Below are positions 1-64,000 of a stretch of 64,000 bases of DNA, piece after piece. Under the pieces are notes generated by a model. The model was not told the DNA's origin. It did no database searches and saw nothing but the letters and a program-made list of their open reading frames with translations. Position 1 is the stretch's first letter. The number at the start of each line of letters is the position of its first letter. The DNA is from Candidatus Sulfopaludibacter sp. SbA3 (GTDB taxonomy: Bacteria > Pseudomonadota > Alphaproteobacteria > Caulobacterales > Hyphomonadaceae), in the NCBI GenBank assembly GCA_945888325.1, contig CAMDAC010000010.1:1-64000 (forward strand), given 5' to 3'. The translations under genes and the position numbers were made by a program.

Positions 1-372
1 GTGGGCGCGCCGGACAAGCTGTTCATCCAGGAAGGCCGCAAGGTGTTCCGCGAAGTGGTGCCGATGGTGGCCGAGATGATCGGCGAGCATATGGGCGAGC
101 TGGGCCTTGCGCCGGAAGGCCTGCGCCGGATGTGGCTGCACCAGGCGAATGCCAACATGAACCGGCTGATCTCGGCCAAGGTGCTCGGCCGCGACGCGAC
201 CGAGGATGACAGCCCGACGGTGCTGGACACGTATGCCAACACCTCGTCGGCCGGATCGATCATCGCCTTCCACAAGCATTCGGGCGACTTCAAGCCCGGC
301 GAGCGCGGGCTGATCTGCTCGTTCGGCGCAGGCTACTCGGCGGGCACGGTGTTTGTCGAGCGGGCCGGGTGA
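1..372 (+). CDS. 3-oxoacyl-ACP synthase III family protein, C-terminal part (cut by window edge)
   Basis: This is the last ~123 residues of a ketoacyl synthase III (FabH-type) thiolase-fold enzyme; the N-terminal half and active-site Cys lie upstream of the window. The visible part carries the family's two other catalytic residues: His47 of the fragment in WLHQANANM and Asn80 in YANTSSAGS. The glycine-rich end (SFGAGYSAGTVF) also fits. Such enzymes condense acyl-CoA or acyl-ACP with malonyl-ACP in the cytoplasm. Which subfamily it is (fatty-acid initiation or secondary acyl condensation) cannot be told from the fragment. The stop overlaps the next start (GTGA). Confidence 0.85.
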   Translation: MGAPDKLFIQEGRKVFREVVPMVAEMIGEHMGELGLAPEGLRRMWLHQANANMNRLISAKVLGRDATEDDSPTVLDTYANTSSAGSIIAFHKHSGDFKPGERGLICSFGAGYSAGTVFVERAG

Positions 373-2255
373 TACGGCGGGCGGCCTTCTGGGCGGCTTT
401 CGGGCTTGCCGGATTGGCTGCGTGCGGGGGGCCGAAAGACGTAACGCCTGCAGAGCCCCCGCCGCGCCCGGCGGACGCGGTGCCGGCCCCGCCGATCGTG
501 CTGGACCAGTTCGGCTACCGGCCCGATGACCCGAAGATCGTCCGTATACGCCAGCCGGTGACCGGCTTCGATACCGCCTGGGCGTCGCAGCCGCGCATGA
601 CCTATTATGTGCGGGATGCCCGGACCGAGGAGCCGGTGCGCACCTTCACGCTGAACGCAGACCTTGAGGCGCCGGTGGACGCGCTGTCAGGCGATCATGT
701 CTGGTCGCTGGACATCTCGCGGGTGCAGGCGCCAGGCGAGTATGTGGTGACGTCCGGTGACGGGGCGCAGGTGTCGGCGTCGTTCAGCGTGGACGAGGAC
801 GTCTACAAGCCGCTGATGCGCGAGGCGTTCCGGACCTTCTATTACCAGCGTGCAGGCTTTGCGAAATCGGCGCCGCAGGCGGGTGCGGGCTGGACCGACG
901 CGGCGAGCCATCTGGGGCCCGGACAGGACGGCGAGGCGCGGCTCTATTCGGCGCCGGAAGACGCCTCGACGGCGCGCGACCTGCGCGGCGGGTGGTACGA
1001 TGCCGGAGATTATAATCAGTACACGAACTGGACGGCGGACGAGTGCCGGACGCTGCTGATCTCCTATACCGAGAACCCGGACGCCTGGGGCGATGATTTC
1101 GGCATTCCCGAAAGCGGCAATGGCGTGCCGGACGTGCTGGATGAAGCGAAATGGGGCCTCGACTGGCTGCTGCGGATGCAGGGCAAGGACGGCTCGGTGC
1201 TGTCGGTGCTCGGGCGCGATTCGGCCAGTCCGCCGTCTGCCGCGAAAGGGCCGAGCCGGTATGGCCCGGCGAGCACGTCCGCGACGCTGTCGGCGGCGGG
1301 GACGTTTGCCTTCGCCGCGCTGGTGTTCCGCGACAGCCCGGCGGCGGGGCATGCCGCGTATGCCGAACGCCTCGAGGCGGCCGCGCTCGCCGCCTGGCGC
1401 TGGGCCGAGGCCAATCCGGCGGCGATGTTCTACAACAATGACAAACGGTCCGGTTCGGAAGGCCTCGGCGCCGGGCAGCAGGAAGTCGAGCCCGAATATC
1501 TCAACGGCAAGCGCTATGCGGCGGCGGTCTACCTCTCCGTGCTGACCGGGGACGAGGCGTTCTTGCCGGTGATGGATGCGGCCTTTGCGGAAACGGCGAT
1601 GTCGCGCAGCGGCCTGGTGGACGCCTATCGCTACGAGGTTCAGGACGCGGCGCTGTTCGTTGCGCGCCAGGAAGGCTCGCCGCCGGAGCTGCGCGCCTAC
1701 CTCGCGGAAATCTATACCGCGCGGCTGTCGCCGGAACGGGCGCCGGGATATGGCGTGCCGGTCGATGTGCTGCACTGGGGCAGCAATGGCGTGATGTCGA
1801 CGACGGGGGCGTTGTATCTGGAGGCCGGGCGGCTGTCGGCCGATGCTGGCCTCGCCGCGCCCTATGCGGCGCGGGCGCTGGACTACCTGCACTATCTCCA
1901 CGGCGCCAATCCGATGGGCATGGCGTACCTCACCAACATGGGCGCGTTCGGGGCGGACTCTTCCGTCGGCGCCTACTACCGCACCTGGCGGGCAGACGTG
2001 CCGATTCCCGGCTTTGTCGTGGGCGGGCCGAACCCGGAATATGACTGGGATGCCTGCTGCCCGGAGAGTTGCGGGAACGAGACGCTGAATGCCGCCTGCC
2101 TCGGCGAGCGGCTGTCGCCGCCCTATGGGCAGCCGCCGCTGAAATCGTATCGCGAGTTCGGCGACGGGTGGCCGCTCAATTCCTGGCAGGTCTCGGAGAA
2201 TTCCAACGGATACCAGGCCGCGTACCTGCGGCTGCTGGCGAACTTCGTGGAATAG
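369..2255 (+). CDS. Glycoside hydrolase family 9 glucanase, lipoprotein
   Basis: The 628-residue product is a GH9 enzyme, a family of endo- and exo-acting beta-glucanases (cellulases). It begins with a lipoprotein signal ending in LAACGG (Cys19) and a Pro-rich linker. An N-terminal Ig-like cellulase domain follows (VLDQFGYRPDD, residues 45-54), then the alpha/alpha barrel. The GH9 catalytic base pair is visible as Asp211 and Asp214 in GGWYDAGDYNQY. The C-terminal signature HGANPMG is at 511-517, and the acid Glu610 lies in WQVSENSNGYQAAYL. The usual HHR segment is altered to AYYR. Translation starts at a GTG that overlaps the preceding stop. A cell-surface enzyme for beta-glucan or oligosaccharide is likely; the exact substrate is not readable. 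Confidence 0.88.
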   Translation: MIRRAAFWAAFGLAGLAACGGPKDVTPAEPPPRPADAVPAPPIVLDQFGYRPDDPKIVRIRQPVTGFDTAWASQPRMTYYVRDARTEEPVRTFTLNADLEAPVDALSGDHVWSLDISRVQAPGEYVVTSGDGAQVSASFSVDEDVYKPLMREAFRTFYYQRAGFAKSAPQAGAGWTDAASHLGPGQDGEARLYSAPEDASTARDLRGGWYDAGDYNQYTNWTADECRTLLISYTENPDAWGDDFGIPESGNGVPDVLDEAKWGLDWLLRMQGKDGSVLSVLGRDSASPPSAAKGPSRYGPASTSATLSAAGTFAFAALVFRDSPAAGHAAYAERLEAAALAAWRWAEANPAAMFYNNDKRSGSEGLGAGQQEVEPEYLNGKRYAAAVYLSVLTGDEAFLPVMDAAFAETAMSRSGLVDAYRYEVQDAALFVARQEGSPPELRAYLAEIYTARLSPERAPGYGVPVDVLHWGSNGVMSTTGALYLEAGRLSADAGLAAPYAARALDYLHYLHGANPMGMAYLTNMGAFGADSSVGAYYRTWRADVPIPGFVVGGPNPEYDWDACCPESCGNETLNAACLGERLSPPYGQPPLKSYREFGDGWPLNSWQVSENSNGYQAAYLRLLANFVE

Positions 2256-2258
2256 GCC

Positions 2259-2408
2259 CTACTCTTCGAAGTCTTCGGTGAACATGTCGCCCCAAAGGGC
2301 GCGGCGGCTGGCGCGGACAGCCTCGACCACCACCACGAGCGTGCCGCAGGCGAGCATCATGACTGCAAAGCCCTGGCCGGTCAGGAAGTTGGTCAGGGCG
2401 TCAATCAT
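2259..2408 (-). CDS. Small single-pass membrane protein (49 aa), unknown function
   Basis: A 49-codon reading frame on the minus strand runs ATG to TAG between the GH9 gene and the HD gene. It has strongly GC-ending codons typical of real genes in this window. The peptide has a short N-terminus, one hydrophobic segment at about residues 13-29 (ending TLVVVV), a basic stretch (VRASRR, residues 31-36) and an acidic end (TEDFEE). An N-out/C-in anchor is predicted from the positive charges. AGAGG lies about 11 nt before the ATG. It is tail-to-tail with the GH9 gene, 3 nt apart. I do not recognise a family. A spurious ORF is possible, but codon use and topology argue for a gene. Confidence 0.5.
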   Translation of the reverse strand: MIDALTNFLTGQGFAVMMLACGTLVVVVEAVRASRRALWGDMFTEDFEE

Positions 2409-2549
2409 GGGCGTCGGGCCTCTCGTGGTTTCTGGGAACCGTTATGCGCGACAGGCCTTAATGCGGCATTGGGGAATGGTGCCTGCAAGGGGGCGAGAGT
2501 GTAACCGGATCGCCGTGGTTTCTTTACCCGGGCTACCAATCCCTTAAGG

Positions 2550-3200
2550 ATGCCCGGATGGAGACCCGCCTTGAAGCGATCTGTTAAGCCGCCCCCCGCG
2601 CCGCCGCGTGTCTGGCAACGCATGCTGTCCGGCCGGAGGCTGGACCTCGCGCATCCGTCGCCGATGGATATCGAGATCGAGGATATTGCGCACGGCCTCG
2701 CCCGGGTGGCGCGCTGGAACGGGCAGACGCGCGGGGAGCATGCCTTCTCGGTGGCCGAGCATTCGGTGCTGGTGGAGAGGCTGGTGCGCCGGCTCGAGCC
2801 GGGGCTGGGCCCGCAGGACTGGATGACGGCGCTGCTGCATGACAGCCCGGAATACGTGATCGGGGACATGATCTCGCCGTTCAAGGCGATCCTCGGGGAG
2901 AGTTACAAGGGCGTCGAGGCGCGGCTGCAGGAGGCGGTGCATATCCGGTTCGGCCTGAAGGCGGTGACGCCGGCGGGGCTGAAGAAGGTGATCAAGCGGG
3001 CGGACAATATCTGCGCCTGGTTCGAGGCGGTGCAGCTGGCGGGATTTTCGGAGGCGGAATCGGACGGGTTTTTCGGCAGGCCGCCGGAGGGCCTGAAGGT
3101 GACGCTCGCGCCGCTGCCGCCGACCGAGGCGCAGGCGGCGTTCCTGGCGCGCTTCGGCGAGGTCCAGGCGGCAATGCTGCGGCAGGAGACGATGCGATGA
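2550..3200 (+). CDS. HD-domain phosphohydrolase
   Basis: The product (up to 216 residues) is a small HD-superfamily metal-dependent phosphohydrolase of the YfbR-like group. The pattern is EHAFSVAEHSVL, then LLHDSPEYVIGDM with the HD pair, then DISPFK-type helices around ISPFKAILGESY. The substrate may be a nucleotide, by family. The start is uncertain. The ATG at 2550 has its purine tract directly against it, while a TTG at 2571 (residue 8) has GGAG 7-8 nt upstream and may be the true start. Its stop overlaps the next gene's ATG by 4 nt (ATGA), so the two are translationally coupled and probably functionally linked. Confidence 0.75.
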   Translation: MPGWRPALKRSVKPPPAPPRVWQRMLSGRRLDLAHPSPMDIEIEDIAHGLARVARWNGQTRGEHAFSVAEHSVLVERLVRRLEPGLGPQDWMTALLHDSPEYVIGDMISPFKAILGESYKGVEARLQEAVHIRFGLKAVTPAGLKKVIKRADNICAWFEAVQLAGFSEAESDGFFGRPPEGLKVTLAPLPPTEAQAAFLARFGEVQAAMLRQETMR

Positions 3201-4144
3201 GCGCGCCGCGCCTGCTGATCGGACTGTCGGCCGTGATGGTGGCCCTTAAGGACGGCGAGCCGAATGTGCTGGTGACGCGGCGCGCGCGCGGCGAGGACGC
3301 CCTGCCCTTCGGACCGTTCGACCCGGCCAACCACCGGACGTTCGACCTGTCGCTGCGCGGCTGGGTGCGCGAGCAGACGGGTTTCGAGATCGGCTATGTC
3401 GAGCAGCTCTACACCTTCGGCGACAAGGACCGCGAGACGCCGGAAGCGAGGCTGATCGACGCCAATGCCGAGTCGCGGGTGATCTCGGTCGGCTACCTCG
3501 CGCTCACGCCGGAGGCGCGGCCGGCGGGGGCCTCGTTCGAGGCGCGCTGGCAGGACTGGTATCATTATTTTCCGTGGGAGGATCACCGGCTGCGCCGCCC
3601 GCCGATCATCGAGGCGGAGATCGAGCCACGCCTGAAGACCTGGGCGGCCGGCAACGAGCGCCGGCTGGGGCGGGCGCAGATTGCCTTCGCGCTGGACGGG
3701 GCGCGCTGGATGGAAGAGCGGGTGCTGGAGCGCTACGAGCTATTGTACGAAGCGGGGCTGGTGGCCGAGTGCACACGCGATGCGGGGCTGCCGGACTCGG
3801 GATTGCGGCTGGGTGGGACGATGGCCTCCGACCACCGGCGCATCCTGGCGACGGGCCTCTCGCGGCTGCGCAGCAAGATCAAGTATCGCCCGGTCGTGTT
3901 CGAGCTGATGCCGGACCGGTTCACGCTGTCGGCGCTGCAGCGCTCGGTCGAGGGCATCCTGGGCCTGCAGCTGCACACGCAGAATTTCCGCCGCGCGCTG
4001 GACAAGGCGGGACTGGTGGCGGGCACGGGGCAGATGGAGACCGGGACCGGCGGGCGCCCGGCGGAGCTGTTCACCTTCCGGCGCGATCCGGCGAGCAGCA
4101 TGTCGGCCCCGGGGCTGGCGACGCCGAGACGATCCGTGGACTGA
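3197..4144 (+). CDS. Nudix-like protein with C-terminal winged helix (NrtR-like regulator)
   Basis: This 315-residue protein has an N-terminal Nudix-fold region with a degenerate Nudix box: LSLRGWVREQTGF occurs where GX5EX7REUXEEXGU is expected, so the catalytic REXXEE glutamates are mostly lost. Its C-terminal domain (about residues 235-300, FELMPDRFTLSALQRSVEGI and RRALDKAGLV) matches the winged helix of NrtR-type NAD-metabolism repressors. The family logic is that a non-catalytic Nudix domain senses ADP-ribose or a related nucleotide. Coupling to the HD hydrolase suggests nucleotide or NAD homeostasis; this is inferred, since no nad gene is in the window. Confidence 0.62.
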   Translation: MSAPRLLIGLSAVMVALKDGEPNVLVTRRARGEDALPFGPFDPANHRTFDLSLRGWVREQTGFEIGYVEQLYTFGDKDRETPEARLIDANAESRVISVGYLALTPEARPAGASFEARWQDWYHYFPWEDHRLRRPPIIEAEIEPRLKTWAAGNERRLGRAQIAFALDGARWMEERVLERYELLYEAGLVAECTRDAGLPDSGLRLGGTMASDHRRILATGLSRLRSKIKYRPVVFELMPDRFTLSALQRSVEGILGLQLHTQNFRRALDKAGLVAGTGQMETGTGGRPAELFTFRRDPASSMSAPGLATPRRSVD

Positions 4145-4168
4145 GGGTTGTCCGGCAGCCCGGTGCGA

Positions 4169-4273
4169 CTCATCCTGAGCGTCCTTCGACCAGCTCAGGA
4201 TGAGCGTCGAAGGATGGGCCAAGCCGAGCCGACATCTCCCGTGGCCCATCCTTCGACTTCGCTCAGGATGAGC
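4169..4273. repeat. Composite palindromic intergenic repeat (REP-like)
   Basis: The gap between two convergent genes is filled by nested inverted repeats. CTCATCCTGAGC (4169-4180) pairs with GCTCAGGATGAG (4193-4204), and the latter recurs at 4261-4272. GTCGAAGGATGGGCC (4206-4220) is the exact reverse complement of 4243-4257. A related single unit occurs at 37507-37534, again between convergent genes. The element could work as a bidirectional transcription stop; there is no U-run. Confidence 0.75.
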
Positions 4274-4312
4274 TGCTTTGTTTGGCGGAGGAACTGAGCT
4301 TGGCCTTGTGGC

Positions 4313-5749
4313 TCAGGGGGCTGGCGATTCTCCGAGCGCCGGCATTTCGATGCCCTGCGGCTCGCCGACGATGATGAACGAGTAACGCGCCGGGTCGAGG
4401 TAGCTCTTGGCGACGCGGTTGACGTCTTCGAGGGTGACCGCTTCGATCAGCTTGTTGCGGCGGTCGAAATAGTCGACGCCGAGATTCTCCTGGCGCACGG
4501 TCATCATCTGGCCGGCGATCTTGGCGTTGGAATCGAAGCCGAGCGGATAGGAGCCGACGAGATAGGCTTTCGCGTCGGCCAGTTCGGCCTCGGTGACGCC
4601 GCTGGCGACGAAGGCTTTCATCTCGTCCTTGATGCCGGTGATGAATTCGCCCGCGCTCTCGTTCTTGGTCTGGCCGCCGCCGGACCAGGTGAGCAACGAG
4701 GGGTTTGGATCGAGGCTGGTGGAGACGCCGTAGGTGAGGCCCTTGGCGACACGCAGGGTTTTCATCAGGCGGCTTTCGAAGCCGCCGCCGCCGACGGTGT
4801 AGTTGAGCACGAAGGCCGGGAAGAAATCGGGGCTCGCGCGGTCAATGCCCGGGCCGATGAATCGCACGAGGCTTTGCGGCTGCGGCAGGTCGACGACGGC
4901 CTGGGCGACCGGGGCGCTGGCAAGGTCCACCGGGGGGACGGGCGCGACGGTGCTCGTTTCCGGCAGGCCGGCCGCGACCTGGTCGATCAGCGGCGCGAGC
5001 TCTTCCGGCGAGACGGCGCCAACGGCGGTGACGATCAGCCGGTCGCGGGTCATCAGTGTACGCATGTGTTCGCGGGCCTTGTCGGGCGTCAGGCTGGCGA
5101 GGCTTTCCGCGGTGGTTTCACGCGCGAACGGATGGTCCGGGTACAGAGATTGCGCAGTGGCGCGCCAGGCGAGATAGTTGGGGTTTGTCTCGCGCGTCTG
5201 CAGGCCGACTTCTTCCTCGCGCAGGAAGCGCTCGAACGGGCCCTGGTCGAAACGCGGGGCAGCGAAGGCGGTGGCGACGAGTGCCATCGCGGCGGGGGCG
5301 TTGTCGGTCAGCGAGGAGACCGAGCAGCTGGTCCACTCGGCGCCGGCCGTGCAGCTGAAGCTCATGTTGAGGTCTTCCATGGCCGTCTGGAAGCCGAGCG
5401 AATCGAGATCGCCAGCGCCTTCGTTCATGTTGTAGGTGACCAGTTCGCTGAGGCCTTCGGCGCCGGCGGGATCGGACGCGGAGCCGGCCTTCCAGGCCAT
5501 CTGCACGGCGACGATCGGGATCGACGGTTCGGAGACGAGCCAGACCGAGACGCCGCCGGGCGTGACGAATTGCTGGATCTCGGCGAACTCGCCGTCATGG
5601 ACGGTGACCGCCAGCGCAGGCTTTGCGGTCTCGGCCAGGGTTTCGGCGGCGGGCGCTTCCGGCGCGACGTGGAACCAGGCGGAAATCGTTGAGCAGCCGG
5701 CGAGCGCGGAGAGGGCGGCGGAGGCGAGGAGGAATTGGGTCGTCCGCAT
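4313..5749 (-). CDS. M16-family peptidase homologue, non-catalytic subunit, lipoprotein
   Basis: A 478-residue M16 (insulinase-family) protein with a lipoprotein signal (MRTTQFLLASAALSALAGC, Cys19). The zinc-binding HXXEH is missing: the equivalent region reads AEGLSELVTYNMNEGAG. The C-terminal half keeps the M16 glycine-rich region (YTVGGGGFESRLMKTLR) and KGLTYGV. It follows the HXXEH-containing M16 gene by 1 nt, which is the usual layout for a catalytic/structural M16 pair in the periplasm. An in-frame extension further upstream would run into the partner gene; I chose the ATG at 5747-5749 because it starts the lipoprotein signal. Confidence 0.88.
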   Translation of the reverse strand: MRTTQFLLASAALSALAGCSTISAWFHVAPEAPAAETLAETAKPALAVTVHDGEFAEIQQFVTPGGVSVWLVSEPSIPIVAVQMAWKAGSASDPAGAEGLSELVTYNMNEGAGDLDSLGFQTAMEDLNMSFSCTAGAEWTSCSVSSLTDNAPAAMALVATAFAAPRFDQGPFERFLREEEVGLQTRETNPNYLAWRATAQSLYPDHPFARETTAESLASLTPDKAREHMRTLMTRDRLIVTAVGAVSPEELAPLIDQVAAGLPETSTVAPVPPVDLASAPVAQAVVDLPQPQSLVRFIGPGIDRASPDFFPAFVLNYTVGGGGFESRLMKTLRVAKGLTYGVSTSLDPNPSLLTWSGGGQTKNESAGEFITGIKDEMKAFVASGVTEAELADAKAYLVGSYPLGFDSNAKIAGQMMTVRQENLGVDYFDRRNKLIEAVTLEDVNRVAKSYLDPARYSFIIVGEPQGIEMPALGESPAP

Positions 5750-5750
5750 C

Positions 5751-7100
5751 TCAGAGGTCTCCTTCGGCGGGCAGGAGGTGGGCTTCGATATAGTGTTTCT
5801 CGGAGCCGAAGACGGCGCGCACGGCGGCGATCGCCTGCTCCGGCGTGACGGCGCGGACGGTGTCCGGATAGGCGAGGATTTCCTCGACCGTGCCGCCGAT
5901 CGCGAGCCAGCCGCCGAACGCGTTGGCCATGCCGGACTGGCTGTCGCGGGCGTAGATGGCATCGGCCGCGAGCTTGTTACGGGCACGGACGACTTCAGCT
6001 TCGGTGAAGCCTTCGGCGAGCACCTTCTCGACTTCGGCCATCAGCGCGGTCTCGAGCGCGCCCAGCTCCACGCCGGGCGCGGGGCTGGCGGAGAGGACGG
6101 CCGGGCCTTCGTCGTGCAGCGTTGTCCAGGCATAGGCATTGGCGGAGATGGCGAGTTGCTGCTGCTCGACCAGCGACTGGTAGAGCCGGCTGGTCATGCC
6201 GCCGCCGAGGATTTCGAGGCCGACGTCGAGCGCGATCGCGCCAGCGGGCTGACGGCGCTGCGAGAAGCCGTTGTAATAGCGGCTCCAGTTGGGCTGGCGC
6301 ACTTTCGGATCTTCGTGCGTCATCAGCTGCGTTTCGGCGAGCGGCGTGACGGGCTGCCACTTGCGCTCTGCTGTGACAGTGCCGGTCGGCGTGATGACGC
6401 CGTAGTGCTGCTCGGCGAGCGTGCGCACTTCCTCAGGCGTCACATCGCCGGCGACGACGAGGATGGCGTTCTCGGGGCTGTAGTATTGCTGGTAGAAATC
6501 GAGGCCGTCCTGCGGGGTGAGCGCGGCGACTTCCTCCATCTTGCCGATGACGGTGATCTCGTAGGGGTGGCCCTTCCAGAATTCGGAGAGGACCTTTTCC
6601 TGCAGGATGACGCCGGGATTGTTGTCGATGCGCTGGCGGCGTTCTTCCTTCACGACATCCCGCTCGGAGATGAACGGGCCCTTGGGCTCGTCGTTGATGA
6701 TGAGGTTCACCATCCGCTCGGCTTCCAGTTCCATCATCTTGCCGAGCTGGGGCTTGGCCACACGCTCGTAATAGGCGGTGTAGTCCCAGCTGGTGAAGGC
6801 GTTGAGCTGGCCGCCCGAACGCTGGACGATGGAGGTGAACTCCTCCGGGCCGATATTCTTCGTCTGTTTGAACATCACGTGTTCGAACAGGTGGGCGATG
6901 CCGGACTTGCCGGGCGCCTCATCGACGGCGCCGACTTTGTACCAGACCATGTGGGTGACGACCGGGGCGCGGTGATCCGGGATCACGACGACGTCCATGC
7001 CATTGTCCAGCGTGAAGGTGGAGGGCGCCCAGGCGGCCTCCTCGGCGAAGGCAGGCAAGGCAAGCAGGGCGAAAAGCCCGGCAGCGAGACTCCGTTTCAT
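5751..7100 (-). CDS. M16-family zinc metallopeptidase, catalytic subunit, exported
   Basis: The 449-residue product starts with a Sec signal peptide (MKRSLAAGLFALLALPAFA) and the M16 core. The active site is visible as HLFEH (His70, Glu73, His74), with the third zinc ligand expected about 77 residues later in VVKEERRQ (about Glu152). The M16 C-terminal lobe includes GGGMTSRLYQSLVE. M16 pairs of this type degrade peptides or signal-peptide remnants in the periplasm. The location directly after lspA and the BamF-type gene is a conserved alphaproteobacterial arrangement. Gap to the upstream gene is 42 nt; the non-catalytic partner follows at 1 nt. Confidence 0.92.
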   Translation of the reverse strand: MKRSLAAGLFALLALPAFAEEAAWAPSTFTLDNGMDVVVIPDHRAPVVTHMVWYKVGAVDEAPGKSGIAHLFEHVMFKQTKNIGPEEFTSIVQRSGGQLNAFTSWDYTAYYERVAKPQLGKMMELEAERMVNLIINDEPKGPFISERDVVKEERRQRIDNNPGVILQEKVLSEFWKGHPYEITVIGKMEEVAALTPQDGLDFYQQYYSPENAILVVAGDVTPEEVRTLAEQHYGVITPTGTVTAERKWQPVTPLAETQLMTHEDPKVRQPNWSRYYNGFSQRRQPAGAIALDVGLEILGGGMTSRLYQSLVEQQQLAISANAYAWTTLHDEGPAVLSASPAPGVELGALETALMAEVEKVLAEGFTEAEVVRARNKLAADAIYARDSQSGMANAFGGWLAIGGTVEEILAYPDTVRAVTPEQAIAAVRAVFGSEKHYIEAHLLPAEGDL

Positions 7101-7142
7101 GGGCGTCCTCCGTTTTTGTACTGGCAGTGATCTAGGCGGAAA

Positions 7143-7643
7143 TCAGGTTCCGGGAAGACGCAGGCGCGGGCCGCCATCCTTGCGCTCGATGGTGACCGGC
7201 TGGTCACCCGTCGCATTGTCGGTGGCGGCGGAGGCGGCGTCTTCCGGCTTGTCCTTGCGCCAGAAGAAGACGCGGTCGGTGATGCTTGTGGATTTGCGGA
7301 TCGCGCGGGCTTCCTCGTAATCGACCTGCGCGCGGATGGCGGCGTTGGCGGCGTTGGCGCCGGCGGCGGCGACGAGGGCTTTCTCGGAGGCGCTGGCGTT
7401 GACGCCCATCGTGGTGCCGAAGGCGGTGGTGATCGATGTGGTGGCGGCGTCGACTTCAGCGGGGGTCGTGGTGCCGGCGGCTGGCGGGCGCAGGCTGTAT
7501 TCCGGCGGGACGCTGAGCGGGGCCTTGGTGACGACGCGGAACTCGTTGGGGGTGCTGCCCCCGTTGCTGCCGCCGTTCGAGGAGCAGGCCGTGGTGGCGG
7601 CAAGGGCCGCGCCAGCAGCGAGGATCAGGAGGGATTTCTTCAT
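7143..7643 (-). CDS. bamF: DUF3035 / BamF-type outer-membrane lipoprotein
   Basis: A 166-residue lipoprotein (lipobox TTACSS, Cys20) with the diagnostic N-terminal motif NEFRVVTKAPLSVPPEYSL at residues 33-51. This is the DUF3035 family, identified as BamF, an alphaproteobacterial accessory lipoprotein of the beta-barrel assembly machine whose motif resembles the N-terminus of BamC. The rest is low-complexity Ala-rich sequence with a predicted helix around EKALVAAAGANAANAAI and a short C-terminal tail. It sits between lspA, whose product processes lipoproteins, and the M16 pair. The name is family knowledge; the motif is what I see. Confidence 0.75.
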   Translation of the reverse strand: MKKSLLILAAGAALAATTACSSNGGSNGGSTPNEFRVVTKAPLSVPPEYSLRPPAAGTTTPAEVDAATTSITTAFGTTMGVNASASEKALVAAAGANAANAAIRAQVDYEEARAIRKSTSITDRVFFWRKDKPEDAASAATDNATGDQPVTIERKDGGPRLRLPGT

Positions 7644-7682
7644 GGCGGGGCGGGTCCGTTTCTGAGGGGCTGAAGCCCGGGG

Positions 7683-8201
7683 TTACGAGGTGCTAGCCGG
7701 TTTTGGCCGCGAAAGTAAGAACTGGTCGACAAACAGGAGCACGGCGCCAACGCTGATTGCGGCGTCGGCGACATTGAAGACCCAGGGGAAATACAGGCCG
7801 TTGGCATCGATGAAATCGACCACGGCGCCGAAGCGGACCCGGTCGATCAGGTTGCCGAAGGCGCCGCCGATCACAAGCGCGAGAGCGAGTTTCAGCCAGC
7901 GGCCTTCAGCCCGGGTGAGCCAGACGAGGAAGCCGATGGCGATGGCCAGCATGATGGCGGCGAGGATCCAGCGGCCGATACCGTCCGACTGAAACAGGCC
8001 GTAGCTCATGCCGCGGTTCCACAGCATCGTGAAATCGAGGGGGCCGGGCAGCACGATCCGGCCGCAGGGCTCCATCCGGTCGAGGCAGCCGAGCGCGTTG
8101 AATCGCGGCTCCTCGAGCACAAGCCACTTGGTCCACTGATCCAGCAACACCACGACGGGCACCAGGAAGAATGGCCAAACATAAGATGACGCCAGTTTCA
8201 T
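7683..8201 (-). CDS. lspA: Lipoprotein signal peptidase (signal peptidase II)
   Basis: The 172-residue inner-membrane aspartyl protease cleaves prolipoprotein signal peptides after diacylglyceryl transfer. Family landmarks are DQWTKW near residue 21, NRGMSYGLF (62-70), GNLIDR (116-121), catalytic Asp129 in AVVDFID and catalytic Asp146 in FNVADAAIS. Four transmembrane helices are evident. Length is typical. It lies 90 nt downstream of ileS, and the gap carries a hairpin repeat. Many lipoproteins in this window (GH9, M16, BamF, cyclophilin, OXA) would be its substrates. Confidence 0.97.
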   Translation of the reverse strand: MKLASSYVWPFFLVPVVVLLDQWTKWLVLEEPRFNALGCLDRMEPCGRIVLPGPLDFTMLWNRGMSYGLFQSDGIGRWILAAIMLAIAIGFLVWLTRAEGRWLKLALALVIGGAFGNLIDRVRFGAVVDFIDANGLYFPWVFNVADAAISVGAVLLFVDQFLLSRPKPASTS

Positions 8202-8254
8202 GCGGCTGAGATTGCAGACCGCGCCGGGGGGATCAAGCGTTTGTGTGCACTTGG

Positions 8255-8281
8255 CCCCCCTCCCGCAAGCGGGAGAGGGGT
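8255..8281. repeat. GC-rich hairpin in the ileS-lspA gap
   Basis: CCCCTCCCGC (8257-8266) is followed by an AA loop and GCGGGAGAGGGG (8269-8280), giving a long stem with a small bulge. The same CCCTC/GAGGG hairpin style recurs at 45316-45338 in front of the zinc-ribbon gene, so this may be a dispersed hairpin repeat. It lacks a U-run on either strand. It may attenuate or stabilise the transcript between ileS and lspA. Confidence 0.6.
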
Positions 8282-8291
8282 TCCAGTGCTG

Positions 8292-11264
8292 TCAGCCCGC
8301 CGCCTTGTCCCAGGCTTTCACGGCGAGCGCGTCGCGGGGGGTGATGTCCGGGAAGCCGGGCAGCGCGGTTGCGGGGTCGAAGTATTTCCAGCTGCGGCGG
8401 CATTTGATGCCGGGGGCCGGCTTGGGGACGACCCAGATGCCGGGCGAATCGTCGAGCGTGAAGGCGCCGGCCGGGCCGGAAGCGCCTTGCACGAGGGCGG
8501 CGCCGGAGGTGATGAACAGGTCAGCGGCGTCCTCGCCCGCGAAGGCGTCGAGGAGCGCCTTGTCGCTGACGATGACTTCCGGGGCGGCTTCCAGCGAGGC
8601 GCCGATGCGTTTCTCGCGCCGTTCGACTTCGAGGGCGCCGGTGACGACGCGGCGGACCTTGAAGATCTTCTCCCAGCGTGCGGCGAGGGCTGCGTCGCGC
8701 CAGGCGGCGGGGGTTTCCGGGAAGAGCTGGAGGTGGACCGACTCGGCGGAGCCTTTCAGGTGGCTTTCGCCGAAGGCTTCGTCCGTCGTGAACGGCATCA
8801 CCGGGGCGAGCCAGCACAGCAGGCGTTCCATCACGGCGGCCATCACCGTGCGCACAGCGCGGCGGCGATTTCCGTACACGGAGGTTTCGGCGTCCCAGGC
8901 TTTCGCGGCGGCGAAGGACGGGTCGCAATAGAGCGCGTCCTTGCGGATGTCGAAATAGACGGCCGAGAGTTCGACGTTCACGAAGTTGACGATGGCGGTC
9001 ATCACGCGCTTGAAGTCGAACACCTTGAAGGCGGCGCGCACTTCGCCGTCGAGTTCGGCGAGGCGGTGGAGGATGAAGCGTTCGAGGCCGGGCATGTCCT
9101 TGGCGTCGATGGCTTCGGCGGGCGTGTAACCGTCCAGCGCGCCGAGCATGTAGCGCAGCGTGTTGCGAAGCTTGCGGTAGGTCTCGACCGTGCCCTTGAT
9201 GATCTCGTCGGAGATGCGGGTGTCGTCCCAATAGTCGGCGGAGGCCGTCCAGAGGCGGAGGATCTCGATGCCGTGCTGTTTCTGGAACTCGTCCGGCTCG
9301 ATCGTGTTGCCGATCGATTTCGACATCTTCTTGCCGTCAGCATCGACGACCATGCCGTGGGTGACGACCTGCTTGTAGGGCGCCATGCCGCGCGTGGCGC
9401 AGGACTCGAGCAGCGAGGACTGGAACCAGCCGCGATGCTGGTCGGAGCCTTCCATGTAGACGTCCGCCTGCCCTGTCGCGTTGTCGATGATGCCGCGCTT
9501 ACGCAGGGCAAAGGCGTGGGTCGTGCCGCTGTCGAACCAGACGTCGAGGACGTCGGTGACCTTTTCCCAGCCATCGGGCGAGACGCCCGTGCCAGCGAAG
9601 AAATCGGCGTTGGGCGTCGCGAACCATCCGTCCACGCCGGTTTTCTCGATGGCGGCCTTGATGTTGGCGTTGAGCTTGTCCGCCTGATCGCGCGGCAGGG
9701 CGGCGGTGTGCGGCTCGCCCTTGGCGTTGACGAACAGGGTGATCGGCACGCCCCAGTTGCGCTGGCGCGAGATCAGCCAATCGGGCCGGCTCTCGACCAT
9801 CGCGGAGAGGCGGTTGCGGCCTGTTGGCGGGAAGAATTCGGTGTCAGCGATGGCTTTCATCGCCAGTTCGCGCAGCGTCTTGCCGGCGTGGACAGGCTTG
9901 TCCATCGCGATGAACCATTGCGGCGTGGCGCGGCGGATGACCGGGGCTTTCGAGCGCCAGGAGTGGGCATCGCGGATCGTGGTGATGCCGCGCGCCAGCA
10001 GGTTGCCGCTCTCGGCGAGGAGTCGGATGACCTCGTTGTTCGCCTTGCCGGCCTCGCCGCGCTTCTTGCCAGAGGTGACGATGATGTCGAGACCCTTGAG
10101 GGGCTCAGGCACATCGTCCGTATAGCGACCATCGGCATCGACGATCTGGCGGATGTCCTGCGCCGTGTGGCCGGTGGCGAGCCAGACGTTGAAGTCGTCT
10201 TCGCCGTGGGCTGGGGCGGTGTGGACGAAGCCTGTGCCGGCGTCGTCCGTGACGTGATCACCGGCGAGCATGGGGATGTTGTGCTGGAAGAAGGGCGAGA
10301 GGGCGTGAAGCGGGTGGTGCAGCACCCAGCCTTCCGGGTTGATGTCGCCGAGCCTGTTGAACGACCTGGCTTTTGCCGAAGAGAGCGCGTCGGCTGCAAG
10401 CTTGTCCGCGAGCACGATCCTATCTCCGGTTTTGACGTAGGGCGCAAAGCCGAGTTCGGCCTCCGTCATCACCTCGGTCACTTCGTAGAGACCATAGGCG
10501 ATTTGGGGATTGAAACTAACGGCCTGGTTCGCAGGGATCGTCCAAGGCGTTGTGGTCCAGATCACGACATGATGATCTGCGCCCTTCACCGGAAACTTCA
10601 CCCACACCACCGGCACCTTGCGGTCGTGGTATTCCACTTCTGCTTCGGCGAGCGCGGTGCGTTCGACGGGGCTCCACATGATGGGCTTGGCGCCGCGGAC
10701 GAGGCCGCCTTTCATCGCCATGTCGAGGAATTCGGAGACGATCATCGCCTCGCTCTCGAAGGCCATGGTGAGGTAGGGGTTGTCCCATTCGCCCTCGATG
10801 CCGAGGCTGCGGAATTCCTTGCCCTGCACCTTCACCCAATGCTCGGCATAGGCGCGGCAGGCGGCGCGGAATTCGTCGGCCGGCACGGAATCCTTCGGGC
10901 GGTTCTTGGAGCGGAACTCCTCCTCCACCTTCCATTCGATCGGCAGGCCGTGGCAGTCCCAGCCCGGCAGATAGGAGGCGTCGAAGCCCTGCATCTGGTG
11001 GGAGCGGACGATGATGTCCTTGATGATCTTGTTGAGCGCCGTGCCGAGGTGGATGTGGCCGTTGGCGTAGGGCGGGCCGTCATGGAGGATGAAGGGCTCG
11101 CGGCCCTTGGCGGTCTCGCGGAGCTTCGCGTAGAGGCTCATCGCGTCCCAGCGCTTGATCCATTCGGGCTCGGCCTTCGGCAGGCCGGCGCGCATCGGGA
11201 ATTCGGTTTTGGGCAGGAACAGCGTGTCGCGGTAGTCGCGTTCAGTCGCGGAAGTGTCGGTCAT
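8292..11264 (-). CDS. ileS: Isoleucyl-tRNA synthetase
   Basis: The 990-residue class I synthetase charges tRNA-Ile. The nucleotide-binding HIGH-type motif is PYANGHIHLGTALNKI (HLGT variant, near residue 72), the KMSKS loop is DGKKMSKSIGNT, and DYEDTR-type and WCISRQR-type motifs are visible (RPDWLISRQRNWGVP). The CP1 editing domain lies between them. The C-terminal zinc finger is reduced: KCRRSWKYF keeps one Cys only. The long open frame on the opposite strand is a GC-codon shadow. It sits between ybjN-like and lspA; ileS-lspA order is widely conserved. Confidence 0.98.
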   Translation of the reverse strand: MTDTSATERDYRDTLFLPKTEFPMRAGLPKAEPEWIKRWDAMSLYAKLRETAKGREPFILHDGPPYANGHIHLGTALNKIIKDIIVRSHQMQGFDASYLPGWDCHGLPIEWKVEEEFRSKNRPKDSVPADEFRAACRAYAEHWVKVQGKEFRSLGIEGEWDNPYLTMAFESEAMIVSEFLDMAMKGGLVRGAKPIMWSPVERTALAEAEVEYHDRKVPVVWVKFPVKGADHHVVIWTTTPWTIPANQAVSFNPQIAYGLYEVTEVMTEAELGFAPYVKTGDRIVLADKLAADALSSAKARSFNRLGDINPEGWVLHHPLHALSPFFQHNIPMLAGDHVTDDAGTGFVHTAPAHGEDDFNVWLATGHTAQDIRQIVDADGRYTDDVPEPLKGLDIIVTSGKKRGEAGKANNEVIRLLAESGNLLARGITTIRDAHSWRSKAPVIRRATPQWFIAMDKPVHAGKTLRELAMKAIADTEFFPPTGRNRLSAMVESRPDWLISRQRNWGVPITLFVNAKGEPHTAALPRDQADKLNANIKAAIEKTGVDGWFATPNADFFAGTGVSPDGWEKVTDVLDVWFDSGTTHAFALRKRGIIDNATGQADVYMEGSDQHRGWFQSSLLESCATRGMAPYKQVVTHGMVVDADGKKMSKSIGNTIEPDEFQKQHGIEILRLWTASADYWDDTRISDEIIKGTVETYRKLRNTLRYMLGALDGYTPAEAIDAKDMPGLERFILHRLAELDGEVRAAFKVFDFKRVMTAIVNFVNVELSAVYFDIRKDALYCDPSFAAAKAWDAETSVYGNRRRAVRTVMAAVMERLLCWLAPVMPFTTDEAFGESHLKGSAESVHLQLFPETPAAWRDAALAARWEKIFKVRRVVTGALEVERREKRIGASLEAAPEVIVSDKALLDAFAGEDAADLFITSGAALVQGASGPAGAFTLDDSPGIWVVPKPAPGIKCRRSWKYFDPATALPGFPDITPRDALAVKAWDKAAG

Positions 11265-11338
11265 CTTGGGTCAGGTCTTCGTCAGCGGATAACGGGAATG
11301 GGCGAGCGGCCTCAGGCCAAACGGGCTTACCCGGCCAC

Positions 11339-11359
11339 GGCTGAACAAAGGGTTCAGCC
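11339..11359 (-). other. Stem-loop in the ileS leader
   Basis: GGCTGAAC (11339-11346) pairs perfectly with GTTCAGCC (11352-11359) over a 5-nt loop, about 75 nt upstream of the ileS ATG on the transcribed strand. A second small hairpin, CCCCGCAAGGGG, lies just after the YbjN stop (near 11450-11461). Neither has a U-run. They may separate the YbjN transcript from ileS or shape the ileS leader. I see no T-box features. Confidence 0.4.
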
Positions 11360-11466
11360 GGCGGCCGGGCCGCTAATTCGAATTGCCTGAATCGCCAAGG
11401 AATATGTCATCGGCGCAGCGGTTATCACGCCCGAACGGGGCCTGTCACCCCTTGCGGGGCGGGCAG

Positions 11467-12042
11467 CTACCACTCGTCGTCGTAGTATTCCTCGTCGTCA
11501 TAGACGACTTCCTCCGCGCCGCCCGGCGCATAGGTGCCGGTCTGCCAGACATAGTCGGCCACCTGCGGGGCAATCGCCAGCAGGTTCAGGAGGTTGTCCT
11601 TGATGTTGCGGATCGTCATGCCGCCATCGAGGATGACGTAGCGGGTGATGCCGACGGTCGGCACGGCCGAGCCAAAGCCCTCAGCCGAATACCAGGCCGA
11701 GGTGGCCGCCCACATCAGGTTGGCGTCATTGATCCGCTCGAGCGATTCCTGACCGTCCGCGTCATAGCGGACCTGCATGTTGATCCCGAGGCAACCGGGT
11801 TCGTAGCCTTCGAGATCGCAGGCAGTGCCGAGAACGTTGAAGATCAGGCCGGTGCCGGCGGTATCGGTGGCGCGCACCGAGACCGCGCCGTCATCGCCGG
11901 TGCTGTTGATGGTGTAGCCTTCCTCGGCAATGATCCTTTGCAGATCCTGCAGTGTGACCCCTTTGACGAGTTTTGAGTCGTCCGCAAAAGCGTGCCCGGC
12001 CAGAGCGACGAGAAGTCCCAGAGATGTCAGAGTGCGGCGCAT
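11467..12042 (-). CDS. YbjN-domain protein, exported
   Basis: The 191-residue product has a Sec signal peptide (MRRTLTSLGLLVALAGHAFA) and a YbjN-like domain: VTLQDLQRIIAEEGYT, VLGTACDLEGYEPGCLGIN, DANLMWAATSAWYSAEG and RYVILDGGMT are recognisable. The family is a tetratricopeptide-independent, chaperone-like fold linked in enterics to stress and motility regulation, but its biochemical role is not established. The C-terminus is a short acidic/Tyr tail (VVYDDEEYYDDEW). It lies between ribF and ileS, genes that are often adjacent in relatives, so it may be an insertion in that cluster. The gap to ribF is 99 nt. Confidence 0.7.
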   Translation of the reverse strand: MRRTLTSLGLLVALAGHAFADDSKLVKGVTLQDLQRIIAEEGYTINSTGDDGAVSVRATDTAGTGLIFNVLGTACDLEGYEPGCLGINMQVRYDADGQESLERINDANLMWAATSAWYSAEGFGSAVPTVGITRYVILDGGMTIRNIKDNLLNLLAIAPQVADYVWQTGTYAPGGAEEVVYDDEEYYDDEW

Positions 12043-12141
12043 GTTTTGTCCTCCCCGTTCGCGTTCAACGCAACGAACATCCTCCCGTTTTGCGGCCTTG
12101 TGAAGGGCGGCGAAGCGGTCAGATTGCGGAAACTTTATGTT

Positions 12142-13068
12142 TCAGCCGGGCGTTGCGAGGATTGCGCGCGCCTCGGCAGAGTCGAGGTGCATCTGCTCGA
12201 CCATCAAGTCGAGGCTGTCGAAGCGCTTCTCCGGGCGCAGGTAGGCGACCAGCTGGACTTCCAGCCGCTTGCCGTAGATATCACCTTTGAAATCAAAGAT
12301 GTGGGTTTCCAGCAACGGGTCGCGCAGGCCGGTGGTGGGAGTGCGGCCGAAATTGGCGACGCCGGGGCGCCAGTCCGCCTCGCCTTCGATCCGGGCGCGG
12401 ACGGCGTAGACGCCGTGCTTGGGATGGATCAGTTCGCCGAGCTGCAGATTCGCGGTCGGAAAGCCCAACTTGCGGCCGTTCTGTTCGCCGGATTCGACGA
12501 TGCCGTCGGCCGTCCACGGGCCGCCGAGCATGTCTGCGGCAAGGTCCGGCTCGCCGGCCATCAGGGCCTGGCGGATCGCGGTGGATGAGGCCTTCGCGCC
12601 CCTGCCCTCGACTTCTTCGACGATCGTCACCCCGAAGCCGAGGGCCCGGCCGAGGCTGGACAGGCGCTGGGCATGGCCCATCCGGCCGCGTCCGAAGCGG
12701 AAATCGAAACCGACCGAAACATGCGAGGCGCCGAGCCCGTCGACCAGGACGTTGCGCACGAAACCTTCATCCGTCATCGCGGCCATCTCGCCGTTGAACG
12801 GCAATTCGAAGACGGTGCTGGCGCCGGCGGCGAGGATCGCGGCATTGCGGCGTTCGGGGCGGAAAATGCGGAACGGCGGATCACCGGGGCGGAAATAGGC
12901 GCGCGGCGGCGGCTCGAAGGTCGCCACCGAGAACCTGCCATGCCCGGCGATGCGGGCGGCTTCCATCACCGCCTTGTGGCCGGCATGCAGCCCGTCGAAA
13001 TTGCCAAGCGCGATCGAGGCGCCGCGCGCGCTTTCGGGCAGTCCGCGATACTCCGCGAAGACGGCCAT
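12142..13068 (-). CDS. ribF: Bifunctional riboflavin kinase / FAD synthetase
   Basis: The 308-residue enzyme makes FMN and FAD from riboflavin. The N-terminal adenylyltransferase domain shows GNFDGLHAGHK near residue 20 and DFRFGRGRMGH. The C-terminal riboflavin kinase shows GGPWTADGIVESGEQNGRKL-type sequence with GFPTANL after it, and the DLYGK-like GDIYGKRLEV. I chose the ATG at 13066-13068, which overlaps the MaoC gene's stop by one base (TGATG), over an in-frame longer start inside that gene. Translation is therefore probably coupled to the MaoC gene. Confidence 0.96.
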   Translation of the reverse strand: MAVFAEYRGLPESARGASIALGNFDGLHAGHKAVMEAARIAGHGRFSVATFEPPPRAYFRPGDPPFRIFRPERRNAAILAAGASTVFELPFNGEMAAMTDEGFVRNVLVDGLGASHVSVGFDFRFGRGRMGHAQRLSSLGRALGFGVTIVEEVEGRGAKASSTAIRQALMAGEPDLAADMLGGPWTADGIVESGEQNGRKLGFPTANLQLGELIHPKHGVYAVRARIEGEADWRPGVANFGRTPTTGLRDPLLETHIFDFKGDIYGKRLEVQLVAYLRPEKRFDSLDLMVEQMHLDSAEARAILATPG

Positions 13069-13499
13069 CAGGCCCCCCGGCTGGGCGCCACCACTTCGGC
13101 TTCGCCCGTGATCACGCGTTTGCCCTCGACGAGGCATTCGACTTTCAGGGTGACGCGGTTGCCGCGGTCCTGCTTCTCGGCGACTTCGGCGCGGACGGTG
13201 ACGACATCACCGATATGGACAGGGCGTTTGAAGCGCATCGACAGGCCGACAAAGATCGCGCCCGGGCCCGGCAGGTTGTTGCCGAGGATGCCGGAGATGT
13301 AGCTGGCGGTCAGCGCGCCGTGCGCGATGCGCTTGCCGAAGATCGTGCCAGCGGCGAACTCGTCGGACATGTGCAGCGGGTTGAAGTCGCCGGAGACTTC
13401 GGCGAAGCGCTGGATGTCGTTCTCGGTGATCGTGTGCACGGTCTCGTGCGCCTGTCCGAGTTGCAGGTCTTCATACTTGTATCCAGAGAAAGTCGTCAT
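13068..13499 (-). CDS. MaoC-family dehydratase ((R)-enoyl-CoA hydratase type)
   Basis: This 143-residue single hot-dog protein carries the hydratase-2 signature FAEVSGDFNPLHMSDEFA, with catalytic Asp38 and His43. The following IAHGALTASYISGIL helix matches PhaJ/MaoC proteins. The family adds water across trans-2-enoyl-CoA to give (R)-3-hydroxyacyl-CoA, feeding polyhydroxyalkanoate or lipid metabolism. The substrate here is not readable. It is followed by ribF with a 1-nt overlap and preceded by the HAD gene after 58 nt. Confidence 0.88.
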   Translation of the reverse strand: MTTFSGYKYEDLQLGQAHETVHTITENDIQRFAEVSGDFNPLHMSDEFAAGTIFGKRIAHGALTASYISGILGNNLPGPGAIFVGLSMRFKRPVHIGDVVTVRAEVAEKQDRGNRVTLKVECLVEGKRVITGEAEVVAPSRGA

Positions 13500-13557
13500 G
13501 CCGTCGGGGCTCCTGAATCCTTGATATTTCGTCCGTTACACGCCGCCGCGCGCGCCG

Positions 13558-14409
13558 TCACCACCTGAGGCCGGTCATCGCGTAGGTAGCGTGCTCGCCG
13601 TAATCGGCGAGAAGGTCGGTCACTTCTGCTTCAAAATTCGCGCCATGCTGCTTCAGGCCGGTGCCGACATACAGGCTGTCATAACCCTGCAACCGGGCGC
13701 CGCGCACGTCCGTGGCCGGGCTGTCGCCGACGCAAAGAATTCGCCTGGGAGGCGATTTCAGCTCGGAAAGCCTTGCAACCGCGAGCTGGTAGATCGGCGC
13801 ATAGGGCTTGCCGGGATAGATGACCTGGCCGCCGAGGTCTTCGTAGACGTCCGCCAGCGCGCCGGCGCACCAGTAGAGCTTGCCGCCGATCCGGACCTGC
13901 TTGTCGGGGTTGGCGCACAGCATCGGGAGGCCCTTGGCGACGGCGCGGCGGAATTCCTCGCGGTAGTCCTCCGGCTGGTCCTTGAGCTGGTCGCGCAGGC
14001 CGATGCACAAAAGAAGGTCAGCGGTGTCGTTGTCGATGAAGGTGTTGCCGAGGCCCTCGTAGAGGAATCGGTCGTGTTCCCAGCCTTCATCCCCGCCCAT
14101 CCGCCAGACGGTCATGTCGGGGCGGGCGGCGAGTTCAGCGCGGGTGGCGTCACCGGAGGAAACGCAGGTGTCGAAGGCGGTCATCGGCACGCCCAGCGGC
14201 TCGAACAGGCGGATGACCTGCGCATTCGGGACAGGGGCATTGGTGATCAGGCTGACCTGCCCGCCCTGCGCGCGGAATTTCACCAAGGCATCGCAGGCCT
14301 CGGTGAAGGCGGCGCGGCCATTGTGGATGACGCCCCAGACATCGCAGAGGATGGTGTCATAGAGGGGCGCGAGGCCGGCGAGGCCGGCAGGAAACTGGGA
14401 GGAGGTCAT
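13558..14409 (-). CDS. HAD-superfamily hydrolase, NagD-like (TIGR01459 type)
   Basis: The 283-residue protein is a class IIA HAD phosphatase. The nucleophile motif is YDTILCDVWGVIHNG near residue 17-31, motif II is SLITNAPVP (the Thr of LITN), and the C-terminal metal site is CVGDSPATDVRGA. The DVWG wording, with Trp-Gly after the nucleophile, is typical of the alphaproteobacterial subfamily found beside ribF. Likely a cytoplasmic sugar- or nucleotide-phosphate phosphatase; FMN-related housekeeping is a guess from context only. Confidence 0.85.
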   Translation of the reverse strand: MTSSQFPAGLAGLAPLYDTILCDVWGVIHNGRAAFTEACDALVKFRAQGGQVSLITNAPVPNAQVIRLFEPLGVPMTAFDTCVSSGDATRAELAARPDMTVWRMGGDEGWEHDRFLYEGLGNTFIDNDTADLLLCIGLRDQLKDQPEDYREEFRRAVAKGLPMLCANPDKQVRIGGKLYWCAGALADVYEDLGGQVIYPGKPYAPIYQLAVARLSELKSPPRRILCVGDSPATDVRGARLQGYDSLYVGTGLKQHGANFEAEVTDLLADYGEHATYAMTGLRW

Positions 14410-14442
14410 TGGCCGGCGAGGTAGGCCGGACCGCCTGCCCGG

Positions 14443-15000
14443 TCAACCACCCAGCCCGCAGGCAGACGCCGGCAGTGGATTGAGCACCCATTGCACAGCG
14501 GTCGGGATCGAGACCGATTGCGGCAGGAAACACCCGCGCAGGCGGTAGACCGTGCCGAGCGTTTCGTCGGTGATGTTGCCCGGATCGTACTCGCAGGCGA
14601 ACAGGTTGGCGGGGTGGTCTACGGACGAACCCATGCGCACGTCGAGCAGCATGTGGTTTGATCCGGTCGGCACCGAGATCACGCCGGCCTCGAGGGGGCC
14701 GAAGCCGCACTCGGTGATCGGGGTGTAGAAGCCGTCATCACCCTGCACGGTGGGCTGCAGCGGTGGGCGGAGCGTCAGGTCGAGGCGGACGGGCACGAGA
14801 TCCATGAGCGGATCGAGCAAGTCTGGCGGCAGGTCGTTGCCCTCTTCCGGCAGGCTGCCGGTGATGCCGATGAAGGCGAGGCGCGCTTCGGCGACGGTGG
14901 TGACTTCCGGCGCGGCTGCCAGTTCGGTGGTCGAGGGCGCAATCACGCAGGCTGCCACGAGAGCCAGCAGGCTGGCCGGGATCAATCTGACGAACTGCAT
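14443..15000 (-). CDS. Hypothetical lipoprotein
   Basis: The 185-residue product begins with a signal peptide and lipobox (LLALVAAC, Cys near 17). The mature protein is Pro- and acidic-rich with three well-spaced cysteines (ITECGFG, LFACEYD, LRGCFLP) plus a fourth near the end (ASACGLGG), which could form disulphides in the periplasm. I do not recognise a family. The start at 14998-15000 was chosen because it opens the signal sequence; an in-frame upstream ATG would add a non-signal extension. It lies alone, 80 nt after the TetR gene's stop. Confidence 0.6.
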   Translation of the reverse strand: MQFVRLIPASLLALVAACVIAPSTTELAAAPEVTTVAEARLAFIGITGSLPEEGNDLPPDLLDPLMDLVPVRLDLTLRPPLQPTVQGDDGFYTPITECGFGPLEAGVISVPTGSNHMLLDVRMGSSVDHPANLFACEYDPGNITDETLGTVYRLRGCFLPQSVSIPTAVQWVLNPLPASACGLGG

Positions 15001-15080
15001 GGGTTGGCTTCCTTCGCACGAATACAAACGAGGAGGCCTGTAAATTCCGGCGAAATCAAGCCGGGCGCCGCGCAGGCTAT

Positions 15081-15686
15081 TCACGTCCGAAGCTGGGCGA
15101 GCAGGAGTTCGATCATGTCGGAGGCAAGTGATGGCGTGTGGCTGAAGCGCAGCCGGTCAAAGTTGATCGGCAAGGCGATGCTTCCGTGCAGCCCGGCCCA
15201 GACCAGCTCCATCTGCCGGTCGACCGATCCCTCGCGGATGAGTCCGGCAGCCTGGCCGTCGCGCAAGGCGGCCCGTAGCAAGTCGCTGAAGACCGCGGCG
15301 ACCTGAAGGTCGTCGTCCGGCCCCGGCAAAGGCTCAGCGCGGACGAACATGAAGGCGTTCCGGTAGAGTTCGGGAAATTCGTGGGCGATCGCCACGTACA
15401 ATTCCATCAGTCCCCGAAGGCGGGCGACAGGATCTTCGTGCGAGGCCGCAACCTCGCGAAACCGGTCATTGAACTTTTCGAGGGGCTCGATCCACAAGGA
15501 TTGCATCAATGATTTCAGATCACCGAAATGGGCGTAGATCGTCCCGACCGAGACGCCGGCGGCGATGGCGACCGCCCGTGCGGTCACGCCTGCAATACCG
15601 TGCTCCCTGTAAACGCTCACCGCCGCGCTGCGCAGGCGCCGGCGAACCTCCTGGCGTTGGCTTTCAGTGGCGAGTTTGCGCGCCAC
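15081..15686 (-). CDS. TetR/AcrR-family transcriptional regulator
   Basis: The 201-residue protein has an N-terminal TetR helix-turn-helix: AAVSVYREHGIAGVTARAVA and VSVGTIYAHFGDLKSLM, residues about 20-65. An all-helical ligand-binding domain follows (MELYVAIAHEFPELYRNAFMF). It starts at a GTG 5 nt after the coq4-like stop with GAAAGG just before it, so the two genes are co-transcribed and coupled. The 30-bp palindrome upstream of coq4 (16448-16477) is the likely operator, which would make the operon autoregulated. Confidence 0.9.
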   Translation of the reverse strand: MARKLATESQRQEVRRRLRSAAVSVYREHGIAGVTARAVAIAAGVSVGTIYAHFGDLKSLMQSLWIEPLEKFNDRFREVAASHEDPVARLRGLMELYVAIAHEFPELYRNAFMFVRAEPLPGPDDDLQVAAVFSDLLRAALRDGQAAGLIREGSVDRQMELVWAGLHGSIALPINFDRLRFSHTPSLASDMIELLLAQLRT

Positions 15687-15691
15687 CTTTC

Positions 15692-16402
15692 TCAGGCCGC
15701 CGCGAGTATGCGCGTGTTGACGAGATTCATGCGTGTCCGGAGCACTTCGAGCGGCGTGTCGATCTCGTCTTCCCAGCGCTCGAAGTTCAGGTTCTTCGCA
15801 GCGCGGCCGTAGGTCCAGCCATCGACGAAAGCATCCATGGCTTCCGGAATGAAGCCGGGGCGCAGGAACGCCATATGGGCCGTCGTCACGGCGACGCGCA
15901 TCGCATGATACGGAAACCTGAGTTGCGCGAGGTAGAAGGCCGCGAGGGCGAGTTCGCCGTAGATCGTGGCCTCGTACCCCGTCAGGACGTGCTGGAAATC
16001 ATGGATCTGAAAACCGCGCACCATCATGAAACTGAGGTCGTCCGGGAGGCGCTCCAGCTTACCCGAGGCATGCAGCTGCGTGTTGAAGTCCCGGTAGTTG
16101 CGGCCGAGATTTTGCTCAAGACCATTGTCGAGGATGAACTTCCGGTATCCCGCGCCGAGCGTGCCCGGCGCACATTTCGCGAGGCGTTCGAGCGACAGCG
16201 GCTCTGCAATGAAACGCGCTGCGAGACAGGCCTTGGCCTCAGGAATGGCGTGCAGCTCCGCGAGATAGGCCTTGATCGCCTCCTCGGGCGCGGCTTCCCA
16301 CCAATCGTGAAACAGGAAGTAGATTCCATAATCGAGCGGCGTCTCGACTGATTTCAGAAACTTTGCGGCGAAATCCCGGTCAATTGCTGGTGCGGCATTC
16401 AT
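15692..16402 (-). CDS. COQ4-family protein
   Basis: The 236-residue product has the Coq4 metal-binding pattern HDxxH-x11-E exactly: His134, Asp135, His138 and Glu150 in IHDFQHVLTGYEATIYGE. Coq4 is known from ubiquinone biosynthesis, where it acts on the head-group ring; bacterial homologues are less understood. AAGGGG lies 7-8 nt before the ATG at 16400-16402, which favours this start over an in-frame ATG 39 nt upstream. It is the first gene of an operon with a TetR regulator. No other ubiquinone gene is nearby, so a role in an inducible quinone-like or isoprenoid-linked modification is possible but unproven. Confidence 0.85.
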   Translation of the reverse strand: MNAAPAIDRDFAAKFLKSVETPLDYGIYFLFHDWWEAAPEEAIKAYLAELHAIPEAKACLAARFIAEPLSLERLAKCAPGTLGAGYRKFILDNGLEQNLGRNYRDFNTQLHASGKLERLPDDLSFMMVRGFQIHDFQHVLTGYEATIYGELALAAFYLAQLRFPYHAMRVAVTTAHMAFLRPGFIPEAMDAFVDGWTYGRAAKNLNFERWEDEIDTPLEVLRTRMNLVNTRILAAA

Positions 16403-16447
16403 CTGGAGCCCCTTCACTGCTTCATGCCGGCGTTCTAACACACGCCG

Positions 16448-16477
16448 ATAGTAAAATGAACATGTTCATTTTATTAT
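16448..16477. promoter_or_regulatory. Palindromic TetR-type operator upstream of coq4-tetR
   Basis: A perfect 22-bp palindrome spans 16452-16473; its half-site is TAAAATGAACA and the centre is TGAACATGTTCA. With one mismatched pair (G16451/T16474) the dyad extends to 30 bp (16448-16477). It lies 46-75 nt upstream of the coq4-like ATG, in an AT-rich patch unlike the surrounding GC-rich DNA. This fits an operator overlapping the operon's promoter, bound by the co-encoded TetR protein. Confidence 0.8.
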
Positions 16478-16613
16478 TTTTGATCAATGGACCACGGGCT
16501 CGCGACCCGCGAAGGCCGCGAAGGTCAAAGGAGAAATGGCTGCAGACCTCTCAACCCGGAATCGCGTGGAAATTCGGGCGGAGGTCTATGTCGGCTGTCG
16601 TGACGTCGACCGG

Positions 16614-17843
16614 TCAGCCGAACTTGAACAGCCGGTCAATGAGGGACTTTGGGGGCTGCGTGTCTTCCATCAGGGACGCCTTGATCGGGCGCGGCCCGCC
16701 GAACACGTGGCCCTGGCCATACGGGATTTCGTATTCAAGGATTTCGACGACGCTGGCTTCGTCCTCGATCTTCTCGGCGATCAGCGTGATGGCATAGCGC
16801 GACAGGACGGCACTGACTTCCTTGCCGTCGATGCGCCGGTTGATGTTGGAGACCGGGCGCTCCCCCTGCGGATCGCGCAGCTGCTCGATCAGCTGGCCGC
16901 CATTCATCTTGACGAAGCGGACGCCGGCGCCCTGCAGACGCGGCAGGTCCAGCGCGAGGCTGGTGGCGTGGTCGATCGAGAAGCGGAAGCCGAGGGCGGC
17001 GAGCTTCTCCATGTTGGCGCGCATCACGGCCGAGCGGGACTCGAACTTGTCGGCGCGCAGTTCGAAGATCACGGCGCCCGAGAGGTCGCGGTTCTCGGTC
17101 ATGAATTCGAGGAAGAGCGGGAACAGGGCCGGGTCTTCCAGCGAGGTCGCGGCAATATTGCAGAAGACGCCGACGCGGCGGTCGCGCTCGGCGAGGCGGC
17201 GGACGATCTGCACGCAGCGGAACATCAGGAAGTTGTCCATCGCGCCCATCAGGTTGGCGCGGCGGGCAGCGTCCAGGAAATCAGCCGGCAGGATCAGCGA
17301 GCCATCGGCGCGGCGCAGGCGCGTGAAGCCCTCATAGAAGGAGACGCGGCGCTGTGGCAGCGACACGATCGGCTGCAGGTGCAGGTCGACACGGCCGGCC
17401 TGTAGCGCTTCGCGCACATCGCGCAGCAGCGCGTCTTCAAGGGTCGAATTCTGACGCGGGATGGCGACATCCGCCTGGCGCTTCTCCATGCTGAGAGCGA
17501 GGCGCTCGATCATCTTCTCAAGATGCTTCATCTCCTTGACGAGGCGGTCACGCTCTTCGCCGAGTTCGTGCTTGACCGTCTCCTCGAGCGCATCGGTGCG
17601 CGCCTCGATGACCTTGTTGGTGCGGGAAACCTCCGTGACGACCTTCTCGATCGAATCGAGCCGGGCTTCCGTCTTCTTCGTGACCGCGCCGGCGCGCGCC
17701 AGGATGTGGACCTGGCCGAGCATGGCGGAGGTGATGGCTCCGCCGGCAATCGACAGGGGCAATCCCACGGCGGTGAACGTGAAGATGCCGTAGCCCACGC
17801 CTGCGCCGGCCGCGAGGTATAGGAGAAACAAGACAATCGTCAT
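16614..17843 (-). CDS. Membrane-anchored degenerate EAL-domain protein, TipF-like
   Basis: The 409-residue protein has two N-terminal membrane segments (about 2-22 and 25-45), a coiled coil (about 55-125) and an EAL domain (135-390). The EAL active site is degenerate. YEGFTRLR (170-177) keeps one Glu, but the metal Asp pair is SIDHATS (DH at 291-292), the NLS-type motif is NIAATS and KxD is VKMNG. This TM-coiled-coil-inactive EAL layout matches Caulobacter TipF, a c-di-GMP receptor that places the flagellum. A TTAA-N7-TTAA site lies upstream. Orthology is inferred from architecture, and no flagellar gene is in the window. Confidence 0.65.
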   Translation of the reverse strand: MTIVLFLLYLAAGAGVGYGIFTFTAVGLPLSIAGGAITSAMLGQVHILARAGAVTKKTEARLDSIEKVVTEVSRTNKVIEARTDALEETVKHELGEERDRLVKEMKHLEKMIERLALSMEKRQADVAIPRQNSTLEDALLRDVREALQAGRVDLHLQPIVSLPQRRVSFYEGFTRLRRADGSLILPADFLDAARRANLMGAMDNFLMFRCVQIVRRLAERDRRVGVFCNIAATSLEDPALFPLFLEFMTENRDLSGAVIFELRADKFESRSAVMRANMEKLAALGFRFSIDHATSLALDLPRLQGAGVRFVKMNGGQLIEQLRDPQGERPVSNINRRIDGKEVSAVLSRYAITLIAEKIEDEASVVEILEYEIPYGQGHVFGGPRPIKASLMEDTQPPKSLIDRLFKFG

Positions 17844-18030
17844 CAGACCAGCACCCGGAAATACCCTATCAATCTTAACAATAAGGCAGAATTGGTTAAC
17901 GAATTGCTCGGAATTGGCTTGATTTGCCCCCTCCGGCAACCCGGGTCCGGACCGTTGCCCGAAGGCAACACGCGGTCACTTCCTTCGTCGCGGCAGCGCA
18001 TCCGGCATGGACCAGAAGACCTTTCAGCGC

Positions 18031-18045
18031 TTAACAAAAGCTTAA
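18031..18045. promoter_or_regulatory. Candidate CtrA binding site
   Basis: TTAA (18031-18034), seven bases (CAAAAGC) and TTAA (18042-18045) match the CtrA consensus TTAA-N7-TTAA of Caulobacterales. It lies about 190 nt upstream of the tipF-like ATG on the minus strand. Such a motif can occur by chance, but TTAA is rare in this GC-rich DNA and cell-cycle control of a polarity gene would be expected. Confidence 0.45.
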
Positions 18046-18110
18046 GCCTGTTCGTTCGCCTCAGGTCCGCGGCCTTTTTTGGCCGGAGCGGGGCGATCTC
18101 GGGGGAGACA

Positions 18111-18138
18111 GGGGCCTTGTCCGAAAGGATGAGGCCCC
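18111..18138 (-). terminator. Stem-loop downstream of the FAH-family gene
   Basis: On the minus strand GGGGCC and GGCCCC (18133-18138 and 18111-18116) form a 6-bp GC stem with a 16-nt loop containing a further CCTTTCGG mini-stem, 23 nt after the stop. There is no U-run, so termination would be weak or factor-assisted. Confidence 0.4.
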
Positions 18139-18160
18139 GTCGTTCATTCCAGACCGGCGC

Positions 18161-18994
18161 TCAGCCGATCCGAAAAGTCCCCGGTTCCTCCACAACTTTA
18201 TTCTCGATGTGGCCGAGACCGTCGATTTCGATGCGCACGGTATCGCCCGCCTTCAGCCATTTCGGCGGATCGAATCCCGCGCCGACACCGGCCGGTGAGC
18301 CGGTATAGATGACGTCGCCCGGCTCCAGCGTGAAGGCGGCGGTCAGGTGTTCGATCTGAGCGGCGATGTCGTGGATCATCTGCGAAGGCTTGCCGGTCTG
18401 GCGCAGCTCGCCATTGACGAAGGTGCGGATCTCCGCGCCGGAAATGTCGCCCGCCTCGTCCGGGGTCACGATGGCCGGGCCGAAGACGGCGTGGGTGTCG
18501 AAGCCCTTGCCCATGATCATGGTCTGGCTCGCCTTCTGCCAGTCCCGGACCGAGTAGTCGCTGCCGACGCAGTAGCCGGCGACGATCTCCATCGCCCGGT
18601 CGCGGGGCACATGGCGCCCAGCCTTGCCGATCACGACAACGAGCTCGCCTTCATAGTCGAGCTGCGCGGAGACTTTCGGCAGGTGGACGTCGTCATACGG
18701 TCCGTTGGTGGCGGTCGCCTGCTTGTTGAACCATTTCTGCACTTCGGGTTTCGCGGTGTTGACGAAGCTGACACTCTCGGCGGCGTGGGCTGCATAGTTG
18801 ACGCCGATGCCGAGGATCTTGCCCGGCCGCGCGACCGGCGCGAGCAGTCGAACCGATGCCAGCGCCACCGGCGCCCCGGCGGCCTTGCCCGCCAGCACTT
18901 CGCCGAGACCCGCGCCTTCGACCGGCTGGATAATGTCGCCCTCGAGCCGGCCATAGGCCACCTGCCCGCCGAGTTGGAACCGCACCAGCCGCAT
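18161..18994 (-). CDS. Fumarylacetoacetate hydrolase-family protein
   Basis: The 277-residue protein has the FAH fold: a short N-terminal domain (RLVRFQLGGQVAYGRLEGD), then KILGIGVNYAAHAAES, the metal-site segment LDYEGELVVVIGKAG (the two Glu ligands) and GSDYSVRDWQ. The end is YTGSPAGVGAGFDPP and LKAGDTVRIEIDGLGHIENKV-type sequence. The family includes fumarylpyruvate and acylpyruvate hydrolases and decarboxylases of aromatic catabolism; the substrate cannot be assigned. It is divergent from the DUF262 gene and alone in its transcript. Confidence 0.9.
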   Translation of the reverse strand: MRLVRFQLGGQVAYGRLEGDIIQPVEGAGLGEVLAGKAAGAPVALASVRLLAPVARPGKILGIGVNYAAHAAESVSFVNTAKPEVQKWFNKQATATNGPYDDVHLPKVSAQLDYEGELVVVIGKAGRHVPRDRAMEIVAGYCVGSDYSVRDWQKASQTMIMGKGFDTHAVFGPAIVTPDEAGDISGAEIRTFVNGELRQTGKPSQMIHDIAAQIEHLTAAFTLEPGDVIYTGSPAGVGAGFDPPKWLKAGDTVRIEIDGLGHIENKVVEEPGTFRIG

Positions 18995-19038
18995 GGCGTT
19001 ACTCTCCCGTCACACTCTACCGTGAATTACATTGCGCA

Positions 19039-19062
19039 GCGTTCATGTCTCGTTGTGAACGC
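19039..19062. promoter_or_regulatory. Inverted repeat in a divergent promoter region
   Basis: GCGTTCA (19039-19045) and TGAACGC (19056-19062) form a 7-bp dyad with a 10-nt spacer in the 111-nt gap between the divergent FAH-family and DUF262 genes. It may be an operator. It could also be chance. Confidence 0.35.
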
Positions 19063-19105
19063 CTTTGGCAAGGGCTAGGGAGAGGGCTTGTAGAAGGGTA
19101 GAGGC

Positions 19106-20761
19106 ATGCATCTCGGCGTCCGCGCGCAGGAAAGTTCACTGAGCGATGTGTTTGCGCCGGGCGAACGGCTGCGGATGCCCCCGTATCAGCGCAGCTATTC
19201 CTGGGGCGAGACCGAAGCAATCGACCTGCTCGGCGACCTGCAGGAAGCCACCGACGCCCAGATTCCGCACTTCATCGGCGCCGTTGTGTTCGTCCATGGC
19301 GAAGAGCCGGGGGTGCTGGAAATCGTCGACGGGCAACAGCGTCTGACCACGCTCACCATCCTTCTGTGCGTCCTGCGCGACCTCGAGCCGGACAAGGACC
19401 GGGCGCGCGCGCTGCATGCGCTGATCGCCGACGAAGCCCGCCCGATTCTCGGCGAAGGCGCCAACTGGCGCATCGCGCTGAACTACCAGGATGGTGCGTT
19501 CTTCCGCGATACGATCCAGCGACCCGGCGCGACGATGGAGCTCGACGCAGACCCCGGCGAGAGCGAGAGCCAGGCGCGCATGATGGCCAACGCCGCTGCC
19601 TTCCACAAGGAACTGGGCCAGGTGGAGCCCGAAAAGCGGCGCGCGCTGACCGAAATCGTCATGAAGGGATGCGCGCTGGTGCGCGTGGTCGTCGACAACA
19701 AGGACCAGGGCTTCAAGGTGTTCCGTGTGCTGAACACACGTGGCAAGGAACCCGGCGCGCACGACATCATCAAGACCGAACTGTTCCAGCGCGCGCGGTT
19801 TACCTCCAGCGAGGCAGCCCGCTATGCCGAACGCTGGGCCGAGCATGAGGCGACCCTCGGCGGCACCGCCTTCGACGATCTGCTGCGCCAGATCCGTACA
19901 ATCTTCGACCGCGGCACCAAGGGCGATATCGTCGCCGCCTTCCAGAAAGGCGCGCTCGCCCGGATCGATGCGCGCAAATTCCTCGACGAGATCCTGCCCG
20001 CCTATGTGCGCGCCTATCGCCAGATCGAGACGGCGCAGCTCGAGGAGAGCCCGCGCGCGCAGGCGATCGCGAACTGCCTGCACCAGATGCGCGCCCTTGA
20101 GCAATCCAACTGGCGCGCGCCGGCGCTGCATTTCCTGGCCGAGCGGGGCGTGGACGATGCCTCCGCGCCGGAATTTTTCCAGAACCTCGAACGCCTGTCC
20201 TATGTCACGCAGCTGCTGATCCATGACCGAGACCAGCGCAGCCGGCGCTTCTCGCGCGTTACCGAGGCGGTGCGCAATGACCGCGTGCTGCTGTCCAAGA
20301 CCGGTCCGTTCGCCATCTCACGTGATGAGGGAAAGAAGGTCCGTGAACGGTTGATCGGCCGGTTTGCGACCTTCGGGCAGCGCCGGGCGATTGCGCTGCG
20401 CCTGTGCGCGGCGCTCGCCGGGGGGCGGACCATTCCGCCGGAATCGGACGCAACCGTTGAACACGTTCTGCCGCGCACCATCCCGGACGACAGCCACTGG
20501 CTGGACACCTGGCCGGACGCCGCGCGCCGCCGCGAGCAGTGCGACACGATCGGCAACTTCGTCCTGCTGACTACCAAGGTGAACCAGAAAGCCGATCGTC
20601 TCGACTACCGCGCCAAGAAGGAAATCTACTTCAATGGCGGCGGCGGTCAGGCCTTCGCCCTGACCCGCGACCTGATGGAACAGGACGCCTGGACGCCGGA
20701 AATCGTCCGCAAGCGGACGGAGAAGCTCGCTGGTATCCTCGCCGACGCCTGGGGACTCTAG
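19106..20761 (+). CDS. DUF262 + DUF1524 protein, GmrSD-like
   Basis: The 551-residue protein joins both halves of a GmrSD-type enzyme in one chain. The N-terminal DUF262 (GmrS-like, ParB/Srx fold) shows PYQRSYSW (26-33) and DGQQRLTT (75-82), the nucleotide-handling motif. The C-terminal DUF1524 (GmrD-like, His-Me nuclease) shows VEHVLPR (His453) and IGNFVLLT with a following Asn494. Known members are modification-dependent (type IV) restriction enzymes against glucosylated or otherwise modified phage DNA. It is a solitary gene with no methylase or other defence partner nearby. AAGGGTAGAG precedes the ATG. The 3' end overlaps the convergent PepSY gene by 4 nt. Confidence 0.85.
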   Translation: MHLGVRAQESSLSDVFAPGERLRMPPYQRSYSWGETEAIDLLGDLQEATDAQIPHFIGAVVFVHGEEPGVLEIVDGQQRLTTLTILLCVLRDLEPDKDRARALHALIADEARPILGEGANWRIALNYQDGAFFRDTIQRPGATMELDADPGESESQARMMANAAAFHKELGQVEPEKRRALTEIVMKGCALVRVVVDNKDQGFKVFRVLNTRGKEPGAHDIIKTELFQRARFTSSEAARYAERWAEHEATLGGTAFDDLLRQIRTIFDRGTKGDIVAAFQKGALARIDARKFLDEILPAYVRAYRQIETAQLEESPRAQAIANCLHQMRALEQSNWRAPALHFLAERGVDDASAPEFFQNLERLSYVTQLLIHDRDQRSRRFSRVTEAVRNDRVLLSKTGPFAISRDEGKKVRERLIGRFATFGQRRAIALRLCAALAGGRTIPPESDATVEHVLPRTIPDDSHWLDTWPDAARRREQCDTIGNFVLLTTKVNQKADRLDYRAKKEIYFNGGGGQAFALTRDLMEQDAWTPEIVRKRTEKLAGILADAWGL

Positions 20762-22161
20762 GCCGGTTTTCGGCGCAAGCGGTTTCCGGCCGAGATCAGC
20801 CCGTCGATCACCAGGGCTGCCAGAAGCGTCACGCCCGCCATTGGCAGGAACAGGCAGAGCGCCAGGATCAGCACGACGACGCCAACGGCGAGCCGCTTGT
20901 CGGCCGGCATCGGCGGCGTGCCGAGTCGGCCCTTGGGCCGGCGGCGCCACCACATGATGCCGCCGGTGACGCTGAGCAGGATGACGCCGAGCGTGGCGAT
21001 CACGCCGACGGCCTGGTTGAGCCAGCCGAACAGCGCGCCTTCATGGAAGGCCACGCCGAGCGCCATGAACCGGTCGACCGGATTGTGATCGGTGAATTCG
21101 ATGCGCATCAGTTCCGCGCCGGTCCAGCGGTCATGGTGGACGGTGATCCGGTCCGGCCGGGAGGCGGCCATCGAGCGGATCGTCCAGACGCCGTTCTCGC
21201 CGCGGGGCGGCTGCACTTCCACGGGGGCCGCATAGCGCTCCGGCGCGGCCAGAACTAGCACCGCCTGCAGGGAAAGCGGGGCGACTGCGCCGGCGCCCGC
21301 CGACGCCGACTGCACGCCAACCTCATCCGAGGCCTTGCCCTGATCCCAGAGTTCGGCGCCAGTGCCATGATCCATACCGGCATGCATGTCGTGCATCGAG
21401 TGATCCGCGTGCGGATTACCGGACTCGAGCGTGACGAACCATTCCTGCCCCGGCGCTTTCAGGCCCGCGAGGTCTTTGGCCTTGTTGAATCCGTCACCCC
21501 AGACCTGCGTCCACGGCAACCCAAAGAACAAGATGGCCAGCACGACCCCGCCGATCCAGGCGCCGCCCATGCCGTGCACCTTGCGCCAGGTCTCCCGCCT
21601 GCCCGGCCCTTCGCCGAACTTCGGAACGAACACGCGCCACCACGCGGTCCCGCGCGGCCACCAGAGATACACGCCGGTGACGATCAGGATGATCATCCAG
21701 CTTGCCATGATCTCGACGACGAGCGAGCCGCGATCCCCGGCCAGCAGCGTGCCGTGGATGCGCTTGACGAAATTCATGAAGCGGCCGGGCGTTGAGGTGT
21801 TGTGGAGGACCTCGCCGGTTGTGCGTTCCACCCAGAGCGTGCGAGGGCCTGCCTCGCCGCGGATGTCTACTTCGACCGTCGGATCCGCGCCATCCGACGG
21901 CAAGATGAGTTTTGCAAACTTGCCGCCCGGATAGGCGGCAAGGCCTGCCTCGACGAGCGCGTCCGCCGGCAGGATGTCTCCTGCCAGCGGCGCCGCCCGT
22001 GCGTTGATTCGGGCCTCGACCGCCGCATCGAATTGCGGCTTGAAGAGGTAGATGGCCCCCGTCAGTGCCAGGATGACGGCGAAGGGAATCACCATCAGCC
22101 CGGCGAAGAAGTGCCAGCGCCAGACGCGGTGATGAAGCGTTGTGCGAACGGCGCTGGCCAT
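20758..22161 (-). CDS. PepSY-domain membrane protein with His/Met-rich loop
   Basis: The 467-residue PepSY-TM (PiuB-like) protein has membrane segments at about 17-40, 150-170, 203-222 and near the C-terminus, with PepSY domains between. Family members support ferric-siderophore or other metal uptake at the inner membrane. A loop at residues 251-265 is rich in His, Met and Asp (HADHSMHDMHAGMDH; five His, three Met), typical of copper- or other metal-binding segments. It follows the TonB receptor gene by 3 nt in one operon. The stop interlocks with the convergent DUF262 stop in CTAG. Confidence 0.88.
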   Translation of the reverse strand: MASAVRTTLHHRVWRWHFFAGLMVIPFAVILALTGAIYLFKPQFDAAVEARINARAAPLAGDILPADALVEAGLAAYPGGKFAKLILPSDGADPTVEVDIRGEAGPRTLWVERTTGEVLHNTSTPGRFMNFVKRIHGTLLAGDRGSLVVEIMASWMIILIVTGVYLWWPRGTAWWRVFVPKFGEGPGRRETWRKVHGMGGAWIGGVVLAILFFGLPWTQVWGDGFNKAKDLAGLKAPGQEWFVTLESGNPHADHSMHDMHAGMDHGTGAELWDQGKASDEVGVQSASAGAGAVAPLSLQAVLVLAAPERYAAPVEVQPPRGENGVWTIRSMAASRPDRITVHHDRWTGAELMRIEFTDHNPVDRFMALGVAFHEGALFGWLNQAVGVIATLGVILLSVTGGIMWWRRRPKGRLGTPPMPADKRLAVGVVVLILALCLFLPMAGVTLLAALVIDGLISAGNRLRRKPA

Positions 22162-22164
22162 GGA

Positions 22165-24174
22165 TCAGAACCTCGCGCGGATGCCGCCGAAGACCGAGCG
22201 GCGTTCCACAGGGTTGTAGATCACCGAGGCCGGCGTCGCCGTGATCACGGCGCTGACATCGCCGACTGCATTTTCGTCCGCGAGGTTGCGGCCATCAATG
22301 AAGAAGTCGATTTTGTCGGTTGCCGACCAGCTCGCGGTCGCGCCCAGAAGGGTATAGCCATCCGTGCGGGTCGTGTTTCTGTAATCCGACCACGGACCAT
22401 CAGCGACCCATTCAAGGTTCGGCGCTACGGTGAAGCGGTCACCGGAGAAGCGCAGCTCGGCACGATAGACATGCTCCGGAATGACCGGAAGCGCGTTGTC
22501 GCCATACTGGGCGTCGTCTTCGAACTTGAAGTCCGAGTACTGGTAGACCTGGCGAAGCGTCAGCCAGTCCGTGAAGTCGAGCGACAGACCCGCCTCGATA
22601 CCTGCATGGGTCGTCTCATCGGCGTTGAAGGTCGATGCCGGGATATCCGGTCCAACCGTGAACTGAAGGAACTCGCCTTCCACATCAGCCGAATAGAGCG
22701 AGACGTCCCACTCGGCGATGCCGGCGCTGCCGCGCGAGCCCACTTCGAACGTCCAGGCTGTCTGGGCGTCGATCGGCACGAAGGAGGCGATCTGCGCCAC
22801 TTCGCCCATGCCGGGGAACTCGGCCGACCGGCTGTAGTTCGCATACAGCTGGATGTATGGCGTCGCCTGATAGAGCGCGCCGAATTTCGGGGAGATTTCC
22901 TCGAAATCGGCCGTGCCGAAGGCCGCGGTGGGGCGGAACTGTGTTTGCTCCCGCTCGCCCTGCGCCGCAATCACGCCGGCAATCAGGGTCAGATTGTCGG
23001 TCACGTTGTAGCGGCCTTCGCCATAGACGTTGGCGGTCCAGGCCGACTGGTCTGCTTCAAACGTCAGGGCGCCGCGCGCGCCGTTGATGTTCACGAACCG
23101 CTTGGCATCGGTCTCGCCCTCGCGGGCTTCGGCGCCGAGCGTGAAGGCGAACGGACCCTTCTCCCACTCATACCGGCCCCAGACGCCGCGATCGAGCGAC
23201 TGGTAGTCGATGACCTGGAAGATCGGGTGATAGAGTTCCTTGGAGTTCAGCCACACGCCGACGGCGAGATCGCCGTCACCCAGATCGAACCGCGTCTGGT
23301 TCTGCACACGGATGGAGTTGATGTCGCGGGCCTGATCGCCCACGAAGTTGCCCTTCGAAGGATTGTTCAGCGTGTCATTCAGGTTCAGCGCGCCCGGCAG
23401 TTCCTGATTGATGTTGTTGAGGCTGAGATAGAAGCGCGTCTCGACATTGTCCGTGACGTCATAGCCGACGTTGCCGTGGAAACGGTAGGAATTGCGGCTG
23501 GCATGGTCGCGCCCGCCCTCCGAGGTGTCGGCGCTGACCGCGCCCCAGGCATCCCAGCGGCCGGAATCGACACCGCCGGAGACAAGGCCGCGATAGGTTT
23601 CGAAGCTGCCGGCGTCGCCGCGCACGTAGAGGCCGGGGGCCGTCTCGCCGGTCGGCGTGACCCCGTTGATCGCGCCGCCCAGCGTGCCCGAGCCGAAGCG
23701 CAGCGCGTTGGCGCCGCGATAGACTTCGAGGTGATCGAAGAAGATCGGCTCGAGTTCCTGGAAGTCGCCGTTGTCGTCGGCGAGGTTGATCGGTGCGCCG
23801 TCCTGAAGGAGCGTCAGGCCGCGCATGTGGAAGCCGCGGCTGATGCCGGAGCCGCGGATGGAAATGCGGATTTCCTGGCCATAGCGCGGCTGCGTATAGA
23901 CGCCCGGCGAGAAGGCCAGCGTGTCGCGCATCGAGACGAGGAAGCGGTCGGCATATTCGTCATGGCTGACGACATCGGCGCCGCCGGCTGTGCGGGCAGC
24001 GTTGGCCTCGGCTTCGTTGGTCTGGGCGGTGGACGTGACAATGATGGTCTCTTCGACGCGGACGCTATCTTCGCCGGATTCGATTTCCTGCGCGGCGGCG
24101 GGGAGCGAAGCCCAGAGCGCAAGCCCAAGGGCGGAGAGGCTCACGGCGGAGCCCGTTTTCAGGGAGAAATTCAT
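22165..24174 (-). CDS. TonB-dependent outer-membrane receptor (metal or metal-chelate)
   Basis: The 669-residue receptor has a signal peptide (ending AAAQ), a plug domain beginning with a TonB-box-like EETIIVTST, plug motifs IRISIRGSGISRGFHMRG and LEVYRGANALRFGSGTLGG, and a 22-strand-type barrel ending in GGIRARF with terminal Phe. The plug resembles receptors of the ferric dicitrate type. The downstream PepSY protein and upstream DUF2946 protein carry His/Met/Cys-rich segments, so copper is an alternative to iron. It lies 76 nt after the DUF2946 gene and 3 nt before the PepSY gene. Confidence 0.92.
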   Translation of the reverse strand: MNFSLKTGSAVSLSALGLALWASLPAAAQEIESGEDSVRVEETIIVTSTAQTNEAEANAARTAGGADVVSHDEYADRFLVSMRDTLAFSPGVYTQPRYGQEIRISIRGSGISRGFHMRGLTLLQDGAPINLADDNGDFQELEPIFFDHLEVYRGANALRFGSGTLGGAINGVTPTGETAPGLYVRGDAGSFETYRGLVSGGVDSGRWDAWGAVSADTSEGGRDHASRNSYRFHGNVGYDVTDNVETRFYLSLNNINQELPGALNLNDTLNNPSKGNFVGDQARDINSIRVQNQTRFDLGDGDLAVGVWLNSKELYHPIFQVIDYQSLDRGVWGRYEWEKGPFAFTLGAEAREGETDAKRFVNINGARGALTFEADQSAWTANVYGEGRYNVTDNLTLIAGVIAAQGEREQTQFRPTAAFGTADFEEISPKFGALYQATPYIQLYANYSRSAEFPGMGEVAQIASFVPIDAQTAWTFEVGSRGSAGIAEWDVSLYSADVEGEFLQFTVGPDIPASTFNADETTHAGIEAGLSLDFTDWLTLRQVYQYSDFKFEDDAQYGDNALPVIPEHVYRAELRFSGDRFTVAPNLEWVADGPWSDYRNTTRTDGYTLLGATASWSATDKIDFFIDGRNLADENAVGDVSAVITATPASVIYNPVERRSVFGGIRARF

Positions 24175-24250
24175 GGTGTGTCGTCTTCAGTTGAAAGTGA
24201 CCCGGAGCGAGCGCTCCGGCAGACTGCCCTCCGGATGGAGAGCGGCTAGA

Positions 24251-24661
24251 TCAGGCTTTCAGTGAAGCAGGCGGCGCGCGTGAGCCGACCGGCGGGCCGC
24301 GCGGGACATGCGCGAAGCGGACCTCGAAGACGGGCGCGGTTTGGGCCGCAATGCCTTCGGAGGGTGACTTTAGGACAACCGGCTCGGGAAGCGTGGCCGT
24401 TTGGGCGATCACGCAAGCCGGACAGTCATGGTCCGTATCCGTCGGTGCGGAATTCGAGTTCTGGGCGATGAGCTCGGCGAGTTCGGCACCAACTGCAGAG
24501 TGGGCAGAGTGCATGTCGTCTGCCGGCATGGCGCAAAGCACCGAGGGCAACTCGCCGGGACGTGAGGACGCCGCCGCCATCGCCCCAGGCATCAAGGCCT
24601 GGGAGATCAGTGCGATCACGGCAAGCGCGCGCGCAATGTGACTGGCAGCATATCCCCACAT
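24251..24661 (-). CDS. DUF2946-type exported protein
   Basis: The 136-residue product has an N-terminal hydrophobic signal or anchor (ALAVIALISQALMPGAMA), a His/Met/Asp patch (MPADDMHSAHS), a CxxC site (DHDCPACVIAQ) and the family's C-terminal RGPPVGSRAPP. DUF2946 proteins commonly sit next to TonB receptors for metals. The first ATG (24659-24661) was used. It is first in the minus-strand operon with the receptor and the PepSY gene. Function is unknown; a periplasmic metal-binding accessory is a reasonable guess. Confidence 0.72.
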   Translation of the reverse strand: MWGYAASHIARALAVIALISQALMPGAMAAASSRPGELPSVLCAMPADDMHSAHSAVGAELAELIAQNSNSAPTDTDHDCPACVIAQTATLPEPVVLKSPSEGIAAQTAPVFEVRFAHVPRGPPVGSRAPPASLKA

Positions 24662-24842
24662 GCCCGGCAGAATATCAGGTTTGGCGGCCGGTTGAAGAGT
24701 CCGCTTCGCCGCAGGCGATTCCGGCCTGCCCGGTACGCGCGCCCGGGGGGGAGAAATTCCCCCTACGGAACCTCTAGCCCATCCGGCCCGCCTCCCATAG
24801 GGTTGCTCCCGTCATCAGAACATACAATCAGGGAGGGCCGCC

Positions 24843-25610
24843 ATGAGCCTGTTCGATCTCAGGGGAAAATCCGCCATCATCACGGGCTCTTCGCGCGGCA
24901 TCGGCCGGGCGATCGCCGAGGCCATGGCCGACCAGGGCGCCCGCGTGGTGATCTCCTCGCGCAAGCCCGGCCCCTGCCAGGAAGTGGCGGACGGCATCAA
25001 CAAGAAGCATGGCGACGGTACCGCCATCGCCATCCCGGCCAACATCTCCTCCAAGGAGGACTTGCAGGCGATGGTCGACGAGACCAACAAGTCGTTCGGC
25101 AAGATCGACATCGTCGTCTGCAATGCCGCGTCGAACCCCTATTACGGCCCTATGGCCGGCATCTCGGACGATGCGTTCACCAAGATCCTGCAGAACAACA
25201 TCATCTCGAACCACTGGCTGATCCAGATGTGCGCCCCGCAGATGCGTGAGCGGAAAGACGGCGCGGTGATCATCGTCTCGTCCATCGGCGGCCTGCGCGC
25301 CTCGCCGGTGATCGGCGCCTACAACATCTCCAAGGCGGCGGACTTCCAGCTCGCCCGCAACCTTGCCGCCGAATTCGGCGCCGACAATATCCGCGTCAAC
25401 TGCATCGCGCCCGGCCTGATCAAGACCGACTTTGCCAAGGCCCTCTGGGACAATCCGGAAACCCTGAAGCGCGCCCTCACCGGCACGCCGCTGAAGCGCA
25501 TCGGCGACCCGGAAGAAATCGCCGGCGCGGCGGTCTATCTCGCGTCGAAGGCAGGCGCCTACATGACCGGCCAGATGCTGGTGGTGGACGGCGGGGCGAC
25601 CGTTACCTGA
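24843..25610 (+). CDS. Short-chain dehydrogenase/reductase
   Basis: The 255-residue classical SDR has the NAD(P)-binding TGSSRGIGRA (14-23) and the active-site Ser147, Tyr160 and Lys164 in SSIGG and GAYNISKAA. CNAAS stands in place of the usual NNAG. RVNCIAPGLIKTDF and GGATVT complete the family pattern. A good AGGGAGGG precedes the ATG. It is coupled (TGATG, 1-nt overlap) to a hot-dog thioesterase, suggesting acyl-CoA metabolism. The exact substrate is not readable. Confidence 0.93.
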   Translation: MSLFDLRGKSAIITGSSRGIGRAIAEAMADQGARVVISSRKPGPCQEVADGINKKHGDGTAIAIPANISSKEDLQAMVDETNKSFGKIDIVVCNAASNPYYGPMAGISDDAFTKILQNNIISNHWLIQMCAPQMRERKDGAVIIVSSIGGLRASPVIGAYNISKAADFQLARNLAAEFGADNIRVNCIAPGLIKTDFAKALWDNPETLKRALTGTPLKRIGDPEEIAGAAVYLASKAGAYMTGQMLVVDGGATVT

Positions 25611-26077
25611 TGCGAACCGAACTCTCGGCCCAGCAAGAGGCCTTCTTCGCCCGGCTCCGCTCCGGCGAATGGGAATTGCCGAACGGCATCCGCAATCTCG
25701 GCATCAAGCCGCATGAATGGCTGAAGGAGGTCTCCTACGGCTACACCCGCTATGAATGGCCCAATACCGGCGACCGCGACATACAGCCGGACCGCGTCTT
25801 CGGCGGCTGGGTGGCGGGGCTTTCCGATCACATCGTTTCGATGACAATGGCGAGCGCGCTGGACGACGGCGAATGGTTCACCACCATGGAACTGCAGACG
25901 CGGATCCTTCGCCCGGTGCCGAACGGCGTGATCAACATCGAAGGCCGCCTGATCAGCCGGGGCAAGACCACCGCCCTGGTCGAGGCCGACTGGCGCGATG
26001 ACAAGGGCCGCCACCTCGCGCGCATCACCGCCGCGAAGGCGATCCGCTCAATGGCGGAGCTGCGTCCCGGGGGCTGA
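25610..26077 (+). CDS. PaaI-family hot-dog thioesterase
   Basis: The 155-residue protein is a single hot-dog domain. FGGWVAGLSDHIVSMTMASAL is the helix that binds acyl-CoA, TMELQTRILRPV the first central strand, and INIEGRLISRGKTTALVEADW the remaining strands. The N-terminal 60 residues form a family-typical extension. It probably hydrolyses an acyl-CoA related to the product of the upstream SDR, with which it is coupled by a 1-nt overlap. Confidence 0.8.
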   Translation: MRTELSAQQEAFFARLRSGEWELPNGIRNLGIKPHEWLKEVSYGYTRYEWPNTGDRDIQPDRVFGGWVAGLSDHIVSMTMASALDDGEWFTTMELQTRILRPVPNGVINIEGRLISRGKTTALVEADWRDDKGRHLARITAAKAIRSMAELRPGG

Positions 26078-26152
26078 CGCTGCAGCGCACCAATTCCCGC
26101 TGGACAAATCTGACCGGCATGCCAATTCCTCGTGCAACCCAAGGATTTTGAC

Positions 26153-26704
26153 ATGGCCGACCGCAAGGATGACGCAGGAAACCCGGTCCGCGACCCGCTG
26201 CTGGAGCGCGCGATCGAGCATACGATCTATGCCAGCCGCTGGCTGATGGCGCCAATCTATCTGGGCCTCATCGCGGCCCTCGGCATCCTGATCGTCACCT
26301 TCTTCCGCGAACTCGCCCACGCCATTCCAGGCGTGCTGGCGATGGAAGAATCGGATGTCATCCTGCTGATCCTCTCGCTGGTCGATGTCTCGCTGGCGGG
26401 CAACCTGGTGCTGATCATCCTGTTTTCGGGCTATGAGAACTTCGTCTCGAAGATCGGCCCGGCCGAGCACCGCGACCGGCCGGCCTGGATGGGCAAGGTG
26501 GATTTTTCCGGCCTCAAGTCCAAGCTCATCGCCTCGATCGTCGCGATCTCGGCCATCCACCTGCTGAAAATCTTCATGGACCTCGGCAAGTACTCGGCGG
26601 AGGACCTGATGTGGTACACGATCATCCATGTCACCTTTGTCATCTCGGGCGTCGGATTTGCGATCATGGATTATATCGACGCGCGGTCGTACAAATCGAA
26701 ATAA
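26153..26704 (+). CDS. UPF0114 / YqhA-family membrane protein
   Basis: The 183-residue protein matches the YqhA family (TIGR00645 type): LLERAIEHTIYASRWLMAPIY near the N-terminus, three or four transmembrane helices, LVDVSLAGNLVLIILFSGYENFVS, and a C-terminal helix ending SYKSK. The function of the family is unknown, though membrane transport or stress roles are discussed. The ATG at 26153 has CAAGGA 7 nt upstream, which decides it over an in-frame GTG at 26132. Confidence 0.9.
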   Translation: MADRKDDAGNPVRDPLLERAIEHTIYASRWLMAPIYLGLIAALGILIVTFFRELAHAIPGVLAMEESDVILLILSLVDVSLAGNLVLIILFSGYENFVSKIGPAEHRDRPAWMGKVDFSGLKSKLIASIVAISAIHLLKIFMDLGKYSAEDLMWYTIIHVTFVISGVGFAIMDYIDARSYKSK

Positions 26705-26738
26705 GGTCCCCGGCCTTCAGATCCGGTATTCTGCACGT

Positions 26739-27251
26739 ATGCTGATAGAACTCGTCAAAGGCACCACGCACGATACGCTGCGCATTGAACGCGCCGACGG
26801 ATCGCGCGCGGAGGCGCAGGTCTCGAAGAAAGGCCCGCTGCCGCATGACGGCGTGCACTTTGCGGTCGAGACCGGGCTGGGCTTCCGGCTGGGCTTCCGG
26901 CGGGGCTTTTTCGGCCTGATCGCCGAAGGCCGCCACCCGGACGAGATCGCCGGATTCGCCTCGGCGATGGGCCATTCCAGCGCGGCCAAAGCCCATGCGC
27001 CTGATCTGTCGATCATCGAACTTCTTCAGGCCGAACGGCTCGTCGAGTGTTTCGAGGCGGAAGTTTGGGGTGGCCCGGCGGACCTCGAAACGCTGCAGTC
27101 CGTTGCGGATGCAGCCTTCAGCGCCTCGCTGGCTCCACGCGTTGTCCTGACCGAGAACGGCGTCTCGGCGGTCCGCTCCGGTCTCGAACAGCTCAAGGCG
27201 GATTGGCTGCGTCTGCCACTAGGTGGCACGCTCTGTTACGACTGGCCCTGA
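26739..27251 (+). CDS. Hypothetical cytoplasmic protein
   Basis: A 170-residue soluble alpha/beta protein without signal or membrane segment. Visible sequence includes RADGSRAEAQVSKKGPLPHD, GLGFRLGFRRGFFGLIAEG and a C-terminal LKADWLRLPLGGTLCYDWP. I do not recognise the family. Codon use is typical of the window. It follows the YqhA-type gene by 34 nt on the same strand and stops 4 nt before the convergent queA stop. Confidence 0.6.
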   Translation: MLIELVKGTTHDTLRIERADGSRAEAQVSKKGPLPHDGVHFAVETGLGFRLGFRRGFFGLIAEGRHPDEIAGFASAMGHSSAAKAHAPDLSIIELLQAERLVECFEAEVWGGPADLETLQSVADAAFSASLAPRVVLTENGVSAVRSGLEQLKADWLRLPLGGTLCYDWP

Positions 27252-27255
27252 CGCC

Positions 27256-28323
27256 TCACGGCAAGAGCAGGCAGGCGTCACCATAGGAATAGAAGCGGTA
27301 GCCTTCGCGGATCGCATGCGCGTAGGCAGCCTGCATCACATCCGTTCCCATCAGTGTACAGACGAGCATGAAAAGGCTCGATTCCGGCAGGTGGAAGTTC
27401 GTCACGAGTGCATCGGTGGCCCGGATACGGTCTCCGGGTTTCAGGAAAATGTCGGTCGCCCCGGTGGCGGCGTGCAAGGCGCCCTCCTCGTCGGCGCAGC
27501 TCTCCAGCGTGCGCATCGCGGTTGTGCCCACCGGCACGATCCGTTTGCCGGCCGCCCGCGCCTTGTTCAGCCGCGCCGCCACGTCCGGCGTCAGGCGCCG
27601 CCATTCCTCGTGCAGCTTGTTTTCCTGGATGTGCCTTTCTTCCAGCGGCTTGAACGTGCCGAGCCCGACATGCAGGCGCACGGTTTCCCGCGCGATCCGG
27701 GCGGCGTCGATCTCTTCCAGCAGGCGCGGCGTGAAGTGCAGCCCGGCGGTGGGCGCCGCCACGCTGGCGGCTTCTTCGCCAGCAAACTTCGTCTGGTAGG
27801 TCTCACGGTCCTTCGCGTCGGCGGGCCGGCGCCGCGCGATATAGGGCGGCAGCGGCATCGCGCCATGCGCGTCCAGCGCCGCTTCGAGGTCTGCGCCTTC
27901 GCAGTCGAACGCCAGCTCGATCTCGCCGCCTTCGCGGCGCCCGGTGATCGCTGCAGAAAATCCGTCGGCGAACTGAATCGTGTCGCCTTCCTTGAGCCGG
28001 CGGCCGGGCCGCGCGAGTGCCAGCCAGCGGCGAGCGTCGATCCGCTCGACCAGGTTCACATCCACGGTCACGTCCCGGCTGGCGCCATCGCGCGCGGGAC
28101 GCACGCCCTTCAGCGCGGCGGGCAGGACGCGCGTGTCGTTGAACACCAGCACATCGCCGGGGGTGAGGAAGCGCGGCAGGTCGCGCACGCTCGCATCCTC
28201 AAGCCGCCCGTCGCTGTGCACCACCAGCAGCCGCGCGGCATCCTGCGGCTCAGCCGGGCGCAGCGCGATCAGCGCCTCGGGCAGGTCGAAGTTGAATTGG
28301 GCAAGGTCCATGCCCGCGCTCAT
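27256..28323 (-). CDS. queA: S-adenosylmethionine:tRNA ribosyltransferase-isomerase
   Basis: The 355-residue QueA transfers and isomerises the ribosyl group of SAM to 7-aminomethyl-7-deazaguanine in tRNA, the penultimate step of queuosine synthesis. The N-terminus FNFDLPEALIALRPAEPQD, then FNDTRVLPAAL, PTAGLHFT and GTTAMRTLES are family signatures. A second ATG at 28309-28311 (MDLAQFNFDLPE) is nearer the usual family start and may be the true one. The gene ends the gyrA-coaD-cyclophilin-queA run, 33 nt after the cyclophilin gene. Confidence 0.96.
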   Translation of the reverse strand: MSAGMDLAQFNFDLPEALIALRPAEPQDAARLLVVHSDGRLEDASVRDLPRFLTPGDVLVFNDTRVLPAALKGVRPARDGASRDVTVDVNLVERIDARRWLALARPGRRLKEGDTIQFADGFSAAITGRREGGEIELAFDCEGADLEAALDAHGAMPLPPYIARRRPADAKDRETYQTKFAGEEAASVAAPTAGLHFTPRLLEEIDAARIARETVRLHVGLGTFKPLEERHIQENKLHEEWRRLTPDVAARLNKARAAGKRIVPVGTTAMRTLESCADEEGALHAATGATDIFLKPGDRIRATDALVTNFHLPESSLFMLVCTLMGTDVMQAAYAHAIREGYRFYSYGDACLLLP

Positions 28324-28356
28324 CGCGCAGGCATGGGCAAAGCGTCAAGGCTGCGC

Positions 28357-29232
28357 TTACTTCACGATCGCCGGGATCGCCGGCAGTTCGCACACATCCA
28401 CCTCGCCCTTGGTGGCGAGTTCGGAAGCGAAGGCCTCTGTGTCCGTGCGTAGCACCCAGGCTTTGGGACGGCTCGCTTCCGGCAGGTCGGCGGCAATTTT
28501 GGCCGACGTCAGCAGGTCCGGATCGTCCACCGTGCCACTGCCCGGCGCGCCCTTCTTCAGAGCCTTGACGACATCCTGCCCCGCGATCACGCGGCCCCAG
28601 GACGTGTACTGCTTGTCGAGGTGCGGCGAGTGTTCGCGCATCAGGAAGAACTGCGTGTCGCCCGAATTCGGATCATTCGTGCGCGCCGTCGACAGCACGC
28701 CGCGGCAATGCGGGATCGAGGTCGAAACCAGTCCGTCAGCGGACATCTCCGCGAAGAAGGTTGGCTGCGTCAGCATAGGGAAGCCTTTGAGGTAACCGTT
28801 CTTGCCGGTGTCCTCGGGGCCGATCACCGCGTCCAGCGGCGTCGCGGCAACGTCGCGGCGGAAGGTGAACTCGCCCGGAATGCCCGGCCAGCCGGGATCG
28901 GCGCCCTTCTTGGCCCAGACGTCACCGCCCTGCGCCATGAAATCGTCGATCACGCGATGGAAGGTGGTGCCGTCCAGGTCACCCGATTTGATGATCTTGG
29001 TGAACTGCGCGTAGTGCTTTGGTGCCACGTCCGGGAAAGCCTCGATCAGGATGCGGCCCTTGGTCGTCTCGAAGACGATGAGGTTGGCCGGATCGACCGC
29101 GCGCCAGTTGGCCTCATCGGCGGTCTCGGCCCCGGCGCCCAGCGTCCAGGCGGGCTGGGCCGCAGTATCCCCGCATGCGGGCAAGGCCAGCCCGAGAAGG
29201 CCGGCGGCAATTCCAAACGCGACACGTTTCAT
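28357..29232 (-). CDS. Cyclophilin-type peptidyl-prolyl isomerase, lipoprotein
   Basis: A 291-residue cyclophilin with a lipoprotein signal (GLALPACGD, Cys20). The active-site segments are FHRVIDDFMAQGGDV and STARTNDPNSGDTQFFLM, and HLDKQYTSWGRVIAGQDV is typical of the family. An insert (about 105-175) enlarges the usual fold. It should assist protein folding in the periplasm. Its ATG overlaps the coaD stop by 4 nt (ATGA), and it precedes queA. Confidence 0.93.
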   Translation of the reverse strand: MKRVAFGIAAGLLGLALPACGDTAAQPAWTLGAGAETADEANWRAVDPANLIVFETTKGRILIEAFPDVAPKHYAQFTKIIKSGDLDGTTFHRVIDDFMAQGGDVWAKKGADPGWPGIPGEFTFRRDVAATPLDAVIGPEDTGKNGYLKGFPMLTQPTFFAEMSADGLVSTSIPHCRGVLSTARTNDPNSGDTQFFLMREHSPHLDKQYTSWGRVIAGQDVVKALKKGAPGSGTVDDPDLLTSAKIAADLPEASRPKAWVLRTDTEAFASELATKGEVDVCELPAIPAIVK

Positions 29233-29726
29233 TTCCTGTACTTCTCCAACAGCGCCGTCTTCACGTCAGGCGTGACGAACGGCGTGATGTTGCCGCCGAG
29301 GCTCGCGATTTCCTTCACGAGCCGGGAGGCAACGGCCTGATGGCGAACATCGGCCATAAGGAAGACGGTTTCAATGTCGGGATTCAGTTGCTCGTTCATC
29401 GCCGTCATCTGGAACTCGTATTCGAAGTCCTGGACGGCACGCAGGCCGCGCACGATGATCTGGGCGCCGCAGGCCTCGGCAAACTTCATCAGGAGCCCGT
29501 GCATGGGCATCACGCGGATTTCCGCCAGCCCCGGCCCGTTCAGCCGCGCCGTCTCGGCCTTCACCATCGCCACCCGCTCTTCCAGCGAGAACAGCGGCTT
29601 CTTGGATTCGTTGACCGCGACGCCGATGATCAGCTCGTCGACCAGCTTCATCGCCCGGCCGAAAATGTCGATATGACCGTTCGTCGGCGGATCGAAAGTG
29701 CCGGGGTATAGTCCAATTCGGCGCAC
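29229..29726 (-). CDS. coaD: Phosphopantetheine adenylyltransferase
   Basis: The 165-residue enzyme adenylates 4'-phosphopantetheine in CoA synthesis. The nucleotidyltransferase signature YPGTFDPPTNGHIDI is at the N-terminus (the T/HxGH site), with VAVNESKKPLFSLEERV and RGLRAVQDFEYEFQMTAMN following. Length is standard. It lies 41 nt after gyrA and overlaps the cyclophilin gene by 4 nt. Confidence 0.97.
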   Translation of the reverse strand: MRRIGLYPGTFDPPTNGHIDIFGRAMKLVDELIIGVAVNESKKPLFSLEERVAMVKAETARLNGPGLAEIRVMPMHGLLMKFAEACGAQIIVRGLRAVQDFEYEFQMTAMNEQLNPDIETVFLMADVRHQAVASRLVKEIASLGGNITPFVTPDVKTALLEKYRK

Positions 29727-29767
29727 GTGCGGCCCTCCAGTAACCAGTCCAGTCGTCCGGCAGGCGC

Positions 29768-32557
29768 TTAGCCCTGTCCGCCCTCGGGTTTATCCATACC
29801 GGCTTCACCGTCTTCGACAAGACGGGCGACCGAAACAACCTTCTCGTCGCCATTGGTGCGCAGCACCCAGACGCCGCCGGTTGACCTTCCGGCAATCCGG
29901 ATCTGGTCGACCGGGGTGCGGATCAGCTGGCCGGCATTGGTGACCAGCATGACCTCGTCGCCTTCGCCCACGGGGAAGGATTGGGCGACCCGCTTGACCG
30001 GTCCGCCTTTCTTGTCACGGCCCCAGATATTCTGGGCGACCAGGCCTTTGCCGCCGCGTCCGGTGACGCGGTAGTCATAGGCAGAAGAGCGCTTGCCCAT
30101 GCCGTCATCGGCCACCGTGAAGATGAACTCTTCGGCCGCGCCGAGCGCCGCGATCCGGTCCGGCGACAGCGCCGCCTCGGCCACGGGTTCGTCATCGTCC
30201 TCGGAGATTTCTTCCTCTTCGCCGGTCGCTGCGCGACGCATGGCGGCCGCGTGTTTCAGGTAGGCGCGCGCCTCTTCGGAGGTGACGTCCATATGGCGCA
30301 GGATGGCCATCGAGATCACCTCGTCGCCGTCCGCCAGGCGGATGCCTCGCACGCCGGTCGAATCGCGGCCCGCGAAGACGCGCACTTCGGTCACGTCAAA
30401 GCGGATGCACTGGCCGAGCGCGGTCGTCAGCATCACGTCTTCCTTGTCGGAGCAGACCTGCACCGAGACGATGCCGTCGCCCGGATCGAGCTTCATAGCG
30501 ATCTTGCCGGCGCGGTTGACGCGGATGAAGTCTGCCAGCTTGTTGCGGCGTACGCCGCCGCTGCGCGTGGCGAACATCACGTCAAGATCTTCGGTGGCCT
30601 TCTCGTCTTCCGGCAGCGGCAACACGCTCTCGATGCGTTCATCCGCAGCCAGAGGGAATATGTTGACCAGCGCCTTGCCGCGCGAGGTCGGCCCGCCGAT
30701 GGGAAGCCGCCAGACCTTCTCCTTGTAGACCATGCCGGCCGAAGAGAAGAACAGGATTTCCGTATGCGTCGTCGCAGTGAACACGCGGACGATGAAATCC
30801 TCGTCCTTCATCGCCATGCCGGAGCGGCCCTTGCCGCCGCGGTTCTGCGTGCGGTAGGCGGCGAGCGGCGTGCGCTTGACGTAGCCGCCATGCGTGACCG
30901 TGACCACCATGTCCTCGACCTCGATGAGGTCCTCGTCGTCCATGTCGGTGCCGCCTTGTGTGAAGGCGGAGCGGCGCGGCACGGCGAACTTGGTCTTCAC
31001 CTCGTTGAGCTCGCCTTTGATGATCTCGAGGATGCGCGGGCGCGAGCGGAGGATGTCGAGGAGGTCGGCGATCTTGGCGGCCAGGCCGCGGGCCTCGTTG
31101 CCGATCTCGTCGCGGCCGAGGCCGGTGAGGCGGTGCAGCGGCAGGTTCAGGATGGCGCGGGCCTGCTCGTCCGACAGGTAGATCGTGCCGTCATCCGGAC
31201 CGCGGCGCGTGCGCCGGTCGGCGATCAGGTCGATCAGCGGGCCCATGTCCTGCTGCGGCCAGGCTTTCTCCAGCAGGCGCTCGCGCGCTGTTGCCGGGTC
31301 CGGCGAGTTGCGGATGATACGGATGATCTCGTCGATGTTGGCAACGGCGAGCGCGAGACCGACCAAGACGTGCGCGCGGTCGCGTGCCTTGCCGAGTTCG
31401 AACTTCGTGCGCCGCACGACCACTTCCTCGCGGAAGGCGATGAAGTATTCGAGCACCTTGCGCAGGTTCATCAGTTCCGGCCGGCCGCCATTCAGCGCCA
31501 GCATGTTGACCGCGAACGAGTTCTGCATCTGGCTAAACCGGTAAAGCTGGTTCAGCACGACATCGGCGCTCGCATCCTTCTTCAGTTCGATGACGACGCG
31601 GATACCGTTGCGGTCGGATTCGTCGCGCAGGTCCGAGATGCCTTCGATCTTCTTTTCACGGACGAGTTCGGCGATCTTGGTGATCATCGCCGCCTTGTTC
31701 ACCTGGTACGGAATCTCCGTGACGATGATCGCCTCGCGGTTGTTCTTCGCAGTTTCGATATCCGTCTTGGCCCGGACGATCACGCTGCCGCGGCCGGTCA
31801 GCATCGCCTTGCGGCTGCCCGACAGGCCCATGATCAGGCCGCCGGTCGGAAAGTCCGGCCCCGGAACGATATCGCAGAGCGCGTCCTCGTCGATCGCCGG
31901 GTTCTCGATCATCGCCAGCGTCGCGTCGATCACTTCGCCCAGATTGTGCGGCGGGATGTTCGTCGCCATGCCGACCGCGATGCCGCCGCCGCCATTGACC
32001 AGCAGGTTCGGGAACTGCGCGGGCAGCACCATCGGCTCTTTCTGGGAGCCGTCATAGTTCGGCTGGAAGTCGACCGTGTCCTTGTCGATATCGGCGAGAA
32101 GGTAGGTCGCCTCCTTCGACATCCGGCTTTCGGTGTACCGCATCGCGGCAGCCGGGTCGTTGTCGATCGAGCCGAAGTTGCCCTGGCCATCGACCAGCAT
32201 CACGCCCATCGAGAAGGGCTGCGCCATGCGCACCAGCGCGTCATAGATCGCGCTGTCGCCGTGCGGGTGATAATTACCCATCACCGAGCCGACGATGTTG
32301 GCGGATTTCTTGTAGGGCTTGTCCGGCGTGTTGCCGTTCTCGTTCATCGCATAGAGGATCCGCCGGTGCACCGGCTTCAGCCCGTCGCGCACATCCGGCA
32401 GCGCCCGGCTGACGATCACGCTCATCGCATAATCGAGATACGAGGATTTCATCTCGGACTCGATAGAGATCAGCTCGATGCCGTCCTGCGGGCGCGGCGG
32501 CCCGCCGCCATTTTCCGGGGTTTCCGGCTCGTCCGGAGGGGTCGTGTCGTCGCTCAT
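29768..32557 (-). CDS. gyrA: DNA gyrase subunit A
   Basis: The 929-residue subunit forms the DNA-cleaving half of gyrase. The active-site Tyr is in [10 protein letters not shown]. The quinolone-determining stretch reads [15 protein letters not shown] with the sensitive-type Ser and Asp. The C-terminal beta-pinwheel carries a GyrA box variant, QNRGGKG (usual second residue Arg/Lys). An acidic insertion ([13 protein letters not shown]) lies between C-terminal blades. The open frame opposite it is a codon shadow. It heads the coaD-cyclophilin-queA run. Confidence 0.98.
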
Positions 32558-32736
32558 GGGAAAGCCTTCTGCATGGGTCCGGCGAGGTCCGAGAACATGG
32601 GTCCCGAATCGCCGTTTTTCGCTGGTTTTGAGACTAGCAGGCGCCCTGCCACGGGGCTACCGCCCAATCACCAGAAAATGCAGTCACCACGGGCCTTCCG
32701 GGGGTGTTTTGGCCAGGTTCCGGACAGTCCCGGAAC

Positions 32737-33606
32737 TCAGGGGCTTTCCGGCGCCGCCGGCAAGGCGCCAATCGACCGCAAGGCCCGCTCCACCGCCGCG
32801 CGGCGTTTGGGGGCTTCGGCCATGCCGCCGGGCATGTCCATGTTCAGCGCGAAGACGTACGTGCCGGGTGCCTCACCGGCGGTCTGCTCGGCCCAGCCGA
32901 CGAACCAGCCGATATCCATCTCGCCCTCGACGCTCTTCCAGCCGGTCTTCCCGTAGAGCGTCCAGCTGTCGCCGCGCGCCAGCTCCATGACCGGGATCGC
33001 CGCTACGTAGGTCTCCGCCGAGAGCGGCAGCGTCCGGCGCACGAGGCGCGACAGGAAGGCGGCCTGCTCCGCCGCCGAGATCGCCAGCGGCCCCTCGAGC
33101 CAGTAGCGCGAGATACTCTCGGGTCCGCCAATATCGGCATTGCCATAGCCGAAGGCCTCGAACGCGGCCGTCAGCCTCTCGGCGCCGATCCTCGGCACGA
33201 CGATCTGGTAGATCCACACCGTCGAGCGCTGGAAAGCCGTCGCAAAATCCTGGTCCTCGTTCCAGCTGTCGAGGAAGCGTTTCTCGCCATCCCACTTGAA
33301 CCACTCGCCGGGGCCCGTCACCGCGTCCGTCTCGTAGGCGAGCAGGGTGTGCGGGATCTTTGAGGTCGAGGCCGGCGTGAACCGCTCGTGAATGCGCGCC
33401 CCGCCGCTGGACCAGACATGCTCGTCCTCCAGCCTCAGGATGACGAGGGCGGACGCAGACGGGTCAATGCCTTCGGCCCGAAGCGCGCCTTCCATCAGCG
33501 CCATCTCGGCGACCGGCGCAGGCGTCTCAGGCGCAGTAGCGCATCCCGCGAGGGCACAGACTGCCAGCAATGGCCCGATCAGCAACCTGCGCAGGAGGCC
33601 TGCCAT
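32737..33606 (-). CDS. Class D (OXA-like) beta-lactamase-family lipoprotein
   Basis: The 289-residue protein has a lipobox (CALAGC, Cys22) and all class D motifs: Ser80-Thr-Ser-Lys83 (PASTSK), Ser128-Thr-Val130 (QRSTVW), Tyr154-Gly-Asn156 and Lys220-Thr-Gly222 (YGKTGW), plus RYWLEGPL and GWFVGWAE. The serine acylates beta-lactams and Lys83 is normally carboxylated. It may hydrolyse penicillins or oxacillin-type drugs; the spectrum is not predictable. It lies 10 nt downstream of ssb and 179 nt before gyrA, on the same strand, with no mobile element around it, so it looks intrinsic. Confidence 0.9.
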   Translation of the reverse strand: MAGLLRRLLIGPLLAVCALAGCATAPETPAPVAEMALMEGALRAEGIDPSASALVILRLEDEHVWSSGGARIHERFTPASTSKIPHTLLAYETDAVTGPGEWFKWDGEKRFLDSWNEDQDFATAFQRSTVWIYQIVVPRIGAERLTAAFEAFGYGNADIGGPESISRYWLEGPLAISAAEQAAFLSRLVRRTLPLSAETYVAAIPVMELARGDSWTLYGKTGWKSVEGEMDIGWFVGWAEQTAGEAPGTYVFALNMDMPGGMAEAPKRRAAVERALRSIGALPAAPESP

Positions 33607-33616
33607 CCGGACAGCC

Positions 33617-34108
33617 TCAGAACGGGATCTCGTCGTCGAGGTCCTGGTTGAAGCTCTCCTTCGGGCCGCTCATCGTGCGGCTCGCGCCGCCACCACCGCC
33701 GCCCGAATAGCCCATGTCGCGGCCACCGCCGCCGCTGCTCGCGCCGCCGCCTTCGCCGCGCCCGTCGAGCATCACGAGGGTCGCGTCAAAGCCCTGCAGC
33801 ACGATCTCGGTCGTGTAGCGGTCATTGCCGTCCTTATCCTGCCACTTTCGGGTCTGCAACTTGCCTTCGATGTAAACCTTGGAGCCCTTCTTGAGGTAGC
33901 TCTGGGCGACCTTGATCAGGCCTTCCGAAAAGATCGACACGGCGTGCCACTCGGTCTTTTCCTTTTTCTCGCCGGTCGCCTTGTCGCGCCAGTTCTCGGA
34001 CGTTGCGATCCGCAAGTTGCACACCTGTCCGCCGTTCTGGAACTGCTTCACTTCCGGGTCTGCCCCCAGATTGCCTACCAGGATTACCTTGTTCACTGAG
34101 CCCGCCAT
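33617..34108 (-). CDS. ssb: Single-stranded DNA-binding protein
   Basis: The 163-residue SSB has the OB-fold ([40 protein letters not shown]), a Gly/Ser-rich linker and the conserved acidic tip LDDEIPF that recruits repair and replication proteins. A strong GGAGG lies 6 nt before the ATG at 34106-34108, which rules out a longer in-frame start. A GTTC-N7-GTTC box 128 nt upstream suggests SOS control shared with the divergent uvrA side. Confidence 0.97.
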
Positions 34109-34235
34109 GAGGACCTCCGTTTTCTGTTTCGCTATCGATTCGAACTCTAATACGCTCCGGCACGTGAAATGTCGCCTCAAAGGCGATGAATTCCACCGCC
34201 GCTTTCAGCTGCGGCCAAAAGCAGCTTGCACCATT

Positions 34236-34250
34236 GTTCACACTTTGTTC
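34236..34250. promoter_or_regulatory. SOS box (LexA site, alphaproteobacterial type)
   Basis: GTTC (34236-34239), seven bases (ACACTTT) and GTTC (34247-34250) exactly match the direct-repeat GTTC-N7-GTTC LexA consensus of alphaproteobacteria. It lies in the 217-nt gap between ssb (-) and a 48-codon ORF plus uvrA (+). The ssb-uvrA divergent SOS region is also known in other bacteria, which supports the call. Confidence 0.8.
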
Positions 34251-34325
34251 TTGTCGTCAATCCGGACTCGCGGCACAGATCAGAAAAGGCTGTTTCGCCA
34301 AAGTCTGTTTTGAAGAGATCAGTAG

Positions 34326-34472
34326 ATGCCTGACACCCTTACCGCCTTCGTTGTTGCTGCCATGCTGGTCTTGGCCATCGTCTGGTTCGTGATCATATCG
34401 AAAGCCCTGTCCGACAAGCCGAAGGCCGAGGCATTTTTTTCCCGCCACAAAACGCCTAAAGACATCCTGTAA
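34326..34472 (+). CDS. Small single-pass membrane protein (48 aa) between the SOS box and uvrA
   Basis: The ORF runs ATG to TAA and sits 76 nt after the SOS box and 42 nt before uvrA, in uvrA's orientation. The peptide has a 6-residue N-terminus, a hydrophobic helix at about 7-25 ([19 protein letters not shown]) and a basic cytoplasmic tail ([20 protein letters not shown]). This is a typical topology for a small inner-membrane protein. Codon choice is mostly GC-ending. A weak AGAG lies 10 nt before the ATG. I do not recognise a family. Its position predicts DNA-damage induction, similar in concept to Caulobacter SidA, a SOS-induced 29-residue division inhibitor, but no sequence similarity is claimed. 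Confidence 0.5.
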
Positions 34473-34513
34473 AACCTTTTTCCGTCCTTCCTCCCGAGCG
34501 AGCCCGAACGCCC

Positions 34514-37486
34514 ATGGCCGAATCCCCCTTCATCCGCGTGCGCGGCGCCAAGGAACACAATCTCAAGAACATCGACGTGGACATCCCGCGCGGTGAGCTT
34601 GTGGTGATGACGGGCCTGTCGGGCTCCGGCAAATCCTCGCTCGCCTTCGACACGATCTATGCCGAGGGCCAGCGCCGCTATGTGGAATCGCTGTCGGCCT
34701 ATGCGCGCCAGTTTCTCGAACTGATGCAGAAGCCGGACGTGGAGAGCATCGAAGGCCTCTCGCCGGCGATCTCCATTGAGCAGAAGACGACCAGCCGCAA
34801 CCCGCGCTCGACCGTCGGCACAGTCACCGAGATCTACGACTACATGCGCCTGCTCTGGGCCCGCGTCGGTGTGCCCTACTCGCCGGCCACCGGCCTGCCC
34901 ATCGAAAGCCAGACGGTCAGCCAGATGGTCGATCGCACGATGGAGCTACCGGACGGCACGCGCCTCTTCCTGCTCGCCCCGATCGTCCGTGGACGGAAAG
35001 GGGAGTACCGGAAGGAATTCGCCGAACTGCTGAAGAACGGCTTCCAGCGCGTCAAGGTCAACGGCACCTTCCACGAACTGGAAGACCCGCCAAAGCTCGA
35101 CAAGAAATTCAAGCATGACATCGACGTGGTCGTCGACCGGATCGTCGTGCGCGAAGGCATGCAGCAGCGCCTCGCCGAAAGCTTCGAGACCGCGCTCGGC
35201 CTCGCGCAGGGCATCGCCATTGCGGAGTATGCCGATATCGAGCCCGGCGAGACCGAAGCCAAGCGCATCAATTTCAGTGCCAACTTTGCCTGCCCGGTCT
35301 CCGGCTTCTCGATTCCCGAAATCGAGCCGCGCCTGTTCTCGTTCAACAATCCCTTCGGCGCGTGCCCCTCGTGCGACGGTCTCGGCGAGCAGCTGAAGAT
35401 CGACGCGGCGATGATTGTTCCGGACAAGGATATTGGCCTGCTCGACGGCGCCATCGCGCCCTGGGCCAAGTCCACCTCGCCTTACCAGACGCAGACGCTG
35501 CAAGCCCTCGCCGCGCATTACAAGTTCGACCTGACGAAGCCCTGGAACAAGCTGCCCGAGCGAATCCAGGACATCATCCTCCACGGCACCGGCGATGAGG
35601 AAATCCAGTTCCTCTATGACGACGGCATGCGCACCTACAAGACGAAGAAAACCTTCGAAGGCGTGATCCCGAACCTTGACCGTCGCTACCGCGAAACGGA
35701 CAGCGCCTGGGTGCGTGAGGAGATCGCGCGCTTCCAGTCCGCCGCGCCGTGCCCGGCCTGCGGCGGCAAGCGCCTGAAACCGCAAGCCCTCGCCGTGAAG
35801 ATCGCGGGCCTCGACATCTCTCAGGCCGGCGAATTCTCCATCCGCAAGGCGGGGGACTGGTTCGGCGGCGTCAACAAGACGCTGACGAAACAGCAGAAGG
35901 AAATCGCCGCGCGCATCCTGAAAGAGATCAACGACCGGCTGAATTTCCTCAATGATGTCGGCCTCGATTATCTCTCGCTCGGCCGCGCCTCCGGCACGCT
36001 GTCCGGCGGCGAAAGCCAGCGCATCCGGCTTGCCTCGCAGATCGGCTCCGGCCTCACCGGCGTGCTCTACGTGCTCGACGAGCCGTCCATCGGCCTGCAC
36101 CAGCGCGATAACGAGCGCCTGCTGGTGACGCTCCGCCGGCTGAGGGACCTGGGCAATTCGGTGATCGTGGTCGAACACGATGAAGACGCGATCCTGACCG
36201 CCGACCATGTCATCGACATGGGCCCGGCCGCCGGTGTGCATGGCGGCCAGATCATCGCCGAAGGCACGCCCGCCGAAGTAATGGCGAACCCGAAAAGTCT
36301 GACGGCGGACTATCTCAACGGCACGCGCGAGATTGCCATTCCCAAGCGCCGCCCGGTGACCAAAGGCTCTCGCAGCCTCGTCGTCAAAGGCGCGACGGGA
36401 AACAATCTCAAGAACGTAACCGCCTCGATCCCGCTCGGCACGTTTACCTGCGTCACCGGCGTCTCCGGCGGCGGCAAGTCCACGCTGATCATCGAGACGC
36501 TCTACAAGGCGCTCGCCCGCAAGCTCAACGGTTCCTCGGATTCGCCGGCGCCCTATGCCAGCCTTGAGGGCCTGCAGCATCTCGACAAGGTCATCGACAT
36601 CGATCAGTCGCCGATCGGGCGCACACCGCGTTCGAACCCCGCCACCTACACCGGCGCCTTCGGCCCGATCCGGGACTGGTATGCCGGCCTGCCGGAAGCG
36701 AAAGCGCGCGGCTATGCGCCGGGCCGGTTCAGCTTCAACGTCAAGGGCGGGCGCTGCGAAGCCTGCCAGGGCGACGGCGTCATCAAGATCGAGATGCACT
36801 TCCTGCCGGATGTCTACGTCACCTGCGAGACCTGCAAGGGCAAGCGCTACAACCGCGAAACGCTGGATGTGCACTTCAAGGGCAAGTCGATTGCCGACGT
36901 GCTGGACATGACGGTCGAGGACGGCGCGAAATTCTTCGCCGCCGTACCGGCGATTGCCTCGAAGCTCGACACGCTGAACCAGGTCGGACTCGGCTATGTG
37001 AAGGTCGGCCAGCAGGCCACGACGCTGTCCGGCGGCGAAGCCCAGCGCGTCAAGCTCGCCAAGGAACTCTCGAAACGCGCGACGGGCCGTACACTGTACA
37101 TCCTCGACGAGCCGACGACCGGCTTGCACTTCGAGGACGTGAAGAAGCTGCTCGAAGTCCTCCACGAACTGGTCGATGCCGGCAACACGATCGTCGTCAT
37201 CGAGCACAACCTCGACGTGGTGAAGACGGCCGACTGGGTGCTCGACCTTGGCCCCGAAGGCGGCGATGGCGGCGGCATGCTGATCGCGGCCGGTACGCCG
37301 GAAGAGATCGCGGCGATCCCGGAGAGCCACACAGGACGCTTCCTCGCCGAAACCTTCCGCCGCCACGACGAACGCCGCGCCCAGCGCAACAAGCGCGAGA
37401 AAGCGGCGGCTAAAACCGGCAAGGACGCGCCTGCCGAAAAGGCAAAGCCTACGAAGAAGTCAAAGGCCGGCGCCGGGGCTAAGTAA
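34514..37486 (+). CDS. uvrA: UvrABC excinuclease subunit A
   Basis: The 990-residue damage-recognition ATPase has two ABC modules: Walker [13 protein letters not shown] near residue 35, signature [18 protein letters not shown], second Walker [12 protein letters not shown] and second signature [15 protein letters not shown]. The zinc-binding region CEACQGDGV...CETCKGKRY is intact. The first zinc module has CPVSG where CxxC is usual, so one Cys is missing. The C-terminus has a Lys/Ala-rich extension of about 40 residues. It is preceded by the SOS box and the 48-aa ORF, and is likely SOS-induced. Confidence 0.98.
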
Positions 37487-37506
37487 CCCATCACCAAACA
37501 GAGCAG

Positions 37507-37534
37507 CTCATCCTGAGCGAAATCGAAGGATGAG
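37507..37534. repeat. Palindromic intergenic repeat between convergent genes
   Basis: CTCATCCT (37507-37514) and AGGATGAG (37527-37534) flank a 12-nt spacer GAGCGAAATCGA. The unit matches the composite repeat at 4169-4273 (CTCATCCTGAGC and TCGAAGGATGAG-like segments). Both copies lie in short gaps between convergent genes, here uvrA and a membrane protein gene. Confidence 0.75.
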
Positions 37535-37557
37535 TTCGTTGGCTTGGCGACGATCAA

Positions 37558-38496
37558 CTAGCCGAACGTGTCCGTGATCGCCGTGCCGCCCTGGTAGGTC
37601 TCCTGCCGCACCACCCAGGCCGCGGGCCCGCCGAGGGCGTGGGCGAAGGCGCCGAAGACCATCAGCACAAGGATCATGACGAAGGCCATCGGCCCCCAGA
37701 AGGTAGGCTGCGCCATCACGGAGAGTACCGCGTTCGCCGTCTCGTCTCCCGCGCTGGAATCAATGGCCGGCGCGACGAGCACGAAGGCGAGGAAGAACAT
37801 CACGCCGTAGAGCACCAGCGACACCAGCGTGAACACCGCGAAGAGCGCGAAATAGCTGCCGGCCAGCGACCAGCCACGGCCTTTCGTCAGGTTCCAGCTT
37901 TCGAAGAAACGGATCTGCCGGTCACGGATCGTCAGCGGCGCGGCCGGCGAAAGGCGGGCGAACAGGTAAAGTGCCGCGACAAGCCCGACGAGGAAAATAA
38001 CTCCGCCCAGCAGGGCCCCCACAACGGCGCCCGCCACGAGACCCGCGATCACCCCGGGGATGACGGCGCCAAGGATCAGGGCGAAATAGCCCGCGATCAG
38101 CAGCGCAAACCAGATCAGGCCGACGATCGCCAGGCGGCCTTCATCGGCGCCGAGCTTCAGGCTGAAGCCTTCCGCGCGCAGGTATCGCCGCTGGCTCGCC
38201 GCCTCGAAGAGCACCCACAGCGCCAGGCTGAATGGCAGCAGGATCAGCGATGCGATATTGGCCCGGAAGGACTGGGCTGACAGCTCGTCCATGTAGGGCG
38301 TGATGTCGCCGTCATTCTCGACGATGGCGCGCAGGTAAATCTCGTAGACCGGGGCCTGCGTCCAGACACCGACGACCTGCAACACCAGCGTTACCACCGC
38401 GTAGACCAGCGCGAAGCGCAAGAGGAAGCCGCGCGGACCTTCCGTGTGCAGAAAGTGCGTCGTCGCGCCTTTCAGGCTGATGCTGTCTGCGGTCAT
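37558..38496 (-). CDS. Multi-pass membrane protein, paralogue 1
   Basis: A 312-residue protein with about six transmembrane helices. It shares blocks with the next upstream gene: ASQRRYLRAEGFSLKLGADE, DRQIRFFESWNLTKGRGW and HALGGPAAWVVRQE. The segment RDRQIRFFESWNLTKGR resembles the conserved small loop after a helix in GDPD-membrane-domain/DUF975-like proteins. Function is unknown. I chose the ATG at 38494-38496; a longer in-frame start would overlap the neighbour. It is 16 nt after its paralogue. Confidence 0.72.
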   Translation of the reverse strand: MTADSISLKGATTHFLHTEGPRGFLLRFALVYAVVTLVLQVVGVWTQAPVYEIYLRAIVENDGDITPYMDELSAQSFRANIASLILLPFSLALWVLFEAASQRRYLRAEGFSLKLGADEGRLAIVGLIWFALLIAGYFALILGAVIPGVIAGLVAGAVVGALLGGVIFLVGLVAALYLFARLSPAAPLTIRDRQIRFFESWNLTKGRGWSLAGSYFALFAVFTLVSLVLYGVMFFLAFVLVAPAIDSSAGDETANAVLSVMAQPTFWGPMAFVMILVLMVFGAFAHALGGPAAWVVRQETYQGGTAITDTFG

Positions 38497-38512
38497 GCGC
38501 GGGTCCCGTTTC

Positions 38513-39484
38513 TCAGTTGGATGCTTCGATCTGGTTTTCTTCCTCGATGCCGCCGCGCGGATCGTGGCGCACGGCGAAAGCGGCGGGTCCGCCCACGGCA
38601 TGCTGCAGCACGCCCTGCACGTAAAGGACGATGAAGACATAGCCCCCCATCGGCGCCAGGAATGCGGGCGAAAGGATCAGGCTGCGCATATCGGCCCCGC
38701 GTTCGGCTGCGTTGGCGAGGTTCATCGTGGCGGGCATGATGATCATCTGCGCGATGCCGGTGATCACCTGGCCGAGGATGCCGCCTGCAAAGGCAAGGAT
38801 GACATACGCCCCGAGGATCGGCCAGAACCGCCCGCGCGAGACATTCCAGGCATCGAAGAAACGGATCTTCCTTTCCCGGACGGTCAGACCGAAACAGGGC
38901 GCGAGCCGGGTCGCGAGGAAAACGTAAACGGGGAACACCAGCACCGACAACCCCATCGCCCCGAACATCGGCCCGAGAATGCGCTCGCCCACTTCGGCGT
39001 CCGTCATACCTTCGGCGCCCGCGAAAACCGCCGCCAGCGCCGACCACATGATCAGCAGGATCGGCACGGCAATCAGCGCAAATCCGATCAGGCCCCAGAG
39101 CAGGCCGACGACCATCATCCGCGCCTCGTCCGCCCCGAAGCCGAGCGAGAAGGATTCGCCCCGGATATAGCGGCGCTGCGAGGCGGTTTCGAAAATTGCC
39201 CAGATCATCCAGCTGGCCAGTCCGCTGAGAGCCATCCAGGGGATCAGACGGGCAAGGCCGCCGAACAGGATTTCGAAGCCTGCCTCCGGATTGGTGCTGC
39301 CTTCAACCGCTTCCATCGCCGCAAACAGGGCGGTGAAGTCGTCTGCCGCCAGCAAGACCACTGCGCCGGACACCGCCATGAATACAAGCGCGTAGGCGAG
39401 GCCAAAGATCCACGGGAAGCTGGCGACGTGCGGCGCTGTGAACGGCCAGCTGAGTGCGCGCTCGAAGGTGAAACCCCGGATCAT
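38513..39484 (-). CDS. Multi-pass membrane protein, paralogue 2
   Basis: The 323-residue protein has about six membrane helices and is a clear paralogue of its downstream neighbour: ASQRRYIRGESFSLGFGADE, ERKIRFFDAWNVSRGRFW and HAVGGPAAFAVRHD align with the same blocks in the same order. The pair looks like a tandem duplication that has since diverged. No enzymatic motif is visible. It likely forms a membrane complex with its partner. Confidence 0.72.
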   Translation of the reverse strand: MIRGFTFERALSWPFTAPHVASFPWIFGLAYALVFMAVSGAVVLLAADDFTALFAAMEAVEGSTNPEAGFEILFGGLARLIPWMALSGLASWMIWAIFETASQRRYIRGESFSLGFGADEARMMVVGLLWGLIGFALIAVPILLIMWSALAAVFAGAEGMTDAEVGERILGPMFGAMGLSVLVFPVYVFLATRLAPCFGLTVRERKIRFFDAWNVSRGRFWPILGAYVILAFAGGILGQVITGIAQMIIMPATMNLANAAERGADMRSLILSPAFLAPMGGYVFIVLYVQGVLQHAVGGPAAFAVRHDPRGGIEEENQIEASN

Positions 39485-39536
39485 GCAGCGTTCCTCCTAT
39501 GCTGGAGGTGAGCCTAGCCGCGTTCGGCCCCGCCGA

Positions 39537-40346
39537 TCAACCGGAGACGGCGGGCTGTCCGGCCGCTTCAGGCCGCATCCGCCGGTAAGCGGCCGCCGCC
39601 ATGCCGTGCCCGGCCAGCAGGAACGGCGCGAACAGCAGGATGCCGGCGGCGCCTTCGATCGCGTGGCCAATCGTTGTATCCGGCAGCACCGTCCGCAGCG
39701 CTGCGTTCGCCGCGAGCCCGGCGGCAAAGGGCGCAACATGAGTTGCGAGCGCGGCGGCGGCGAGCGGTTTCAGGTGGGCCTTGGTCCAAGGGAAGGTCTG
39801 GAAGACATGCGCCTTGCCCCGGTCGATGGTCGCCGCGCCGTAGAGGGTGAGGCGCAGGGCGAAATAGGCGAGGACGGCAAATCCGGCGGCGGCGACGATC
39901 AGGTAGAAGACGCCATAGGGTGTCGGCAGCATTTCGAGGAAGGCCTGCTGGACGAGTTCGGGGGCTGCGTCGGCGCCGAGTTGGTATTTGCCCTGCGCCT
40001 CGATCAGGATTCCCGGCAGGATCAGCAGGAAGAACCCGATGAAGAAGCTGAAGAAGAGAAAGGCCAGATAGACCGCAAGATTGGCATGCGAGAGCGCGAG
40101 GAAGCCGCCGGGTCGCGGGCCGATCAGGCTGCGGTACAGGCCGCGCGAAAGCTGGATTCCGGCGCCGAAAGTGGCGATGGCCATGGCGAAAGGCCCGGCG
40201 ATGTTGCCGTCGAGCCGGAGGCTGGCGCTATAGAGGCCGCCCGCGAGCGCGAACAGGCCGAGCCAGCGCAGGTTGGGACCCAGCGCGGCGAAGCCTTGCT
40301 GCCAGCCTTCCTTCACGAGGTTGCGTGCCGAGATCTGCGCCGTCAT
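39537..40346 (-). CDS. Multi-pass membrane protein, possibly distant paralogue
   Basis: The 269-residue protein has about five membrane helices and ends in a Pro/Ala tail. LRLTLYGAATIDRGKAHVFQ followed by TFPWTKAHLKP occupies the same place and pattern (RL...T....F...W.TKG) as in the two genes downstream, suggesting a third, distant member. The long open frame above 40346 is antisense to trmFO, so I start at the ATG 40344-40346. It is 52 nt upstream of paralogue 2 and divergent from trmFO. Confidence 0.65.
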   Translation of the reverse strand: MTAQISARNLVKEGWQQGFAALGPNLRWLGLFALAGGLYSASLRLDGNIAGPFAMAIATFGAGIQLSRGLYRSLIGPRPGGFLALSHANLAVYLAFLFFSFFIGFFLLILPGILIEAQGKYQLGADAAPELVQQAFLEMLPTPYGVFYLIVAAAGFAVLAYFALRLTLYGAATIDRGKAHVFQTFPWTKAHLKPLAAAALATHVAPFAAGLAANAALRTVLPDTTIGHAIEGAAGILLFAPFLLAGHGMAAAAYRRMRPEAAGQPAVSG

Positions 40347-40427
40347 GCGTCCGACAGGTAAGACGCGCGAGGCCCGGGGGCAAACGCCATCTTGACGCGC
40401 CCGCCCGCCCGGCCCCATGTCCCGGCC

Positions 40428-41831
40428 ATGACCCTGAAACCCATTCATGTGATCGGCGGCGGCATGGCCGGCTCCGAAGCCAGCTGGCAGATCGCGCAGG
40501 CCGGTGTGCCGGTGATCCTGCACGAAATGCGCGGAACCCGCGGCACCGAGGCCCACCAGACCGACAAGCTGGCCGAGCTGGTCTGCTCCAATTCGTTCCG
40601 CTCGGACGACCATACGAGCAATGCCGTCGGCGTGCTGCATGAGGAAATGCGGCGGGCGAACGGGCTGATCATTTCGACGGCGAAGGTGCATCAGGTGCCG
40701 GCCGGCAGCGCGCTGGCGGTGGACCGCGAGGGCTTTGCCGAAGCGGTGACCGCGAAGCTGGAAGCGCATCCGCTGGTGACGATTGTGCGCGAGGAAATCG
40801 ACGGAATTCCGCCGGAAGACTGGGACTCGGTGATCGTTGCGACCGGGCCGCTGACCTCGATTGCGCTGGCCGAGGCGGTGCGCGCGCATACCGGCGAGAC
40901 CGACCTTGCCTTCTTCGACGCCATCGCGCCGATCGTGTATGTCGACACCGTCGACATGAGTAAGGCCTGGCGCCAGAGCCGGTATGACAAGGCGGGCCCG
41001 GGCGGCGATACGTCGGCCTACATCAATTGTCCGATGACGGAGGAAGAATACAACCGCTTCCTCGACGCGCTGATCGCGGCGCCGAAGACCGAGTTCAAGG
41101 ACTGGGAAAAGAACACGCCCTATTTCGAAGGCTGCCTGCCGATCGAAGTGATGGCGGAGCGCGGGCGAGAGACCTTGCGTTTCGGGCCGATGAAACCGAT
41201 TGGCCTGACCAATGCACATAATCCCACTGTCAAGGCGCATGCCGTCGTGCAGCTGCGTCAGGACAATGCGCTTGGCACCTTGTGGAACATGGTCGGTTTC
41301 CAGACAAAGCTGAAACATGGTGCGCAGACGGACGTTTTCCGGATGATCCCCGGCCTCGAGAAGGCGGAATTTGCGCGGCTTGGCGGCATTCATCGCAATA
41401 CATTCCTGAACTCACCCAAGCTGCTGGACCGGCAGCTCCGTATGAAGACGATGCCGCGCCTGCGCTTTGCGGGCCAGGTGACCGGCGTTGAAGGCTATGT
41501 CGAAAGCGCGGCGATGGGATTGCTCGCCGGGCGGATGGCGGCGGCCGAACGGCTGGGCCGAACGCTGGCGCCGCCGCCGGCGACGACGGCGATGGGAGCG
41601 CTCGTGAACCACATCACCGGCGGGCACCTTGCGGCGGGACAAACGTTCCAGCCGATGAACGTGAACTTCGGCCTTTTCCCCGATATCGAGGACTATTCGA
41701 AGACCGGGCCGGACGGCAAACGCCTGCGCGGCAAGGACAAGGGCAAGTCGAAGAAGATGGCGCAGGCCATCCGCGCGCTGGAGGACTTCGACGCGTGGCT
41801 GGCGGGCGAAGTTCTGGTCGCGGCGGAATAG
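40428..41831 (+). CDS. trmFO: Methylenetetrahydrofolate-tRNA-(uracil-5-)-methyltransferase
   Basis: The 467-residue FAD/folate enzyme makes m5U54 in the tRNA T-loop. The N-terminus carries the dinucleotide fold [18 protein letters not shown], followed by the trmFO-specific [13 protein letters not shown] (with the conserved Cys), and later [22 protein letters not shown] and NFGLFPDIE. The ATG at 40428 gives the usual family start. The C-terminus adds a Lys-rich segment ([15 protein letters not shown]). The DUF5360 gene follows by 3 nt. Confidence 0.97.
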
Positions 41832-41834
41832 CAG

Positions 41835-42227
41835 ATGCGCCGGATGCTGATGTTCTTCACCGACATTGGCATGCTGGCCTACTGGGTGATTACAGCGGCC
41901 ATGGCGCTCGGTCTCCTGTCTCTTCCACCCGAGTGGCTTTTCAAGGATTATGACGACCCGCGCGTTGTCGCCTGGAACTGGTCATTCCTGCCGATCGACC
42001 TTGCCTTTTCTCTGACGGGCCTATGGGCTCTGCACCGCGAACAGGCCGGAAAACCGGACTGGAAAATCTGGGCGGCGGTGTCGCTGACCCTGACCTTTTG
42101 TGCCGGGATCATGGCGATTTCCTACTGGACCCTGACGGGGGATTTCGATCCGTCGTGGTGGATCCCGAACCTGTTCCTGATGCTTTGGCCACTTCCGTTT
42201 CTATTCCTGCTGACCCGGGCTGATTGA
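41835..42227 (+). CDS. DUF5360 (YvaD-like) membrane protein
   Basis: A 130-residue protein with four transmembrane helices: the start MRRMLMFFTDIGMLAYWVIT, the central FLPIDLAFSLTGLWALH and the end LFLMLWPLPFLFLLTRAD match the DUF5360/YvaD family. Function is unknown. It lies 3 nt after trmFO and its last 27 nt overlap the convergent sugar dehydrogenase gene, so the two antisense 3' ends must be transcribed through each other. Confidence 0.75.
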   Translation: MRRMLMFFTDIGMLAYWVITAAMALGLLSLPPEWLFKDYDDPRVVAWNWSFLPIDLAFSLTGLWALHREQAGKPDWKIWAAVSLTLTFCAGIMAISYWTLTGDFDPSWWIPNLFLMLWPLPFLFLLTRAD

Positions 42228-43532
42228 TCCATCCTTCGTCACACGCCAGACGCGGTTGCCGACATCATCGGCGACGAGCAGGCCGCCGCGCTGGTCGAGT
42301 TTCACGCCCACCGGGCGGCCGCGCGCGAGGTCGCCTTGCAGGAAGCCGGTAAGGACTTTCTGCGGCTCGCCTTCCGGGCCACCAGTGCCAAACGGCACGA
42401 AGATCACTTCATAGCCGCTGCGCGGATCGCGGTTCCAGGACCCGTGCTGGCCGAAGAAGGCGCCGGAGCCGAAGGCGGTGGCCATGCCGGGTGATTTTCC
42501 GTCTGTAACATCGAGGCCGAGCGACGCGGTGTGGGCGCCGAGGGCATAGTCCGGCGCGATGGCGCGGGCGACGAGCTCTGGATCAGACGGCTCGACGCGC
42601 GTATCGACCGTCTGGCCGTAATAGCTGTAGGGCCAGCCATAAAAGGCGCCGTCTTTGACGGAGGTGAGATAGTCCGGGACCAGATTATTGCCGAGTTCGT
42701 CGCGCTCGTTGACCACGGTGTAGAGCGTGCCATTGGCGGCGAAATCCATGCCGACGGGATTTCGCAGGCAGGTGGCGAAGAGGCGGCCCTTGGCAGTGGC
42801 GACATCAATCTCCCAGATGGCGGCCCGGCCAGTTTCGGCTTCCATGCCGTTCTCGGTGATATTACTGTTGGAGCCGACGGCGGCATAGAGCTTCGAGCCG
42901 TCTGCATTGGCGACAATGTTCTTGGTCCAGTGGTGGTTGATCGGGCCGCCCGGCAGCAGGAAGAAGGGTTCGGGCGTGGCCGTGTTTTTCGTCTCGCCTG
43001 TCACATAGGGCACACGGACGATACCGTCGGCATTGGCGATGTAGAGTGTGTCGCCCAGCAATGTCATGCCGAAGGGCGACATGAGGCCGGTCATGTACTC
43101 CGTTTTCACTTCGGCGATGCCGTCGCCATCGGCGTCGCGCAGCAGGGTGATGCGGTTGGCGCTCGGCACGCCCGCACCCGCCTTGGCCATGGCGCGCTTC
43201 ATGAAGAAGCCGCGGATGCCGCCATTGTCCTCTTCCTTGGGCGGGGCGTTCGATTCGGCGACCAGGATGTCGCCGTTCGGGAGTTCGTAGAGCCAGCGGG
43301 GATGGTCGAGATCGCGCGCAAATTCTGTCACGGCGTAGCCTGCCGCCGGCGTGGGCATCTGCCCTTCGGGCCAGATTTCGGCGGTGGCGACTTTGACGGT
43401 GGGCAGCAGGGATTTCTCTACGGCTGGCAGCTGCGGCGACGGGCCGAAGCCGGTGGACACGGGCGCCGTTTCTTCGGAGGCGCAGGCCACGAGGGCCAGC
43501 AGGGCCAGGGGCAGAAGGTAGATGCGTTTCAT
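42201..43532 (-). CDS. PQQ-dependent sugar dehydrogenase (sorbosone dehydrogenase type), lipoprotein
   Basis: The 443-residue protein is a six-bladed beta-propeller of the soluble glucose/sorbosone dehydrogenase class. After a lipobox (LALVACAS, Cys17) it shows LDHPRWLYELPNGDILVAES, SPFGMTLLGDTLYIAN, AVGSNSNITENG, RNPVGMDFAANGTLYTVVNERDE and GAHTASLGLDVTDG, typical blades and calcium/PQQ-site regions. It likely oxidises an aldose or aldose-type sugar in the periplasm. PQQ dependence is by family. Two tandem hairpins precede the start codon. The 3' end overlaps the DUF5360 gene. Confidence 0.87.
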   Translation of the reverse strand: MKRIYLLPLALLALVACASEETAPVSTGFGPSPQLPAVEKSLLPTVKVATAEIWPEGQMPTPAAGYAVTEFARDLDHPRWLYELPNGDILVAESNAPPKEEDNGGIRGFFMKRAMAKAGAGVPSANRITLLRDADGDGIAEVKTEYMTGLMSPFGMTLLGDTLYIANADGIVRVPYVTGETKNTATPEPFFLLPGGPINHHWTKNIVANADGSKLYAAVGSNSNITENGMEAETGRAAIWEIDVATAKGRLFATCLRNPVGMDFAANGTLYTVVNERDELGNNLVPDYLTSVKDGAFYGWPYSYYGQTVDTRVEPSDPELVARAIAPDYALGAHTASLGLDVTDGKSPGMATAFGSGAFFGQHGSWNRDPRSGYEVIFVPFGTGGPEGEPQKVLTGFLQGDLARGRPVGVKLDQRGGLLVADDVGNRVWRVTKDGSISPGQQE

Positions 43533-43939
43533 GCGGGTGATCCTTGGGGTTCAGGATCACCAACGCGTTCGTGTACGCGTTGGTTCCGTGCAGCCGGTGC
43601 GGCTGGGCGCAACAGAGTTCGGCAGGTTGTTGTTCGGAAGTTTCCAGAAGTGAAATCATGCAGGCAGTATACCTCCGTGGGCGGAGGTGTGGCGGAAGGA
43701 AACGGGAAGTTTTTTACACGGGCTTGGAAGCGCTGGATTTTATTTTTCCAGAAGGCGCTTTCTTGTAGGCGAAAGTTGCTGGCCTTCGCGGCGCCAGCCC
43801 TGTGCCGGCCTCTGAATCCTGCTTCATCCTTGCGACAAGCCATGTCGTTTGGATGGCGAATTTTTCTCAGTCTTTCTCGCTTTTTATCACGCCGTATCGT
43901 TTCTTTATCATCCGTTCTCGCTGCCGGCGGAGGCTGCGC
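43533..43939. other. Non-coding interval upstream of the sugar dehydrogenase (407 nt)
   Basis: No convincing gene is seen. On the dehydrogenase side are the two tandem hairpins at 43536-43583. A stem-loop occupies 43728-43760 (AAGCGC with GCGCTT, plus CTGGA with TCCAG inside). The segment around 43700-43760 and 43850-43920 is AT-richer than its surroundings and may contain promoters. A 36-codon plus-strand frame at 43658-43768 has poor codon use and was not called. Confidence 0.55.
43536..43583 (-). promoter_or_regulatory. Two tandem, partly overlapping leader hairpins at the dehydrogenase start
   Basis: On the minus strand, read 5' to 3', CCAACGCG (43583-43576) pairs with CGCGTTGG (43567-43560) over an 8-nt loop. 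GGTGATCC (43561-43554) pairs with GGATCACC (43543-43536) over a 10-nt loop, ending 3 nt before the ATG. The arms share two bases, so full formation of both is exclusive. The second hairpin includes most of the AAGGA ribosome site. This looks like translational control, for example a thermosensor or ligand- or protein-responsive leader. Confidence 0.55.
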
Positions 43940-44590
43940 TCACACCTCGCCGGTGTTCATCGCTTTCATGATCGAGAAGCGTTTGGAGATCGGGTTGGGC
44001 GCCTTGCCTTCGCAGTAGAGCTTGCGCAGGCGGAAATGGGCAATGGCCGGGCGCAGCGGTTTGGGGGCCGGGGGCACGTGCGGGCCAAAGGCGTGGCCGG
44101 ACTTGCGGCGCACGGCGGCGTAGGCGGCCGAGACCGAGCGGATTTCCTCGGCCCAGTTGTGGACGGGGATGAGGATGTTGGCGGCGGCGAGCGCGACCCA
44201 GGCTTCGGGCTCCTTGGTGCGGTCCTGCTCGACGAAGGCGGTCTGGTAGCCATCAACGAGTTTCTGGAGCGCGCCGGGCTTCAGGCGGCCTTCGGCGGTT
44301 TCTTCCGCGATGGCGAGGCAGACATCATGGCCGCGAGGGGCCTTGCCGGCCTCTATTTCCCCGATGGCTTCGCGCCACCACTGGAAGCGGATGAGGCCGA
44401 GGGTTTCCTCGCTGACCACTTCCTGCACGCGCACGAGTTCATAGTTCAGGGCATAGAGCGCGGTGAGGGCGCGGCGCTGCTCGGCCGGGGCGAAACGGCT
44501 GGAAATCCAGCGGTCTTCATCGACGCGGCGGACGCGCTTGTCGATCTCGGCCCAAGGAGTCTTGGTCAGGGGTCTGGTCTCGTTTGACAT
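43940..44590 (-). CDS. Squalene/phytoene synthase-family protein (NDUFAF6-like)
   Basis: The 216-residue protein has the head of the trans-isoprenyl synthase fold (ALTALYALNYELVRVQEVVSEETLGLIRFQWWREAI) but lacks clear DXXXD pairs of catalytic phytoene synthases. Bacterial proteins of this size and wording resemble the NDUFAF6-type complex I assembly factor rather than a carotenoid enzyme. I start at the ATG 44588-44590. An in-frame ATG six codons upstream exists. It is divergent from sodB. Confidence 0.7.
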   Translation of the reverse strand: MSNETRPLTKTPWAEIDKRVRRVDEDRWISSRFAPAEQRRALTALYALNYELVRVQEVVSEETLGLIRFQWWREAIGEIEAGKAPRGHDVCLAIAEETAEGRLKPGALQKLVDGYQTAFVEQDRTKEPEAWVALAAANILIPVHNWAEEIRSVSAAYAAVRRKSGHAFGPHVPPAPKPLRPAIAHFRLRKLYCEGKAPNPISKRFSIMKAMNTGEV

Positions 44591-44657
44591 GGCCCCCATA
44601 TGTGCCAAACCGCTGCGAAGCGAAAGACATCAAAGCTGCAATAGAGGACGTTTCCCC

Positions 44658-45266
44658 ATGGCCTTCACCCTGCCCGAGCTGCCGTACGCCCGCACGGCCC
44701 TTGCCCCGCACATCTCCGAAGAGACGCTGAATTTCCACTACGGCAAGCACCATCAGGCCTATGTGACCAACCTCAACGGCCTGCTGGCCGGAACGCCGCA
44801 CGAGAATGCCTCGCTGGAAGCGGTGATCAAGGATTCGGCCGGCGACAAGGCCAAGGCCGGCATCTTCAACAATTCCGCGCAGGTGTGGAACCACACGTTC
44901 TACTGGCACTCGATGAAGCCCGGTGGCGGCGGCAAGCCGCATGGCAAGGTGGCCGACCTGATCGAGCGCGACCTCGGCGGCTATGACAATTTTGTAAAAG
45001 AGTTCAAGGCCGCCGGCGCGACGCAGTTCGGATCGGGCTGGGCCTGGCTGAGCTACAAGGGCGGCAAGCTGGTGATCAGCAAGACGCCGAACGCCGAGAC
45101 GCCGCTGACCGAGGCCGGCACGACGCCGCTGCTGACGATGGATGTGTGGGAACACGCCTATTACATCGATTACCAGAACCGCCGCCCGGATTACATCGAC
45201 ACGTTCCTGAACAGCCTCGTGAACTGGGACTTCGCCAACCAGAACCTGGCTGACGCGGGCGCCTGA
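44658..45266 (+). CDS. sodB: Iron superoxide dismutase
   Basis: The 202-residue enzyme converts superoxide to peroxide and oxygen. The metal ligands fit His27, His79, Asp162 and His166 (NFHYGKHH, AQVWNHTFYW, DVWEHAYYID). The iron-type signatures AQVWNHTFYW and QFGSGWAWLSYK are present. AGAGGA lies 10 nt before the ATG. The gene is divergent from the phytoene-synthase-family gene and followed by the hairpins at 45281-45338. Confidence 0.96.
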   Translation: MAFTLPELPYARTALAPHISEETLNFHYGKHHQAYVTNLNGLLAGTPHENASLEAVIKDSAGDKAKAGIFNNSAQVWNHTFYWHSMKPGGGGKPHGKVADLIERDLGGYDNFVKEFKAAGATQFGSGWAWLSYKGGKLVISKTPNAETPLTEAGTTPLLTMDVWEHAYYIDYQNRRPDYIDTFLNSLVNWDFANQNLADAGA

Positions 45267-45280
45267 GCTTATTGCGGAAA

Positions 45281-45307
45281 AGCGGGTTCCACTTTTCGGA
45301 ACGCCGC
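45281..45307. repeat. Imperfect hairpin after sodB (widespread alphaproteobacterial type)
   Basis: AGCGGGTTCC (45281-45290) pairs with GGAACGCCGCT (45298-45308) around ACTTTTC, one base bulged. The wording GCGGAAAAGCGGGTTCCACTTTT resembles a dispersed intergenic element seen in many alphaproteobacterial genomes. It may terminate sodB transcripts weakly. Confidence 0.45.
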
Positions 45308-45315
45308 TCTAGATT

Positions 45316-45338
45316 CCCCTCTCCGGTGTGGAGAGGGG
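45316..45338 (+). promoter_or_regulatory. Perfect hairpin covering the zinc-ribbon gene's ribosome site
   Basis: CCCCTCTCC (45316-45324) pairs perfectly with GGAGAGGGG (45330-45338) over GGTGT. The right arm continues into GGGGAG (45335-45340), the Shine-Dalgarno sequence 6 nt before the ATG at 45347. The ribosome site of the zinc-ribbon gene is therefore mostly sequestered. The hairpin resembles the one at 8255-8281. Confidence 0.55.
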
Positions 45339-45346
45339 AGTACCTG

Positions 45347-46045
45347 ATGTTTTGTACCCAGTGCGGCAAGGCGGCAGCGCCGGAGCATGTTTTCTGTGCC
45401 GGCTGCGGGACGCGGCTGGTGCGCGAGGCAGCGCCGGTGATGGGGCTGATGGCGGCGGTGAGCGAGCCTGTTGCCGCGCCCGAGCCTGCCCAGCCCTGGA
45501 CCGGCGAGGACTGGCGCGAGACGACGAACTACCGCGTCGTGCTGGGCCACCCCGAAGTGAAGGCGCTGATCGCGGACGCCGCGAAGGCCAGCAAGGCCGG
45601 GATGTCGGCCGACGAGTTCATGAAACTGGCCCAGCCGATTCTCGATGCCTCCGGCTCGGGCGGCGTGCCGATCAAGCTGATCGCGGAGGTGGCCGCGCCG
45701 CTGTATGCCAAGATGGGCGTGAAGACCGGCAAGGACGCGAAGAACGGCTACGCGACGTCCTATGGGCGCGTGCTGGCGGCGGTCCTCTGCTCGCTGTCGA
45801 GCCGGAACCAGACGCTGGTGGCGGTGCACGAAGGGACGGATGGCTGCGTGGTGCAGGCGGCGATACCGTCCAGCATGACGACCTGGACCGGCAAGCTGTC
45901 GATGACGCTGGAGCGCAGGCCGGAGGGCACGCTGGTGTCCAGCGCGGTGGTGTTCGAAGGCCAGTCGTCAGACTGGGGACGATCCAAGCGCGTGCTGGAT
46001 GATCTGCATCAGGACATTCTGAACTATCGCAGCCTGCAGCCCTGA
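45347..46045 (+). CDS. Zinc-ribbon protein, unknown function
   Basis: The 232-residue product begins with a zinc ribbon (CTQCGKAAAPEHVFCAGCG; Cys3, 6, 18 and 21 in two CxxC pairs) and a Pro/Glu linker. An unrecognised domain follows (VEIKLIAEVAAPLYAKMG-like helices, then ATSYGRVLAAVLCSLSSRNQ, MTLERRPEGTLVSSAVVFEG). No membrane segment is evident, so the protein is cytoplasmic. The ATG at 45347 is supported by GGGGAG 6 nt upstream. Its stop lies 7 nt from the convergent TIR-SUMF1 gene's stop. Confidence 0.7.
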   Translation: MFCTQCGKAAAPEHVFCAGCGTRLVREAAPVMGLMAAVSEPVAAPEPAQPWTGEDWRETTNYRVVLGHPEVKALIADAAKASKAGMSADEFMKLAQPILDASGSGGVPIKLIAEVAAPLYAKMGVKTGKDAKNGYATSYGRVLAAVLCSLSSRNQTLVAVHEGTDGCVVQAAIPSSMTTWTGKLSMTLERRPEGTLVSSAVVFEGQSSDWGRSKRVLDDLHQDILNYRSLQP

Positions 46046-46052
46046 AGCGCGC

Positions 46053-47498
46053 TCAAGGCTGCGCGGCGACGCGGAAGCCGGTGAGGTCGTCGCGGGTGGC
46101 AGTGTCGAGGCGGGCGCGGGCGGCGATGCGCAGCTCGGCCGGCGTTGACTTGTAGGAGCCGCCGCGCACGACGCGCAGCTTGCAGGCCGCCACTTCCACT
46201 GCGCGGCCATCGAGCGGGGCGTTGGCGAAGGTGTTGACGTAGCAGTCCTGCACCCATTCACGCACATTGCCGGAGACGCCTGCGAGGCCGAGCGCATTGG
46301 CGGGCAGCGTGTCGACGCCATGCGGCTCGGTGCCGGTGGCGGCCTTGTCGGCTTCGAACAGCGGGCCCCACCAGAAAGGCGTCGTCGTGCCGGCGCGGGC
46401 GGTGAATTCCCATTCGGCTTCGGACGGCAGGCGGTAAGGCCGGCCGGTCTTTTTCGTCAGCCAGGCGGTGTAGGCCTGCGCGTCTTTCCAGGAGACCTTG
46501 GCGACCGGCTGGAGGCCGCGGCCCTTTGTGCCTGCGGGCGGCGTGTAGCCGCCGCAGCCGCCATCGGCGACGCAGGCATCCCACTGGTCATAGGTGATCT
46601 CGGTCTGGCTGATCGCGAAGGGCGCCATGGCGACCTTGCGCTGGGGGCCTTCCCAGGCATTGCGGGCGAGTTCTTCTTCCGGCGCGCCCATCAGGAAAGT
46701 GCCGCCGGGAATGGAGATCATGTCCGGGCACATGTCGCATTCGCGGAAAGTCGCGAGGACGGGCTCGGCGGGGGTTTCGACTACTGGCTCCGCTACGGGC
46801 TCGGGCGCGATCTCCTCCGCAGGCGGAGGAGTGATCTCGGCTGCGAGTGACGCGGCGGCGGCAGGCTCCGCCTCGGCCGATTCGGGCGCTGCGAGCGTCG
46901 AGAGCTGCGTCAGGACGGGCGCGACGAGGTCCGGGCGCAGGACGTAGATGCCGGCCGCGCTGACCATGCCGAAGATGAAGGTGAGCATCACGGCGGTGAG
47001 CAGGCCGCCAGAGCGTTGTTTCTGTTTCGGCGGCTTGACGCGCTTGCGGGCCTTCTCGGCGGCGGGCCGGCCGCCCCGGCTTTCGCTGCCCTTGGACGGC
47101 GCGGGCGTCGCGGCGAGGCGTTTCTTGATGACTTCGATGAAGGCGAGCCAGGCGGGATCGTTGCGGTCGCCCTGCCATTTGGACAGGTCGGTCGTCTGGA
47201 TCAGTTCGAACATGACCGGGCGGTCGCATTCCTCGATCATCAGCGGCACGAGCGTGTTCTTGCGGGCGCCGATGGTGGCCTCGGCGCGCACCCAGCGGGA
47301 TTTCACCGAGCGGCTGGACCAGAGCACGACCACGGCGAGCGCCTTGTGCAGGCGGTCCTCGGTGATCTCGTCATAGTTTTCGCCGGCCTGGAGGTTCTGG
47401 TCCATCCAGACATTGAAGCCTTCGGCCGTCAGCCCGTCGACGATCGACTGGGCGATTTTCAGGTCTTCCCGGTTATAGGATACAAAGATTTCCGACAT
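46053..47498 (-). CDS. TIR-transmembrane-SUMF1 fusion protein
   Basis: The 481-residue protein joins three modules. Residues 1-130 are a TIR domain (MSEIFVSYNREDLKIAQ; the catalytic-type Glu73 in RWVRAE, equivalent to the SARM1 WVHKE). A membrane helix at 165-187 follows a Lys/Arg-rich linker. A Pro/Glu/Ala linker at 188-250 leads to a SUMF1/FGE-like domain at 255-481 (ISIPGGTFLMGA, PYRLPSEAEWEFTARAG, LGLAGVSGNVREWVQD, RVVRGGSYK, GFRVAA). The paired FGE cysteines are absent (GGSYKS), so it is not a canonical sulfatase-activating enzyme. The ATG 47496-47498 starts the TIR domain. Topology puts TIR inside and SUMF1 in the periplasm. Confidence 0.85.
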   Translation of the reverse strand: MSEIFVSYNREDLKIAQSIVDGLTAEGFNVWMDQNLQAGENYDEITEDRLHKALAVVVLWSSRSVKSRWVRAEATIGARKNTLVPLMIEECDRPVMFELIQTTDLSKWQGDRNDPAWLAFIEVIKKRLAATPAPSKGSESRGGRPAAEKARKRVKPPKQKQRSGGLLTAVMLTFIFGMVSAAGIYVLRPDLVAPVLTQLSTLAAPESAEAEPAAAASLAAEITPPPAEEIAPEPVAEPVVETPAEPVLATFRECDMCPDMISIPGGTFLMGAPEEELARNAWEGPQRKVAMAPFAISQTEITYDQWDACVADGGCGGYTPPAGTKGRGLQPVAKVSWKDAQAYTAWLTKKTGRPYRLPSEAEWEFTARAGTTTPFWWGPLFEADKAATGTEPHGVDTLPANALGLAGVSGNVREWVQDCYVNTFANAPLDGRAVEVAACKLRVVRGGSYKSTPAELRIAARARLDTATRDDLTGFRVAAQP

Positions 47499-47774
47499 AG
47501 GTCCCCACCTCGCCAGTTGCGACCGGCACCTCAGGAAGCGCCAGATTTGTCCCGCTTGCAAGGCCTGATGCCCTGCTTTCACGGCAGAAAGCAGCTTTCG
47601 CGGCACGCCCGGGCTATACGGCATGCAAAAAATGCAGTAAGGGCGCCGCATGTTCCGGGCATGGGATTCGCCCGGCTGCAGCTCTTCAGGTCATTGGGAC
47701 CGGAAAGACGCAGGACGCGCGCCGCCAATTCGGGCGGCCAGGCAAATCAACCAGACATCCCGGAGACACTACCC

Positions 47775-49403
47775 TTGACTGAGACCACATTCGCGGACTT
47801 CGGCCTCGCCGAAAACATCCTCAAAGCCGTTCTTGAATCCGGCTATACGACTCCCACCCCCATCCAGCGCGAAGCCATTCCGCACATCCTGATGGGCGGC
47901 GACGTGACCGGCATTGCCCAGACCGGCACCGGCAAGACCGCTGCCTTCGTGCTGCCGATGATCCAGCGCCTGTCCACCGGCCGGGCCCGGGCGCGCATGC
48001 CGCGCTGCCTGATCCTCTGCCCGACGCGCGAGCTTGCCGCGCAGGTCGCCGAGAACTTCGAGAAGTACGGCAAATACCTCAAACTGACGATGGCGCTGCT
48101 GATCGGCGGCGTCAGCTTCAAGGACCAGGAAGCGCTGCTGCAGCGCGGCGTCGACGTGCTGATCGCGACGCCGGGCCGCCTGATGGACCAGTTCGACCGC
48201 GGCAAGATGCTGCTGATGGGCGTCGAGACGCTGATCATCGACGAGGCCGACCGGATGCTCGACATGGGCTTCATCCCGGACATCGAGAAGATCTGCTCAA
48301 AGCTGCCGGCCAGCCGCCAGACGCTGCTGTTCTCGGCAACCTTCCCGACCGACATCCAGCGCCTTGCGAAGACGTTCCAGAAAGATCCCAAGAAGATTGA
48401 AGTGACGCGTCCGACCGATGCGGCGCAGACGATCACCCAGCATGTGGTTCATCTGCCCACGAACGATGGCAAGGCCCGCCGCACGGCGCTGCGCCGCGTG
48501 ATCGAAGCCTGCGACGTGAAGAACGGCATCGTTTTCTGCAACCGCAAGGTCGAAGTCGATGTGGTGGCCGCCTCGCTGACCAAGCATGGCCATGACGCCG
48601 CGCCGATCCACGGCGACCTGCCCCAGTCCGTGCGCACCGAGACGCTGCAGCGCTTCCGCGACGGATCGCTGAAGCTGCTGGTGGCTTCTGATGTTGCGGC
48701 GCGCGGTCTCGACATTCCGGATGTCGGCCAGGTGTTCAATTTCGGTCCTCCGCCCAAGGATGAAGACTATATCCACCGCATCGGCCGCACCGGCCGGGCG
48801 GGACGCTCGGGCCAGAGCTTCACGCTGGTCTCGCCCGCAGACGACAAGTCCTGGGGCTTCGTGCTGAAGATGATCAAGCAGGACGTGAAGGAATTCATGC
48901 CGGACGGCCTGCTGGACGAACTCGCAAACCTTCCGCCGGAAGAAAAACGCGACCGGCCGGGTGGCCGGGGCGGACGTGACCGGGACCGCGACCGCGGCCC
49001 GCGGGGACGCAGCGAACGCGGCGAGAGCCGTGACCGCGGTCCGCGCCGCCGCGAGGAGAGCGGGGACGCGCCTGTCGCTATCGAGGCTGTGGCGACTGAA
49101 ACTTTTGTGACAGCGGATGCGGTGGCCGAAGCGCCGGCCGTGCGCGACGAGGCGCCGAAGCGTGAGCGCGGCCCGCGCGGTGACAAGCGCCGGGAACGCG
49201 GTGACAAGCCGCGCACTGACCGCGCCGAGCGCCCGGAACAGCCGCGCATGGAACGCACCGAGCGGACCGACCGCGTCAGCGACAAGCGCGAGCGCCCGTC
49301 CCGCGATTTCAAACGCAAGGACGACGATCTGATCCTCGAGCCGGCGCCCGACAAGGTCAAAGGCTTCGGATCGGACGTTCCGTCCTTCCTCAAGAAGCGC
49401 TGA
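47775..49403 (+). CDS. DEAD-box RNA helicase (RhlE-like)
   Basis: The 542-residue helicase has Q-motif FADFGLAENI...GYTTPTPIQREAIP, motif I AQTGTGKT, DEAD (DEADRML), SATF and HRIGRTGRAGRSG. The C-terminus (about 390-540) is a disordered Arg/Asp/Glu/Gly-rich tail with RGRDRDRDRG-like repeats that would bind RNA. Likely roles are ribosome assembly or RNA turnover in the cold. I use the TTG at 47775 because GGAG lies 8 nt upstream and the product begins (M)TETTFADFG, as in homologues. An in-frame ATG at 47661 would add 38 unlike residues. Confidence 0.93.
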   Translation: MTETTFADFGLAENILKAVLESGYTTPTPIQREAIPHILMGGDVTGIAQTGTGKTAAFVLPMIQRLSTGRARARMPRCLILCPTRELAAQVAENFEKYGKYLKLTMALLIGGVSFKDQEALLQRGVDVLIATPGRLMDQFDRGKMLLMGVETLIIDEADRMLDMGFIPDIEKICSKLPASRQTLLFSATFPTDIQRLAKTFQKDPKKIEVTRPTDAAQTITQHVVHLPTNDGKARRTALRRVIEACDVKNGIVFCNRKVEVDVVAASLTKHGHDAAPIHGDLPQSVRTETLQRFRDGSLKLLVASDVAARGLDIPDVGQVFNFGPPPKDEDYIHRIGRTGRAGRSGQSFTLVSPADDKSWGFVLKMIKQDVKEFMPDGLLDELANLPPEEKRDRPGGRGGRDRDRDRGPRGRSERGESRDRGPRRREESGDAPVAIEAVATETFVTADAVAEAPAVRDEAPKRERGPRGDKRRERGDKPRTDRAERPEQPRMERTERTDRVSDKRERPSRDFKRKDDDLILEPAPDKVKGFGSDVPSFLKKR

Positions 49404-49430
49404 TCGCCGGATCACCCGCACCTGAAATCA

Positions 49431-49465
49431 AGCCCATCCTGACGCCGGTCAGGGTGGGCTTTTTT
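49431..49465 (+). terminator. Rho-independent terminator of the DEAD-box helicase gene
   Basis: AGCCCATCCTGAC and GTCAGGGTGGGCT form a 13-bp stem (one G-U pair) with a GCCG loop, followed directly by six T. It starts 28 nt after the stop. Confidence 0.93.
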
Positions 49466-49575
49466 CATGGCCCGCGGCCTGCCCGCCTGGTCTATTGGTC
49501 CGGCCGGTCGAGCACCGGGATTGACTTCCGTCCCGCGCCGCAGGTTCATGCGCGGCCAAGGGCGGAGGACACAAG

Positions 49576-49962
49576 ATGCCTGTCATCGGAATCGGCGGCG
49601 TGTTCTTTCGTGCGAAGGACCCCGAGGCGCTGAGCGCCTGGTATGATGCGCATCTCGGCGTCGGGGCGGGCCATGACGGAACCGGTGCGAAATCGTCCGA
49701 GAGCTGGTACTGGCAGACGCAGGCGGGCCCGGCGATCTTTGCGCCGTTCAAGGCGGCCACGGACTACTGGCCGGAGGGCAAGGCCTACATGCTGAACTTC
49801 CGGGTGACCGGGCTCGGCGCCCTGCTCACGTCCCTGCGTGCTGCCAGCATCGCGGTGGAGACCCGCGCGGAATGGGACACGCCGGAGACCGGAAAATTTG
49901 CGCGTGTGTACGATCCGGAAGGCAACCCGATCGAGCTGTGGGAGCCGCCAGAGAGCGGCTGA
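49576..49962 (+). CDS. VOC-family (glyoxalase-like) protein
   Basis: The 128-residue single-module VOC protein has paired beta-alpha-beta-beta-beta units: VIGIGGVFFRAKDPEALSAWY, then MLNFRVTGLGALLTSLRA and YDPEGNPIELWEPPESG. The family includes glyoxalase I, dioxygenases and resistance proteins; a metal-site His at the start of the first strand is replaced, and the terminal Glu (IELWEP) is retained. The function cannot be assigned. Confidence 0.88.
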   Translation: MPVIGIGGVFFRAKDPEALSAWYDAHLGVGAGHDGTGAKSSESWYWQTQAGPAIFAPFKAATDYWPEGKAYMLNFRVTGLGALLTSLRAASIAVETRAEWDTPETGKFARVYDPEGNPIELWEPPESG

Positions 49963-49964
49963 AC

Positions 49965-50002
49965 AAAAAAGAGGGGCCTCTCCCCCGGGGGAGGGCCCCT
50001 CT
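49965..50002 (-). terminator. Rho-independent terminator of the aldehyde dehydrogenase gene
   Basis: On the minus strand AGAGGGGCC and GGCCCCTCT (9 bp, extended by an inner CTCCC/GGGAG) form a strong stem followed by six T. It lies 18 nt after the dehydrogenase stop. On the plus strand it may also serve the convergent VOC gene. Confidence 0.9.
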
Positions 50003-50020
50003 GATTCATACGTTTACGGA

Positions 50021-51457
50021 TTACTTTTTCAGGCGGCCTTTAACCTGTGCGCGGAACTTGTCGCCGTAGGGCGGGCGCATCATGGCGAGGAGTTCGTTGT
50101 TGGTCTGGGTGTAGATCGCCTTCTTGTGGCTGAACTCGAGGAAGCCCTCGCGGCCATGATAGGCGCCCATGCCGGACGGGCCGACGCCGCCGAACGGCAG
50201 GTCTTCCTGCGCGACGTGGAAGATGACGTCATTGACAGTGACGCCGCCCGAGGTCGTATTGTTCAGGACAAGGTCTTTCTCGGCGGCGTCTTCGCCGAAA
50301 TAGTAGAGGCCCAGCGGGCGCGGGTGGGCGTTGATGTAGGCCACAGCGTCCTTGGCATCGTTGTAGGATTTGACCGGCAGGATGGGGCCGAAGATTTCGT
50401 CCTGCATCACCTTCATGTCGTCGGTCGGATCGATGATCAGCGTCGGCGGGATCTTGTGGTGGGGCTGCTGGGCGAAGTTTTCCGACTTCGGGTTCAGCGT
50501 GATGACTTCGGCGCCCTTGGTGCGGGCGTCTTCGATATAGCCCTGGATACGGTCGAAGTGGCGCTGGTTCACGACCGAGGTGTAGTCGTCATTGTCCTTG
50601 AGCCCGGTGGGATACATCGTCTCGATGGCGCGGGTGGCGGCGCCGACGAATTCCTGCGTCTTGTCCTTCGGCACGAAGGCGTAGTCCGGCGCGAGGCAGA
50701 TCTGGCCGGCGTTCAGCGTCTTGCCGGCCATGATGCGGCTGGCGGCTTTCTGCATGTCGGCGGAGCGGCCGAGGATGACGGGAGACTTGCCGCCGAGTTC
50801 CAGCGTCAGCGGCACGAGATTGTCGGCCGCGGCGCGCATCACGTGGTGGGCGACCGAGGTCGCGCCGGTGAATAGGATATGGTCGAACGGCAGCTTGGTG
50901 AATTCGGCGCCGACGTCCGGCCCGCCAGTGACGACGACGACTTCTTCGGGCGTATAGTATTTCGCGAAGAGCTGTTTCATCAGCTCGGATGTCGCCTCGG
51001 TAAATTCCGACGGCTTGATCATGCAGCGGTTGCCGGCGGCGAAGATGCCGGCGAGCGGCGTGAAGGTCAGGTTGACCGGGAAGTTCCAGGGGCTGATGAC
51101 GCCGATGACGCCTTTGGGCTGATACTGAAGTTCGGCTTTCGAGCCGAGCAGGCCGAGCGGGAACTCGACCTTGCGCTTCTCCGGCTGCATCCATTTAGCG
51201 GCATGCTTCTTGGCGTGCTTCAGGGCGCCGATGGAGCCGGCGATGTCGGTGAGGTTCGACTGGTCCTTGGAGCGGTGGCCGAAATCTTTCGCCATTGCGT
51301 CGTTGAGCGCGTCGCCGTGCGTGGCCAGAAGGTCGATCGACTTGTCGAGCCATTCGATCCGCTTGGCGAGGGTCGGCGCGCCATCGCGCAGATGGGCCGC
51401 CTTCTGCCGGTCGAGAAGTGCGCGCATGCCAGTGCCGGGGGTACCGTCGAGGGCCAT
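50021..51457 (-). CDS. Coniferyl-aldehyde-type aldehyde dehydrogenase
   Basis: The 478-residue NAD(P)-dependent ALDH has the catalytic Cys in GQICLAPDYAFV, the Glu in LELGGKSPVIL, the NAD-site segment GVISPWNFPVNLTFTPL and FTGATSV. The wording with GQICLAPDY and the absence of a long N-terminal domain resembles the coniferyl aldehyde dehydrogenase subfamily, which oxidises aliphatic and aromatic aldehydes. I start at the ATG 51455-51457 (MALDGTPGTG). It is divergent from the crotonase gene and ended by a strong terminator. Confidence 0.92.
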   Translation of the reverse strand: MALDGTPGTGMRALLDRQKAAHLRDGAPTLAKRIEWLDKSIDLLATHGDALNDAMAKDFGHRSKDQSNLTDIAGSIGALKHAKKHAAKWMQPEKRKVEFPLGLLGSKAELQYQPKGVIGVISPWNFPVNLTFTPLAGIFAAGNRCMIKPSEFTEATSELMKQLFAKYYTPEEVVVVTGGPDVGAEFTKLPFDHILFTGATSVAHHVMRAAADNLVPLTLELGGKSPVILGRSADMQKAASRIMAGKTLNAGQICLAPDYAFVPKDKTQEFVGAATRAIETMYPTGLKDNDDYTSVVNQRHFDRIQGYIEDARTKGAEVITLNPKSENFAQQPHHKIPPTLIIDPTDDMKVMQDEIFGPILPVKSYNDAKDAVAYINAHPRPLGLYYFGEDAAEKDLVLNNTTSGGVTVNDVIFHVAQEDLPFGGVGPSGMGAYHGREGFLEFSHKKAIYTQTNNELLAMMRPPYGDKFRAQVKGRLKK

Positions 51458-51629
51458 TGGAGTTCTCCGAAGTTGAGGTGCCGCAGGGGCGTTTTCTGTT
51501 GTGAACACTGTAGCGTGCGTTCAGCGTTTGCGCCATGGGGGAGTGAAAGGCTTGCCCCTGCGTGAGGCTTTTCGTGGCCGGAGCAATCGGTTTAATTCGC
51601 GCAGAAATGATCACAAGGGAGCGTCAGCG

Positions 51630-52430
51630 ATGGCCAAGTACGAGAAGATTTCCTACGAGCGCGACGGCGATATCGCGATCATCGCCTTTGACGACGACAA
51701 GACGCTGAACGCCTGCGGGGTCGATACCGCCATCGAGCTGCTGCAGGCGTTCGAGGTTGCCGCAAAGGAAGCGCGCTGCACGATCCTGACCGGCAAGGGC
51801 CGCGGCTTCTGCTCCGGCGCGAACCTCGGCGGCATGGGCTCCGGCCCGGCGCTGGCGCACCCTGATTCGCTCCCCGACGCCGGCAAGGCGCTCGACGCGT
51901 TCTACAATCCGCTGGTCACGGCGATCCGCGAGCACCCGCATCCGGTGATCACCGCCGTCAACGGCGCGGCGGCCGGCGTCGGCTGCGCGATCGGCCTGAT
52001 GGGCGACCTCGTGATCGCCGGCAAGAGCGCCTACTTCCTGCAGGCGTTCCGCCGCATCGGCCTCGTGCCGGATGGCGGCTCCAGTTACCTTCTGGCCAAG
52101 ACCATCGGCCGGGTTCGCGCCATGGAAATGGCACTTCTGGGTGAAAAACTCCCCGCCGAAACAGCGCTGCAATGGGGCCTGGTGAACCGCGTGGTGGACG
52201 ATGCCAAGCTGATGGAGACAGCAAAGGAATTCGCGCACAAACTGGCGACCGGCCCGACCGTGGCGCTGTCGCTGGCACGCCAGTGCATCTGGGACGCGTG
52301 CGATGACGATTTCGGCGCCGCGCTGCATAACGAACGGGTCGCGCAGCGTGATGCGGGACGCACGGAAGACTTCCGCGAAGGCGTTTCCGCCTTCCTCCAG
52401 AAGCGCCCGGCCGCGTTCAAAGGGAAGTAA
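51630..52430 (+). CDS. Enoyl-CoA hydratase/isomerase-family protein, PaaG-like
   Basis: The 266-residue crotonase has the oxyanion-hole segments FCSGANLGGMG and AAAGVGCAIGLMGDLVIA. The two glutamates of hydratase (GGGCEL and PEILLG in rat enoyl-CoA hydratase) are absent: the equivalents are GVGCAIG and AFRRIGLVPDGGSS. The LVPDGG wording with an Asp matches the PaaG-type isomerases of ring-opening/epoxide pathways. The reaction may be isomerisation rather than hydration. AAGGGAGC precedes the ATG. It faces the ALDH gene across a 172-nt divergent gap. Confidence 0.87.
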   Translation: MAKYEKISYERDGDIAIIAFDDDKTLNACGVDTAIELLQAFEVAAKEARCTILTGKGRGFCSGANLGGMGSGPALAHPDSLPDAGKALDAFYNPLVTAIREHPHPVITAVNGAAAGVGCAIGLMGDLVIAGKSAYFLQAFRRIGLVPDGGSSYLLAKTIGRVRAMEMALLGEKLPAETALQWGLVNRVVDDAKLMETAKEFAHKLATGPTVALSLARQCIWDACDDDFGAALHNERVAQRDAGRTEDFREGVSAFLQKRPAAFKGK

Positions 52431-52525
52431 TCCCAGATTGAACTGCGGAAATCTATTTCCCTTAATGATTACGAAACGCATTTCGCTCTAAGTTTAACTC
52501 CGGATGGAATACCGGATTGGGCGCA

Positions 52526-53014
52526 ATGGACTACAGGCTTGTACACTTCAACTGTGCCCGCCCAATGGGCCAGTTCGACTTCAGCAATGAATTCGTTCAG
52601 GTTTTTGTCGCACTGTTGCCGCGCATCTTCAAGGATGGCGACGCGTTCGAAGGCCTGATCTTCCATGATCACGGCCTGCGCTGCCCGGATGGCAGCTGGC
52701 GCGGGTTCACCAATGCATTTCCCTACCCGCCGGAATGGCGCGCGCCGGATATTTCCACGCTCGCCATCTGGCGCTCGATGGAAGACCTGAAGGCGTTCAG
52801 CCATAATGGCCGCACCCACCCGCCCGGCATGCGCCGGCTCGCGGGCGAGATCGACCGCAGCGACGGGCCAGGTTTCGTCATGTGGTGGGCGCCGAAGGGC
52901 GAGCGCTTCACGCTTGAGGATTGCTGGCAGCGCCTGCAGCATCTGCGCCAGCATGGCTCCACGGATTATGCCTTCTCGCTGGACCAGCCCGTGAAACGGC
53001 CGGCGGTCGCTTAG
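52526..53014 (+). CDS. DUF3291-domain protein
   Basis: A 162-residue cytoplasmic protein with the DUF3291 pattern (YRLVHFNCARP, FTNAFPYPPEW, ISTLAIWRSMEDLKAFSHNG, GPGFVMWWAPKGE; ferredoxin-like fold, mono-oxygenase-related). No function is assigned in the family. The start is the ATG 52526-52528; a TTG 9 nt upstream is possible. Its stop interlocks with the convergent TfoX-type gene by 4 nt. Confidence 0.75.
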   Translation: MDYRLVHFNCARPMGQFDFSNEFVQVFVALLPRIFKDGDAFEGLIFHDHGLRCPDGSWRGFTNAFPYPPEWRAPDISTLAIWRSMEDLKAFSHNGRTHPPGMRRLAGEIDRSDGPGFVMWWAPKGERFTLEDCWQRLQHLRQHGSTDYAFSLDQPVKRPAVA

Positions 53015-53388
53015 GACTTTTTCTTTCTGGGTTTGGCCGGAGGCTTCGCCGCCGCTTTCGCTTTGGCCACCGCGAGCGCGCGCCGTGCCCAGCTGCTCGC
53101 TTCATCCGGATCATCCATCGCCGAGGATGGCAGGCTGACATAGCCCATGTCGATCTCCTCGCCGGTGCTGGGTTTGGTCCAGATGAAGGCGGCGCTGCCT
53201 TCAGCTTCGAGGTCTGCCCGAAGCTTTGCGTCGGTCTTCAGGTAGACCGTGTCATCCCCGAGCAGCGCGAACATCAGGCCGTCCCGAAACACACCGGCGC
53301 CGCCGAACATGCGCCGTATGCTGACGGGGCCCATCGGGCCGAAGAGTTCGGCCACGAATTCGTGGAAGGGGTCGGGCGGTTTGGCCAT
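53011..53388 (-). CDS. TfoX/Sxy N-terminal-domain protein
   Basis: The 125-residue protein is the N-terminal TfoX/Sxy domain alone (SIRRMFGGAGVFRDGLMFALL, VYLKTDAKLR) followed by a Lys/Ala/Pro-rich C-terminus (AKPPAKPRKKKS). The TfoX C-terminal domain is missing, so competence control as in Haemophilus is not implied. It is last in the operon acyl-CoA dehydrogenase, serine hydrolase, DUF3253, TfoX, 3 nt after the DUF3253 gene. Confidence 0.85.
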   Translation of the reverse strand: MAKPPDPFHEFVAELFGPMGPVSIRRMFGGAGVFRDGLMFALLGDDTVYLKTDAKLRADLEAEGSAAFIWTKPSTGEEIDMGYVSLPSSAMDDPDEASSWARRALAVAKAKAAAKPPAKPRKKKS

Positions 53389-53391
53389 TCT

Positions 53392-53652
53392 CTATGCGGC
53401 CGGCAGGCCCAGCCGGTAGACGCCCTTGAACGTATCCGGGTTCTCGACCGGCTTGCCTTTCCGGTAGATCGCGATCGTGCCCGCCTTGTGCAGGCGGATG
53501 GCTTCGGCGCGCACATCCTTCAGTACACGCACGAAGTTCTCCGGGCTGACGGCCTTGGCGGCGTCTTCCGGCGTGATCGTCTTGCCGGCCCCCTTGGCGG
53601 CGGTCAGCGCGAGGATCGCGTCGCGGACGGGGTTCTTCGGCGCGTCACTCAC
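53392..53652 (-). CDS. DUF3253-family small protein
   Basis: An 86-residue protein with the DUF3253 pattern: NPVRDAILALTAAKGAGKTITPEDAAKAVSP-like N-terminus in two pieces, VLKDVRAEAIRLHKAGTIAI and RKGKPVENP. The fold is winged-helix-like, but DNA binding is not proven. It overlaps the serine hydrolase gene by 4 nt (ATGA), so translation is coupled. Confidence 0.8.
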   Translation of the reverse strand: MSDAPKNPVRDAILALTAAKGAGKTITPEDAAKAVSPENFVRVLKDVRAEAIRLHKAGTIAIYRKGKPVENPDTFKGVYRLGLPAA

Positions 53653-54884
53653 CAGTCGATGGCTGCGTAGACGAGCTGCTGGAACTGCATGCGCATCGGA
53701 TACGTGGACGATGGCATCAGCTGCGTGGCCTGGATGGCGATCAGTTCTTCTTCGGGGTCGATCCAGAAGAAGGTCGAGGCGAGGCCGCCCCAGCTGAAGG
53801 TGCCGTCGCTGCCGGGCTGGCGGGTCTGCACGATGTCAGTGACGACCGAGCCGCCGAGGCCGAAGCCGACGCCGTCGGCCATCACTTCGGTGAAGGCCGA
53901 ACGGCCCATGCCGCGCATGGTCTGGTTATCCGGCAGATGGTTCTGGCGCATGAACTCCCAGGTCTTGGGGCTGATGATTCGGGCGCCGTCGAGCGTGCCG
54001 CCGCGCATCAGCATCAGGGCGAACCGGTGATAGTCGCGCATCGTGGAGGCGAGACCGCCGCCGGCGTTCAGAAGGTTGGGGCGCTTCGCATAGAGCTTCG
54101 AGGCGGCGCCGGCCGGATCGGCCAGCGTGGTCTCGCCGGTCTTGGCATCCTTCTGGTAGCAGGCCATCAGGCGGTGGATTTTCTCGGGCGGAACCCAGAA
54201 GTCGGTGTCATCCATACCGAGCGGGCCGAAGATGCGTTCACGGAAGAATTCGTCGAGCGGCTGGCCGGAAATGATTTCCACAAGGGCGCCGAGCACGTCG
54301 ATGGAGTGGCTGTAGCGCCATTCCGTACCCGGAGAGAACGCCAGCGGCAGCTGGCCGATCTGGCGGGCCATGTCCTGCAGCGTGTCCTTCGGGTGGCCGA
54401 CCTTGTTGTTGCGGTAGATTTCGTCGGTCTCGTCCTGGAACAGGAAGCCGTAGGTGAGGCCGGACGTGTGGGTGACGAGATCGAGCACGGTCATCTCGCG
54501 GTCGGGCTTGCGCAGTTTCGGCGCGGCGGCCGTGCCGCCGTCCCAGACCATCGCGTTCTTGTACTCAGGGATGTAGCGGCTCACCGGATGGTCGAGCCGG
54601 ATCTTGCACTCCTCGAGCAGCATCATGATGGCGAGCGTCGTGATCGGCTTGGTCATCGAATAGATGCGGAAGATCGTCTCGGCACTGATCGCTTCCTTGC
54701 CGCCCATCTCGGTCGAGCCGGTATAGCTTTCATGGGCGATCTCGCCGCCGCGCGAGACCAGCAGGCCCATGCAGGGCACCTTGCCGGTGTCGATATAGTT
54801 GGTCTTGAAGTAGGCGGGCATCGCCGCAAGGCGGTCTGCGTTGAGGCCGACTTCGTGCGGGTCTGTGGGGTCGTGGTCGAACAT
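53649..54884 (-). CDS. Serine hydrolase, class C beta-lactamase/esterase family
   Basis: The 411-residue protein has the SXXK motif at Ser76-Met-Thr-Lys79 (IYSMTKPITT) and a Tyr-x-x motif (WRYSHSIDVLG). It has no signal peptide, so an intracellular esterase (EstB-like) or amidase is likelier than a periplasmic beta-lactamase. I start at the ATG 54882-54884, which overlaps the acyl-CoA dehydrogenase stop by 1 nt (TGATG); a longer frame would extend into that gene. It is the second gene of the operon. Confidence 0.88.
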   Translation of the reverse strand: MFDHDPTDPHEVGLNADRLAAMPAYFKTNYIDTGKVPCMGLLVSRGGEIAHESYTGSTEMGGKEAISAETIFRIYSMTKPITTLAIMMLLEECKIRLDHPVSRYIPEYKNAMVWDGGTAAAPKLRKPDREMTVLDLVTHTSGLTYGFLFQDETDEIYRNNKVGHPKDTLQDMARQIGQLPLAFSPGTEWRYSHSIDVLGALVEIISGQPLDEFFRERIFGPLGMDDTDFWVPPEKIHRLMACYQKDAKTGETTLADPAGAASKLYAKRPNLLNAGGGLASTMRDYHRFALMLMRGGTLDGARIISPKTWEFMRQNHLPDNQTMRGMGRSAFTEVMADGVGFGLGGSVVTDIVQTRQPGSDGTFSWGGLASTFFWIDPEEELIAIQATQLMPSSTYPMRMQFQQLVYAAIDW

Positions 54885-56044
54885 CAGAGGTTTCCTGCTT
54901 TGGCGGCCCGGGCGAGTTCGCGGGCGATGATGATCTGCTGGATCTGGCTGGTGCCTTCGTAGAGGCGGAAGATGCGGACGTCGCGGTAGAAACGCTCGAT
55001 GCCGTAATCGGTGACATAGCCGGCGCCTCCGAAGACCTGCACGGCGCGGTCGGCGACGCGGCCGCAGGCTTCGGTGGCGAACAGCTTGGCGGAGGAGGCC
55101 AGCATGGTGACATCCTCGCCGGCGTCGCGGCGGCGGGCGGCGTCGAGGATCATGCATTCGGCGGCGTAGGTTTCAGCCTGGCTGTCGGCGATCATCGACT
55201 GGATCATCTGGTGTTCGAAGATCGGCTTGCCGAACTGTTTGCGCTCCAGCGCATAATTCACCATCTCGCGGATCAGGCGTTTGGAGACGCCGGTGGCCAC
55301 CGCCGAAATGTGCAGCCTGCCCTTGTCCAGCACGCTCATCGCGACCTTGAAGCCTTCGCCCTCTTTCGCGATCAGGTTCTCCGCCGGCACGCGCGCGTTC
55401 TCGAAGATCACGTCGCAGATATGCGCGCCCTGCTGGCCCATCTTCTTCTCGGGCACACCGACCGAGAGACCGGGCGTGCCGCGCTCGACGATGAAGGCCG
55501 AGACGCCCTTGGCGCCGGGATCGTTCGGATTCGTCCGTGCCATGACGGTGAAGAGGTCCGCCTTGTTGGCGTTGGTGATGTAGCGCTTGGTGCCGTTGAG
55601 GATGTAATGGTCGCCGTCGCGGGTGGCTTTGGTTTTCAGGCCTGCGGCATCGGAGCCGGCTTCGGGCTCGGTCAGGGCGAAACTGGCGATCAGGTCACCG
55701 GAGGCGATGCCGGGCAGCCATTTCGATTTCTGGGCCTGTGTGCCGAACAGGATGAGCGCCTGGCTGCCGATGCCGATATTGGTGCCCGCGACCGAGCGGA
55801 AGGCGGGCGAGGTCTTGCCAAGTTCGAAGGCGACGAGACACTCGGTTTCCATGTCGAGGTCGAGGCCGCCATACTCTTCCGGCACGGCGATGCCGAACAG
55901 GCCGAGGGCCTTCATTTCGTCGATGACGTGCTGGGGTACAGCGTCTTCCTCGCCGACCTGGGCCTCGACGGGCACGCAGGTCTCGGTCACGAAGCGGCGC
56001 ACCTGTTCAATCAGCGCGGCGCGGGTTTCGGCGTCAAAGGCCAT
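54884..56044 (-). CDS. Acyl-CoA dehydrogenase
   Basis: The 386-residue flavoenzyme has the acyl-CoA dehydrogenase signatures ALTEPEAGSDAAGLKT and QVFGGAGYVTDYGIERFYRD, and the catalytic Glu363 in LYEGTSQIQQIIIA. It oxidises an acyl-CoA to the 2-enoyl-CoA and passes electrons to ETF. Chain-length or branched-chain specificity cannot be read. The start is the ATG 56042-56044. It heads the four-gene minus-strand operon and is divergent from a thioesterase-SDR pair. Confidence 0.95.
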   Translation of the reverse strand: MAFDAETRAALIEQVRRFVTETCVPVEAQVGEEDAVPQHVIDEMKALGLFGIAVPEEYGGLDLDMETECLVAFELGKTSPAFRSVAGTNIGIGSQALILFGTQAQKSKWLPGIASGDLIASFALTEPEAGSDAAGLKTKATRDGDHYILNGTKRYITNANKADLFTVMARTNPNDPGAKGVSAFIVERGTPGLSVGVPEKKMGQQGAHICDVIFENARVPAENLIAKEGEGFKVAMSVLDKGRLHISAVATGVSKRLIREMVNYALERKQFGKPIFEHQMIQSMIADSQAETYAAECMILDAARRRDAGEDVTMLASSAKLFATEACGRVADRAVQVFGGAGYVTDYGIERFYRDVRIFRLYEGTSQIQQIIIARELARAAKAGNL

Positions 56045-56157
56045 GCGTTTCGTCTCCCGGGGGTCTGTTTTCTGGCGCACTTTATGCCGCAACGGCACGC
56101 TTGTCGAAGGGGGCCGTAAGGGTATGGTTGCCGCAGCCAGAGAACAGAGGGGACGCC

Positions 56158-56586
56158 ATGCCGGCCACAATCGAGACGACGGGCGAATTCGCGGGTTGGA
56201 CGACCTGGAAAGACGAGCCCTTCGAGCACGAGACGGCCGGGCCGTTCTATTACAGGGTCGAGGACGGAAAAGGCGTTTCAGCCTTCCGCGCCGCCCGCAA
56301 GCACATGAACGGCGCCGGGGTGATGCATGGCGGCTGCCTGATGACCTTTGCCGATTTCGCCCTGTTCGCCATTGCGCATGAAGCGATGGCGGGAGGTTAT
56401 GGCCTGACGGTCGCCTTCACGTCGGAATTTCTCGACGGGGCGAAGGAAGGCGAGTTGGTCGAGGCGCGCGGCGAAACCCTGCGCGCCGGCGGGTCGCTGG
56501 TCTTTGTGCGCGGCATCGTGACGTCCGGTGGCCGGCCCTGTCTCAATTTTTCCGGCACCATCAAGAAACTGAGGAAACAGCCATGA
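56158..56586 (+). CDS. PaaI-family hot-dog thioesterase
   Basis: The 142-residue hot-dog protein has the PaaI-type active-site helix GVMHGGCLMTFADFALFAIA and SLVFVRGIVTSGGRPCLNFSG. It likely hydrolyses an acyl- or aryl-CoA. GAGGGG lies 6-7 nt before the ATG 56158-56160. The stop overlaps the next ATG by 4 nt (ATGA), coupling it to the SDR. A beta-oxidation-like setting with the divergent dehydrogenase is suggested. Confidence 0.88.
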   Translation: MPATIETTGEFAGWTTWKDEPFEHETAGPFYYRVEDGKGVSAFRAARKHMNGAGVMHGGCLMTFADFALFAIAHEAMAGGYGLTVAFTSEFLDGAKEGELVEARGETLRAGGSLVFVRGIVTSGGRPCLNFSGTIKKLRKQP

Positions 56587-57371
56587 GCCACCCCCCCTAT
56601 CAGGAACTTTCCCGCTCTATCAAAGGCAAGACCGCGCTGATCACCGGCGCCGCCAGCGGCATGGGACGCGCGACCGCGCACCTGTTCGCGCGCGAAGGCG
56701 CCAATGTGGCCGTTACCGACCTCAAGCAGGCGAACGTCGATATCGTCGTCGAGGAGATCAAGGCGGCGGGCATCAAGCATGTCAAAGGCTGGGCGCTAGA
56801 TGTCGGCGACGGCGCGGCGATCAAGCGCGTGGTGGACGAGGCAGCCGCGCATTTCGGCGGGATGGACATTCTCGTGAATAATGCGGGCTTTGCGATTCCG
56901 GCGCAGGTCGGCGAGGAGAGCTATGAGGACAGCTGGGGGCCGAGCATCAACGTGATGCTGACCTCGCACCAGCGCGCGATCCGCGCGGCGCTCCCATACA
57001 TGCGCAAGAATGGCTGGGGGCGGATCGTCAATATTGCGTCCACGGAAGGTCTCGGCGCGACGCCGGGCAACTCGCCGTATGTGGCGGCCAAGCATGGCGT
57101 GATCGGCCTGACGCGCGGGCTCGCGGTGGACCTTGGCCGCGAGGGCATCACGGTGAACTGTATCTGCCCCGGCCCGATCACCACCGGCATCACGGCCGGC
57201 ATTCCGGACGAGCACAAGGAAATCTACGCCAAGCGCCGCGTGCCGCTGCGCCGGTACGGGATTCCGGAAGAGGTCGCCAACATGACGCTGTCGCTGGTGT
57301 TGCCGGCGGCGAGCTTTCTCAATGGCGCCCACATCCCGGTCGATGGCGGGATGAACATCAAGAACGCCTAG
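56583..57371 (+). CDS. SDR oxidoreductase, 3-hydroxybutyrate-dehydrogenase-like
   Basis: The 262-residue classical SDR has TGAASGMGRA (21-30), Ser153, Tyr166 and Lys170 (IASTEGLGATPGNSPYVAAK), CPGPITTGITAG and the end VDGGMNI. The wording is close to short-chain 3-hydroxyacyl or 3-hydroxybutyrate dehydrogenases. Coupling to the thioesterase supports a role in acyl-CoA metabolism. Its stop interlocks with the convergent GST stop as CTAG. Confidence 0.92.
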   Translation: MSHPPYQELSRSIKGKTALITGAASGMGRATAHLFAREGANVAVTDLKQANVDIVVEEIKAAGIKHVKGWALDVGDGAAIKRVVDEAAAHFGGMDILVNNAGFAIPAQVGEESYEDSWGPSINVMLTSHQRAIRAALPYMRKNGWGRIVNIASTEGLGATPGNSPYVAAKHGVIGLTRGLAVDLGREGITVNCICPGPITTGITAGIPDEHKEIYAKRRVPLRRYGIPEEVANMTLSLVLPAASFLNGAHIPVDGGMNIKNA

Positions 57372-57982
57372 CCCGCGAACCCCCGCGCGGTCATCTCCGC
57401 GTGCCAGCGGCCGAGGTTCGGCAGCTCCTTGTGCGGCGCCCATTTCATCACGCGGCAGAAGCCGCAGGTGATGTAGAGGGTGATGTCGGCGATCGTGAAC
57501 CGGTCGGCCGCGACGAAGGCGTGGTTCGCGAGGTGTTCGTTGAAACGCTCCGCCATCTTGCGCGCAGCCTTTTCGCTCTTGGCGGCGGTTTCCGGGCTTT
57601 GCGGCACTTCGAGCGGCGCCATGGCGGGATGAGCGTTGCGGAACCAGCCGGCGAACTGGATGAAGAACATCATCTCGACGCGGCGGTCCCACATCTCGAT
57701 GAGGGCCTTTTCCTTCGGGTCCATGCCCATCAGGTTCGGCTCCGGGAAGATGCCTTCGAAATAAGTGCAGATGGCGCGGCTCTCGGTGATGTTGGTGCCA
57801 TCGTCGAGCACGAGCGCGGGCACCTGCGCATAGGGCGAGACGTCGCGGTAGCCGGGCTGCTTGTGCTCCTGCTTCATGATCGAGATTTCCTCGAGCTCGA
57901 CGGCGTCCAGCTTGCCCTTGGCGCGCAGGAAATAGATCACGCGGTCGGGGTTCGGCGCGGCCGGGCTGTGATAGAGCTTCAT
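57368..57982 (-). CDS. Glutathione S-transferase-family protein
   Basis: The 204-residue protein has the thioredoxin-like N-terminus KLYHSPAAPNPDRVIYFLRAKG with a Ser at position 6, PYAQVPALVLDDGTNITESRAI (cis-Pro, glutathione site) and the helical domain with FVAADRFTIADITLY. It conjugates or reduces thiol-reactive compounds or cleaves thioethers; the class is unclear. It follows the TonB receptor gene by 11 nt, in an operon with a TauE/SafE-type permease. Confidence 0.92.
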   Translation of the reverse strand: MKLYHSPAAPNPDRVIYFLRAKGKLDAVELEEISIMKQEHKQPGYRDVSPYAQVPALVLDDGTNITESRAICTYFEGIFPEPNLMGMDPKEKALIEMWDRRVEMMFFIQFAGWFRNAHPAMAPLEVPQSPETAAKSEKAARKMAERFNEHLANHAFVAADRFTIADITLYITCGFCRVMKWAPHKELPNLGRWHAEMTARGFAG

Positions 57983-57993
57983 CTGTGTCCTCC

Positions 57994-60021
57994 TCAGAAT
58001 TTTTGTGTCAGGCCGAAGGTCGCGTTGAGCGGCTCTCCGGGAAAGTAACGCTCATTGCCGAAGGCGACATCGGCGCGGTCGGCATAGGCTTCATCCGTCA
58101 GGTTACGGAGGATCACCGATGCTTCCAGCGTGTCGGTGATGTTCCAGCCGGCGCGCGCGCCGAAGACGGTGTGGCCGGGATAGGTGACCGTGTTGGCCGG
58201 GTCGGTGAAATACTCGCCGACATATTCCAGGGTCAGCGACAGCGCGAGCGCGTCCGTGGCCTGCCAGTCGATCCGCGTATCGCCGAGCCATTCCGGGGCG
58301 GTATCAATGGTGTTGCCGGAGGTGATCCGCTCCAGCGCGGCGACGACCGGGCGGTCGAAGGTATAGGTCTGGTCGCTCCAGGCGAGATTGCCGCCGAGGC
58401 TCAGACGGTCGTCGATGCGCAGGGTCGCGGCGGCTTCGATGCCGATATGGCGGGTGGAGCCATCAACGACATTGAGGCCATCGGAATCGCGGAAGAAGAA
58501 GTTCTCCTTGTCCATCCAGTAGGCGGCAATGTCGAAATCCAGATGGCCGAACAGCGCGTCGCCGCGCACGCCGGCTTCGAGACTATTCAGCGTTTCGGCT
58601 TTGATCTCGCCGGCAACCTGGCGGTTCTGCAGACGGTAGAGGTCTGAGACCTGCGGGGCGCGGGCGCCGCGCGCATAGTTGGCATAGAGACTATACCACT
58701 CGCGGTCCAAGACGAGGCCGAGCTTGGGCGTGACAAAGCTGAAATCGTCCGAGCGGTCTGCCGGCACATTGAAGCGGCCATTGATGCCGGCCGGCGAGCG
58801 GGTGTCGTAGCTATAATCGTGCGTCTCGCCGCGCAGGCCGGCGAGCAGGCGTAGATTGTCCGTGAGCTGCACATCCGCTTCGGTCCAGACCGCGAAAACT
58901 TGCGTCTCGACGAGATAATCGTAGTGGACACCTTGAGGAAAGGCCGGGTTGGCGTTTGGATTTGGCTGGATTTCCTTGAGATAGCCGGACGCGAAATCGG
59001 TGTCGGCGCCGAAGCGCCAGCTGACGCGGCCAACGGGATCCAGATCGTAGCGCGCCATCAGGCCGCCGCCGGTGTGGGCGTTCTTCTCGACGCCGCCATA
59101 GGGCAGGAAATGCTGCGAGAAGACCATGCCCTGGCTATGCAGGTTGGGCGTGAGGATCAGCTTGCCGGGACCGAGGCCGCGCTCGAGGCGCAGACCGGCG
59201 CGCGCCGACCAGGCATCGCGGAAGGCTTCGGGGTTGGGGTTTGTTTCGGCGAGGTCGCGGTCCTCATAGGCGCGGGGGCCCTGGATGAAGCTGGCGGTTT
59301 CCTGGTTGAGGCTGGAGGCGGAGAGCCAGGTGGTGGCATCCCATTCGCCGAAGGATTGCTTTTTAAGCAGCGACATTTTCTGCTGCTCGCCGCCGGTGTC
59401 GTCGCGCCAACCCTTGTCGTCCATGAGAGAGAGATTGAAGCGCGTGTCGTCGCCGAGATTGACGGAGGCGTCGCCCCGCCAGCGGCCGAGCGTGCCGTAG
59501 CTCGCGCGCAGGGACTGGTCACTTTCCGCGTCCGGCAGGATCACGTTGATCAGTCCGTGTACGGCGTTCGAGCCATACTTCGCACTGCCCGGCCCGCGGA
59601 TGATTTCGATGGCGTCGGCGATTTCCAGATGCGGCTCGATCAGGCTGTTGACGTTGCCGAAGGCGGGCGAACGGGTTGGCACGCCGTTCTCGAGAATGAG
59701 AAAACTTCCCTGCCCGGCCCCGCCGCTCAGTACTGGCGAGCGGATGGCGATCAGGTGCTCCTGCCCGGAATTCATCTGGATATTGACGCCCGGTGCCTGA
59801 TTCAGGATTTCGGCGGGGCGGTCAGCGGCGGTGTTCGCGATCAACCCGGCGTCGATGACCGATTGCGCGCCGGGGTCCCGGTCCTTTCGGTCGCCCCAGA
59901 CCTCGATCGGTCTGAGGCGCATGTCGGCGAGTTGAACAGGATCAGCGGGCTCGGTCTGGGCCAGCCCGGCCGGTGCCAATGCCGCAACGGCAACCCCTAT
60001 CAATCCGTTGCGAAACGACAC
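57994..60021 (-). CDS. TonB-dependent outer-membrane receptor
   Basis: The 675-residue receptor begins with a GTG and a signal peptide (GLIGVAVAALAPAGLAQ), then the plug with VNIQMNSGQEHLIAIRSPVLSG and IEIIRGPGSAKYGSNAVHGLINVI, then barrel strands ending NATFGLTQKF with terminal Phe. The plug resembles cobalamin/other small-ligand receptors more than siderophore ones, but the ligand is unknown. The permease upstream (27 nt) and GST downstream (11 nt) suggest a sulphur- or thiol-containing substrate. Confidence 0.9.
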   Translation of the reverse strand: MSFRNGLIGVAVAALAPAGLAQTEPADPVQLADMRLRPIEVWGDRKDRDPGAQSVIDAGLIANTAADRPAEILNQAPGVNIQMNSGQEHLIAIRSPVLSGGAGQGSFLILENGVPTRSPAFGNVNSLIEPHLEIADAIEIIRGPGSAKYGSNAVHGLINVILPDAESDQSLRASYGTLGRWRGDASVNLGDDTRFNLSLMDDKGWRDDTGGEQQKMSLLKKQSFGEWDATTWLSASSLNQETASFIQGPRAYEDRDLAETNPNPEAFRDAWSARAGLRLERGLGPGKLILTPNLHSQGMVFSQHFLPYGGVEKNAHTGGGLMARYDLDPVGRVSWRFGADTDFASGYLKEIQPNPNANPAFPQGVHYDYLVETQVFAVWTEADVQLTDNLRLLAGLRGETHDYSYDTRSPAGINGRFNVPADRSDDFSFVTPKLGLVLDREWYSLYANYARGARAPQVSDLYRLQNRQVAGEIKAETLNSLEAGVRGDALFGHLDFDIAAYWMDKENFFFRDSDGLNVVDGSTRHIGIEAAATLRIDDRLSLGGNLAWSDQTYTFDRPVVAALERITSGNTIDTAPEWLGDTRIDWQATDALALSLTLEYVGEYFTDPANTVTYPGHTVFGARAGWNITDTLEASVILRNLTDEAYADRADVAFGNERYFPGEPLNATFGLTQKF

Positions 60022-60048
60022 GCGCGCACTCCTTCAAAGCGGCGCAAA

Positions 60049-60801
60049 TCAGACGAGCGCCCGCCAGAGGTTGTAGGCGCTGACGAGACAGATGGCGACC
60101 CCGACGATGACCGTCAGGATCTGGCGCGGCACACGGCGGGCGGCCCATGCGGCAATTGGCGCCGCCACGACGCCGCCGATCAGCAGGGCCAGCGCCGCCT
60201 TGCCGAAAGTCGGCCCGAGCGCAATCAGGAAGGCGAGACTCGCGAAAACGGTGACGACGAATTCCGCGAGGTTGACCGTGCCGACCATGCGGCCCGGCTC
60301 GCCGCCGCGCGCGATCAGGTTTGACGTGACGACAGGTCCCCAACCGCCGCCGCCGATGGCATCGGCCATCCCGCCCGCGAAACCAAGGATGCGCACCCGG
60401 CCGATCTTGGGCGGGCTACCGTTCGGGCGCAGGCCTTTCCAGATGACGATGACACCCATCAGCAGAAGGTAGGCGGCGATAAACGGGCGGATGAAGCTGG
60501 TGTCGGCATGGCTGATCAGGAAGGCGCCGATCACGGCGCCCGCCGAGCCGAAGAGCGCGAGGCGCCAGAAGACGTTCCAGTCCACGTTGCGCGCAATGGC
60601 GTGGGAGGTGCCGGAAGCCGCCGTGGTGAACACTTCCGCCGCATGCACGTTGGCACTGGCGAGCGCGGGCGGAATTCCCATCAACAGCATGGCCGTGGTC
60701 GAGATGACGCCGTAGGCCATGCCGAGGGCGCCGTCGACCATCTGGGCGAGGAAGCCGACGAGGATAAGCCAGAGGAAGAGTTCATCAATAACGAAAGGCA
60801 C
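60049..60801 (-). CDS. TauE/SafE (TSUP) family permease
   Basis: The 250-residue protein has the two-repeat TSUP fold of about seven helices: GFLAQMVDGALGMAYGVISTT near the start and GFAGGMADAIGGGGWGPVVTS-like repeats in the second half (both G-rich re-entrant motifs). Families export sulfite or sulfoacetate or import sulphur compounds. It is first in an operon with a TonB receptor and a GST gene, an unusual grouping that points to transport of an organosulphur or thiol compound. Confidence 0.9.
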   Translation of the reverse strand: MPFVIDELFLWLILVGFLAQMVDGALGMAYGVISTTAMLLMGIPPALASANVHAAEVFTTAASGTSHAIARNVDWNVFWRLALFGSAGAVIGAFLISHADTSFIRPFIAAYLLLMGVIVIWKGLRPNGSPPKIGRVRILGFAGGMADAIGGGGWGPVVTSNLIARGGEPGRMVGTVNLAEFVVTVFASLAFLIALGPTFGKAALALLIGGVVAAPIAAWAARRVPRQILTVIVGVAICLVSAYNLWRALV

Positions 60802-60908
60802 AACCGGTTTTCCGCCCAGAAACTGTAGCGCCGCTTGTCGCCAACTAAAGGACGACCCGCCACGCTGTTTTCCTCAAGCGTGCGGTAAGTCTATCTGACA
60901 AGTCGTGA

Positions 60909-62231
60909 TTAGGTTCCGGAGAACAGCTGGTACGGCAAGGCGCCCACAACGGCTGCCGAAAGGCAGGTCGCGAGGGTACCTGCCAGCAGCGTGTGCCAGG
61001 CGAGTTTCAGGAAATCGTCGCGCCGCTCGGGCTCCATGATCGAGAGGCCGCCGATCAGGATGCCGATCGATCCGAAGTTCGCGAAGCCGCAGATGGCGTG
61101 CGCGGTGATCATCCGTGTACGGGGGTCCATGGCGTCCGCAGGTACGTTCGCCAGCTGGATGAAGGCGACGAACTCGGTCAGCACCGTCTTGACGCCCATC
61201 AGGCCGCCGGACTTCGAGGCTTCCTCCAGCGGCACGCCGACCATGTACATCAGCGGGGCGAAGATCCAGCCAAGGATACGTTCGATCGACAATGCCGAAC
61301 CGGCAACACCCGGCAGCGCCTTGAAGCCTTCATTGATCAGGTAGAGCAAGGCGAGCGCGGCGATCAGCATGGTCGCGATGTTGAACACGATCTTCAGGCC
61401 GTCGGTCGCGCCCGTGGAGAACGCATCCATGGTCGAGGCGTACTTGAAATCCGGCTGCTGGTTGTTGTCGCTGGTGACTTCGGATTCCGGGATCAGCGTC
61501 ATCGCCACCGCCACGGCAGCGGGCGCTGCCATCATCGAGGCCACGAACAGCTGCGTGATCGGATTGGCGAGCTTGCCATCGAGCATGGTCGCGTAGACGA
61601 CCATCACCGATCCGGCGATCGTCGCGAAGCCAGCCGTCATCATGATCAGCAGTTCGGTGCGCGTCATGGTCTTGAGATACGGGCGCACGAGCAGCGGCGC
61701 TTCGGTCATGCCCATGAACACGTTGGCGGACACGGCGAGCGAGGTTGGCCCGCTGATGCCCATGGTGCGGCGGAAGATCGCCGCGAACGCAGTGGTGATC
61801 CATTTCAGGATGCCCCAGTGCCAGAGCATCGCGGAGAGCGCCGCGACGACGATGATCAGCGGCAGGATCTGGAAGAAGAAGGAGGGCGGCACCAGTCCTT
61901 CAGCGGTTGTGAACGGTGTGAAGGGCTGCGCGACGAGCGTGTTGTCGCCAACATATCCGAACACGAAGTTGGTGCCGTAGCGGGTCGCGTCGACCAGGGC
62001 CTTGATGACCGGATTGTCGCCGCCTGCCACGCCGGCGTTGCCCATGCCGAGCAGTTGCGGAACGCCGAAGAACAACAGCGCAAAGCTGAATTGCAGGAAC
62101 GTCGCGCCAAGGATGATCTTCCAAGGCAGCGCCTTGCGATTGGACGACAGTGCCCAACACAGGGCGTAGATCGCGAGGATCCCGATCAGCGCGCGGCCAT
62201 TGTCCCAACCCCACTCGTACTCTGCCGGCAT
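60909..62231 (-). CDS. Concentrative nucleoside transporter (CNT family)
   Basis: The 440-residue inner-membrane protein has many helices and the CNT landmarks GMTEAPLLVRPYLKTMTRTELLIMMTAGFATIAGSVM-type region (GMTEAP, then MTRTELL and AGFATIAGSV), FVFGYVGDN, and ATQLANVPAD-like and CGFANFGSIGILIGGLS. It takes up nucleosides with Na+ or H+. The ATG 62229-62231 (MPAEYEWGWDN) is favoured over an ATG 30 nt upstream. No partner gene for nucleoside use is nearby. Confidence 0.93.
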   Translation of the reverse strand: MPAEYEWGWDNGRALIGILAIYALCWALSSNRKALPWKIILGATFLQFSFALLFFGVPQLLGMGNAGVAGGDNPVIKALVDATRYGTNFVFGYVGDNTLVAQPFTPFTTAEGLVPPSFFFQILPLIIVVAALSAMLWHWGILKWITTAFAAIFRRTMGISGPTSLAVSANVFMGMTEAPLLVRPYLKTMTRTELLIMMTAGFATIAGSVMVVYATMLDGKLANPITQLFVASMMAAPAAVAVAMTLIPESEVTSDNNQQPDFKYASTMDAFSTGATDGLKIVFNIATMLIAALALLYLINEGFKALPGVAGSALSIERILGWIFAPLMYMVGVPLEEASKSGGLMGVKTVLTEFVAFIQLANVPADAMDPRTRMITAHAICGFANFGSIGILIGGLSIMEPERRDDFLKLAWHTLLAGTLATCLSAAVVGALPYQLFSGT

Positions 62232-62446
62232 GGTCAAACGCGCCTCCCTCAAGACTAGCACCCTTCAGCAGGCTTAGCGGCCACCTTGCGGGTTGGAAAG
62301 AAGGCAAAGGCAACCGGCTCGCCGCGTCATTCGCTTTGCGGCTGCATTGGGCAGCCATCGCCTAGCCCACCGGGCGAGTTGCGTTGACGCGGCAGGGTGA
62401 TTGCCGGACGCAACCTGTAACCGGCGGCAGAAGGACCTCCCCACGC

Positions 62447-63640
62447 ATGCCCAGACGCACGGCCTGCCTGATTGCGCTCTGCCTTGCTGCGTGCTCCGCG
62501 CAGACACCGGAGCTGCGTGTCATGCTGGCGGGCGACCCAGTGGTTCCCGCCACCGCGCCGGACCGCGACTGGTCTGTCGAGGCTGATCTTGCCGGCGAAG
62601 CGCGCGCATTCTTCTTTGGACAGGCAGACCTTTATCTGGCGGGCGCCAGCCCGGCCTCGGATGGCAAGCTGGCAGACGTGCTGCGCGCCATGGGCCGCGA
62701 TGATCTTGTCGATACAGTACCGGGTTCGGAAACGGTGAACGGGTGCCCGCAGCAATGGGTCGAGCCGATCGAGATGATCGCGCGCGCCGCCGCAGGCAGC
62801 CAGATCGTGATTGTCGAAAGCGACCGGCACGCGGCCTCGCAAACCGCTTTCCTGAAAGACCTCGTCACCCGCCTCGCCTCGGACGGCTTCACGGCCTTTG
62901 CCGATGACGGCCTGACGCTGGGCCCCGGCGGCGCCGCGCATCCGGATGTGCTGCTGGTGTCGGAAGGGCTCGTCACGCGCGATCCCGGACACGGGCGCCT
63001 GATCCGCGAAGTGAAGCGCGGCGGCCTGCAGCTCGTGGATGCCGGTGTCTGGTGGACGAGTTCGCGCGAGCTGTCCTCGCTCAGCCCCGCCGAGCAGTCC
63101 GTTCGCCGCCAAGCCGCGCTCGCCGAACAGGTCAGCCGCCGCGTCTTCGCGAATGCGCCGCAGGCCCGCGTCATAGTTCATGTCGAGCGATCGGCGGATC
63201 CGTCCGCGATGATCTCGTTGAAGGATACTGTCGCCGCGCAGACGGGCCGGACACCGCTCGTCGTGTCCCTGACCGCCTGCGCACCGGCAGATTCTGAACC
63301 GGCCTTTGTGCCGTCGCTTGGAGAGGGCGCCGCGCAAGGCGCGTCGGCCGACATGGTGTTTGCCATTCCGCGCGCTGCGATCAAGGACGGCCGGCTGACT
63401 TCGGGCCGCAGCGAAGGCGAAAACGTCGTCAGCGTACCACCTGCTCTGCTGGCGTCTGACCTTCCCGTCCTCATCGAGGCGCGCCGCGTGGGCGATCCGG
63501 ATCTGGCCGTGCCGGAAGACCGTTTGATGTTGCTGCCGGGCGACCGGTTGCCGCTGATCCTGCCGCCGGGCGACTACCGGATCGAAGCCTGGACGCGGAT
63601 CGGACCGGTCAGCGCGCCGGTGGCGGTCAGCGTCAGTTGA
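62447..63640 (+). CDS. Lipoprotein of unknown function
   Basis: The 397-residue product has a lipoprotein signal ending LCLAACSA (Cys16). The core has an alpha/beta pattern: IVIVESDRHAASQTAFLKDLV, FADDGLTLGPGG and LIREVKRGGLQLVDAG are suggestive of the erythromycin-esterase/ChaN/TraB-like fold, but I am not confident. A His-containing ESDRH and Glu-rich segments could be an active site. AAGGA lies 12 nt before the ATG 62447-62449. A second alpha/beta segment with PPGDYRIEAWTR near the end looks like an immunoglobulin-like strand. Confidence 0.6.
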   Translation: MPRRTACLIALCLAACSAQTPELRVMLAGDPVVPATAPDRDWSVEADLAGEARAFFFGQADLYLAGASPASDGKLADVLRAMGRDDLVDTVPGSETVNGCPQQWVEPIEMIARAAAGSQIVIVESDRHAASQTAFLKDLVTRLASDGFTAFADDGLTLGPGGAAHPDVLLVSEGLVTRDPGHGRLIREVKRGGLQLVDAGVWWTSSRELSSLSPAEQSVRRQAALAEQVSRRVFANAPQARVIVHVERSADPSAMISLKDTVAAQTGRTPLVVSLTACAPADSEPAFVPSLGEGAAQGASADMVFAIPRAAIKDGRLTSGRSEGENVVSVPPALLASDLPVLIEARRVGDPDLAVPEDRLMLLPGDRLPLILPPGDYRIEAWTRIGPVSAPVAVSVS

Positions 63641-63759
63641 GCCATTCTGCGCGTTTGACGCGCGCCGGAAGCAGGCTTAGGTTTTGCCTTTATTATCAAA
63701 CGTCTGGGCGCCGATGTTGACCGGCCCCGGCGGCGAACCTTGAAGGGTTGAGCGCAGAC

Positions 63760-64000
63760 ATGAAACTCCAGGCCTTGATCCTTGCACTGCTGCTCGCCTC
63801 GGCAGCGCCTGCCCTCGCCGAGCCCGCCGCCAGCAAGGCAGACGGCGGCAAGGCCGAAGCGGAGAAACCCGCAAAGCCGGTTCCGGAACCGGTGATGTTC
63901 AAGTCCACCCATACCGGCACGTTCGGCGGACAGAAGATCACCTACCGCGTGGAAGCGGGCGAAACCCATATCCGGAATGACGAGGGCGAGCCCGGCGCGA
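63760..64000 (+). CDS. Serine carboxypeptidase (S10)-family protein, N-terminal part (cut by window edge)
   Basis: The visible 80 codons give a signal peptide (MKLQALILALLLASAAPALA), a Lys/Ala/Glu-rich linker (AASKADGGKAEAEKPAKP) and the start of a domain: STHTGTFGGQKITYRVEAGE and RNDEGEPGA. This opening matches bacterial S10-peptidase-family proteins, whose catalytic Ser-Asp-His lies beyond the window. It is the first gene after the lipoprotein gene, 119 nt downstream, with a small 6-bp hairpin (63649-63663) and an AT-rich patch between. Confidence 0.6.
   Translation, partial: MKLQALILALLLASAAPALAEPAASKADGGKAEAEKPAKPVPEPVMFKSTHTGTFGGQKITYRVEAGETHIRNDEGEPGA

Follow-up and report, generated by a model that had tools for sequence, protein, structure and literature searches.

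A small membrane peptide gene between an SOS box and uvrA and its possible role in division control

A gene for a small peptide with one predicted membrane helix lies between an SOS (LexA) box and uvrA in the stretch of alphaproteobacterial DNA analysed here, which is 64,000 nucleotides long and is called the window. The peptide is a new family of SOS-associated small membrane peptide. Judged from sequence comparisons, its open reading frame (ORF) is very likely a real gene and looks like a lineage-specific one kept by purifying selection, and the peptide is likely to be SOS-induced together with uvrA. The favoured reading of its role, to which we give a probability of roughly 0.38, is that the peptide works like SidA and YneA, in that a lineage-specific, SOS-induced product would dock on the late divisome and delay division while UvrA repairs DNA. 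SOS division inhibitors are small, lineage-divergent and hard to find by homology, and close sister species that have the same box before uvrA but lack the peptide provide a natural control. Should the peptide prove to stop division, it would illustrate the birth of checkpoint genes by entry into an existing SOS operon and would serve as a new tool for probing how the divisome is regulated.

The SOS box and the ssb-uvrA region

The sequence-only reading of this DNA had described a perfect GTTC-N7-GTTC box followed by a small ORF with one membrane helix in front of uvrA; the box is present as an exact match, and the ORF and its single predicted helix were confirmed (Table 1). The start codon of the ORF lies 75 nt from the box. 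On the other side of ssb, an ORF on the minus strand (32737-33606) matches the Pfam Transpeptidase family (PF00905, E=4.2e-29); STSK and KTGW motifs and its shortness make it reminiscent of a class D beta-lactamase-like lipoprotein.

Table 1 Features of the ssb-uvrA region of the window
Feature	Position	Strand	Remarks
SOS (LexA) box GTTCACACTTTGTTC	34236-34250	+	exact GTTC-N7-GTTC match; putative LexA binding
Gene for 48-aa single-helix membrane peptide	34326-34472	+	ATG-started; open in 8/8 carriers
41-nt spacer, ORF to uvrA	34473-34513	+	without terminator-like site
uvrA, 990 aa	34514-37486	+	ORF; downstream gene of putative operon
ssb	33617-34108	-	divergent from same control region; Pfam SSB E=6.6e-37; presumed start at ATG 34108

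The box pattern by itself is not beyond chance. GTTC-N7-GTTC occurs four times in the 64-kb window against 1.75 expected, and at least four matches were found in 12 of 100 shuffles; over both strands of the genome there are 83 matches against 61 for the reversed control pattern, a modest excess. Another match, at 35024-35038 on the minus strand inside uvrA, is probably due to chance. The box before the ORF is credible because of its place upstream of uvrA and its conservation. At all 40 loci read from the genus, and at 38 of the 41 read from the other genera of the family, the 450 nt before uvrA include a perfect box, so that the box-uvrA arrangement is general in the genus and family loci read, and the box stands at the matching position in 16/16 closely compared loci (eight with the peptide ORF, called carriers, and eight without). 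Among the matches listed for named records, 80 loci were kept, one of which (L166) was left out for its short upstream DNA; of the remaining 79, mostly from Alphaproteobacteria, 37 show a perfect box in the 500 nt before the uvrA match. The uvrA query itself found a match in 105/105 family genomes, in some a partial one only. Because all 40 genus loci have the box and 32 of them have no ORF, the box is independent of the ORF. At three loci of another genus of the family (L048, L050 and L078) two perfect boxes lie about 97 and 195 nt before uvrA. Five genus loci (L020, L030, L033, L036 and L037) keep the SOS box and show a PAP2-like ORF in place of ssb, for which the 1200 bases before uvrA gave no match; the one such ORF tested (L033) matches PF14378 with E=1.2e-18.

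Elsewhere in this genome, 20 box regions, selected by similarity of their spacers from the 79 boxes outside the window, were read in depth. The pattern occurs at or just before lexA (Pfam LexA_DNA_bind and Peptidase_S24) and rmuC, and also at a Mg_chelatase/ChlI gene of the ComM type, a photolyase gene and a Peptidase_S24 ORF. Genes of sigma-70-type, radical-SAM and zinc-dehydrogenase proteins are also found near boxes, and after several boxes no clear gene follows. Ten box-linked ORFs were searched against Pfam and two had no match; one ORF without a Pfam match we take to be imuA.

A consensus scan of 34080-34700 found no promoter-like site on the plus strand; the sole site in this stretch is on the minus strand, over the box and facing ssb. 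The scan is insensitive, because it found no promoter for uvrA either. LexA binding and induction are accordingly putative, as is a joint transcript of the ORF and uvrA. The conserved box and the conserved position of the ORF support the SOS linkage that had been proposed for the peptide.

Distribution, coding status and history of the peptide gene

Of the 42 genus genomes searched by tblastn, eight have the peptide, uninterrupted and at the same place, between box and uvrA. For all but G032 and G035, in which no uvrA start was found on a contig, the DNA before uvrA was read, giving 40 loci (that of the window and 39 fetched ones). With a common point 18 nt before the likely ATG of ssb as origin, the gap between ssb and uvrA measures 385-392 bp in the eight carriers; their box starts 274-280 nt ahead of uvrA, and 41-44 nt, an operon-like spacing, separate the end of the ORF from uvrA. 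Eight non-carriers were picked as close relatives for comparison; their gap measures 208-212 bp, with the same perfect box starting 94-98 nt ahead of uvrA. The same box-uvrA arrangement with and without the ORF thus indicates that some lineages gained, or lost, about 180 bp of DNA that includes the ORF. In the box-uvrA gap of the non-carriers no peptide match was found, the sole tblastn match (E=5, in L048) lying outside the gap; some hydrophobic ORFs occur in their fetched regions and none matches the peptide. At L059, a strongly hydrophobic 31-aa ORF starting with TTG (hydropathy 2.79) shares sequence with both the SOS box and the uvrA start; the same filter did not see it in the genus mates L056, L057, L058 and L080.

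Searches beyond the genus gave no further member. A profile of the eight peptides yielded no convincing member beyond the carriers among 105 family genomes, where weak matches at E<=1 occur in 26 (best E 0.009), and none besides seven known carriers among 398 genomes drawn from the order. Six of these order genomes gave matches at E 0.001-0.009, all of them partial; four lie in reading frames 145-452 codons long and two in frames interrupted by a stop, and all six are read as chance. The peptide was absent from all 41 of the 63 family genomes outside the genus whose uvrA upstream region was fetched (that of L079 being incomplete). Between box and uvrA in the 37 boxed loci among the 79 listed for named records, no ORF of at least 25 aa with hydropathy above 1.6 was found, nor was any hydrophobic ORF found in the long box-uvrA gap of L062, L069 and L073. 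The conserved ORF looked for in the ssb-uvrA gap of relatives is thus present in 8/42 genomes of the genus and was found in no other genome searched. In Pfam the peptide has no match over the cut-off (MpPF26, E=0.005, and DUF2852, E=0.22, lie below it), in NCBIfam the window peptide has no match and only three single-member matches occur (E 0.02-0.9), and we read these Pfam and NCBIfam matches as chance similarity of membrane helices. No match was found in PDB. A phage origin was also considered: the window peptide alone was compared with viral contigs and none of 28 pattern matches was confirmed, which is negative for close relatives only.

A chance ORF is rejected on the grounds of conservation, codon models and simulation. 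All eight carriers have an ATG at the matching place and 47-48 codons (48 aa in seven carriers, 47 aa in one), with no indel over 47 codons. Codon models give an omega of 0.28-0.33 over the eight; under the MG model omega is 0.309, with lnL -826.56 against -846.39 at omega=1 (2 delta lnL 39.7, one parameter). Neutral evolution was simulated 400 times from the window sequence along the ORF's own tree: the frames all stayed open in 18 runs, the ATGs were all kept in 8, and both held in 0; the observed amino-acid similarity was reached in 2 of the 400. Mean helix hydropathy is 2.47 against a neutral mean of 1.79 (sd 0.27), the maximum of 200 simulations being higher, at 2.94. The +2 and +3 frames of the ORF have stops in most carriers, and openness alone proves little because one reverse frame is open in 6/8.

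A small ORF with hydropathy of at least 2.9 occurs in 0.25% of 2000 random 290-nt stretches of the window. The peptide ORF is the only one of such hydropathy found within 300 nt of the 83 boxes, a survey in which ORFs overrunning the fetched stretches could be missed; two weaker small ORFs near boxes have hydropathies of 2.69 and 2.33. A hydrophobic 36-aa ORF 6 nt after a second box of this genome (contig C2, 231674; L221/L270) was considered as a further box-linked peptide and rejected. Its SOS link looks fortuitous because its relatives in G022 and G024 have no box at up to one mismatch in the 1101 bases read.

In a tree of uvrA, ssb and gyrA from 21 genomes, for some of which genes are partial or missing, seven carriers (G000, G016, G026, G037, G038, G034 and G033) form a clade with support 100, the placement of G033 within it having support 54, and the non-carriers G023 and G027 are its sisters. 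The eighth carrier, G029, stands alone among non-carriers. Its locus (L009, L099) is a mosaic, in which the DNA before the box is like that of its own clade and the stretch before uvrA (TCCTCCCGAG) like that of the other, and in an unrooted tree of the ORF it groups with G038/G034 (93). The mosaic suggests that G029 acquired the peptide gene by transfer. An old gain with several losses may instead be the history; the grouping in the ORF tree agrees with either course, and the uvrA start does not discriminate between them. A somewhat unlikely view is that an orphan peptide was born within one genus between the LexA box and uvrA, that one transcript thereby couples excision repair to a division pause, and that the gene has since been lost and perhaps exchanged between species. 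If that coupling is real, a checkpoint gene would have been caught early in its life.

Peptide features and the proposed role

The predicted helix spans about 20 residues with a peak hydropathy of 3.11. The first six residues contain no K or R in 8/8 members, and the C-terminal tail carries 3-7 K/R and 1-4 D/E. The tail had been called basic, which is right for the window peptide (6 K/R, 3 D/E) and is not a constant feature, as the net tail charge ranges from 0 to +5 over the eight members. In other carriers the tail often reads FFFGxKPPKDP, from which that of the window peptide differs. The K/R-free N-terminus and the charged tail suggest a C-in orientation, so that by the positive-inside rule the topology is probably N-out, C-in. 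Residues M1, A11, L16, W20, I23, A27 and F38 are invariant, and L16, W20, I23 and A27 lie with the well conserved V9 within about 60 degrees of the helical wheel. The helical moment of conservation gave permutation p values of 0.018, 0.007 and 0.028 for three windows over these eight related sequences; the conserved face does not include A11, which is invariant, or the well conserved A17 and L28. This face hints at a specific membrane partner.

In the SidA/YneA-like reading, the ORF would be the first cistron of a LexA-controlled uvrA transcript. DNA damage would cause LexA cleavage, and the peptide would be made together with UvrA and insert in the inner membrane as one helix. The conserved face and the tail would then dock on a membrane protein, the likeliest partner belonging to the late divisome (FtsW/FtsI/FtsN), and septation would be delayed during excision repair. 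Such a SidA-analogue role is plausible because of the single membrane helix, the SOS placement and the conserved helix face; the divisome as the target is a guess by analogy. SulA has no match at E<=1 in the genome (PF03846), nor in the peptide by Pfam, and its lack is weak support because SulA is hardly expected here. The probably cytoplasmic tail and the lack of the gene in most relatives count against this role. The uvrA promoter of Caulobacter is described as induced late and as weaker than that of sidA (PMC12700426), which is a poor fit to a first-line division inhibitor. Absent from 32/40 genus loci, those of the sisters G023 and G027 included, the peptide is dispensable and cannot be a general checkpoint of the lineage. 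Nothing on such a peptide before uvrA was found among the literature matches listed or in the text consulted of PMC3567139 and PMC13384398.

A somewhat unlikely alternative is that the peptide is a repair or membrane accessory co-induced with UvrA whose task lies outside division, such as the modulation of a membrane protease or transporter. The ORF precedes uvrA in 8/8 carriers, and small single-helix proteins are frequent regulators of larger membrane proteins, but UvrA is cytoplasmic and most uvrA genes of the genus have no peptide. That the peptide is membrane-active in the manner of TisB and DinQ, lowering the proton motive force and slowing metabolism without divisome binding, is unlikely. 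Size class, single helix and LexA-type box fit, and DinQ is described as a LexA-controlled, 27-aa inner-membrane peptide that is depolarising on overexpression (PMC3567139). However, TisB and DinQ have antisense RNAs, whereas the insensitive consensus scan found no minus-strand promoter-like site inside the ORF or downstream to 34700, and the conserved helix face argues for a protein partner. It is improbable that the ORF is a leader whose translation tunes uvrA expression while the peptide itself is inert; its end at a near-constant distance before uvrA in 8/8 carriers would suit a leader, but selection acts on its amino-acid sequence (omega about 0.31), a face of its helix is conserved, and the genomes that lack it keep the same box in front of uvrA. 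Least credible is a functionless passing ORF, or one without LexA control: few genomes carry it, the window peptide has only 40-43% identity to the three most distant carriers, and dN exceeds dS on very few changes in two close pairs (0.047/0.029 and 0.124/0.075), yet the codon-model test, the neutral simulations and the lack of indels in eight genomes speak against it.

Comparison with known SOS membrane proteins

TisB and DinQ of Escherichia coli resemble the peptide in being small and hydrophobic, and they are under LexA control, which is proposed for the peptide from its LexA-type box; they differ as type I toxin-antitoxin systems with antisense RNA, no sign of one being seen at the peptide locus by the insensitive scan. 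DidA of Caulobacter is a small membrane division inhibitor induced by DNA damage, which acts on FtsN (PMC4211646); unlike the putative control of the peptide, its induction is SOS-independent, through DriD.

YneA of Bacillus subtilis, SosA of Staphylococcus aureus and ChiZ of Mycobacterium are damage-induced single-helix membrane proteins with the same helix plan as the peptide, and all are larger than 48 aa. YneA and ChiZ carry a LysM domain, which YneA needs, whereas the peptide has only a short, probably cytoplasmic tail, with no LysM listed in the Pfam scan up to E=1. YneA is reported to dock via its membrane helix on TM7 of FtsW, and low-confidence models place ChiZ, SosA and SidA on the same TM7, SidA on the opposite side (PMC13396833). 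Because YneA without its LysM domain did not block division (PMC13396833), a helix and a short tail need not suffice for a division block.

SidA, described as a 29-aa inner-membrane protein of Caulobacter crescentus that is SOS-controlled and acts on FtsW (PMC4211646), is compared with the peptide by description, not by sequence. Both are very small, single-helix and alphaproteobacterial, and SOS control is common to them if that proposed for the peptide holds; SidA has 29 aa and a shown FtsW interaction, whereas the peptide has 48 aa and is encoded before uvrA. The use of small, mutually unrelated membrane proteins to arrest division at a late step recurs among SOS responses.
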